Positions 1-23,358 of a stretch of 23,358 bases of DNA are shown here, one piece after another (positions within the stretch are counted from its first letter, which is position 1; the number at the start of each line of letters is the position of its first letter). The stretch spans positions 1-23,358 of IMG/VR virus record IMGVR_UViG_3300044631_000020, one strand, 5' to 3'. The notes below the pieces were generated by a model. That model was not told the DNA's origin and made no database searches. It was given only the letters and a program-made list of their open reading frames with translations. This DNA comes from a virus. The position numbers were made by a program, and so were the translations under genes.

Positions 1-188
1 CCACAAATGAATCAAAATCATTAACGTGGACACTTGTTGGACGAGATGGCTCGGCAGTGTTAAATCAAAATATTGGTGTAGGGTCATTTACAGGGTCATC
101 AGCCGCGCTAACAGGTATTAGATTCTTTTGGGATGTTGGAACCTTTCAATCCGGCAAATTTCAACTTTACGGCTTGAAAAACAGTTAA
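1..188 (+). CDS. phage tail protein, C-terminal fragment (5' truncated by window)
   Basis: Open reading frame that enters from the left edge in frame 3 and stops at TAA 186-188; about 61 residues are visible. The end reads TGIRFFWDVGTFQSGKFQLY followed by GLKNS, a beta-rich ending often seen in phage tail or virion proteins (aromatic-Gly 'I-F-W-x-x-G-x-F-x-x-G' strand followed by 'LYGLK'). This ending, and the run of tail-associated genes downstream, are why I call it a tail protein. The N-terminus and total size lie outside the window. It is followed after 9 bases by the next small gene, so it is probably co-transcribed with it. The exact role (fibre, spike or adaptor) cannot be decided. Confidence 0.7.
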   Translation, partial: TNESKSLTWTLVGRDGSAVLNQNIGVGSFTGSSAALTGIRFFWDVGTFQSGKFQLYGLKNS

Positions 189-197
189 GGAATAATC

Positions 198-449
198 ATG
201 GCAAGATTTCACACAACAGCAGAAGGCAACATTCCGTTTACCGCCGAAGAAGAAGCACACAGAGATGCGGAAGAAGCACAGGCTCAAGCAAATAAAGTTG
301 AAAGAGCCCTTACCAAATATCAACGCGACCGAGCCGCAGAATACCCAGCCATTGGCGATCAACTTGATGCGTTGTTCCACGCAGGTGTGTTCCCTGCTGA
401 CATGGCTGCAACTCTTCAAGCAGTCAAAAACAAATATCCAAAGGGGTAA
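198..449 (+). CDS. small conserved phage tail-associated protein
   Basis: 83 residues, starting at ATG after a GGAATA-type upstream sequence. The first half is charged and probably helical or coiled coil (EEEAHRDAEEAQAQANKVE). The second half carries the motif EYPAIGDQLDALFHAGVFPA. 'YP.IGDQLDALFHA' is a recurrent signature of small phage proteins encoded just downstream of tail-fibre genes. Their biochemical role is not established; chaperone or minor structural roles are suggested only by position. It lies 9 bases after the tail protein and 3 bases before the next gene, so it sits inside the tail operon. The family signature is recognised from memory, not from a search. Confidence 0.8.
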   Translation: MARFHTTAEGNIPFTAEEEAHRDAEEAQAQANKVERALTKYQRDRAAEYPAIGDQLDALFHAGVFPADMAATLQAVKNKYPKG

Positions 450-452
450 CAC

Positions 453-986
453 ATGGCAACAATACTTAACGCGGATAACGTAACTGGTGGTGCGGTTGTC
501 ACGGCTGATGCTTCTGGCGTATTAACGCTTCAAGGTGCGGGTAACACTGGGGTTAGTATTAGCACAGCAGGTGTGCCTACGCTTACCACACCGGTACTGG
601 GAACTCCAACATCTGGAACGCTAAGTGCTTGTACAGTGGATGGAACTGACGCTGTTGGTTTTAGGAACATCCCACAGAACAGTAAAAGCGCAGATTACAC
701 ACTGGTTCTTGCTGATTCAGGCAAACACATCTTTCACCCAGTTGGTGACAACAACGCAAGGACATTCACAATCCCTGCCAACAGTTCTGTGGCCTACCCC
801 CTCGGTACAGCACTTACATTTATCAACATGGCCGTGGCAAACGTCACGATTGCCATCACAACAGACACATTGGTTTTATCTTCCGCCGGTACAACAGGTT
901 CACGAACTTTGGCGACAAACGGATCAGCAACCTGCATTAAGATCACCTCAACATCTTGGCTTATTAGCGGGAGTGGTTTGACATGA
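453..986 (+). CDS. tail-fibre-like beta-rich virion protein
   Basis: 177 residues, Thr/Ala/Val/Gly-rich and almost free of charged residues in the first 60, as expected for a beta-structured fibre segment. The second half has the pattern RNIPQ...YTLVLADSGKHI...FTIPANSSVAYPLGTALTF, a module found in many phage tail fibre and virion surface proteins. Its C-terminal half matches the protein at 21069-21716 in layout (R-x-IPQ, YTL..xD.G..I, ITI, TLAT.G, then 'SG(S)..T' at the end). The two look paralogous. Its stop overlaps the start of the glycine-rich gene (ATGA), implying translational coupling. I infer an anchor or shaft that carries the next protein; no enzymatic motif is visible. Confidence 0.75.
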   Translation: MATILNADNVTGGAVVTADASGVLTLQGAGNTGVSISTAGVPTLTTPVLGTPTSGTLSACTVDGTDAVGFRNIPQNSKSADYTLVLADSGKHIFHPVGDNNARTFTIPANSSVAYPLGTALTFINMAVANVTIAITTDTLVLSSAGTTGSRTLATNGSATCIKITSTSWLISGSGLT

Positions 987-1843
987 GTGGCGCACTACAG
1001 GCTGTATTCCAAAACCAAAGGTCGTTTGGCCCAGCGTTTATGGATGTGTCCACAACGGGCAGTCCTACCATTACAACTGATGGTGACTTTCAAGTAGTTA
1101 AATTTACTGGCTCTGGTGAATTTATTGTTAATTCGCTAGGTGGTGACCCAACGTATGGTGCGGCTGTTGATGTTTTAGCTGTTGCTGGCGGTGCTGGTGG
1201 TGGTAGAGAAATTGGAGGTGGTGGTGGTGCTGGTGGGTTGATTTATACAACGGGACAGGCTGTAACGGCAACAACTTACACAATTACTGTCGGAGGCGGC
1301 GGTGCTGCTGTGACCACTTCACAAAGAGGAAATAATGGTGATATTTCTATTGGAATTACTGGAACTACATTAGTCGGCGGTGGTGGTGGTGGAAATTATT
1401 CAATAGCCACCGCTGGAAAAACTGGTGGTTCTGGAGGCGGTGGGGGTGGTTCTGGCGGTAGTGGTGGCACAGGCACTTCTGGGCAAGGAAGAAATGGTGG
1501 CACAGGCACATATGACCCTAAACAAGGAAAGTATGCAGCAGCCGGTGGTGGCGGTGCTGGTGCAGTAGGGGGAAGTGCATCATCAATAACATCAGCAGGA
1601 AGTGGTGGCTCTGGTTCAAGTGTTTCAATTACTGGTTCCTCAGTAACTTATGCTGGTGGTGGTGGGGGTTGTACTGTTGGTACTCAAGGTTCTGGCGGTA
1701 GTGGTGGCGGGGGTTCTGGTGGTGTGGCATCAGCCACTTCTGGAACAGCAAACACAGGTGGTGGTGGGGGTGGTATTTACAACAATAGCACTGGCTCTGC
1801 TGGCGGGTCTGGTGTCGTAATCGTTCGTTATAAGTTTCAATAA
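983..1843 (+). CDS. glycine-rich tail tip / receptor-binding-like protein
   Basis: 286 residues. The N-terminal 60 or so residues (MSGALQAVFQNQRSFG, then ...TTDGDFQVVKFTGSGEFIV) are ordinary. From about residue 70 to the end the protein is dominated by poly-glycine runs separated by short beta-like segments, for example VLAVAGGAGGGREIGGGGGA and YTITVGGGGAAV. It ends in GSGVVIVRYKFQ, a typical C-terminus of glycine-rich-domain phage proteins. Polyglycine-II-like sandwiches are known in tailed-phage adhesins such as T4 gp38, so a host-binding tip is the best reading, though this is inference. The start overlaps the previous stop by ATGA and the stop is adjacent to the next ATG. The DNA is GGT-rich with internal direct repeats, a substrate for slippage or recombination. 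Confidence 0.75.
   Translation: MSGALQAVFQNQRSFGPAFMDVSTTGSPTITTDGDFQVVKFTGSGEFIVNSLGGDPTYGAAVDVLAVAGGAGGGREIGGGGGAGGLIYTTGQAVTATTYTITVGGGGAAVTTSQRGNNGDISIGITGTTLVGGGGGGNYSIATAGKTGGSGGGGGGSGGSGGTGTSGQGRNGGTGTYDPKQGKYAAAGGGGAGAVGGSASSITSAGSGGSGSSVSITGSSVTYAGGGGGCTVGTQGSGGSGGGGSGGVASATSGTANTGGGGGGIYNNSTGSAGGSGVVIVRYKFQ
1448..1708 (+). repeat. direct repeats in glycine-coding DNA
   Basis: An exact 21-bp block encoding G-S-G-G-S-G-G occurs at 1448-1468 and again at 1688-1708, inside the glycine-rich tip gene. Shorter GGT/GGC runs fill the space between. The copies are in the same reading frame. Confidence 0.7.
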
Positions 1844-2202
1844 TGGCACACTTTGCACAACTAAACGAAGACAGCGTAGTGACGCAGGTCATTGTCGTTC
1901 ACAACAACGAACTTCTTGTTGATGGTGTTGAACAAGAAGCCAAAGGCATTGCTTTTTGCCAAAGGTTGTTAGGTGGTCGCTGGATTCAAACAAGTTACAA
2001 CGGCAACATTCGTAAAAACTATGCCGGAATTGATTACACCTACGATGCTCAAAGAGATGCGTTTATTGCACCTCAACCAGAAGGCGAAGGCTGGTTACTT
2101 GATGAGGCAACTTGCATCTGGCGCAATGCCGCACTTGAGGCAGAAGAAGCCGCAAGAGAAGCCGCACGACAACAGATTGATATAGGTACAACCCGTGTCT
2201 AG
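1843..2202 (+). CDS. conserved phage tail-associated protein
   Basis: 119 residues. It begins MAHFAQLNEDSVVTQVIVV and continues with GIAFCQRLLGGRWIQTSYNG, NIRKNYAGIDYTYDAQRDAF and a C-terminal Glu/Ala-rich helix. I recognise this as a common small protein of freshwater and marine phages, encoded beside tail-fibre genes, with Trp/Tyr-rich beta segments and no known enzymatic activity. Function is unknown; a minor tail or fibre-associated role follows only from context. The start codon abuts the stop of the glycine-rich gene, and its 3' end overlaps the GTG start of the cupin gene by 8 bases, so it is part of the same operon. Confidence 0.8.
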   Translation: MAHFAQLNEDSVVTQVIVVHNNELLVDGVEQEAKGIAFCQRLLGGRWIQTSYNGNIRKNYAGIDYTYDAQRDAFIAPQPEGEGWLLDEATCIWRNAALEAEEAAREAARQQIDIGTTRV

Positions 2203-2554
2203 TCCTGTAACCGACCTTAAACTTGTTGACAATGTGTTTGTCAAGATGCACCAATTCTTAAACGTGGGTGATACCCATGACGGCCACGCCCATGTGTTCG
2301 ACCACATTACTTTACTGGCGGCGGGTTCCGTGATAATGAAGCACGACAATGGTGAGCAAGACTTTACTGCCCCTCACTTAATCGTGACTCCCAAGGGTGT
2401 GGTGCATCAGTTTATTGCCAAAGAGCCAAATACAATCTTTTGTTGCATCCACGCTATTCGTGACGGCAGTACGGTAGATGACGTTGCGTCTCAAGACATT
2501 ACGCCAGAACAGGCATTTGAGTTAATGACTCACTACCCTTTAACTCAGGGCTAG
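2195..2554 (+). CDS. cupin-fold protein
   Basis: 119 residues from a GTG start that overlaps the previous gene by 8 bases. It shows both cupin half-motifs. Motif 1 is G25-D-T-H28-D-G-H31-A-H33 followed by Gly44; motif 2 is P66-K-G-V-V-H71 with a further His at 86. The His spacing (HxxHxH, then H about 40 residues later) would fit a metal-binding jelly-roll barrel. Small cupins of this sort are common in phage tail regions; their substrate is unknown, and they may be structural or act on host surface sugars. It is the last gene of the tail block before the lysis-like cassette. The fold is fairly sure, the role is not. Confidence 0.72.
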   Translation: MSSPVTDLKLVDNVFVKMHQFLNVGDTHDGHAHVFDHITLLAAGSVIMKHDNGEQDFTAPHLIVTPKGVVHQFIAKEPNTIFCCIHAIRDGSTVDDVASQDITPEQAFELMTHYPLTQG

Positions 2555-2555
2555 T

Positions 2556-2648
2556 ATGCGAGACTGGGCTGTGGCATTTATTGCGGCGGCTCTCATAATT
2601 GCCTTTGTCATCTTTGGCACGTACATGATTGCATGGAGTTTGGTGTGA
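2556..2648 (+). CDS. 30-residue single-span membrane protein
   Basis: A tiny ORF (MRDWAVAFIAAALIIAFVIF then GTYMIAWSLV) starting one base after the cupin stop codon and ending 3 bases before the next gene. Nearly the whole protein is one hydrophobic segment (about residues 5-28) preceded by an Arg-Asp N-terminus. Its tight packing between two real genes supports translation. It opens a series of membrane and lysis genes, so a minor holin or lysis-regulator role is conceivable but not shown. Confidence 0.55.
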   Translation: MRDWAVAFIAAALIIAFVIFGTYMIAWSLV

Positions 2649-2651
2649 TAA

Positions 2652-2939
2652 ATGCGTTGGCTCATACTGTTACTGTTATTGGGGCTAGTTGGAGCCACAG
2701 CCAAGAACGGATGCCATGTGCGCGAGTTTTGGTCAATTGCTTGGACAATCCACAACCCGTCCGAGCGCCATCAACAGATGTCAATATGGTTAACAAACAA
2801 TGTGCGGTTTTGCAGAAGCCAAGATTTAACAGTCATTTGGAACAACCTGTCCGAGTGGGCGGGCACAGCAGATTCAGCAGAACTCAGAACTAAAGTTATT
2901 CATGGATACAAAGATGCGCTTGAACGGGAGAAGAAATGA
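2652..2939 (+). CDS. secreted hypothetical protein in lysis region
   Basis: 95 residues. Residues 1-17 (MRWLILLLLLGLVGATA) are a textbook Sec signal peptide with a probable cleavage after ATA. The mature part is Trp-rich (REFWSIAWTIHNPSERHQQM) with two cysteines (C21 and C54) and a charged C-terminus. There is no lipobox: KNGC does not fit the L-A/S-G-C rule, so it is not obviously a lipoprotein spanin. It ends with an ATGA overlap into the next membrane ORF. Periplasmic location is inferred from the signal peptide; function is unknown. Position suggests a part in lysis or superinfection exclusion. Confidence 0.72.
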   Translation: MRWLILLLLLGLVGATAKNGCHVREFWSIAWTIHNPSERHQQMSIWLTNNVRFCRSQDLTVIWNNLSEWAGTADSAELRTKVIHGYKDALEREKK

Positions 2940-3067
2940 TTGATGTACTAGAAATACTGCTTTGGTTAGCAGTGCCTATGAACTACATCTATTGGATCTT
3001 TATTCACAATGATTCCGCCGCTAAACAAATGGTATCCGATGGTTCAGCCGGGAGGCGAGCCGACTAA
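2936..3067 (+). CDS. 43-residue membrane protein
   Basis: The ATG overlaps the previous stop (ATGA at 2936-2939), and the ORF runs MIDVLEILLWLAVPMNYIYW then IFIHNDSAAKQM to TAA at 3065-3067. Residues 4-24 form a hydrophobic span. Its last 59 bases overlap the next gene in another frame. The coupled start and membrane character fit the small-membrane-protein run of this lysis-like cassette. Function is unknown. Confidence 0.5.
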   Translation: MIDVLEILLWLAVPMNYIYWIFIHNDSAAKQMVSDGSAGRRAD

Positions 3068-3248
3068 GACAGATGCGCTTGAACGCAGGGCAGAGCGCTT
3101 ACAAGAAGAATATGCACAAGCGCTAAAGATGAAGAAGGCAAAGGATAAAATTAACGATCTTGAGTTTGAGTTGTATGTAAAGAAGGCAGAACGCAATCAA
3201 CTAACCCTTGAGATTTTTACAAACCGCAAGCTGGATATTTATGTATGA
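3009..3248 (+). CDS. small coiled-coil protein
   Basis: 79 residues. A Pro-rich start (MIPPLNKWYPMVQPGGEP) is followed by a long charged helix from about residue 20 to 75 (ALERRAERLQEEYAQALKMK...KAERNQL), predicted coiled coil. The start lies inside the preceding 43-residue ORF and the stop overlaps the next ATG by 4 bases (ATGA at 3245), so translation is coupled. No signal peptide or membrane span is present. It could be a cytoplasmic partner of the holin-like proteins, but nothing in the sequence proves this. Confidence 0.65.
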   Translation: MIPPLNKWYPMVQPGGEPTKTDALERRAERLQEEYAQALKMKKAKDKINDLEFELYVKKAERNQLTLEIFTNRKLDIYV

Positions 3249-3526
3249 CCAGAAAACCAATACCCAAACCAGTCAGGAAACCTCCAATGGAGACAAAAGA
3301 AAAGCTGACGCTGTGGGTGACCCTCATGGTAAGCACAACCCTATGTATCTCCGTGTTAGCCATGGTGGTCAGCTTTATGTTGGGTCTGTGGGCCAAGGAA
3401 GTGGACAACGCAGAAATTTTCAAGATGATTTCACCCGCTTTTTCTACTCTTATCGGAGGCATGATTGGGTTCCTGTCTGGTATCAAACTCATGCAAAATG
3501 ACGACAAAAAGGACTCTAAATGTTAA
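3245..3526 (+). CDS. putative holin / two-span membrane protein
   Basis: 93 residues. A basic N-terminus (MTRKPIPKPVRKPPMETKEK) is followed by two hydrophobic helices, about 22-48 (LWVTLMVSTTLCISVLAMVV) and 60-80 (ISPAFSTLIGGMIGFLSGIK), and a short charged tail QNDDKKDSKC. The size and topology are holin-like. It overlaps the next gene by 7 bases, and that gene is itself a holin-family member. Either could be the true holin, with the other an antiholin or accessory. Function is inferred from topology and context. Confidence 0.65.
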   Translation: MTRKPIPKPVRKPPMETKEKLTLWVTLMVSTTLCISVLAMVVSFMLGLWAKEVDNAEIFKMISPAFSTLIGGMIGFLSGIKLMQNDDKKDSKC

Positions 3527-4035
3527 CGCTACTCTCAACCCTGATTTCTTTCTTGATGGGCGGCTTGCCCAAGCTGCTGGACTTTTTCCAAGACCGCGCT
3601 GACAAAATCCATGAGTTGGCGCTGGCGCAAATGCAAATCCAGCGCGAGTTGGAACTGCGCAAGGCTGGCTTTGAGGCGCAAGAGCGCATTGAAAATATCC
3701 GGTCAGAGCAGTTGGCAACCGAGAGCGCGGCTAATACCCAGCAAATCCTTATTGGCGCACAGCAAGCTGAGATGCAGGCCATCTACGCCCACGACACAAG
3801 TCTAAACGAGGGCACATCCCCTTGGATGAAGAACCTCAGAGCCAGCGTTCGCCCAGTCATTACCTATGGTTTCTTCTTTCTGCTCTTGTTTGTGGATGTT
3901 GGCTTGTTTGCCTATGGCTGGCACAGTGGCGCTACGTTCGTAGAGTTAGCCGAGATGCTGTGGGACTCTGATACCCAAGCGTTGTTTGCGTCAATCATTG
4001 CTTTTCACTTTGGTGGTCGGGCGTTTGGTAAATGA
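3520..4035 (+). CDS. 3TM holin (GTA-type holin family)
   Basis: 171 residues. Hydrophobic N-terminus (MLTLLSTLISFLMGGLPKLL), a long amphipathic coiled-coil region about residues 20-95 (MQIQRELELRKAGFEAQERI), then SPWMKNLRASVRPVITYGFF and two C-terminal spans at about 110-133 and 148-165, ending in FHFGGRAFGK. The 'LRAsVRPviTY' hinge and the 'A..i.FhFGgR.f.K' ending are the signature I associate with the holin-of-3TMs family (PF11351) first described in gene-transfer agents. Such holins make inner-membrane lesions that release endolysin. It overlaps the next 25-residue ORF by ATGA, two genes upstream of the lysozyme. Confidence 0.82.
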   Translation: MLTLLSTLISFLMGGLPKLLDFFQDRADKIHELALAQMQIQRELELRKAGFEAQERIENIRSEQLATESAANTQQILIGAQQAEMQAIYAHDTSLNEGTSPWMKNLRASVRPVITYGFFFLLLFVDVGLFAYGWHSGATFVELAEMLWDSDTQALFASIIAFHFGGRAFGK

Positions 4036-4109
4036 TTTATTTAATATACACAAAAATGGCTTTGACTATGTTTATTAGCGGTTATTTAATTTTAAATTTA
4101 CCAAAATGA
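4032..4109 (+). CDS. 25-residue hydrophobic ORF linking holin and lysozyme
   Basis: ATG at 4032 overlaps the holin stop (ATGA) and its TGA at 4107-4109 overlaps the lysozyme ATG (ATGA at 4106). The peptide is MIYLIYTKMALTMFISGYLI then LNLPK, almost entirely hydrophobic. No Shine-Dalgarno precedes the lysozyme ATG (AATTTACCAAA), so passage of ribosomes through this ORF would explain lysozyme translation. It could act as a coupling leader, a small membrane lysis factor, or both. The coupled ends are direct sequence evidence; function is inference. Confidence 0.5.
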   Translation: MIYLIYTKMALTMFISGYLILNLPK

Positions 4110-4582
4110 ACATATCTGACAAGTGCCTGCACATGATCCGCCACCACGAGGGGGTCAGGCAGAATCCATACAAATGTCCAGCAAAACTTTGGACTGTGGG
4201 AGTAGGGCACGTCATGTTTCCAGAGCAGGGCAAGCTCAAAATAGACCAGCGGGATGCCTTTGTGCCACCGCCAGAGTCTATGCGTAAGCACAGCATGGAG
4301 GAAGTCAATGAAATACTTAAGGCCGATCTTGCTAGGTTTGAGCGAGGCGTGGCTACCTATTGTCCTGTTCCTCTTACTCAAGGACAGTTTGACGCACTTG
4401 TATCGTTTTCATTCAATGTTGGGCTAGGTACACTGCAACGCTCAACCATGCGCCAAAAAGTTCTTCGGGGCGACATGGCCGGCGCTGCCGAAGAACTTCT
4501 GAAATACTGTATGGCTGGCGGCAAAGTCTTACGGGGCCTTCAGAACCGGCGCATCGACGAACGCGCCTTATTCCTTAGTTAA
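4106..4582 (+). CDS. endolysin, GH24 lysozyme (T4-type muramidase)
   Basis: 158 residues. The catalytic triad pattern E-8aa-(D/C)-5aa-T is present as E15 (RHHEGVRQNPY), C24 in place of the more common Asp, and T30 in LWTVGVGH. Downstream are family blocks LTQGQFDALVSFSFNVGLGT and GGKVLRGLQNRRIDERALFL, the GH24 C-terminal signature. It cleaves peptidoglycan between MurNAc and GlcNAc. No signal peptide or SAR helix is visible, so export depends on the holin genes immediately upstream. The start has no ribosome-binding site and overlaps the upstream micro-ORF. The 3' end overlaps the convergent early operon by 15 bases. Confidence 0.92.
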   Translation: MNISDKCLHMIRHHEGVRQNPYKCPAKLWTVGVGHVMFPEQGKLKIDQRDAFVPPPESMRKHSMEEVNEILKADLARFERGVATYCPVPLTQGQFDALVSFSFNVGLGTLQRSTMRQKVLRGDMAGAAEELLKYCMAGGKVLRGLQNRRIDERALFLS

Positions 4583-4729
4583 GGCTCGATAGGCTTCAAT
4601 GGCCGTTTTTAGATCGCATTGCAGCTGCTGAATGCGGTCATCTTGTTCACACAACTTGGCGTAGGCTTCATTGGCAAACTTAACTAAGTTAGCCTGGCTC
4701 CATGTTTGAAAGTCTGGTCTGTTAGTCAT
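4568..4729 (-). CDS. small conserved hypothetical protein, last gene of leftward operon
   Basis: 53 residues reading MTNRPDFQTWSQANLVKFAN then EAYAKLCEQDDRIQQLQCDL and KTAIEAYRALTKE. It has the pattern 'DFQTWSQ.NLVKFA.EAY...QDD.IQQL..DLK.A..AYR' that I recognise from small phage early proteins, probably a helical bundle or coiled coil. The start overlaps the upstream gene by 8 bases; the 3' end overlaps the lysozyme gene on the other strand by 15 bases. Function is unknown. It is too short for many gene finders, but the conserved-looking sequence and tight operon packing argue that it is real. Confidence 0.65.
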   Translation of the reverse strand: MTNRPDFQTWSQANLVKFANEAYAKLCEQDDRIQQLQCDLKTAIEAYRALTKE

Positions 4730-4913
4730 TGACTTCTTTCTTTGACGGCGCGTCTAGTTCACGGCGGTAATACTTGGCCGGCATCTTGGCGTTTTTATCC
4801 AAGTACTTGCGCAGCCATTCAGCGCCGCCAAGTTCTTGCATGATCATCCAATGTCTGTCAGACATTCGGACTTGTCGGCCTAGTAGGGGTTCAGGTGGTT
4901 TTGGTCTTGGCAT
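4722..4913 (-). CDS. small conserved phage protein (MPRP type)
   Basis: 63 residues: MPRPKPPEPLLGRQVRMSDR then HWMIMQELGGAEWLRKYLDK and a basic tail. The combination of a Pro/Arg-rich head with '.R.VRMSD..W..MQELGGAEWLR.YL' looks like a short DNA-binding-style helical protein seen in phage early regions. I cannot name a function. It overlaps the following gene by 8 bases and the preceding Cys-rich gene by 23 bases, so it sits in an overlapping early operon. Confidence 0.65.
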   Translation of the reverse strand: MPRPKPPEPLLGRQVRMSDRHWMIMQELGGAEWLRKYLDKNAKMPAKYYRRELDAPSKKEVND

Positions 4914-5079
4914 TTTGTCTCAAGTGTTTACCAGTTGTTCGTCTGACCCAGCAAAGCTGGCAGTTCCATTTTTCGCCCATGTCAATGCCGCCCTCTGGCG
5001 GTCTGCTTTCTTGACATTTGGTGCAAAACTTTAGCTGATGTACGGGCGCAACTCGGCCCATTTGAATCGCTGGCATCAT
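4891..5079 (-). CDS. small zinc-ribbon protein
   Basis: 62 residues with two CxxC pairs, C19-T-K-C22 and C40-Q-L-C43, separated by 17 residues, the layout of a single treble-clef or ribbon zinc site (KFCTKCQES ... KWNCQLCWVRR). A basic C-terminus (RRTTGKHLRQNAKTKTT) suggests nucleic-acid contact. The start codon shares its last base with the stop of the upstream gene (TGATG). Metal binding is predicted from the cysteines; the partner or target is unknown. Confidence 0.65.
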   Translation of the reverse strand: MMPAIQMGRVAPVHQLKFCTKCQESRPPEGGIDMGEKWNCQLCWVRRTTGKHLRQNAKTKTT

Positions 5080-5267
5080 CAGCGCACTCTCCTCAAAGGC
5101 TCAATGTACTTTTCTGCGGGTGGTGGGGGTGGAGTCATAGTTTCAGAAGGCGGTGTCCAACCGTGCTTACGCCAAAGGGCTTGCACATCTGAGCCAGACT
5201 CCCATTTAAAGTCTTTCAAAGGCGTTAACGGGTAACTAATTTTTGAATATGGTGGTTTTTCTAACAT
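5079..5267 (-). CDS. small hypothetical early protein
   Basis: 62 residues, MLEKPPYSKISYPLTPLKDF then KWESGSDVQALWRKHGWTPP, a poly-Pro stretch (PPPPP) and a basic end (EPLRRVR). The ATG is preceded by TTTTGAGGAGACAAC, a good Shine-Dalgarno (GAGGAG) at suitable spacing, which supports the start. The segment 'SDVQALWRKHGWTPPS' resembles linker or adaptor helices in phage proteins, but I cannot assign a function. The TGA stop is coupled to the next ATG. Confidence 0.6.
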   Translation of the reverse strand: MLEKPPYSKISYPLTPLKDFKWESGSDVQALWRKHGWTPPSETMTPPPPPAEKYIEPLRRVR

Positions 5268-5276
5268 GTTGTCTCC

Positions 5277-5477
5277 TCAAAAGGGGATTTGATCCCATTC
5301 CCAATGTTCGCACTCAACCGTGCCGGTGATCCACTCTAGCGGTGGTTTTGCTCCAAACTGCTTACAAATGCCTGTCTCGAAGTTGTTGCACTGTCGGCAA
5401 TTTACTTGTATCAAATTTATTTGTTTGACTTGGCTGTCCAAATGTCTCTTGATTGCGTTTAATTCGATTAAATTCAT
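5277..5477 (-). CDS. small four-cysteine protein overlapping the helicase gene
   Basis: 66 residues. C27 and C30 (NCRQCNNFE), C38 (GICKQFGAKPP) and C56 (TVECEHWEWDQIPF) form a compact four-Cys, Trp-rich C-terminal module. I recognise this from small early proteins of related phages; a zinc-binding or iron-sulfur site is plausible. The start has a ribosome-binding site (GAGG, 9 bases upstream) and lies within the helicase gene, so 116 bases are read in two frames. No enzymatic role can be assigned. Confidence 0.7.
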   Translation of the reverse strand: MNLIELNAIKRHLDSQVKQINLIQVNCRQCNNFETGICKQFGAKPPLEWITGTVECEHWEWDQIPF

Positions 5478-7077
5478 ATTCTTTTACCTCTGTGTATTTT
5501 CCATTTTTGCGGGTTGCAATTCTGGCTGGTTCTTCAATGTCGTGAAATTCAAGCCACTCAAGCGCGTCTTGCGTACCTGATGGCATGGATTTATTCTCCC
5601 TGCGCATCCACCAGTTCTCGGCTTTTTGCCTAGCATAGCCCACATGGTTAAAACAAACCCATTCGCTGGCCACCCGAAGCAGGCCGCCATAGTAGTCAAC
5701 CCGCATAGAGTCTGGCTTGCCTTCTTTTTGGTGCAACTTGTAATCAACCCGTGACACATCGTGCCAAACCAGTTCGGCCATAGCTGCTTGGCTTGACAAA
5801 AGCGCAGCATAAGAAACCTTGGCATCCATTGGCTTGGCTTCTTCTTCCCTGATTTGGCCACCACAATGGACACACACAAGCGCAGCTGGTGCGTTGCGTT
5901 CACCGCAATCTGGGCAGATGCTGTATGGCGCTTCTTGTGGGCCTGACCTTTTCTTAGCCCTGCCTTGGATCGTGTCCACCGGCCCCAAGCGTTCCACGGT
6001 GTCGGTAAAGTCAAGCACCAGGCAGTCATCTTTGCCGTCTGCAATGCGTGTGCCCCTGCCCATGCCCTGCACATAAAGCACTGGCGACTTAGTGGGCCTG
6101 CACCAGACAATGCAATCCACGTCTGGCACATCAAAGCCAACCGAGAGCGCCAGCACGGTGACTAGGCAATGAATCTGATGATTCTTAAACTTACGAATCA
6201 AGTCTTCGCGCTCTTGTTTGGGTGTTTCACCGCACACAACAGCGCTCACAATGCCAAGCGCGTTCAGCTTGTCAGACAGGCTTTCGGCGTTGGCAACACT
6301 CGGTGTAAAGGCAATCCATTTCTTGCGCTCTGAGGCAATTCTGGTGGCTTCTACGGCTACTTTGGCAAGGTATTTCTCAACTTCACGGGATAATTCGCCA
6401 ACCTTGTAGTCGCCGTTGGAAATTCCAACGTGGCTGGCATCGATGCGAGTCTCAATGCGCTCGGTAGGTGGGACTAATGGCGCAATGAATTTGGCATCAA
6501 GCAACTCACGCATGGACACTCGGCTTGCAATGCCAGTAAACAGCGGATCGTCGCCATCTGTCAGCCAGACCTGATTGCCCCTAAAAGGCGTGGCGGTCAT
6601 GCCAACTATGCGAAATTTGCATAACTCTGCAAGTTTAGACAAAAAGGTGCGGTACATGCCTGCGTCATTTGCCTTCTGGCTCACCAGGTGAGCCTCATCA
6701 ATTACCACGGCCTTAATGTTGCCAAGCAAGTGCGCAGCCTTGTGGATGCTGCCAATGGTGGCCACAATCACATCGGCGTTGTACTTCTTTGTGCCCAAGC
6801 TGGCGCTGACATAGCCCACGCTGATCGTGTGGGGCAGTAAGGCTCTGAGTTTGGCCGCATTCTGTTCGGCCAGTTCTTTGGATGGAACTAGCACCACAGT
6901 GCGGGGATGGTAGTCTGGCCACTGATCCCACATCTGGCGCACAATCTCAGCGCAGATCACCGACTTGCCCGCGGCGGTGGGCAACACCAAAAGGGGAATG
7001 TCGGCATCCCCTTGGTGCTTTGTCCACCAGCCAAACAATTCGGTAACTGCGCGGGATTGGTACTCACGCAAGATCAC
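5362..7077 (-). CDS. DEAH-box superfamily 2 helicase
   Basis: 571 residues from a GTG at 7077 (VILREYQSRAVTEL), chosen because GAGGAG lies 7 bases upstream and SF2 phage helicases usually begin 'MILREYQ'. An ATG at 7101 would add 8 residues. Motif I is LPTAAGKS (about 32-39), motif II VIDEAH (about 125-130), motif III GMTATPFRG, and motif VI QGMGRGTR (about 337-344) followed by DCLVLDF. After the helicase core is a zinc knuckle with C388, C391, C402 and C405 (CPDCGERNAP...CVHCGG). The remaining 160 residues are a family-specific C-terminus. It should unwind or remodel DNA with ATP, alongside the Sak4, DUF669 and nuclease genes upstream in the same operon. Its exact substrate is unknown. Confidence 0.88.
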   Translation of the reverse strand: MILREYQSRAVTELFGWWTKHQGDADIPLLVLPTAAGKSVICAEIVRQMWDQWPDYHPRTVVLVPSKELAEQNAAKLRALLPHTISVGYVSASLGTKKYNADVIVATIGSIHKAAHLLGNIKAVVIDEAHLVSQKANDAGMYRTFLSKLAELCKFRIVGMTATPFRGNQVWLTDGDDPLFTGIASRVSMRELLDAKFIAPLVPPTERIETRIDASHVGISNGDYKVGELSREVEKYLAKVAVEATRIASERKKWIAFTPSVANAESLSDKLNALGIVSAVVCGETPKQEREDLIRKFKNHQIHCLVTVLALSVGFDVPDVDCIVWCRPTKSPVLYVQGMGRGTRIADGKDDCLVLDFTDTVERLGPVDTIQGRAKKRSGPQEAPYSICPDCGERNAPAALVCVHCGGQIREEEAKPMDAKVSYAALLSSQAAMAELVWHDVSRVDYKLHQKEGKPDSMRVDYYGGLLRVASEWVCFNHVGYARQKAENWWMRRENKSMPSGTQDALEWLEFHDIEEPARIATRKNGKYTEVKEYEFNRIKRNQETFGQPSQTNKFDTSKLPTVQQLRDRHL

Positions 7078-7228
7078 GTTCGCGCTCCTCAAGCATGGCA
7101 TCGGCTATTTTGTAGGCATCCCGTGCCAACTGGTAGACATTGGGATGGCTCTCAGTAAGTAAGCCAATGACTGCTTGGGCGGCAAAATAATCTCTCAATG
7201 TAATGTTGTCAATTGGTGGGGTGTTCAT
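7064..7228 (-). CDS. small conserved phage protein ahead of helicase
   Basis: 54 residues: MNTPPIDNITLRDYFAAQAV, IGLLTESHPNVYQLARDAYK, IADAMLEERERDLA. The pattern 'ITLRDYFAAQA...YQLARDAYKIADAMLEERE' is familiar from many short phage and prophage proteins of unknown function, probably two or three helices. It overlaps the helicase GTG start by 14 bases and supplies the helicase ribosome-binding site. Its ATG overlaps the nuclease stop by 4 bases. It is short, but the conservation pattern and tight coupling make it convincing. Confidence 0.68.
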   Translation of the reverse strand: MNTPPIDNITLRDYFAAQAVIGLLTESHPNVYQLARDAYKIADAMLEERERDLA

Positions 7229-8313
7229 ATAAACCGTCCATTATGTTGTTTGCGTAGATCCAAAGCAAATTCGTCCACTAAGGCGGTTTTGTCTGCGCAA
7301 GCATGGATTTCAACGCTGCTGATGTAGTTAGGGTTAACCTCTGGGTCACCATTGACAAACTCTTTGCCATCTGGCGTTTCGTAAATCAATCCATTGTCTT
7401 TGGTCAAGTCAACGGGACTAGCAGTCTTGGCCAACAGTATGGGGATGTACTGGTGCTTGCTACAAGCCTTGCGTTGCTGGTCTGTGGTCAAGTCAGTGCC
7501 AAGTGACGCGCATGACCACCGGCCTTGGCCATTCATCTCTGGTGTAGCATGGACGCATGACCGGCAAGTTGTTGCCGGTACATCAGTGCCGTGGCAAATA
7601 GCCTGGTAGTCACAGAACTTGCACTCAAACCATGTTGGGTCAGTAGACACTCCAACGGGGGGTTCCACGCTGGTGATCACCGCCATGGCCTTGTCAATCA
7701 ATGCCTGCGCTTCTTTGGCATCAAACTCCAAGCGCTCGGTGTAAATGTCGTCGTTGTCTTTGTTTACCACAAAGTACAACGCCCGTCGGCAGCCATCGTC
7801 CCCAAACTGGTCAATTGACCACTTCATGTATATTTGCATCTGCGCGTAGTGTTCGGGCTTGGCTTTTTTTACGCCAGATTTCTGCATTTCCTTAAACATC
7901 TTGTCAGATGCTGTTTTTATTTCCAGTAAATGCGGGGACTTTGGAGCCTGCGGCAAACCAGTAATGATGCCGTCAGCGTTGCCTTGAAAGTGGTGGCCAG
8001 TAGATGGTTCGGTAAATGACCACTGCTTGCCGGTGGTAGGGTTGATCTGGTAGACCGTGCAGCCAATGCTAGACAAGTCAGCATAAACCCTTGGCTCTTG
8101 TAAATGGCCAGACTGAAAGACTCGGTACAAGCGGCCAGAAAACTGCGCAGGCTTAGACCACCGAAATGAGTACCAGTGCTGGCGCAGGCAGGGCTTACCA
8201 ATGGCAGAAGCGCCAAGGTAAGGGCGTTGTGCTTCCGCGCCATACTTTGCCTTGTAATAGGCAAAGATGGCATCGGCCACAGGATCAGTAACTGATTGTG
8301 GAAGTAAAGCCAT
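7225..8313 (-). CDS. PD-(D/E)XK nuclease, Cas4/AddB-like with Fe-S cysteines
   Basis: 362 residues. The nuclease core is GNADGIITG (D114), LLEIKT (E131-I-K133) and YAQMQIYM (Q158), matching the RecB-type PD-(D/E)XK fold with a metal-dependent exonuclease centre. An N-terminal Cys (C42, GKPCLRQHWY) and a C-terminal triplet C231-x2-C234-x5-C240 (FECKFCDYQAIC) reproduce the four-cysteine iron-sulfur arrangement of Cas4 and AddB. A second group C250, C253, C268 and C284 is unusual and may bind zinc. It likely resects DNA ends for annealing or recombination with the Sak4-like ATPase upstream. There are no cas genes nearby, so this is a phage recombination nuclease rather than a CRISPR component. 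Confidence 0.85.
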   Translation of the reverse strand: MALLPQSVTDPVADAIFAYYKAKYGAEAQRPYLGASAIGKPCLRQHWYSFRWSKPAQFSGRLYRVFQSGHLQEPRVYADLSSIGCTVYQINPTTGKQWSFTEPSTGHHFQGNADGIITGLPQAPKSPHLLEIKTASDKMFKEMQKSGVKKAKPEHYAQMQIYMKWSIDQFGDDGCRRALYFVVNKDNDDIYTERLEFDAKEAQALIDKAMAVITSVEPPVGVSTDPTWFECKFCDYQAICHGTDVPATTCRSCVHATPEMNGQGRWSCASLGTDLTTDQQRKACSKHQYIPILLAKTASPVDLTKDNGLIYETPDGKEFVNGDPEVNPNYISSVEIHACADKTALVDEFALDLRKQHNGRFI

Positions 8314-8825
8314 TATTTTTTAGCCCAAGCAGGGACTTTAGACTTAGCGGCTTCTTGCTCGGCTGTTGGCCACACAGGGGCTTCGGCAGGCGCGGGTGCA
8401 GCAGCTGGTGGAGCAGATATTGCACTAAACACACCGGCGGCCTCATAGCCCTTGATGTTGTTGCTGGCCTTGTAGATGCCCTGTGCCTCGCGCACGGTCA
8501 CATTGATGCGAACTGGCTTGAAGTGCAGGGCAGCAGTGTCCATCAACTTGATCACGTTCACCGCATGGCAAAGCGCAGACAACTGGCTTTGTGCAATGCG
8601 TTGTGTGTCTTCGTTGCTGTGGCGAATGTTAAGGTTCTCCCACACACGGCGGCCTTTGAACTGGCCATCAATGATTTCAAAGGTCAACTTCAAGCCTTCG
8701 CCATTGCCAGACTTCAAGGGCTGCACATCAGACTCGGTGATGTGTGCCAAATAAGTGCCGGCAGGCAGTGGGCCTGTAGATGCTTGGGGGGCGACGGTAG
8801 ATGCGTCAAAATTAAACTGAGCCAT
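8313..8825 (-). CDS. DUF669 family protein (ssDNA-binding-like)
   Basis: 170 residues. It begins MAQFNFDASTVAPQASTGPL, then PAGTYLAHITESDVQPLKSG, GEGLKLTFEIIDGQFKGRRV and WENLNIRHSN, the DUF669 signature (PF05037). The C-terminal third is Ala/Pro-rich linker (SAPPAAAPAPAEAPV) ending in KVPAWAKK, resembling the flexible acidic or proline tails of single-strand DNA-binding proteins. DUF669 genes are regularly found next to Sak4-type ATPases and RecB-like nucleases in phages, exactly as here. Binding to single-stranded DNA is inferred from that association and from the beta-barrel-like sequence. It is coupled to the nuclease by a TAATG overlap. Confidence 0.85.
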   Translation of the reverse strand: MAQFNFDASTVAPQASTGPLPAGTYLAHITESDVQPLKSGNGEGLKLTFEIIDGQFKGRRVWENLNIRHSNEDTQRIAQSQLSALCHAVNVIKLMDTAALHFKPVRINVTVREAQGIYKASNNIKGYEAAGVFSAISAPPAAAPAPAEAPVWPTAEQEAAKSKVPAWAKK

Positions 8826-8864
8826 GATAAATTTCCTAAAAAGTTAAGTTACGAACTGGTGTGA

Positions 8865-9611
8865 TCAAGACTGCGCTACGGTGAGCGCTGCTTGGAATGC
8901 CGTCCAGTCAAGCGGCATATTCTGAAGGCCAAAGCGGTTACCACCGCAATGAGCCGGATGGGGTTCAACGTGCAAGATGCGCTCACCAGTGGTAGTGGCC
9001 TTGGTTTCTTTCTTAGAGAACCCTGCATCGGTCTTGCTGGTAAAAATGCGGTAGCCTGCATAGCCAATGACATCAGCCCACTCTTGTACAAGACCAGCGG
9101 CCTTGTCGTGCAGTTTGAGGACATGGCTGTCATAGCCTTCGGTCAGCGGGTCTTCAATGCGCTTGATCTTGTCGTGGGCTATCAAAATGATACCCATGCC
9201 CTTGGCAGATCGCAGGACTTCTAGGCCAGACAGAAGGTTGCGCCATTCTTCGGCGGCGGCAACGTAGCCCTTACCAAAGCCTGGCTGCTCAATGTTCTTC
9301 CAGTTGTTCTGCTTGCACACATACTCTTGAATCATGGGTTCAAGCCAATCAAGCGAGTCAATGAACAGGGTTTGGAAGTCGTGGTCTTGGTTGATCAGCG
9401 TGTCGATGGCTGCATAAACTTCGGGCAGGCTTGCGGCCAATGGAAAAGCGTTAGCGTCCACAGCGTCAGCGCCGTCTTCGGTCAGAATGCCAATGGCATT
9501 GGGAGCCATAGCAGCAAAGGTTGTCTTGCCAATCTTGCCTTGGCCCACCACCACAATCTTGGGTGAGCGTACACGTTTGGTTTTAGAGATGGATGAGAGA
9601 TCGAATGCCAT
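8865..9611 (-). CDS. AAA ATPase, Sak4-like recombinase (AAA_24)
   Basis: 248 residues. Walker A is VVGQGKIGKTTFAA (Gly23-Thr30) and Walker B is FQTLFIDSLDWLEP (about 79-91). GMGIILIAHDKIKRIEDPLT is the sensor strand, with HDKAAGLVQEWADVIGYAGY after it. This is the shortened RecA-like core of the phage Sak4 / AAA_24 family, reported to promote annealing or strand exchange with a partner SSB. The neighbours (DUF669, Cas4-like nuclease, DEAH helicase) form the classical recombination set. The stop and the downstream DUF669 start are separated by 39 bases. Confidence in the ATPase fold is high; Sak4 activity is a family-based inference. Confidence 0.87.
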   Translation of the reverse strand: MAFDLSSISKTKRVRSPKIVVVGQGKIGKTTFAAMAPNAIGILTEDGADAVDANAFPLAASLPEVYAAIDTLINQDHDFQTLFIDSLDWLEPMIQEYVCKQNNWKNIEQPGFGKGYVAAAEEWRNLLSGLEVLRSAKGMGIILIAHDKIKRIEDPLTEGYDSHVLKLHDKAAGLVQEWADVIGYAGYRIFTSKTDAGFSKKETKATTTGERILHVEPHPAHCGGNRFGLQNMPLDWTAFQAALTVAQS

Positions 9612-9612
9612 G

Positions 9613-9981
9613 TTAGTCTTTCAGTTCAATGGATGGTTTTGCGGGTTTGCTAGTGATGAACACCGCGGCCTTGTTGTAGCCAGCGGGGTCAATGTCTGCG
9701 AGGGTGCGAAGGTAAGCTAGGTTAACTTCAGCTTTCCAGCGAAATGCGTTCTTGGCGTTGGTTGGCAAATCTTCGTAATCAGCGGCTAACTGGTCAGAGT
9801 TCACCGTGCGGTTTAGCTTCCAAGTGATGGTGAATTCTTCGTCAGTGTGCGTGCCTTCGTTGCTTTCGGGCTTGGCAAATTGGTCTGTAATCAGACTTTC
9901 AATGCGCAGGCGCTCGGCCTTGGCATCTGTTTCGGCTTGCTTGGCTTTGCGCAGCTGTGCTGCTAGTTCAGAGATCGTCAT
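9613..9981 (-). CDS. conserved hypothetical protein, recombination operon
   Basis: 122 residues from ATG 9981 (MTISELAAQLRKAKQAETDA). An in-frame ATG at 10053 would add 24 residues of low-quality sequence overlapping the previous gene, and GAGGA lies 8 bases upstream of 9981, so I prefer the shorter form. The first 40 residues form a helix rich in Lys/Ala/Glu (KAERLRIESLITDQFAKPES). The rest is EEFTITWKLNRTVNSDQLAA then ...NAKNAFRWKAEVNLAYLRTL and a short tail. It resembles small proteins found next to Sak4/DUF669 genes in other phages, but no function is known to me. It lies one base from the ATPase start. Confidence 0.72.
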   Translation of the reverse strand: MTISELAAQLRKAKQAETDAKAERLRIESLITDQFAKPESNEGTHTDEEFTITWKLNRTVNSDQLAADYEDLPTNAKNAFRWKAEVNLAYLRTLADIDPAGYNKAAVFITSKPAKPSIELKD

Positions 9982-10243
9982 TTTGATAGTCCTCAAGTGC
10001 AGTGGTAGTAATGTGGTCAACAAGGTTTTGCATAAGCAAGTGGCCAATGTCAATGTCTGTGCCCTTCACATAGGCATTGACCAGTTCCATAGTTTCGGGG
10101 TAGTCAGGCTCATAAGGTAAGCCATGGCTGTCAAGTGAGCCAATTTCTTCTGGGATGTATTCAAGATGACAAACCAAATCAACCCCTTCAAGTTCGCACT
10201 CAAATTCAATAATTCCTTGGGGGCAAGCGGGTGTGAATTTCAT
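9968..10243 (-). CDS. small acidic conserved phage protein
   Basis: 91 residues, strongly acidic: MKFTPACPQGIIEFECELEG, VDLVCHLEYIPEEIGSLDSH, GLPYEPDYPETMELVNAYVK and a tail ending EDYQNDDL. ATG 10243 overlaps the upstream stop (ATGA), with GAGGAG about 8 bases before it. The pattern 'CHLEY.PEE.GS.DS.G.P.EPDYPE..EL..A.V.G.DI..LL' is one I associate with small phage proteins of unknown function. Acidity could suggest a DNA-mimic or an inhibitor, but this is only a possibility. Confidence 0.68.
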   Translation of the reverse strand: MKFTPACPQGIIEFECELEGVDLVCHLEYIPEEIGSLDSHGLPYEPDYPETMELVNAYVKGTDIDIGHLLMQNLVDHITTTALEDYQNDDL

Positions 10244-10875
10244 GTGTTTTTCTCCTCAATGTTGTAAAACCAATCGTCACCCGCAGACCACTTGCGTGTG
10301 CCGTCAACCGTCCACAAAGACCTTGCGGCTTGGAAGTCAGGAAACTTTGTCTCAGCAGGAATAAGGCTCTGGTCATACCAAAGGCAGCGGTTGTTAGGCT
10401 GGCAGGCAAACTGGCCATTGTCCAAAGCAATCCAATTAAAAGACTTGTGTTCCTCGGCCTGCTCGGTGAAGCCCGTGTCCAAGTCCATGTTGTCAGCACA
10501 GAAGTCCACAGTGAACATGTACCGCCCAAAGTGCCATTCCTTGTCTTTGCCAAGGAACTTAACGCCAAGGTTACGCAGGCCAATTTTTTCAAGGATGGTG
10601 AATCGGTAGCCCATGCAGTCCCATAGTTGCAAAATGTCAACTGGCAGATCGCCAGTGTGGTTTTCATGCCAGACGTAAGCATGTATCGGCAGCTTGTCGT
10701 AAAGCGCACCATAGGCTGGCAGCAGTGATTCAATGCGAAACACTTGGCCACGCAAGGCTTTGAGGCTGACCCAAACGGCAGGCTCTAGTTCGCCATGCCC
10801 TTTTTCAAAGTTGTACAGAAATTCTTTGCGTACAAAACATTTGATGGGCGGCAGTGATGCAATGATGTAACTCAT
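10240..10875 (-). CDS. conserved hypothetical phage protein
   Basis: 211 residues starting MSYIIASLPPIKCFVRKEFL. The ATG at 10875 overlaps the upstream stop (ATGA), which I take as the true start in preference to an ATG four codons upstream. Key segments are VWVSLKALRGQVFRIESLLP, AYGALYDKLPIHAYVW, LPVDILQLWDCMGYRFTILE, GVKFLGKDKEWHFGRYMFTV and CLWYDQSLI. I recognise these as a conserved early protein of several beta/gammaproteobacterial phages, with many Trp/Tyr residues and no obvious catalytic motif. The protein is probably soluble, as there is no signal or membrane helix. Function is unknown. Confidence 0.72.
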   Translation of the reverse strand: MSYIIASLPPIKCFVRKEFLYNFEKGHGELEPAVWVSLKALRGQVFRIESLLPAYGALYDKLPIHAYVWHENHTGDLPVDILQLWDCMGYRFTILEKIGLRNLGVKFLGKDKEWHFGRYMFTVDFCADNMDLDTGFTEQAEEHKSFNWIALDNGQFACQPNNRCLWYDQSLIPAETKFPDFQAARSLWTVDGTRKWSAGDDWFYNIEEKNT

Positions 10876-11015
10876 GATGACCACCATGCAACCAGTAGGA
10901 CGGCCAAGCCAACGCCAATGGCGAGGGCTGTGAGGAAACCCAATGCGGCATCGGCCCGTGCATTGATTCTTTCGTTCTTGATTTCGGGGTAGTAGAAGTG
11001 TTTGCTATGTTTCAT
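10872..11015 (-). CDS. 47-residue single-span membrane protein
   Basis: MKHSKHFYYPEIKNERINAR, ADAALGFLTALAIGVGLAVL, LVAWWSS. A charged N-terminal half is followed by one membrane span at about residues 23-45, giving an inner-membrane protein. Its TGA overlaps the following ATG (10875) and the ATG lies 39 bases after the previous gene's stop. Being in the early operon, it could alter the host membrane or exclude other phages, but no family is recognised. Translation is supported by the coupling and by the clean hydrophobic pattern. Confidence 0.58.
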   Translation of the reverse strand: MKHSKHFYYPEIKNERINARADAALGFLTALAIGVGLAVLLVAWWSS

Positions 11016-11054
11016 GTTGTGCTTTCTGTGGGGGCCGTGGCCCCGTGGGTTGAA

Positions 11055-11435
11055 TTAGGCTGCGGCTTTCTCAGCAAATAAGCGCTTGGCTTCTGTGCCT
11101 TGATAAGCGTATTCGTCAGAGCCGTAAGCTGGATCAATTTCTTCCCAAAATGTTGGTGACAAAAACTTACCAGACTGAAGCGCAGCGTCAACACGGGTAG
11201 ACAAGCGCACGGCTTTGGCTGATGCTTCTTGGCGCAGATCGGGAAAATAAGAATCGCCAGACTCTGGGCAAACAACTTCTTGAGTGCCGTTAAAAGTAGC
11301 TGTGTGACGGAAGCGGCGGCCTGCTGAATTTTCGATCACAACGTAATACTGTTCGGCAATGAATGGATGACCATCGCATGAGTAACCGGCGTTGTAAAGA
11401 TCAGTTGCAACGTGGGCTGTGTAAGATGCGTTCAT
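11055..11435 (-). CDS. first gene of leftward operon, conserved hypothetical
   Basis: 126 residues beginning MNASYTAHVATDLYNAGYSC, DGHPFIAEQYYVVIENSAGR, RFRHTATFNGTQEVVCPESG, with a helical second half (SYFPDLRQEASAKAVRLSTR) and an AEKAAA end. AAAGGAAA lies 8 bases before the ATG. It is the first gene read from the strong leftward promoter at 11526-11499. The order (promoter next to a small conserved gene, ahead of the recombination set) suggests early expression. No catalytic motif, signal peptide or HTH is seen, so it is not the missing lambda-CI-type repressor. Function is unknown. Confidence 0.72.
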   Translation of the reverse strand: MNASYTAHVATDLYNAGYSCDGHPFIAEQYYVVIENSAGRRFRHTATFNGTQEVVCPESGDSYFPDLRQEASAKAVRLSTRVDAALQSGKFLSPTFWEEIDPAYGSDEYAYQGTEAKRLFAEKAAA

Positions 11436-11498
11436 TTTGTGTTTCCTTTGGCCTTTCGGCGTGATGGACAGAGAACCAATTTCCCTGCCACGCTTTGA

Positions 11499-11526
11499 AT
11501 TCTAGCGAGTTGCTAGATGTTGTCAA
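11499..11526 (-). promoter_or_regulatory. leftward early promoter
   Basis: On the minus strand TTGACA (11526-11521) is followed after 16 bases by TAGAAT (11504-11499). The -35 is perfect and the -10 is 5 of 6 against the sigma-70 consensus. It points to the leftward operon starting at 11435. Operators O1 (11501-11517) and O2 (11523-11539) lie on top of the -10/spacer and -35, so a bound repressor would block polymerase. Confidence 0.7.
11501..11517. promoter_or_regulatory. operator O1
   Basis: TCTAGC-GAGTT-GCTAGA, a perfect 6-bp inverted repeat with a 5-bp spacer. It covers the spacer and -10 of the leftward promoter. Confidence 0.68.
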
Positions 11527-11539
11527 GCCCTTTGCTAGA
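11523..11539. promoter_or_regulatory. operator O2
   Basis: TCAAGC-CCTTT-GCTAGA, the same 17-bp design with one mismatch in the left half-site. It covers the -35 of the leftward promoter and starts 22 bp from O1, about two helical turns. Confidence 0.62.
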
Positions 11540-11576
11540 AATATTTTCATAGGTGTTTTCCCTATTGCCAAAAGAC

Positions 11577-11593
11577 TCTATCAATGTGCTAGA
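11577..11593. promoter_or_regulatory. operator O3
   Basis: TCTATC-AATGT-GCTAGA, the same half-sites with one mismatch. It is embedded in a second inverted repeat GACTCTA-N9-TAGAGTC (11574-11596). It ends 11 bases before the regulator ATG and lies over the likely rightward promoter, so binding here would give autorepression. Confidence 0.62.
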
Positions 11594-11595
11594 GT
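11587..11595 (+). promoter_or_regulatory. candidate rightward promoter, extended -10
   Basis: TGC-TAGAGT fits an extended -10 element (TGn plus 4 of 6). TTGCCA at 11565-11570 is a weak -35 with a long 19-base spacing. Transcription would start near 11602-11605, essentially at the regulator ATG, and no Shine-Dalgarno is present. The assignment is tentative. Confidence 0.35.
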
Positions 11596-11604
11596 CAATG
11601 CCCT

Positions 11605-11823
11605 ATGAACACACAAATACCACCAGACGAGCGCCGACAACTGGCAGAAAAAGTTGGCATCAATGAACAGTATCTTTACCAGTGCCTGACGGGCCGGCGA
11701 GAGATGTCAGCTTGGGAGGCTGTTCGGGTAGAGCAGCAGACCGAGGGGCGGGTTACTCGGCAGATGGTGTGCCAGAGCAGTTGGCAGTCTATCTGGCCTG
11801 AGTTGGTGGAGATCAAAGCATGA
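11605..11823 (+). CDS. Cro/YdaS-like HTH transcriptional regulator
   Basis: 72 residues. A helix-turn-helix occupies about residues 9-40 (RRQLAEKVGINEQYLYQCLT, then GRREMSAWEAVRVEQQTEGR), followed by VTRQMVC and a short WP-containing tail. 'LAEKVGIN..YLYQ.LTGRR..S...AVR.E..T.G.VTR' is the pattern of small YdaS/Cro-type phage regulators. The gene sits immediately right of three operators and reads away from the leftward operon, the position of cro in lambdoid phages. It probably binds TCTAGC-N5-GCTAGA. No ribosome-binding site precedes the ATG, so translation may be leaderless. The stop overlaps the primase ATG. Confidence 0.8.
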   Translation: MNTQIPPDERRQLAEKVGINEQYLYQCLTGRREMSAWEAVRVEQQTEGRVTRQMVCQSSWQSIWPELVEIKA

Positions 11824-13877
11824 CTAACCTAACAACAATATTCCCCAACGGCTTCGCGGCTGCCATAGAGAGCCAAGACCTGATCAACCCAGAAGAAGGG
11901 TTCAGGAAGCACTGCGAGGCGAGTGGCCTGCTGGTCAAAGAGATTATTGCAGACGGTGAAATTCATCGTGTGGCGCATGTGTCTTCTAAGAAGGGTGCAT
12001 TGGATGGTTGGTACATTTTGCACTCCAGCGGCAAGGTTCCTGTGGGCATTGCAGGGTGCTGGAAAGAGCCTGTGTTTGAAGTCAAGTGGGTGGCAGACAC
12101 TGGCAGGCAGATGTCGTTCACTGAGCGCTTTGAGCATGACAAGTGGATCGCTGAAGTCAAGGCCAAAAAGGAAGCTGACAGGCTGGCTTCTCAGGCCGTG
12201 GCAGCAGAAAGGGCAGAAGATGAGGTTGGGACGTATGCAGATGCGTCTGATGACCATCCATACCTAGTCAGGAAGCACATTGGCGCTCACGGGATTAAGA
12301 TTGACAGGGCAGGCAGGCTCGTTGTGCCGGTCATTGATCAGGGTGGGGAAATCCTGAGTTACCAGACCATTGATGCAGATGGCAACAAGCGGTTCCTAAA
12401 AGGTGGCAAGATTGAAGGTGGGTTTTATGAGTTGCGTGGCAACCGCAAGATCGTGTTCATTGGTGAGGGGTTTGCCACATGCGCATCGATCCATGAGGCG
12501 ACAGATTACACCGTGTTGGTGGCGTTTGACTGTGGCAACTTGGCAAAGGTGGCCAAGAGCGCCAAAGAGATGTTCCCAGGTTCAAAGATCATCATCGGCG
12601 CAGACAATGACCAGTTCACGGAGGGGAACCCTGGTGTCACCAAGGGCAGGGCTGCGGCGGCACTGGTGTTTGGGGAAATTGTGTACCCATCATTTGGGGA
12701 CTCGGACATGGTGGACAACAAGCCAACAGACTTCAACGATCTACATTGCCTGCAAGGTCTGGATGCCGTCAAAGAACAGATTGAGCGCGTAGCTGGCCCA
12801 ATGCGGGACAAACTGGCGTTTGAGTTCTCAAGGATTGATAGCCTAGAACTCACTCAAATCAACTGGATCGTGGATGACTACATCGAAAGCGACAGTTTGG
12901 CGCAAGTGTTCGGTGACCCTGGCGGTGGTAAGAGTTTTGTCAGCATTGACCTAGCCTGTTGCGTGGCCACCGGACGCGCATGGCATGGCCATGAAGTCAA
13001 GCAAGGCTCGGTGTTCTACATCGCAGGCGAGGGGCACAACGGCTTGGCCAGAAGGTTTAAGGCGTGGCAGTTGGGCAATAGCCAAACCCTTGATGGCGCA
13101 CCGTTGTACAAAAGCCACCGTGCGGCGCAGCTGTATGACGCAACAGAGGCGGCAGTGGTGGCCGAAGCCATCAAAGAGTTGTCACAGCAAGCTGGCACAG
13201 TGCCATCCATGATCATCATTGACACCTTGGCCAGAAACCATGGGGGTGACGAAAACAGCACTCAAGATATGAATGCGTTCATTCAACACCTTGATGTGTA
13301 TCTGCGCCAACCATGGAAATGTTGCGTCTTGGTGGTTCACCATTCAGGCGTGGCAGACAAGGATAGGTCAAGGGGTAGCACGGCATTGAAAGGTGCGCTT
13401 GATGCTGAGTACCGTTGCCAGTTGGATGCGGGAACCAAAACCATAGCCTTTGAATCCAAAAAGATGAAAGATGCAGAAATGCCTGCACCTAAGAATTTCC
13501 AGATCACACAAGTTGATCTGCCCATCCAAGACAAGCACGGCCTGCCAGTAAAAGGCGCATATTTGACCGCCGTAGACATCAGTGGGCTAATGGGTAACAT
13601 CCAAAAGCGGGTGGTTTTGTCAGGCAACCAGCGCATTGCTTTGAACAGTTTGGTGGCCATTGAAGTCAAACGGGCAGCAGATGGCATCGAGGGCTTTGCC
13701 GCCATGGTGGACTACGACGAATGGCGTGATTCAGCCAAAAGCCATGGTTTGAATGCTCGGCGGTTCAAAGAATCCATTGAAGCATTGGCTAAGAAAAACA
13801 TGGTTTTGGAGAATTCTGGTGTGTACCGAACTGTACCGAAAAGTACCGAAATCGGTACAGAACGTACAGAGGCTTGA
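11820..13877 (+). CDS. replicative primase-helicase (Toprim + RepA-like ATPase)
   Basis: 685 residues, coupled to the regulator by ATGA. The first 130 residues resemble the N-terminal DNA-binding part of phage primases (GWYILHSSGKVPVGIAGCWK). Toprim lies at about 165-310: VVPVIDQGGEILSYQTID, then FIGEGFATCASIHEA (E216) and IIIGADNDQ (D262, D264), with DFND near 304. A RepA-like AAA ATPase follows: Walker A GDPGGGKSF at 365-373, YIAGEGHNGLARRF, Walker B MIIIDTLARN and VVHHSGVADKDRSRGSTALK. It should prime and unwind DNA at the phage origin. The last 19 codons (VYRTVPKSTEIGTERTEA) are made of the GTACCGAA iterons that continue past the stop, so the origin overlaps the gene end. Confidence 0.88.
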   Translation: MTNLTTIFPNGFAAAIESQDLINPEEGFRKHCEASGLLVKEIIADGEIHRVAHVSSKKGALDGWYILHSSGKVPVGIAGCWKEPVFEVKWVADTGRQMSFTERFEHDKWIAEVKAKKEADRLASQAVAAERAEDEVGTYADASDDHPYLVRKHIGAHGIKIDRAGRLVVPVIDQGGEILSYQTIDADGNKRFLKGGKIEGGFYELRGNRKIVFIGEGFATCASIHEATDYTVLVAFDCGNLAKVAKSAKEMFPGSKIIIGADNDQFTEGNPGVTKGRAAAALVFGEIVYPSFGDSDMVDNKPTDFNDLHCLQGLDAVKEQIERVAGPMRDKLAFEFSRIDSLELTQINWIVDDYIESDSLAQVFGDPGGGKSFVSIDLACCVATGRAWHGHEVKQGSVFYIAGEGHNGLARRFKAWQLGNSQTLDGAPLYKSHRAAQLYDATEAAVVAEAIKELSQQAGTVPSMIIIDTLARNHGGDENSTQDMNAFIQHLDVYLRQPWKCCVLVVHHSGVADKDRSRGSTALKGALDAEYRCQLDAGTKTIAFESKKMKDAEMPAPKNFQITQVDLPIQDKHGLPVKGAYLTAVDISGLMGNIQKRVVLSGNQRIALNSLVAIEVKRAADGIEGFAAMVDYDEWRDSAKSHGLNARRFKESIEALAKKNMVLENSGVYRTVPKSTEIGTERTEA

Positions 13878-14009
13878 TGTACCGAAGCGTGTACCGAAAT
13901 GTACCGAAACGTACCGAAATGTACCGAAGCAAACCCCCTGTGGTGTACCGAAACGTACCGAACGTGTCTATAGACACGTTCAGGTTCGGTACAAAAAGGG
14001 TTTCGGTAC
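13823..14009. repeat. GTACCGAA iteron array, candidate replication origin
   Basis: Ten exact GTACCGAA copies begin at 13823, 13833, 13843, 13879, 13891, 13901, 13911, 13921, 13945 and 13955. Two exact inverted copies (TTCGGTAC) lie at 13985 and 14002, and a one-mismatch inverted copy at 13851. Most neighbours are spaced exactly 10 bp, one helical turn, as expected for cooperative binding by an initiator on one face of DNA. The array runs over the 3' end of the primase-helicase gene and into the 174-bp gap before RusA. That position next to the replication gene makes an origin the leading explanation. A regulatory array is the alternative. Confidence 0.7.
13960..13981. repeat. perfect 22-bp palindrome in the iteron array
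   Basis: The half GAACGTGTCTA (13960-13970) is followed directly by its exact reverse complement TAGACACGTTC (13971-13981). It begins at the end of the last direct iteron (13955-13962) and is followed by the inverted iterons, so it marks the point where iteron orientation flips. Confidence 0.75.
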
Positions 14010-14051
14010 ATGCCGGCGGTTTTTGGGGTGTTTTTGGTGGGTTAGGGATGG

Positions 14052-14414
14052 ATGGGGATGGTGGCCATGATTGAAGTGGAAATGGACATGAAAATTGTGT
14101 CAGTGGCCAACATGCGGTTGCATTGGGCGGCGAAAGCTAGGCTGACCAAAAGTCAGCGACAAAAAACCAGAAACGCGCTGGCGGCTGTTGCGCAGTCTTT
14201 TGGTGTGGAAGTGCTGCCAGTGACCGTTGTGCTGACTAGGGTGGCTCCAAGGCGCTTGGATGGGGATAACCTTCAGTCTGGCTTCAAGGCCGTGCGTGAT
14301 GGCGTTGCTGATTGGCTTGGCGTGGATGATGGCAGTGGTTTGATCGATTGGCAGTATTGTCAGCGGTCTAGCGGCCCGAAGGTTTACAAGGTTGAGATCG
14401 AAGTGATAACATGA
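14052..14414 (+). CDS. RusA-like Holliday junction resolvase
   Basis: 120 residues. The core RRLDGDNLQSGFKAVRDGVA then DWLGVDDGSG matches the RusA signature: D70-G-D72-N73 with a following Lys79, and DD92-93. RusA cleaves Holliday junctions symmetrically as a dimer. MRLHWAAKARLTKSQRQKTR is the usual basic N-terminal segment. The first 13 residues are Met/Val-rich and the start is uncertain: ATG 14052 (AGGG 4 bases upstream) or ATG 14067 (5 residues shorter) are both possible. It follows the iteron array and precedes TerS, consistent with resolving replication or recombination intermediates before packaging. Confidence 0.82.
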   Translation: MGMVAMIEVEMDMKIVSVANMRLHWAAKARLTKSQRQKTRNALAAVAQSFGVEVLPVTVVLTRVAPRRLDGDNLQSGFKAVRDGVADWLGVDDGSGLIDWQYCQRSSGPKVYKVEIEVIT

Positions 14415-14498
14415 TGCCGTGCGCCACTTTGCAGTTGCCGCATGTTTTGGGGGAAAGCGCCATTGGCGTGAGTACCTCGCTTTTTTAGGAGTTTACAA

Positions 14499-15011
14499 GT
14501 GACTGAAAACTTGGTGTCAGAGATGACAGTGCAAAGAGAAGGCCCAGGCCGTCCGGCCTTGTTTCCGGCAGAACACACCGTTTGGCAAAATATCCTTCTT
14601 GGCATCTCAGAAGGTAAAAGTCTAAGCAGCACACTTCGAGCCGAAGGGATGCCCAGTTACTCACTGGCGCGTCAAATGATTAAGAACAATCCAGAGTTCA
14701 GGGCGGCTTACGAAAAGGCCGTAGAAGACCGCGCAGACCGTTTGGCAGAGGAAATCATTGAGTTGTCAGACAAAGAGTTGCCTGATGGCTTAGAAGGCCC
14801 TATGGCTAGTGCTTGGGTTCAACAGAAACGATTGCAAGTTGAAGCGCGCAAATGGGTAGCTGCAAAACTTAAACCTAAAACCTATGGTGATCGCATTGAC
14901 GTGGCCGTTACTGATCACAGGATTAGCGTGATGGATGCGCTGACTCAAGCCAAACAACGTGTGTTGATGGATGACAGTAACGTCATGGATGTTGATGCAA
15001 AGGAAGCGTAA
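14499..15011 (+). CDS. terS: terminase small subunit
   Basis: 170 residues from GTG 14499, with AGGAG 7 bases upstream. An N-terminal HTH-like region (EGKSLSSTLRAEGMPSYSLA, then RQMIKNNPEFRAAYEKA) is followed by a long helix (EDRADRLAEEIIELSDKELP) and the typical TerS block LQVEARKWVAAKLKPKTYGD. It recognises the packaging site and loads the large subunit, which follows after 333 non-coding bases. The C-terminal 30 residues (VMDALTQAKQRVLMDDSNVM) are probably the TerL-interaction tail. The gene follows RusA after an 84-bp gap. Function is well supported by motif and by adjacency to TerL. Confidence 0.85.
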   Translation: MTENLVSEMTVQREGPGRPALFPAEHTVWQNILLGISEGKSLSSTLRAEGMPSYSLARQMIKNNPEFRAAYEKAVEDRADRLAEEIIELSDKELPDGLEGPMASAWVQQKRLQVEARKWVAAKLKPKTYGDRIDVAVTDHRISVMDALTQAKQRVLMDDSNVMDVDAKEA

Positions 15012-15149
15012 TTGTCGCCCAATGGCCAAAATTTGTACAATTACGCGCACGCGCATGCGAGTTGCGCAGACGCAACGAAAAGAAGGCTCGGCAAGCAGAA
15101 AAGTGCAGGCTACTTAATACAATGACCATTATGTTAAGTTGACCCTAAG

Positions 15150-15238
15150 TTATCCACAGAAAAAAGAATGACAAAGTATTACAGTTTAAGTTATGCACAG
15201 GTAATTGTGGACAAGTGTGCATAACTGCCTGTGGACAA
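15150..15238. promoter_or_regulatory. cluster of five DnaA-box-like sites
   Basis: TTATCCACA (15150-15158, +), TTATGCACA (15191-15199, +) and TGTGCATAA (15216-15224, reverse of TTATGCACA) fit the TTATNCACA consensus exactly. TGTGGACAA at 15206-15214 and 15230-15238 are the reverse of TTGTCCACA, one mismatch. The two forward sites lie in a repeated AAGTTATNCACAG block. Five sites in 89 bp is far above chance and resembles a bacterial oriC. Confidence 0.72.
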
Positions 15239-15265
15239 GGCAAATTCCCACCCGCTGGCCGCGGT

Positions 15266-15292
15266 GGGGGGGGTAGGGCCGGAGGGAAAGGG
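15266..15292 (+). other. potential G-quadruplex motif
   Basis: Four G-tracts: G8 at 15266-15273, GGG 15276-15278, GGG 15284-15286 and GGG 15290-15292, with loops TA, CCGGA and AAA. All loops are 7 bases or shorter, so the canonical G3+N1-7 pattern is met. Confidence 0.5.
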
Positions 15293-15314
15293 CCGCGGGA
15301 ACGGTAGCCCCGCG

Positions 15315-15344
15315 AACATTTTTAAATTTTTTTTTAATAAATAA
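15315..15344. other. AT-rich tract, possible DNA-unwinding element
   Basis: Thirty bases before the TerL ATG contain only one C; all others are A or T, in runs such as TTTTTAAATTTTTTTTTAAT. It follows a very GC-rich segment and lies 77 bp from the last DnaA box, the typical position of an unwinding element. It also leaves TerL without a Shine-Dalgarno. Confidence 0.45.
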
Positions 15345-16871
15345 ATGCAAACCACGATTTACAAACCCGAAGATGAGCAGGAACTGATGGCCACGCTGTG
15401 GACACCGGCGATCGCAGACGACCCCGAAGCCTTCGTGCTGTTTGCTTTTCCTTGGGGTCAGGAGAACACGCCTTTGGCGAACTTCAAAGGCCCGCGCAAG
15501 TGGCAGCGCGAAGTCTTACGGGACATTGCAGCCCACGTCAAGCGGCAGAAGGGGTTAGTAGATTTTGAAACCCTGCGCCAAGCCGTGTCGTCTGGCCGAG
15601 GGATTGGCAAGTCTGCCTTGGTATCTTGGTTAACGATCTGGATGTTATCCACGCGCATTGGCTCGACAACGATCATTTCGGCGAACTCGGAAGCCCAGCT
15701 GCGGGCGGTGACATGGGCTGAGATCACGAAGTGGTTGGCGATGAGCATCAACAGCCATTGGTTTGAGGTGTCGGCCACCAAGGTAGCGCCTGCGAACTGG
15801 TTGACTGAACTGGTTGAAAAAGACCTTAGAAAAGGAACCCGTTATTGGGCGGTTGAGGGCCGCTTGTGGTCTGCTGAGAATCCTGACTCTTACGCTGGTG
15901 TTCACAATCACGATGGTGTGATGGTGATTTTTGATGAGGCCAGTGGTATTGACGACAGTATTTGGGCTGTGACGGCGGGATTTTTTACTGAGAACACACC
16001 AAACAGGCTTTGGTTGGCGTTCTCCAATCCGCGGCGCAATACGGGTTATTTTTATGAGTGTTTTAACTCTAAGCGGGACTTTTGGACAAATAAGGTTGTG
16101 GATGCCAGGACGGTTGAGGGGACAGATAAACAAGTTTATCAGGGCATTATTGATGAGTACGGCCCTGATTCAGCGCAGGCGCACGTTGAGGTTTACGGCA
16201 TGTTCCCGTCTGAAGGTGATGACCAGTTTATACCGGCGAACATTGTGGATGAGGCCATGGCGCGGCCTAAGTACAAGGATCAGACAGCGCCGATCATCAT
16301 TGGAGTTGATCCTGCAAGGTTTGGTGCTGATGCTACGGTGATTGCGATCAGGCAGGGTAGGGATATTGTGAGAATTGACAGGCACAGGGGTGATGACACG
16401 ATGACGGTGGTGGGGCATATTATTGAGGCGATGGAGGAATTCAAGCCTGCGATGGTGGTGATTGACGAAGGTGGGTTGGGTGCTGGCATTGTTGACCGTT
16501 TGAAGGAGCAAAGGTACAAAATCAAAGGTGTCAACTTTGGCAATAAATCGGCAAATCCAATCATGTATGGCAATAAAAGGGCTGAAATGTGGGGGAAAAT
16601 GAAGGATTGGTTGAAAAGTGCAAGCATCCCAAAAGATAGATTCTTGAAAACTGATTTAATTTCGCCTATGATCAAGCCGGATTCAAAAGGCACGATCTTT
16701 TTGGAGTCAAAAAAGGACATGAAGGCAAGGGGCTTGGCCTCGCCTGATGCGGCTGATGCGATATGTGTGACTTTTGCTTTTCCTGTGGCGCATCGTGAGT
16801 ACAATGAGAGCACTAAGCGCAGGGCTTATGCCGGCAGTGCTGGGGTTACAACTTCTTGGATGGGGTCTTAA
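15345..16871 (+). CDS. terL: terminase large subunit (P22-like)
   Basis: 508 residues. The ATPase has Walker A SSGRGIGKSALVSW (G84-S90), Walker B VMVIFDEAS (192-200) and a coupling motif near NRLWLAFSNPRRNTGYFYE. The nuclease has IIGVDPARFGADATV (D322), MVVIDEGGLGAGIVD (D374) and SPDAADAICVTFAFP (D468, D471), an RNase H-like metal centre. It translocates DNA into the procapsid through the portal and cuts concatemers. The start is uncertain: ATG 15345 has no Shine-Dalgarno (AT-rich leader), whereas ATG 15387 (MATLWTPAIADDP) has AGGA upstream. I keep the longer form. The portal downstream is P22-like, consistent with this class. Confidence 0.93.
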   Translation: MQTTIYKPEDEQELMATLWTPAIADDPEAFVLFAFPWGQENTPLANFKGPRKWQREVLRDIAAHVKRQKGLVDFETLRQAVSSGRGIGKSALVSWLTIWMLSTRIGSTTIISANSEAQLRAVTWAEITKWLAMSINSHWFEVSATKVAPANWLTELVEKDLRKGTRYWAVEGRLWSAENPDSYAGVHNHDGVMVIFDEASGIDDSIWAVTAGFFTENTPNRLWLAFSNPRRNTGYFYECFNSKRDFWTNKVVDARTVEGTDKQVYQGIIDEYGPDSAQAHVEVYGMFPSEGDDQFIPANIVDEAMARPKYKDQTAPIIIGVDPARFGADATVIAIRQGRDIVRIDRHRGDDTMTVVGHIIEAMEEFKPAMVVIDEGGLGAGIVDRLKEQRYKIKGVNFGNKSANPIMYGNKRAEMWGKMKDWLKSASIPKDRFLKTDLISPMIKPDSKGTIFLESKKDMKARGLASPDAADAICVTFAFPVAHREYNESTKRRAYAGSAGVTTSWMGS

Positions 16872-16873
16872 GC

Positions 16874-17134
16874 ATGGCGACAAAGAAAAGTGTATCGTTA
16901 AGTGTTGGCCGCGGTGAGAAGTTGCCGGTGTCTAAGGGTGCAGGCTTGACAGCCAAAGGCCGCGAGAAGTACAACCGCGAAACGGGTAGTAATTTGAAAG
17001 CGCCAGCGCCTAATCCAAAGACCAAGGCAGATCAGGGGCGCAAGGATTCATTTTGTGCAAGAATGGGCGCAGTGGCAGCCAACGCCAAAGATGGCGAACG
17101 CGCTAAAGCGGCTCTTAAACGATGGAAGTGTTAA
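16874..17134 (+). CDS. small basic phage protein (DUF6321-like)
   Basis: 86 residues from ATG 16874 (MATKKSVSLSVGRGEKLPVS), chosen over an upstream in-frame ATG at 16856 that would overlap TerL. It has the block KGAGLTAKGREKYNRETGSN, then Pro/Lys-rich linker and the ending KDSFCARMGAVAANAKDGER then AKAALKRWKC. This 'DSFCARM.....AKDGERAKAALKRW' motif is characteristic of small phage and prophage proteins classed, to my recollection, as DUF6321. Strong basic charge suggests nucleic-acid or capsid contact; the function is unknown. It is one of three consecutive small basic genes between TerL and portal. Confidence 0.75.
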   Translation: MATKKSVSLSVGRGEKLPVSKGAGLTAKGREKYNRETGSNLKAPAPNPKTKADQGRKDSFCARMGAVAANAKDGERAKAALKRWKC

Positions 17135-17137
17135 ATC

Positions 17138-17302
17138 ATGGCTACTAAACCTGGTCTTTATGCCAACATTCACGCAAAACAGGCTAGGATAGCCGCTGGC
17201 TCTAAAGAGAAAATGCGTAAGCCTGGCTCTGCTGGCGCTCCAACAGCCAAAGATTTTAAAGAGTCTGCTAAGACGGCAAAGCCTGCCAAAAAGGGGAAGT
17301 AA
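17138..17302 (+). CDS. small basic phage protein
   Basis: 54 residues: MATKPGLYANIHAKQARIAA, GSKEKMRKPGSAGAPTAKDF, KESAKTAKPAKKGK. It is Lys/Ala-rich with no hydrophobic core, probably disordered or nucleic-acid-binding. The sequence 'KPGLYANIHAKQARIAAGS.EKMRKPGS.GAPTAK.F..SAKTAK' is a recurrent short phage protein near TerL and portal. TAAATG joins its stop directly to the next gene. Function is unknown. Confidence 0.68.
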   Translation: MATKPGLYANIHAKQARIAAGSKEKMRKPGSAGAPTAKDFKESAKTAKPAKKGK

Positions 17303-17758
17303 ATGAGTTTTACCAAACCTATTGGCGTTGCGTATCTTGACCAAGATATTGATGGCGGCATTATTGGCGCTACCGATCCGCAGCCGATTAACGGCACAAC
17401 GGTTTTTGCAACCACACAACTAGGTTACACCAACGCAGCTTACGGGACGGTTACCCAGCAAACCAATAAAGCTACGGGTGTCACGATAAACAAGACTGCT
17501 GGAACTATTACGACAGCAAACGCTCAACTAGCCCCTAGCGCAGACGTTGCGTTCATTGTCACTAACGATAAAGTGTCTGCTTTGGACACGGTGATTGTAA
17601 ATATTGCGTCTGGCGCTACGGCTACTTTTGCATATTCAATTTCGGTAGTAACGGTAACTGATGGCGCATTTACAATCAATTTAAGCAATGTGTCGAGCAA
17701 CGCTTACACAGACACGCTTAAAATCAATTTTGCTGTTCTTCACGTTTTACCCGCATAA
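17303..17758 (+). CDS. beta-rich virion protein, possible decoration protein
   Basis: 151 residues. MSFTKPIGVAYLDQDIDGGI is followed by alternating beta segments: QQTNKATGVTINKTAGTITT, APSADVAFIVTNDKVSALDT, VIVNIASGATATFAYSISVV, FTINLSNVSSNA and INFAVLHVLPA. 'QATNKATGVT.N...G.ITM..A.L......F...N......D.V..NI.SG' is familiar from phage structural proteins. A jelly-roll or immunoglobulin-like fold is likely, with a capsid or connector role inferred from the position between terminase and portal. The ATG abuts the previous stop. Confidence 0.7.
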   Translation: MSFTKPIGVAYLDQDIDGGIIGATDPQPINGTTVFATTQLGYTNAAYGTVTQQTNKATGVTINKTAGTITTANAQLAPSADVAFIVTNDKVSALDTVIVNIASGATATFAYSISVVTVTDGAFTINLSNVSSNAYTDTLKINFAVLHVLPA

Positions 17759-17766
17759 GGACAACT

Positions 17767-17910
17767 ATGCCATTGGTCAAATCCAAATCACCCGAAGCCT
17801 TTCGCAAGAACGTGAAGGCTGAAGTTGCCGCAGGCAAGCCTGTCAAGCAGGCCGTGGCCATTGCTTATTCGGTTAAGCGCGAAGCTGCCAAACCGAAAGC
17901 CAAAAAATGA
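17767..17910 (+). CDS. small basic phage protein (DUF6496-like)
   Basis: 47 residues: MPLVKSKSPEAFRKNVKAEV, AAGKPVKQAVAIAYSVKREA, AKPKAKK. The 'SPEAF.KN.KAE.AAGKP.KQAVAIAYSVKREA' pattern recurs in small phage proteins and resembles the KQAVAIA core of DUF6496. It is highly basic, so DNA-binding is plausible but unproven. Its TGA overlaps the ATG of a further micro-ORF (17907). Confidence 0.68.
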   Translation: MPLVKSKSPEAFRKNVKAEVAAGKPVKQAVAIAYSVKREAAKPKAKK

Positions 17911-17975
17911 AGCACAAAGGCAAAGAATACCTTATGATGCGTGAACCCGATGTGATTGGAGTTTTTAATGGCTGA
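17907..17975 (+). CDS. 22-residue micro-ORF upstream of portal
   Basis: MKHKGKEYLMMREPDVIGVF then NG, starting by ATGA overlap with the previous stop and ending 8 bases inside the portal gene. It contains the portal Shine-Dalgarno (GGAG 17958-17961), so it may only be a coupling leader. Coding is uncertain. Confidence 0.35.
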   Translation: MKHKGKEYLMMREPDVIGVFNG

Positions 17976-20202
17976 TCCTACCGGCATCGTAGCCGCAGCA
18001 GCAGTTGCTGTTGGCGGTTCGGCCAAAGACAAAAGTAACGCCGATATTCTGGCGACCGCAAGATCACGCCTTGACATGGCGATGTCTGCGTTGTCAGAGT
18101 CCCGCGAGGACGAAATTGACGATCTGCGCTTTTATGCTGGATCGCCTGACAACCAGTGGCAGTGGCCGGCCGATGTGCTGGCAACTCGCGGCGCGGTGCA
18201 AGGTCAAACAATCAATGCACGTCCTTGCCTAACAATTAACAAACTGCCGCAACACGTTCGTCAAGTGACAAACGACATGCGCCAGAACAGGCCAGGCGCA
18301 AAGGTCATTCCCGTAGACGACAAAGCTGACCTACAAGTGGCTGAAATCTACAACGGCATGATTCGCCACATTGAGTACATTTCTGACGCTGACGTTGCAT
18401 ACGACACGGCCTGCGAAAACCAAGTGGCTTATGGCGAAGGCTACATTAGGCTACTGACCGAGTATTGTGACGACGACAACTTTAATCAAGACATTAAGAT
18501 TGGCCGAGTTCGCAATAGTTTTTCGGTCTACATGGATCCAACAATCCAAGACCCAACAGGCGCAGATGCCAAGTATTGCTTTGTCACCGAAGACGTGACC
18601 AGAGAAGACTATGAGCGCATGTACCCAGATGCAGCGCCCATTACAACGCTGCAATCTTTGGGTGTAGGCGATCAATCTATTTCCAACTGGCTTAATGAAG
18701 ACACGATCCGCATTGCGGATTACTACTACATTGAATACGACCGCGCTACGCTGAACTTGTACCCTGGCAACGCTACGGCGTTTGACGGCACACCCGAAGA
18801 TAAGATGCTGCGCCAGACTTACGGCAAGCCCAAGCGCTCACGCGAATCTGACCGCCCCCGCGTTCGGTATTGCAAGATCAATGGGTATGAAATCCTTGAG
18901 CAAAACGAATGGGCTGGTAAATATATTCCCGTGGTTCGTATTGTCGGCAATGAGTTTGAAGTTGATGGCAGGATCTACATCAGCGGCTTGGTGCGTAACG
19001 CCAAGGATGCCCAACGCATGTACAACTATTGGGTGTCGCAAGAAGCCGAAATGTTGGCTCTGGCTCCCAAAGCACCGTTCATTGGTTATGGTGGCCAGTT
19101 CGAGGGTTATGAGGACAAGTGGAAGACGGCCAACACAAACAACTGGCCTTATTTGGAAGTCAACCCTGATGTGACTGATGGCCAAGGCGCTGCTTTGCCA
19201 TTGCCCCAACGTGCGCAGCCGCCAATGGCTTCGTCTGGTTTGTTGCAGGCTAAAGCTGGCGCATCTGAGGACATCAAGTCCACAACGGGTCAATACAACG
19301 CATCATTAGGCCAAGGCGGTAATGAGCGCTCTGGCAAAGCCATTCTTGCGCGCCAGCGTGAGGGTGATGTTGGCACTTACCACTATGGTGACAACTTGAC
19401 TCGCGGCGTACGCCACATTGCCCGTCAACTGGTTGATTTGATCCCCAAAATCTATGACACGCAGCGTATTGCTCGAATTATCGGTGAAGACGGCGTGACC
19501 AAGATGGCCAAGATTGACCCAGAGCAGCCAATGCCGGTGCGCGAAATCCGCGACCAAGAGGGCATTTTGATTGACAAGATTTATAACCCTGGCGTTGGTA
19601 AGTATGACGTTGTGGCGACCACGGGGCCGGGCTACGCTACCAAGCGCCAAGAAGCACTTGAAGCAATGGGCATGTTGTTGCAGGGCAACCCGCAGCTGTG
19701 GTCAGTGGCTGGCGACTTGTTCGTCAAAAACATGGATTGGCCTGGCGCTCAAGAAATGGCCAAGCGTTTTGCCAAGACCATTGATCCAAAATTCCTCAAT
19801 GATGGTGAAGACTCACCTGAGTTGCAGGCGGCCCAGCAACAGATCCAAGCTATGAGCCAACAGATGGATCAATTGGTTGGAATGATCGACAATGTAAATA
19901 GTTCTGAGATTGTTCGCACAAATGAGATCAAAGAGTTTGAAGCTATGATTAAGGCGTATGCGGCTGAAACGCAGCGGATTTCTGCTGTGCAAGCCAGCAT
20001 GTCGCCAGAGCAGATTCAAGACATCGTGATGGGTACGGTTCACGGCATGATTACAAGTGGTGATCTTGTGGGCGAGATGCCAGGGCGCGAAGACTCAATG
20101 GAAAACATGGGTGAAATGCCGCAAATGGGTATGCCACCAGAAGGTATGTCATTAGAAGGTATGCCGCCACAAGGAATGCCACCACAAGGAATGCCACAAT
20201 GA
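17968..20202 (+). CDS. portal protein (P22-like)
   Basis: 744 residues from ATG 17968 (MADPTGIVAAAAVAVGGSAK), with GGAG 6 bases upstream; a TTG at 17956 is less likely. The P22 portal pattern is clear: ESREDEIDDLRFYAGSPDNQ, WPADVLATRG, RPCLTINKLPQHVRQVTNDM, RQNRPGAKVIPVDD, YGEGYIRLLT, SFSVYMDPTIQDPTGADAKY and QGGNERSGKAILARQREGDV. It forms the dodecameric ring through which TerL pumps DNA. The final 35 residues are Met/Pro/Gly repeats (MGMPPEGMSLEGMPPQGMPP). It is longer than a minimal portal core, with a helical crown from about 600 to 690. Its stop is coupled to the next gene by ATGA. Confidence 0.93.
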   Translation: MADPTGIVAAAAVAVGGSAKDKSNADILATARSRLDMAMSALSESREDEIDDLRFYAGSPDNQWQWPADVLATRGAVQGQTINARPCLTINKLPQHVRQVTNDMRQNRPGAKVIPVDDKADLQVAEIYNGMIRHIEYISDADVAYDTACENQVAYGEGYIRLLTEYCDDDNFNQDIKIGRVRNSFSVYMDPTIQDPTGADAKYCFVTEDVTREDYERMYPDAAPITTLQSLGVGDQSISNWLNEDTIRIADYYYIEYDRATLNLYPGNATAFDGTPEDKMLRQTYGKPKRSRESDRPRVRYCKINGYEILEQNEWAGKYIPVVRIVGNEFEVDGRIYISGLVRNAKDAQRMYNYWVSQEAEMLALAPKAPFIGYGGQFEGYEDKWKTANTNNWPYLEVNPDVTDGQGAALPLPQRAQPPMASSGLLQAKAGASEDIKSTTGQYNASLGQGGNERSGKAILARQREGDVGTYHYGDNLTRGVRHIARQLVDLIPKIYDTQRIARIIGEDGVTKMAKIDPEQPMPVREIRDQEGILIDKIYNPGVGKYDVVATTGPGYATKRQEALEAMGMLLQGNPQLWSVAGDLFVKNMDWPGAQEMAKRFAKTIDPKFLNDGEDSPELQAAQQQIQAMSQQMDQLVGMIDNVNSSEIVRTNEIKEFEAMIKAYAAETQRISAVQASMSPEQIQDIVMGTVHGMITSGDLVGEMPGREDSMENMGEMPQMGMPPEGMSLEGMPPQGMPPQGMPQ

Positions 20203-20561
20203 AAGCCGCTGAATTTATAGGTTTGCTGTTTTTAGCCAGAGATGTTACGCACAGTGTGCATCTGAACACGCGCAGCTATGCTAAACATGTGGCGCTAAAC
20301 ATCTTTTATGACCGCATTGTTGGTGCAGCCGATGACTTTGCCGAAGCCTATCAAGGCCGGCATGGTCTAATTGGGCCAATCACACTGCATTCTGTCAAAA
20401 AGACAAACAATGTCATTGAATTCTTGGAAGACTCGCTCAAACAGATCGAAGACGCAAGATACGAAGTGTGTGATAAGTCTGACAGTTCATTGCAGCAGTT
20501 GATTGACAACATTGTTGAGGTTTACTTGCGTACCCTTTACAAGTTAAAATTTTTGGCGTAA
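20199..20561 (+). CDS. ferritin-like phage protein (DUF5856-like)
   Basis: 120 residues, mostly helical: MKAAEFIGLLFLARDVTHSV, HLNTRSYAKHVALNIFYDRI, VGAADDFAEAYQGRHGLIGP, then two further helices (NVIEFLEDSLKQIEDARYEV, SSLQQLIDNIVEVYLRTLYK). H19, H22, H30 and acidic residues D42-46 are spaced like the helix-bundle metal ligands of Dps/ferritin-type proteins, and the whole matches my memory of DUF5856. Whether it binds metal is unproven. It is coupled to the portal by ATGA, so it is made at the same time as virion proteins. A 39-bp gap with a promoter follows. Confidence 0.72.
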   Translation: MKAAEFIGLLFLARDVTHSVHLNTRSYAKHVALNIFYDRIVGAADDFAEAYQGRHGLIGPITLHSVKKTNNVIEFLEDSLKQIEDARYEVCDKSDSSLQQLIDNIVEVYLRTLYKLKFLA

Positions 20562-20581
20562 TTTAAACGCTATGGTATATT
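20553..20581 (+). promoter_or_regulatory. sigma-70-like promoter before virion surface genes
   Basis: TTGGCG (20553-20558), a 17-base spacer, then TATATT (20576-20581). AAGGAG at 20590-20595 is 5 bases before ATG 20601. The -10 is 5 of 6 and the -35 is 4 of 6. It lies in the only real gap in this part of the late operon. Confidence 0.5.
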
Positions 20582-20600
20582 TAAGGCATAAGGAGCCATC

Positions 20601-20903
20601 ATGGAACTTTTAAAACCTCTAGCCGACACGGTGTTTCCCGCAGCAACTGTTTCGTATTCGGGTGATGCTGGCTCAACTAGCACTTGGGCGGCTGGCCCTC
20701 AAGGTGTCGTAGTGTGGTCAACAACCCCCTGCTATGTGGTGGTTGGTGAGGGCGTTACAGCTACCACTGCAAGCACCCCGATCCCCGCATTTACCCCCAT
20801 CCCGTTTAGTGTGCCCGCTGGCACAGGCGCTCCTTGGCGCGTCAGCGCAATCCAAGTGAGCGCGACGGGTTCGATTTATTGCAAAGCAATAAATATCCAA
20901 TGA
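20601..20903 (+). CDS. small beta-rich virion protein
   Basis: 100 residues. MELLKPLADTVFPAATVSYS leads to GPQGVVVWSTTPCYVVVGEG, VTATTASTPIPAFTPIPFSV and GAPWRVSAIQVSATGSIYCK. The 'TPCYV..G...TATT.STP.P......V.AG....+V.AIQVSA.G..Y' pattern is a common small phage structural protein, with an all-beta fold expected. AAGGAG lies 5 bases upstream and the stop overlaps the next ATG. The location in the virion is inferred from context only. Confidence 0.72.
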   Translation: MELLKPLADTVFPAATVSYSGDAGSTSTWAAGPQGVVVWSTTPCYVVVGEGVTATTASTPIPAFTPIPFSVPAGTGAPWRVSAIQVSATGSIYCKAINIQ

Positions 20904-21064
20904 GTTTTGGAATTGCTATCAGAAATGCTGTGTCAATTGGGCTTGGCGGCATCGCCACGCTTTTCTCAGGCACGATTGACAACAGCTTGACAGTAGATAA
21001 TTTACTGACAGAATCTGGAGCAAACCTTGTGCAAGAAAATGGCGACTATATTCTTTTGGAGTGA
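20900..21064 (+). CDS. small conserved phage virion-associated protein
   Basis: 54 residues from ATG 20900 (ATGA overlap): MSFGIAIRNAVSIGLGGIAT, LFSGTIDNSLTVDNLLTESG, ANLVQENGDYILLE. The ending 'LLTESG.NLVQENGDYILLE' is a characteristic motif repeated in many phage tail or head proteins. An upstream in-frame ATG at 20834 lies inside the preceding gene and is rejected. It is followed by 4 bases and the next fibre-like gene. Function is unknown. Confidence 0.7.
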   Translation: MSFGIAIRNAVSIGLGGIATLFSGTIDNSLTVDNLLTESGANLVQENGDYILLE

Positions 21065-21068
21065 TTAA

Positions 21069-21716
21069 ATGGCTGACTTAAAAATTTCCCAATTGCCAGC
21101 GGCATCGACCCCGCTTGCTGGTACTGAGGTCTTGCCAATTGTTCAATCAGGTAGCACCGTTCAAGTTTCGGTTAACAACCTAACGGCAGGCAAAGCTGTT
21201 TCAGCGTCTACTGTTTCGGCTACGACTGTTACGGCTACTACGCTTGCGGGTAGCTTAGACACAAACGTGGCAGCGGCCAAACTTACAGTGTCGGGCACAA
21301 GTGTTGTTGCCAGCGGTACGGATACAAACATTAGCTTGACGCTTACGCCCAAGGGTACTGGCGTGGTGACTACCGCTGCTTCATACAATGACGGAGCCGG
21401 AAAACTTCGCGCTATCCCTCAGTCTGGTGCGGCTAAAGTAGCCAGCTACACATTGGCAACAACCGATGTAGGCGAATTTATTGAAATCGGCACAAGCGGC
21501 GCGATTGTTGTGCCCGATGCTACATTTTCGGCTGGCGATGCGGTTGTTCTTTTTAACAACACAAGTGGCAATATTACCATCACGTTGTCAATTACAACTG
21601 CATATTTGTCAGGCACTGATGCCGATAAAGCTACGTTGACTCTTGCTACTCGCGGTGTTTGCAGCATTTTGTTTATAAGTAGCACAGTTTGCGTAGTTAC
21701 AGGTAGCGTAACATGA
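21069..21716 (+). CDS. tail-fibre-like beta-rich virion protein (paralogue of 453-986)
   Basis: 215 residues. It opens MADLKISQLPAASTPLAGTE, then VLPIVQSGSTVQVSVNNLTA, a common head module of phage tail-fibre and virion-surface proteins. A Thr/Val/Ala repeat region follows (VSASTVSATTVTATTLAGSL). The second half (LRAIPQSGAAK..SYTLATT then DVGEFIEIGTSGAIVVPDAT, GNITITLSITTA, TLATRGVCSILFI) matches the layout of the protein at 453-986. ATGA couples it to the lectin-like gene, as the other anchor is coupled to its glycine-rich tip. I infer an anchor or shaft. Confidence 0.75.
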   Translation: MADLKISQLPAASTPLAGTEVLPIVQSGSTVQVSVNNLTAGKAVSASTVSATTVTATTLAGSLDTNVAAAKLTVSGTSVVASGTDTNISLTLTPKGTGVVTTAASYNDGAGKLRAIPQSGAAKVASYTLATTDVGEFIEIGTSGAIVVPDATFSAGDAVVLFNNTSGNITITLSITTAYLSGTDADKATLTLATRGVCSILFISSTVCVVTGSVT

Positions 21717-22342
21717 GTGGGATTATGTTATCTTTTGTTGGCGGGGCTAGTGGTGGGCCAATTATTGGCGCCGCTTATCAAGGCGGTTTTTTTGCCGGTC
21801 AAATCTCGACTGCTGGTAACGGCATAGCAGATTACAACCTTGTGGTTGGCCCAAAGTCTTCCGCACAAAGTGTAAGCAAAAAATGGAAAACAACTAATAC
21901 GACTACAGCGGGTACAAGTTCTGTAATTGATGGCCCCGGCAACAGCTCAATAATGAATAACGCCTCGCATCCAGCAGCGGAGTATTGTGAAGGCTTAAGC
22001 GTTGGCGGCTTTAGCGATTGGTATTTGCCAGCAAAAAATGAATTAGAAGTTGTGTACTACAACCTCAAACCATCGGGGACAGGCAACAATACTTCTTCTG
22101 GAACTAATACTAACGCTGTTCCAAGTCGAGGCAGCAATTACACGTCTGGAACACCATCACAAACCTCTGCAAGTGATTTCCAAGCAGGCGGCACAAACGC
22201 ATTTTCAACTGTGGCTTATTGGTCTAGTACCGAAGGCTCTGTAACACTTGGACAAGTTCAAAACTTTACTAATGGCAATCAATACAATACCTATAAAAAT
22301 TATGATAATTATGTTCGGGCAGTTCGCAGAGTAGCGGTTTAA
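21713..22342 (+). CDS. DUF1566 lectin-like tip protein
   Basis: 209 residues. MSGIMLSFVGGASGGPIIGA is followed by the DUF1566/Lcl C-terminal-domain pattern: ADYNLVVGPK, AAEYCEGLSVGGFSDWYLPA then KNELEVVYYNLKP, VAYWSSTEGS and VQNFTNGNQYNTYKNYDN then YVRAVRRVAV. The GFSDWYLPAKNEL and YWSSTE blocks are diagnostic for DUF1566-type domains, which are used as adhesins. Ser/Thr/Gly/Asn-rich loops lie between. It is likely the receptor-binding tip for the preceding anchor gene. The last 30 codons are Asn/Tyr-rich (AAT, TAT), resembling the variable ends of lectin-like proteins. Confidence 0.78.
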   Translation: MSGIMLSFVGGASGGPIIGAAYQGGFFAGQISTAGNGIADYNLVVGPKSSAQSVSKKWKTTNTTTAGTSSVIDGPGNSSIMNNASHPAAEYCEGLSVGGFSDWYLPAKNELEVVYYNLKPSGTGNNTSSGTNTNAVPSRGSNYTSGTPSQTSASDFQAGGTNAFSTVAYWSSTEGSVTLGQVQNFTNGNQYNTYKNYDNYVRAVRRVAV

Positions 22343-22354
22343 AGAGAACAAATT

Positions 22355-22783
22355 ATGAAATATATTTGTATAACCGAAGTTGATGCAGTTACAAAAATCC
22401 CTTGTACTGTTGAGCCACAGCGCACAGGCCCATCAATGCCCAATGTCAAAGGTTGGGTTTACGCATGGCATGACAAATCAAATTGGCCTATTGGAACAAC
22501 GTCTGATGGTACATACCTTAGTGCGCCCAAATATTACGGCACTTGTGATGACGATGCCGATACAACCCTAGCGGGCGTTTTACAAGTATTAACAGAAGAA
22601 GAATACAACACAGCCAGAACTGCCGAACATGAAGCCCGTAGACCTTATCCATCTTGGGTTGGTTACTTGGACACAATGACATGGGCAGCACCCGTAGCAA
22701 GACCCGCTGATGCAATTATAAATGGTGGAAATGTGCGTTATCAATGGGACGAAGCCACAATCAACTGGATTGCGATGGCATGA
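22355..22783 (+). CDS. conserved phage tail-associated protein
   Basis: 142 residues: MKYICITEVDAVTKIPCTVE, GPSMPNVKGWVYAWHDKSNW, APKYYGTCDDDADTTLAGVL, QVLTEEEYNTARTAEHEARR, PYPSWVGYLDTMTWAAPVA and YQWDEATINWIAMA. The 'YGTCDDDADT...G....ITEEEY......E..AR.PYPSW' motif marks a small protein family common beside phage fibres. Function is unknown, probably a minor fibre-associated or assembly protein. It occupies the position that the 1843-2202 gene has in the left cassette. ATGA couples it to the sulfotransferase. Confidence 0.76.
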   Translation: MKYICITEVDAVTKIPCTVEPQRTGPSMPNVKGWVYAWHDKSNWPIGTTSDGTYLSAPKYYGTCDDDADTTLAGVLQVLTEEEYNTARTAEHEARRPYPSWVGYLDTMTWAAPVARPADAIINGGNVRYQWDEATINWIAMA

Positions 22784-23358
22784 AAGAGTTCTTCTTTATC
22801 TCAGGTTTGCCAAGGTCAGGTTCAACCCTGCTCTCGGCTATTCTGCGTCAGAACCCTGAGTTCTACGCAGATATTTCCTCGCCAGTACAACACTTGGTGG
22901 CTTCAACCATCAATGTTATTACTGGAAGCGAGAGCAATCACCTGATAGATGAAGATAGACGCAAGCAAATACTTAAAGATTTATTTAACGCTTACTACAA
23001 AGCAGTATTACCAAACGTAGTGTTTGACACTAGCAGAGGTTGGACTGCTAAGACATCATTGCTAAAAGACATTTACCCGCAGACTAAGATTATTTGCTGT
23101 GTGCGTGACTTGCCTTGGATACTAGATAGCTTTGAGCGTATTGCCACAAAGAACTCTTTATATGGTGCTGCACTAACAGATAATGAAGCAAATCAGACAG
23201 TTACCACAAGATGCGATGCTTTGATGGATGTAAAAAAGGAAGGCCAAGTGGTCAAGCCTTATTATTTCCTAGAAGAAGGCTTACTGTTAAATCCTGACAT
23301 GATTATGTTGGTTGAGTATGAATCCTTATGCAAACAGCCAGAGAGCGTGATGCGTGAG
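22780..23358 (+). CDS. sulfotransferase, N-terminal part (3' truncated by window)
   Basis: 193 residues are visible. The 5'-phosphosulfate loop is FFFISGLPRSGSTLLSAILR (GLPRSGSTLL, residues 9-18), and a 3'-phosphate-binding-like segment ICCVRDLPWILDSFERI lies near 106-121. Together these identify a P-loop sulfotransferase using PAPS to sulfate a hydroxyl or amine. The middle contains TAKTSLLKDIYPQTK. Similar genes occur in tail-fibre regions of freshwater and cyanophages, where they may sulfate host surface glycans or a virion component; that use is inference. The start overlaps the previous stop (ATGA), so it is part of the adhesin operon. Confidence 0.82.
   Translation, partial: MKEFFFISGLPRSGSTLLSAILRQNPEFYADISSPVQHLVASTINVITGSESNHLIDEDRRKQILKDLFNAYYKAVLPNVVFDTSRGWTAKTSLLKDIYPQTKIICCVRDLPWILDSFERIATKNSLYGAALTDNEANQTVTTRCDALMDVKKEGQVVKPYYFLEEGLLLNPDMIMLVEYESLCKQPESVMRE

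Follow-up and report, generated by a model that had tools for sequence, protein, structure and literature searches.

The helicase of the alpha protein of satellite phage P4 is of the SF3 type. Alpha combines a ring helicase with a Toprim-type primase and a winged helix that binds the origin repeats, and both unwinds and primes the DNA (PMC4234260). The IncQ plasmid RSF1010 carries iterons and small hairpins (ssi), the latter used for priming, and encodes a RepA helicase, a RepB' primase and RepC (PMC4234260). In the archaeal plasmid pRN1, the orf56 repressor is accompanied by orf904, a primase-helicase with a C-terminal winged helix-turn-helix (wHTH), and the stem-loop origin is located just downstream, with a stem that is kept in structure and not in sequence (PMC4234260). 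In iteron plasmid origins and the RepA_N origin of the Vibrio PLE, a cognate initiator binds repeats arranged in tandem (PMC7145576).

The window analysed here is a virus record of 23,358 bp (IMG/VR IMGVR_UViG_3300044631_000020). It encodes a primase-helicase on the plus strand (11820..13877), in which matches to Toprim_3 (residues 212-313; E 3e-9) and to an AAA_25/RSF1010-RepA-like helicase (residues 334-512; E 1.7e-38) are followed by a predicted C-terminal winged helix (about residues 601-668; coding positions 13620..13823, plus strand), the proposed iteron reader. No SF3/D5 helicase model matched the protein, and a PDB profile search with 62 relatives recovered the RSF1010 RepA helicase (1g8y/1nlf; E 6.6e-8) as the only solved relative. 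The C-terminal domain is modelled with winged-helix topology (pLDDT 70-83), the nearest PDB folds are mostly winged helices, and the predicted recognition helix (about residues 646-658) differs among the three iteron types distinguished below (A, NARRFKES; B, KSNRFREV; C, ARNRFWDA). The equivalent domain of the L180 family is modelled with a pLDDT of 87, and since the PDB fold search yielded weak winged helix-like matches (TM <0.5), its assignment as a winged helix is tentative.

As in P4 alpha, a Toprim-type primase and a predicted ring helicase occur in one protein, in which a winged helix would read the iterons, as the domain model and its co-switching with the iteron word suggest. The helicase has an AAA_25/RecA fold resembling RSF1010 RepA instead of being SF3. 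We read this as P4 alpha-like logic built on an RSF1010 RepA-type helicase, whereby initiator, helicase and primase would be a single protein. RSF1010 itself is resembled in the putatively hexameric RepA-type RecA-fold helicase and in the combination of iterons with a hairpin. However, three proteins are involved there and one here, the primase is of the Toprim type and not RepB', the iterons are about 8 bp long, and the iteron reader is a predicted wHTH fused to the helicase, not RepC, whose model matched none of the ten window proteins scanned. The gene order of pRN1 (small regulator, primase-helicase with C-terminal wHTH, stem-loop kept in structure) is likewise shared, with the origin status being predicted here; pRN1 incorporates an archaeo-eukaryotic primase (prim/pol) and an SF3 helicase and has no iterons, whereas Toprim, AAA_25 and iterons are found here. 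The window system lacks a defining feature of each of the P4 alpha, RSF1010 and pRN1 families.

The first gene of the operon encodes a YdaS-like HTH regulator of 72 residues (11605..11823, plus strand). Upstream of this gene (11501-11593), the heptamer TGCTAGA occurs at 11511, 11533 and 11587, with an inverted copy at 11501, and these repeats are probably the operators of the regulator. A RusA-like resolvase (14052-14414), and then the terminase genes, are encoded 3' of the iteron array, while a DEAD helicase, a Cas4-like exonuclease, a DUF669 SSB-like protein and Sak4 are encoded on the opposite strand.

Ten exact direct copies of the iteron GTACCGAA (plus strand, 13823..13962, starting at 13823, 13833, 13843, 13879, 13891, 13901, 13911, 13921, 13945 and 13955) and two exact inverted copies (minus strand, 13985-13992 and 14002-14009) occur within 187 bp (13823-14009), together with the degenerate copies GTACCGAT (13851-13858, minus strand) and GTACAGAA (13855-13862, plus strand). 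Exact searching of the window thus returned the same ten direct and two inverted copies as an earlier, sequence-only reading of this DNA. The direct copies are spaced at 10, 10, 36, 12, 10, 10, 10, 24 and 10 bp, and six of the nine spacings are therefore exactly 10 bp, in agreement with the mostly exact 10-bp phasing that had been claimed. The array also begins, as was stated there, inside the primase-helicase gene, and iterons write the last codons of this ORF, the product of which ends in VYRTVPKSTEIGTERTEA. One further exact copy is present in the window (position 22227), outside the array, and in seven longer relatives (28-38 kb) all exact copies are confined to one array. When up to one mismatch is allowed, the window contains 23 matches against a shuffle mean of 10.9 (0/100 shuffles reach 23), and the commonest 7-mer within 260 bp is present in thirteen copies, against two to three when 600-bp stretches from downstream of the gene in relatives are shuffled (60 shuffled stretches). 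The array is almost certainly not a product of chance. Among cellular genomes, the only exact triple-iteron match was a short GCTTCGGTAC tandem in Halocatena, which was taken to be unrelated.

Phased short repeats adjoining a putative initiator gene are a feature in common with iteron plasmids and the PLE, but the initiator families differ, and the initiator proposed here is itself a helicase and primase. Unlike in P4, the gene for the proposed initiator runs at its 3' end into the iterons, and the array encloses a hairpin. Iteron origins in general have an adjacent AT-rich unwinding element, whereas none was found beside this array, with 27 % of random stretches being equally AT-rich. The GC skew, which the sequence-only reading had put forward as a check, is positive throughout the array with no change of sign and provides no support for an origin.

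The hairpin, which the earlier reading had missed, is a perfect 22-bp palindrome, GAACGTGTCTATAGACACGTTC (13960-13981), positioned between the direct and inverted copies and starting 83 bp past the primase-helicase stop codon. Comparison across the window family shows that it is maintained by compensatory change: in fifteen hairpin forms nine base pairs are retained, 91 % of cells are paired, both-sided changes occur in 7/9 pairs, and covariation is 0.499, against 0.192 after shuffling and 0.14 or less on sliding. The stems vary between families, while the centre is usually CTATAG, CTTTAG, CTTAG or CTTAAG. When folded as single-stranded DNA, the flanking direct and inverted iterons pair and lengthen the stem (-23 kcal/mol; z -4.65). 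That the structure is retained in spite of sequence drift suggests that the element is recognised in its hairpin form, and by analogy with the ssi sites of RSF1010 and the stem-loop of pRN1 we infer that it may serve in priming or helicase loading.

The array and its architecture are conserved among the relatives. The sequence-only reading had held that close relatives with the primase but lacking the array would speak against it; among window-family loci whose primase gene is complete at the 3' end, 125/126 have the array, the exception being a truncated locus. Using a cut-off of at least five copies of a 7-mer within 260 bp, at or past the primase stop (shuffles reach two to three copies), arrays were distinguished in 204/280 loci surveyed, 190 adjoining the stop and 14 past inserted genes, and in 46/68 relative clusters (90 % identity). 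With two exceptions, the array start in the 46 clusters lies no more than 85 bp upstream or 72 bp downstream of the stop codon, and over the clusters 57/164 same-strand iteron spacings are exactly 10 bp. The anatomy that recurs in these 46 clusters consists of iterons overlapping the stop of the AAA_25 primase-helicase gene or directly following it, then the hairpin, then inverted iterons, and is found in cultured phages of Alteromonas, Idiomarina, Salicola, Roseobacter and Vibrio. More than twenty different iteron words occur among the relatives, and even distant ones, at about 32 % identity, retain this layout while using different words (GGTTCA, GGTACA, GGGGACA and GGCTGGAAA). Other N-terminal domains also occur with the layout: p101 of Rhizobium phage 16-3 (Prim-Pol and AAA_25) is associated with a CGTGACA array, Vibrio phage 1.076.O (DnaB-N and AAA_25) with GGACA words and a hairpin, and Roseobacter phage CRP-811 with a CTACAAA array and a AAACCCTTTAGGGTTT hairpin. 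An array likewise follows the equivalent Toprim-AAA gene of the 37-kb Methylomagnum plasmid pRS11DPr4. On the same plasmid, more than thirty copies of ACCTCGCGG, the word of the iterons after its Toprim-AAA gene, are found at exact 18-bp spacing (14658-15250) inside an annotated 265-aa 'hypothetical protein', and this ORF may be an amplified iteron block. No array was detected in Achromobacter phage Mano or in MW202475, and none follows the gene in about twelve clusters whose C-terminal domain is of another kind (..GSRRNLIDGK..ENGWIVID..; L228, L233, L187 and relatives), so that replication in these clusters would start elsewhere or otherwise.

Three iteron types could be distinguished in the window family: type A (GTACCGAA), type B (GAACCGAA, TTACCGAA and TAACCGAA mixed) and type C (CGTCCGGA). 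The type A arrays of nine loci (L026, L034, L036-L038, L040 and L042-L044) are lengthened by an additional iteron block, and in several of these loci another inverted repeat (AACAAAGTTAC...GTAACTTTGTTAC-like) also precedes the standard array. A gene is inserted between the primase end and the array in L039, L040, L044, L056 and L069 (two genes in the last), with leftover iterons at the primase end in most of them; the inserted gene appears to be PAPS reductase-like, and this arrangement suggests that the array contains a hot spot for insertions.

The iteron word and the C-terminal domain switch together. Iteron type matches domain type in 125/125 window-family loci, and on a tree of residues 1-560 the iteron type requires sixteen changes, at least five to six of which are forced by well-supported branches. 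This scattering over the tree of the protein body indicates that the domain-iteron type has been exchanged repeatedly. Among pairs with a body identity of 0.95-0.985, residues 601-668 share an identity of 0.88 where the iterons are the same (n=1104) against 0.48 where they differ (n=578), while segments before residue 560 are equally identical whether the iterons agree or differ. Independent switches were observed in other families between L256 and L278 (GGTACCA/CGGTATC; body identity 0.94-0.98, domain 0.27), between L295 and L298 (GGGTACA to CGGTACA; domain 0.62) and between L180 and L186. The type C locus L069 was picked by its odd domain first, and its CGTCCGGA array was then found 1.36 kb downstream, past two inserted genes. 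When mapped over all families by Mantel correlation, iteron similarity and the C-terminal segment show a weak partial correlation of 0.12 (25/1000 permutations), which is not peaked at this segment, and the case rests on the close-pair swaps. The exchange of domain and word as a matched pair suggests that the domain reads the iterons, and the C-terminal winged helix (about residues 601-668) is the likely iteron reader. The sequence-only reading expected a phage origin with its own initiator, which fits these comparisons well, and of its two candidates the primase-helicase is favoured, though through this C-terminal domain and not the N-terminal region that it had considered. On this evidence the array is probably the replication origin, or the initiator-binding core of one, with the primase-helicase as its putative initiator.

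The same domain could instead bind the array in a regulatory capacity, in operon repression or the control of copy number or downstream genes, with replication starting at a cluster of DnaA boxes that separates the genes for the small and the large terminase subunit (15150-15238; boxes at 15150 and 15191 on the plus strand and at 15206, 15216 and 15230 on the minus strand; AT-rich run to 15345). Five DnaA-like boxes, conserved in order and spacing, followed by a GC-rich (G-rich) block and the AT-rich run, are present in 83/96 window-family loci, and in the window lineage this cluster could act as an additional origin or be the true one. It was, however, not found in 64 other primase clusters, most of which keep the array and hairpin. 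Regulation is further at odds with a promoter scan in which no promoter-like site was detected at the array, with the position of the array downstream of the gene that would be regulated, and with the conserved hairpin adjoining the iterons, which is unexpected for a simple operator. We consider this explanation unlikely.

It is very unlikely that the array and hairpin act as a transcription terminator, or as an RNA element that closes the operon, with the match between domain and iterons arising from pure linkage. The hairpin does lie 3' of the gene, and the domain and array are contiguous in most loci and would recombine as a block, so that linkage contributes to the match. Nevertheless, no U-run follows the hairpin, which indicates that it is not an ordinary terminator; a terminator scan gave weak sites only, and an Rfam search returned no match. 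In 14/125 loci, none of them of type B, the array is more than 600 bp from the domain with genes between, and the types still match; these loci argue against linkage alone, which leaves unexplained the matches across 0.85-1.4 kb of inserted genes. Nor does it explain the L294/L298 pair, in which all iterons have changed to a new word with the spacing nearly unchanged.

The YdaS-like regulator, the other initiator candidate of the sequence-only reading, has a DNA-binding fold and the first place in the operon in its favour as an iteron-binding initiator or repressor. Its median identity to the window HTH is, however, 93 % where a phage has the iteron type of the window and 94 % where the type differs, and the TGCTAGA repeats upstream of its gene look like its own operators, which makes such a role highly improbable. 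RusA identity similarly does not differ between iteron types. Terminase-type genes often adjoin their site, and the terminase small subunit (TerS) gene lies about 490 bp downstream of the array in the window, yet a packaging (pac/cos) or partition site read by TerS or another protein is just as improbable, because TerS does not track iteron type (about 71 % identity both within and between types), the arrays of distant phages follow the primase-helicase gene and not the terminase genes, and an array is found on a plasmid without an annotated terminase.

If the array is an origin served by the primase-helicase, initiation might proceed as follows. The winged helix would bind the 10-bp-phased iterons that lie within the last codons of its own gene and next to them, and this binding would gather a ring of the RSF1010 RepA-type helicase at the array. 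The ring would then open the DNA and expose the hairpin between the direct and inverted iterons, which the Toprim primase domain may use for loading or priming. From conservation, architecture, co-switching and compensatory change, which the comparisons show, we infer that the protein binds and unwinds the DNA, that the hairpin is primed and that the array is active as an origin. As the array overlaps the gene end, the specificity domain and its target lie side by side and would be exchangeable in a single recombination event.

A search of the open-access literature found no description of an iteron-hairpin arrangement at the end of a primase-helicase gene. We lean, with some reserve, towards a widespread class of origin, in phages and now and then on plasmids, in which an RSF1010 RepA-type helicase is joined to interchangeable N-terminal domains (Toprim, Prim-Pol or DnaB-N) and to an exchangeable C-terminal winged helix whose iterons would be located where its own gene ends, with a neighbouring hairpin of conserved CT(A/T)TAG-like centre used for helicase loading or priming. 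Exchange of domain and word as a matched module would account for the more than twenty origin words and would probably set up compatibility groups among co-infecting phages. For most uncultured tailed phages no origin is known, and if this interpretation is true, origin, initiator and specificity domain could be located from sequence alone in a large phage group. The module would then be a compact one-protein replicon, and the natural domain and iteron swaps a ready set for studying how a winged helix selects its DNA word. On this reading, related phages would diversify their origins, perhaps as a way of avoiding cross-replication or parasites.

Follow-up and report, generated by a model that had tools for sequence, protein, structure and literature searches.

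Between the terminase genes TerS and TerL of an uncultured phage, we identified a cluster of DnaA-box-like sites belonging to an element which, as sequence comparison indicates, is conserved and phage-specific. On balance, we regard the cluster as a replication element predicted to bind host DnaA and to form one half of a split phage origin. The window analysed here is a whole IMG/VR record of 23,358 bases, probably a fragment given that its relatives measure 34-38 kb. Along its plus strand, a primase-helicase gene (11820-13877), assigned through Pfam and PHROG as Toprim_3 plus AAA_25 and encoding the likely phage initiator, is followed by a gene for a RusA-like Holliday junction resolvase (14052-14414), the TerS gene (14499-15011; GTG start; Pfam Sf6_terminase) and the TerL gene (15345-16871; PHROG terminase large subunit). 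Farther along, a Sulfotransferase-family gene (Sulfotransfer_3, E 1e-14) at 22780-23358 runs off the end of the contig.

Five DnaA-box-like sites, three of them exact TTATNCACA and two TTGTCCACA, occupy 89 bp (15150-15238) between TerS and TerL, confirming the observation on which a preliminary description of this DNA was built. Boxes 1 (TTATCCACA, 15150-15158) and 2 (TTATGCACA, 15191-15199) are spaced 41 bp apart on the plus strand, followed on the minus strand by box 3 (TTGTCCACA, 15206-15214), which is found in many close relatives, box 4 (TTATGCACA, 15216-15224), for which the close relatives L016 and L019-L022 have no exact site, and box 5 (TTGTCCACA, 15230-15238). One more exact TTATNCACA site is located at position 3000, bringing the exact sites in the window to 4 where 0.75 were expected, a number reached in 0 of 100 shuffles; counting sites with at most one mismatch across the entire window gave no enrichment (20, with 22.4 expected). 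The unusual feature is therefore the clustering of near-match sites, not their number: the maximum of TTRTNCACA sites in any 90-bp span was 3 across 2000 dinucleotide shuffles (attained in 6 of the 2000), compared with the 5 observed. Rather than being scattered evenly, the boxes form a single cluster both in the window and in the near-complete relatives G015, G019 and G039, which share its terminase family (family A below), and the cluster is kept in relatives more widely. The boxes, G-rich segment and A/T run of the preliminary description are all real, although two features were missed: a conserved motif to the left of the boxes (15113-15137), with core CATTATGTTAA at 15127-15137 and a partly conserved flank, CTT.ATACAA.G.C, and an iteron array at 13823-14009. 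Among open-licence PMC papers, searched by title and the start of the abstract, none was found on a DnaA element beside phage terminase genes.

Conservation of the motif and boxes was examined in three samples. The first comprised at least 80 IMG/VR loci selected by TerL similarity and not on boxes; among the loci listed, 32 of 80 carried at least three TTRTNCACA sites within 130 bp, no more than 2.8 kb upstream of TerL, and no such cluster was found elsewhere in the 492,353 bases of these loci. Twenty-six of the 32 represent the motif and box element and 6 are iteron-like 9-bp arrays of another clade, while among those listed loci with at least 2.3 kb of upstream sequence the cluster was present in 24 of 56. 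A motif scan recovered 24 of the 26 elements, with L013 and L014 carrying the motif with one change, and at readable positions in these loci (again among those listed) an exact TTATNCACA occupies box 1 in 24 of 27 and box 2 in 25 of 27. Many of the loci lacking a cluster correspond to clade A2 (TerL 81-86% identical), and others, e.g. L011, L025 and L036, have kept the motif with fewer exact boxes. The second sample, 80 viral loci drawn from at least 119 stretches, was selected only on the pattern TTATNCACA-N32-TTATNCACA-N6-30-TGTGNAYAA. Among the loci listed, CATTATGTTAA begins exactly 23 bp before box 1 in 69 of 80 (59 exact, 10 with one change), the remaining 11 consisting of 8 clade A2 arrays, assigned by TerL identity, and 3 others (L112, L115 and L129). 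For the third, the same pattern was searched across 84,980 species of bacteria and archaea, each represented by a single genome, yielding 88 stretches from which 80 loci, mostly of 8 kb and a few much shorter, were used. A DnaA match (E <= 1e-10) in 36 of these 80 provides a positive control for the pattern. The motif was present at 23 bp in just one, L253, a phage contig binned in a metagenome-assembled genome (MAG) and encoding a TerL 71% and a TerS 66% identical, and a copy of a host oriC was consequently rejected as the source of the element.

Pooling 45 distinct elements (26 of family A from the TerL-selected loci, together with 15 of family B and 4 of family C from the box-selected loci) gave identities of 0.97 for the motif, 0.96 for box 1 and 0.93 for box 2, compared with 0.62 in the spacer and 0.59 in the interval separating the boxes. 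Boxes are not always 41 bp apart: this spacing was found in 0 of 39 loci recovered solely by the motif and box 1 (two are cut off and some are one base off), and family D boxes occur at 55 and 78-80 bp; 36 of these 39 nevertheless possess at least two boxes in 135 bp, with L350 and L358 among the other three being cut. Searching window positions 15060-15360 against 50,697 phage and 72,556 plasmid records returned matches that were all short, none covering more than 20% of the query and most falling in the A/T run. Among the plasmids, four Enterococcus records aligned with 60 bases spanning boxes 1-2 at 77% identity (E 3), and the coverage of the family B core in a DNA similarity search was at most 36%.

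The element occurs with four TerL families, namely A (that of the window), B, C and D. Family A is about 31% identical to B and C, which are 74% identical to each other, and the family D TerL, which falls in the same broad large-terminase PHROG, shares 31% identity with A over 51 residues and 23-24% with B and C over about 195 residues. The TerS proteins of A, B and C are 26-33% alike, all matching Pfam Sf6_terminase, and the primase-helicases of A and C are 33% alike, those of A and B being too divergent to align. Given that the same element accompanies such divergent TerS, TerL and primase-helicase proteins, phage proteins appear poor candidates for its reader; its constancy suggests that it is probably read by host proteins, with DnaA the foremost candidate.

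In families A, B and C, the element was located between TerS and TerL in 16 of 16 new loci in which both genes were detected (39 loci examined). Among 15 loci with a family D TerL, no match to the TerS of A, B or C was identified, the TerS of this family being poorly recognised. In one of these, L343, the order is primase-helicase, RusA-like gene (called by resemblance; it has no PHROG match), element, methyltransferase/ParB-like gene, weak TerS match (E 0.0004) and TerL, and in L360 and L365 a small gene before TerL has no PHROG match. Despite its very divergent TerL, family D retains the order primase-helicase, iterons, RusA-like gene and element, and no TerS-like gene was seen on the primase-helicase side of the element; the gap between TerS and TerL does not appear essential. 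The direction of the element matches that of TerL in A (32 of 33 distinct elements) and B (17 of 17), and is inverted in C (17 of 17) and D (15 of 15). Where a primase-helicase gene was found (67 distinct elements of 99 examined), it pointed at the element in all 67, its stop codon lying 609-2215 bp away (median 1365; at least 1 kb in 59 of 67). In G040 (IMGVR_UViG_3300034068_000046), the first and last 2.8 kb repeat one another with an approximately 86% ungapped match, providing two versions of the region, DnaA element included.

These orientations bear on the possibility that the conserved sequence is a DnaA-controlled, sigma-70-like promoter on the minus strand (TGGATA, 17 bp, CATAAT), with its -35 hexamer inside box 1 and a transcript that could also activate an origin. 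A promoter scan did find this site, with 9 of 12 matches; the conserved motif, read on its reverse strand, gives CATAAT, and its constant 23-bp offset from box 1 corresponds to a 17-bp promoter spacer. We nevertheless consider a promoter unlikely: the number of promoter-like sites found was 2 where 0.9 were expected, conservation runs past the presumed start, and the transcript would lead away from TerL in two families (A and B) but towards it in the other two (C and D), such that no common gene would be served.

More doubtful still is that the element is a packaging site recognised by terminase, with or without DnaA as a helper. In addition to the consistent position between TerS and TerL in families A, B and C, TerL lies downstream of the element, in TerL's own direction, in 82 of 82 distinct elements with a TerL match, and in the clades inspected a G-rich/AT module precedes the terminase genes, whether immediately or with other genes intervening. 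However, the same element is found with TerS proteins of 26-33% identity and in both orientations, six clade A2 records with an 81-84% identical TerL lack it, and no TerS match was obtained on its far side in family D, whose TerS is poorly recognised. A packaging role is not needed to explain the cluster, and its placement between TerS and TerL seems somewhat better read as gene order than as packaging function; the G-rich/AT module alone is a candidate packaging site.

This module consists of a G-rich stretch (15245-15317; 77% G+C, made up of 34 G and 22 C) and a pure A/T run of 29 bp (15318-15346), the longer of two pure A/T runs of at least 18 bp in the window and its least stable 27-30 bp, the last two bases of which begin the TerL ATG. 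On the motif side of the boxes, positions 15110-15209 also rank among the three least stable 100-bp stretches. The preliminary description had joined boxes, G-rich segment and A/T run into a single oriC-like layout. As stated, such a unit was rejected: relatives carry the module without boxes, and the boxes occur in both orientations relative to it, families C and D and a small number of close relatives having them inverted. This separability argues against a simple oriC-like unwinding unit. The module may serve as a promoter, a packaging site or an unwinding site, for which the A/T run is a candidate. An intrinsic terminator before TerL was likewise judged unlikely: the fold of 15236-15344 includes a 6-bp G+C stem ahead of the A/T run but is no stabler than shuffles (z +0.35), and a scan gave no terminator there. 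In some relatives an extra 1.1-1.9 kb or so separates the A/T tract from TerL, marking a cargo spot (L010 4551-6000; L253 2129-3517; L017, L018, L028-L032 and L039) that holds genes where looked at, including in L253 one for a 463-aa protein without a Pfam match.

Upstream of TerS in clade A2 (L065 4930-5440, L062, L055, L061 and L078), arrays of 9-bp units precede the same G-rich/AT module. The unit varies between TGACCCAAA, TGACTCACA and TTGTCCACA, and up to 16 DnaA-box-like sites are present; it is possible that phage iterons are converging on the DnaA box, or that DnaA is being recruited. The arrays also raise the question of whether the boxes of the window are sites of an unrecognised phage protein that match TTATNCACA by accident, given that the three unit sequences replace one another at the same place and that G032 and G027, with TTGTCCACA arrays, encode Pol A. 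We think this improbable for the motif and box element, which holds steady across lineages whose iterons drift.

The second half of the proposed split origin would be the iteron array at 13823-14009, which overlaps the 3' end of the primase-helicase gene and is separated from the boxes by about 1.1 kb containing the RusA-like gene. It comprises 13 GTACCGA sites (10 forward, 3 reverse), with 6 of 12 steps exactly 10 bp, and includes a 22-bp perfect palindrome (13960-13981); 3 further sites occur in the rest of the window, none of them near 15.1-15.3 kb. Relatives possess arrays of other sequences at the same place (GCACCGAA, GAACCGAA and CGTCCGGA), and several have, in place of the palindrome, an inverted repeat around GGGTATATAAACCC or similar. 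Iterons are also present in family B (CCGGTTTA in G043 and G046; weak in G044 and G045), family C (ACAAATGG) and part of family D (CATCCGAA), and in 3 of 4 family B genomes the iteron region contains DnaA boxes as well. At G043 27475-27730, iterons GTAAACCGGTA have DnaA boxes beside them, resembling a classical compact iteron origin more closely than does the family A arrangement.

Iteron sequence was compared with protein sequence across 28 family A members grouped into three iteron types of 16, 8 and 4 sequences; L120, with a fourth type, was left out. Fifty-four columns separate at least one type, all of them within columns 591-698 of the 699-column primase-helicase alignment (37 in 591-672 and 17 in the tail overlapping iteron DNA), and no type-separating columns were found in YdaS (17 sequences), RusA or TerS. 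Identity within versus between types was 0.91-0.95 versus 0.88-0.94 up to column 590, and 0.79 versus 0.53 in columns 590-672. The AF2 model of the protein is of low quality (mean pLDDT 38), with confidence confined to about residues 601-672 (13620-13835), the part interpreted here, which have the secondary structure of a winged helix. Foldseek matches of the low-quality model include T7 gp4 (best E 2e-6, TM 0.11) and, somewhere along its length, the winged-helix domain 5v89_C (71 columns, E 0.04). As judged from these alignments, iteron type co-varies with the predicted C-terminal winged helix of the primase-helicase. Because the coding end adjoins the iterons, this link may partly be hitch-hiking, and linkage alone could carry both.

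A role in replication is further indicated by the distribution of DNA polymerase genes. Among 22 records, the element was identified in 12, none with Pol A, and Pol A in 7, none with the element (Fisher p 0.0007, kinship not corrected); adding 16 further records with the element and no Pol A gives Pol A in 0 of 28 element records, many of which are fragments. Neither feature was found in G035 and W01, nor in G020, whose contig ends 80 bp from TerL. No Pol B match was obtained in 21 records, W01 being annotated with a 'family B' polymerase that the search did not match. A phage-coded DnaA (Bac_DnaA_C) had no match in 40 of 41 records, window included, and was rejected as the reader of the element, given that the only match, phage MW202483, lacks the element. 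The matching protein of that phage (L086 31423-31719; 98 aa) contains little beyond DnaA domain IV (Bac_DnaA_C, E 1e-17) and could, from its sequence, compete for DnaA boxes; the phage also has Pol A. No clear turn in GC skew coincided with the element. Among 399 genomes belonging to the same order as a Burkholderiales MAG, 5 encoded TerL relatives at E <= 1e-60 (best 71% identity), and no box cluster was present in the loci of about 4 kb around them.

The element accompanies the primase-helicase cassette across divergent terminases and is missing from records that encode a phage Pol A, which makes replication its likeliest role, and recruitment of host DnaA for this purpose appears the best supported of the options initially raised. 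Another of those options, a sponge, in which numerous phage copies would postpone firing of the host origin by titrating DnaA, would be in keeping with several good boxes per genome at a presumably high copy number and with boxes and motif forming the most conserved part. We judge it quite unlikely: titration needs neither a fixed, conserved spacing nor an extra motif, most elements have 2-5 boxes, and the association with the primase-helicase cassette and the lack of Pol A would be left unexplained.

Under the split-origin reading that we favour, host DnaA would bind the boxes at 15150-15238, as their sequence and conservation suggest, and the primase-helicase would use its C-terminal winged helix to bind the iterons that overlap the end of its gene, at a distance of 1.1 kb, as the co-variation suggests. 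The two complexes might then cooperate, through a loop or through the opening by DnaA of AT-rich DNA (either next to box 1, on its motif side, or at the 29-bp A/T run), thereby loading the helicase and subsequently the host replisome. Use of the host replisome is proposed because searches of fragments and near-complete records revealed neither a family A nor a family B DNA polymerase gene in these phages. Several considerations weigh against a split origin. DnaA may be dispensable to a phage that encodes a primase-helicase, the position between TerS and TerL in families A, B and C would be accounted for by packaging too, and the clade A2 arrays show that box-like sequences can arise as iterons. 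The lack of a clear GC-skew turn and the records G035 and W01, with neither element nor Pol A, also count against it. The 1.1 kb between iterons and boxes is likewise unlike the minimal origin of plasmid RK2.

More tentatively, these phages may represent a widespread class of replicon with a split origin, in which a primase-helicase swaps its winged helix together with its iterons, and a lineage-independent, host-read element of CATTATGTTAA and DnaA boxes, separated from the iterons by about 1 kb, works from that distance and whichever way round it lies, its carriers being without a family-A polymerase and their relatives with one lacking the DnaA element. Most uncultured phages are without a known replication origin. 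Were the proposal true, the signature of CATTATGTTAA, 12 bp and TTATNCACA would flag a phage origin directly in metagenomic contigs and distinguish phages reliant on the DnaA and replisome of the host, and the families would offer a natural series for how DnaA works away from an iteron-bound initiator. The winged-helix and iteron swaps provide ready pairs for decoding initiator specificity.

Bacterial oriC is a chromosomal locus, usually near dnaA, and the element resembles it in possessing a cluster of exact DnaA boxes beside DNA of low stability, a likeness underlined by the DnaA matches among cellular loci with the same box pattern. It differs in belonging to a phage record with no dnaA gene or chromosomal context, and in the motif at 23 bp, absent from 79 of the 80 cellular loci. 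The alpha protein of satellite phage P4 carries a superfamily 3 helicase, and origins of its type have iterons at both cis sites; here the helicase is AAA_25 and the second cis site consists of DnaA boxes. Common to both is the combination of a Toprim primase and a helicase in one protein, which recognises the origin in P4 and is predicted to do so here, as outlined for P4 in an excerpt of PMC4234260. The same excerpt, which also treats RSF1010, describes the archaeal plasmid pRN1, whose origin, like the one proposed here, immediately follows a replication gene encoding a protein with a winged helix at its end; it differs in having a stem-loop and, in that account, no iterons and no DnaA. In Pseudomonas phage vB_PseuGesM_254, DnaA boxes and AT-rich DNA have similarly been predicted as a phage origin, by software and in one genome, with no terminase placement or conservation analysis in the portion of PMC11512268 consulted, and for alphaproteobacterial phages part of PMC9437464 reports no positional asymmetry of predicted DnaA sites. 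The iteron plasmid origins of P1, F, RK2 (oriV) and pSC101 share with the phage arrangement, as proposed here, iterons for the replicon's own winged-helix protein, boxes for host DnaA and an AT-rich tract, according to sections of PMC4980987. The minimal RK2 origin holds boxes, iterons and AT-rich element together, and inverting one of its four boxes stops it (same sections of PMC4980987), whereas in the phages the iterons and main DnaA element lie about 1 kb apart with genes between, forming no compact origin, and box orientation varies. In place of a Rep protein, the candidate initiator of the phages is a Toprim_3 and AAA_25 primase-helicase, and their DnaA boxes are accompanied by a lineage-independent CATTATGTTAA placed 23 bp from box 1.
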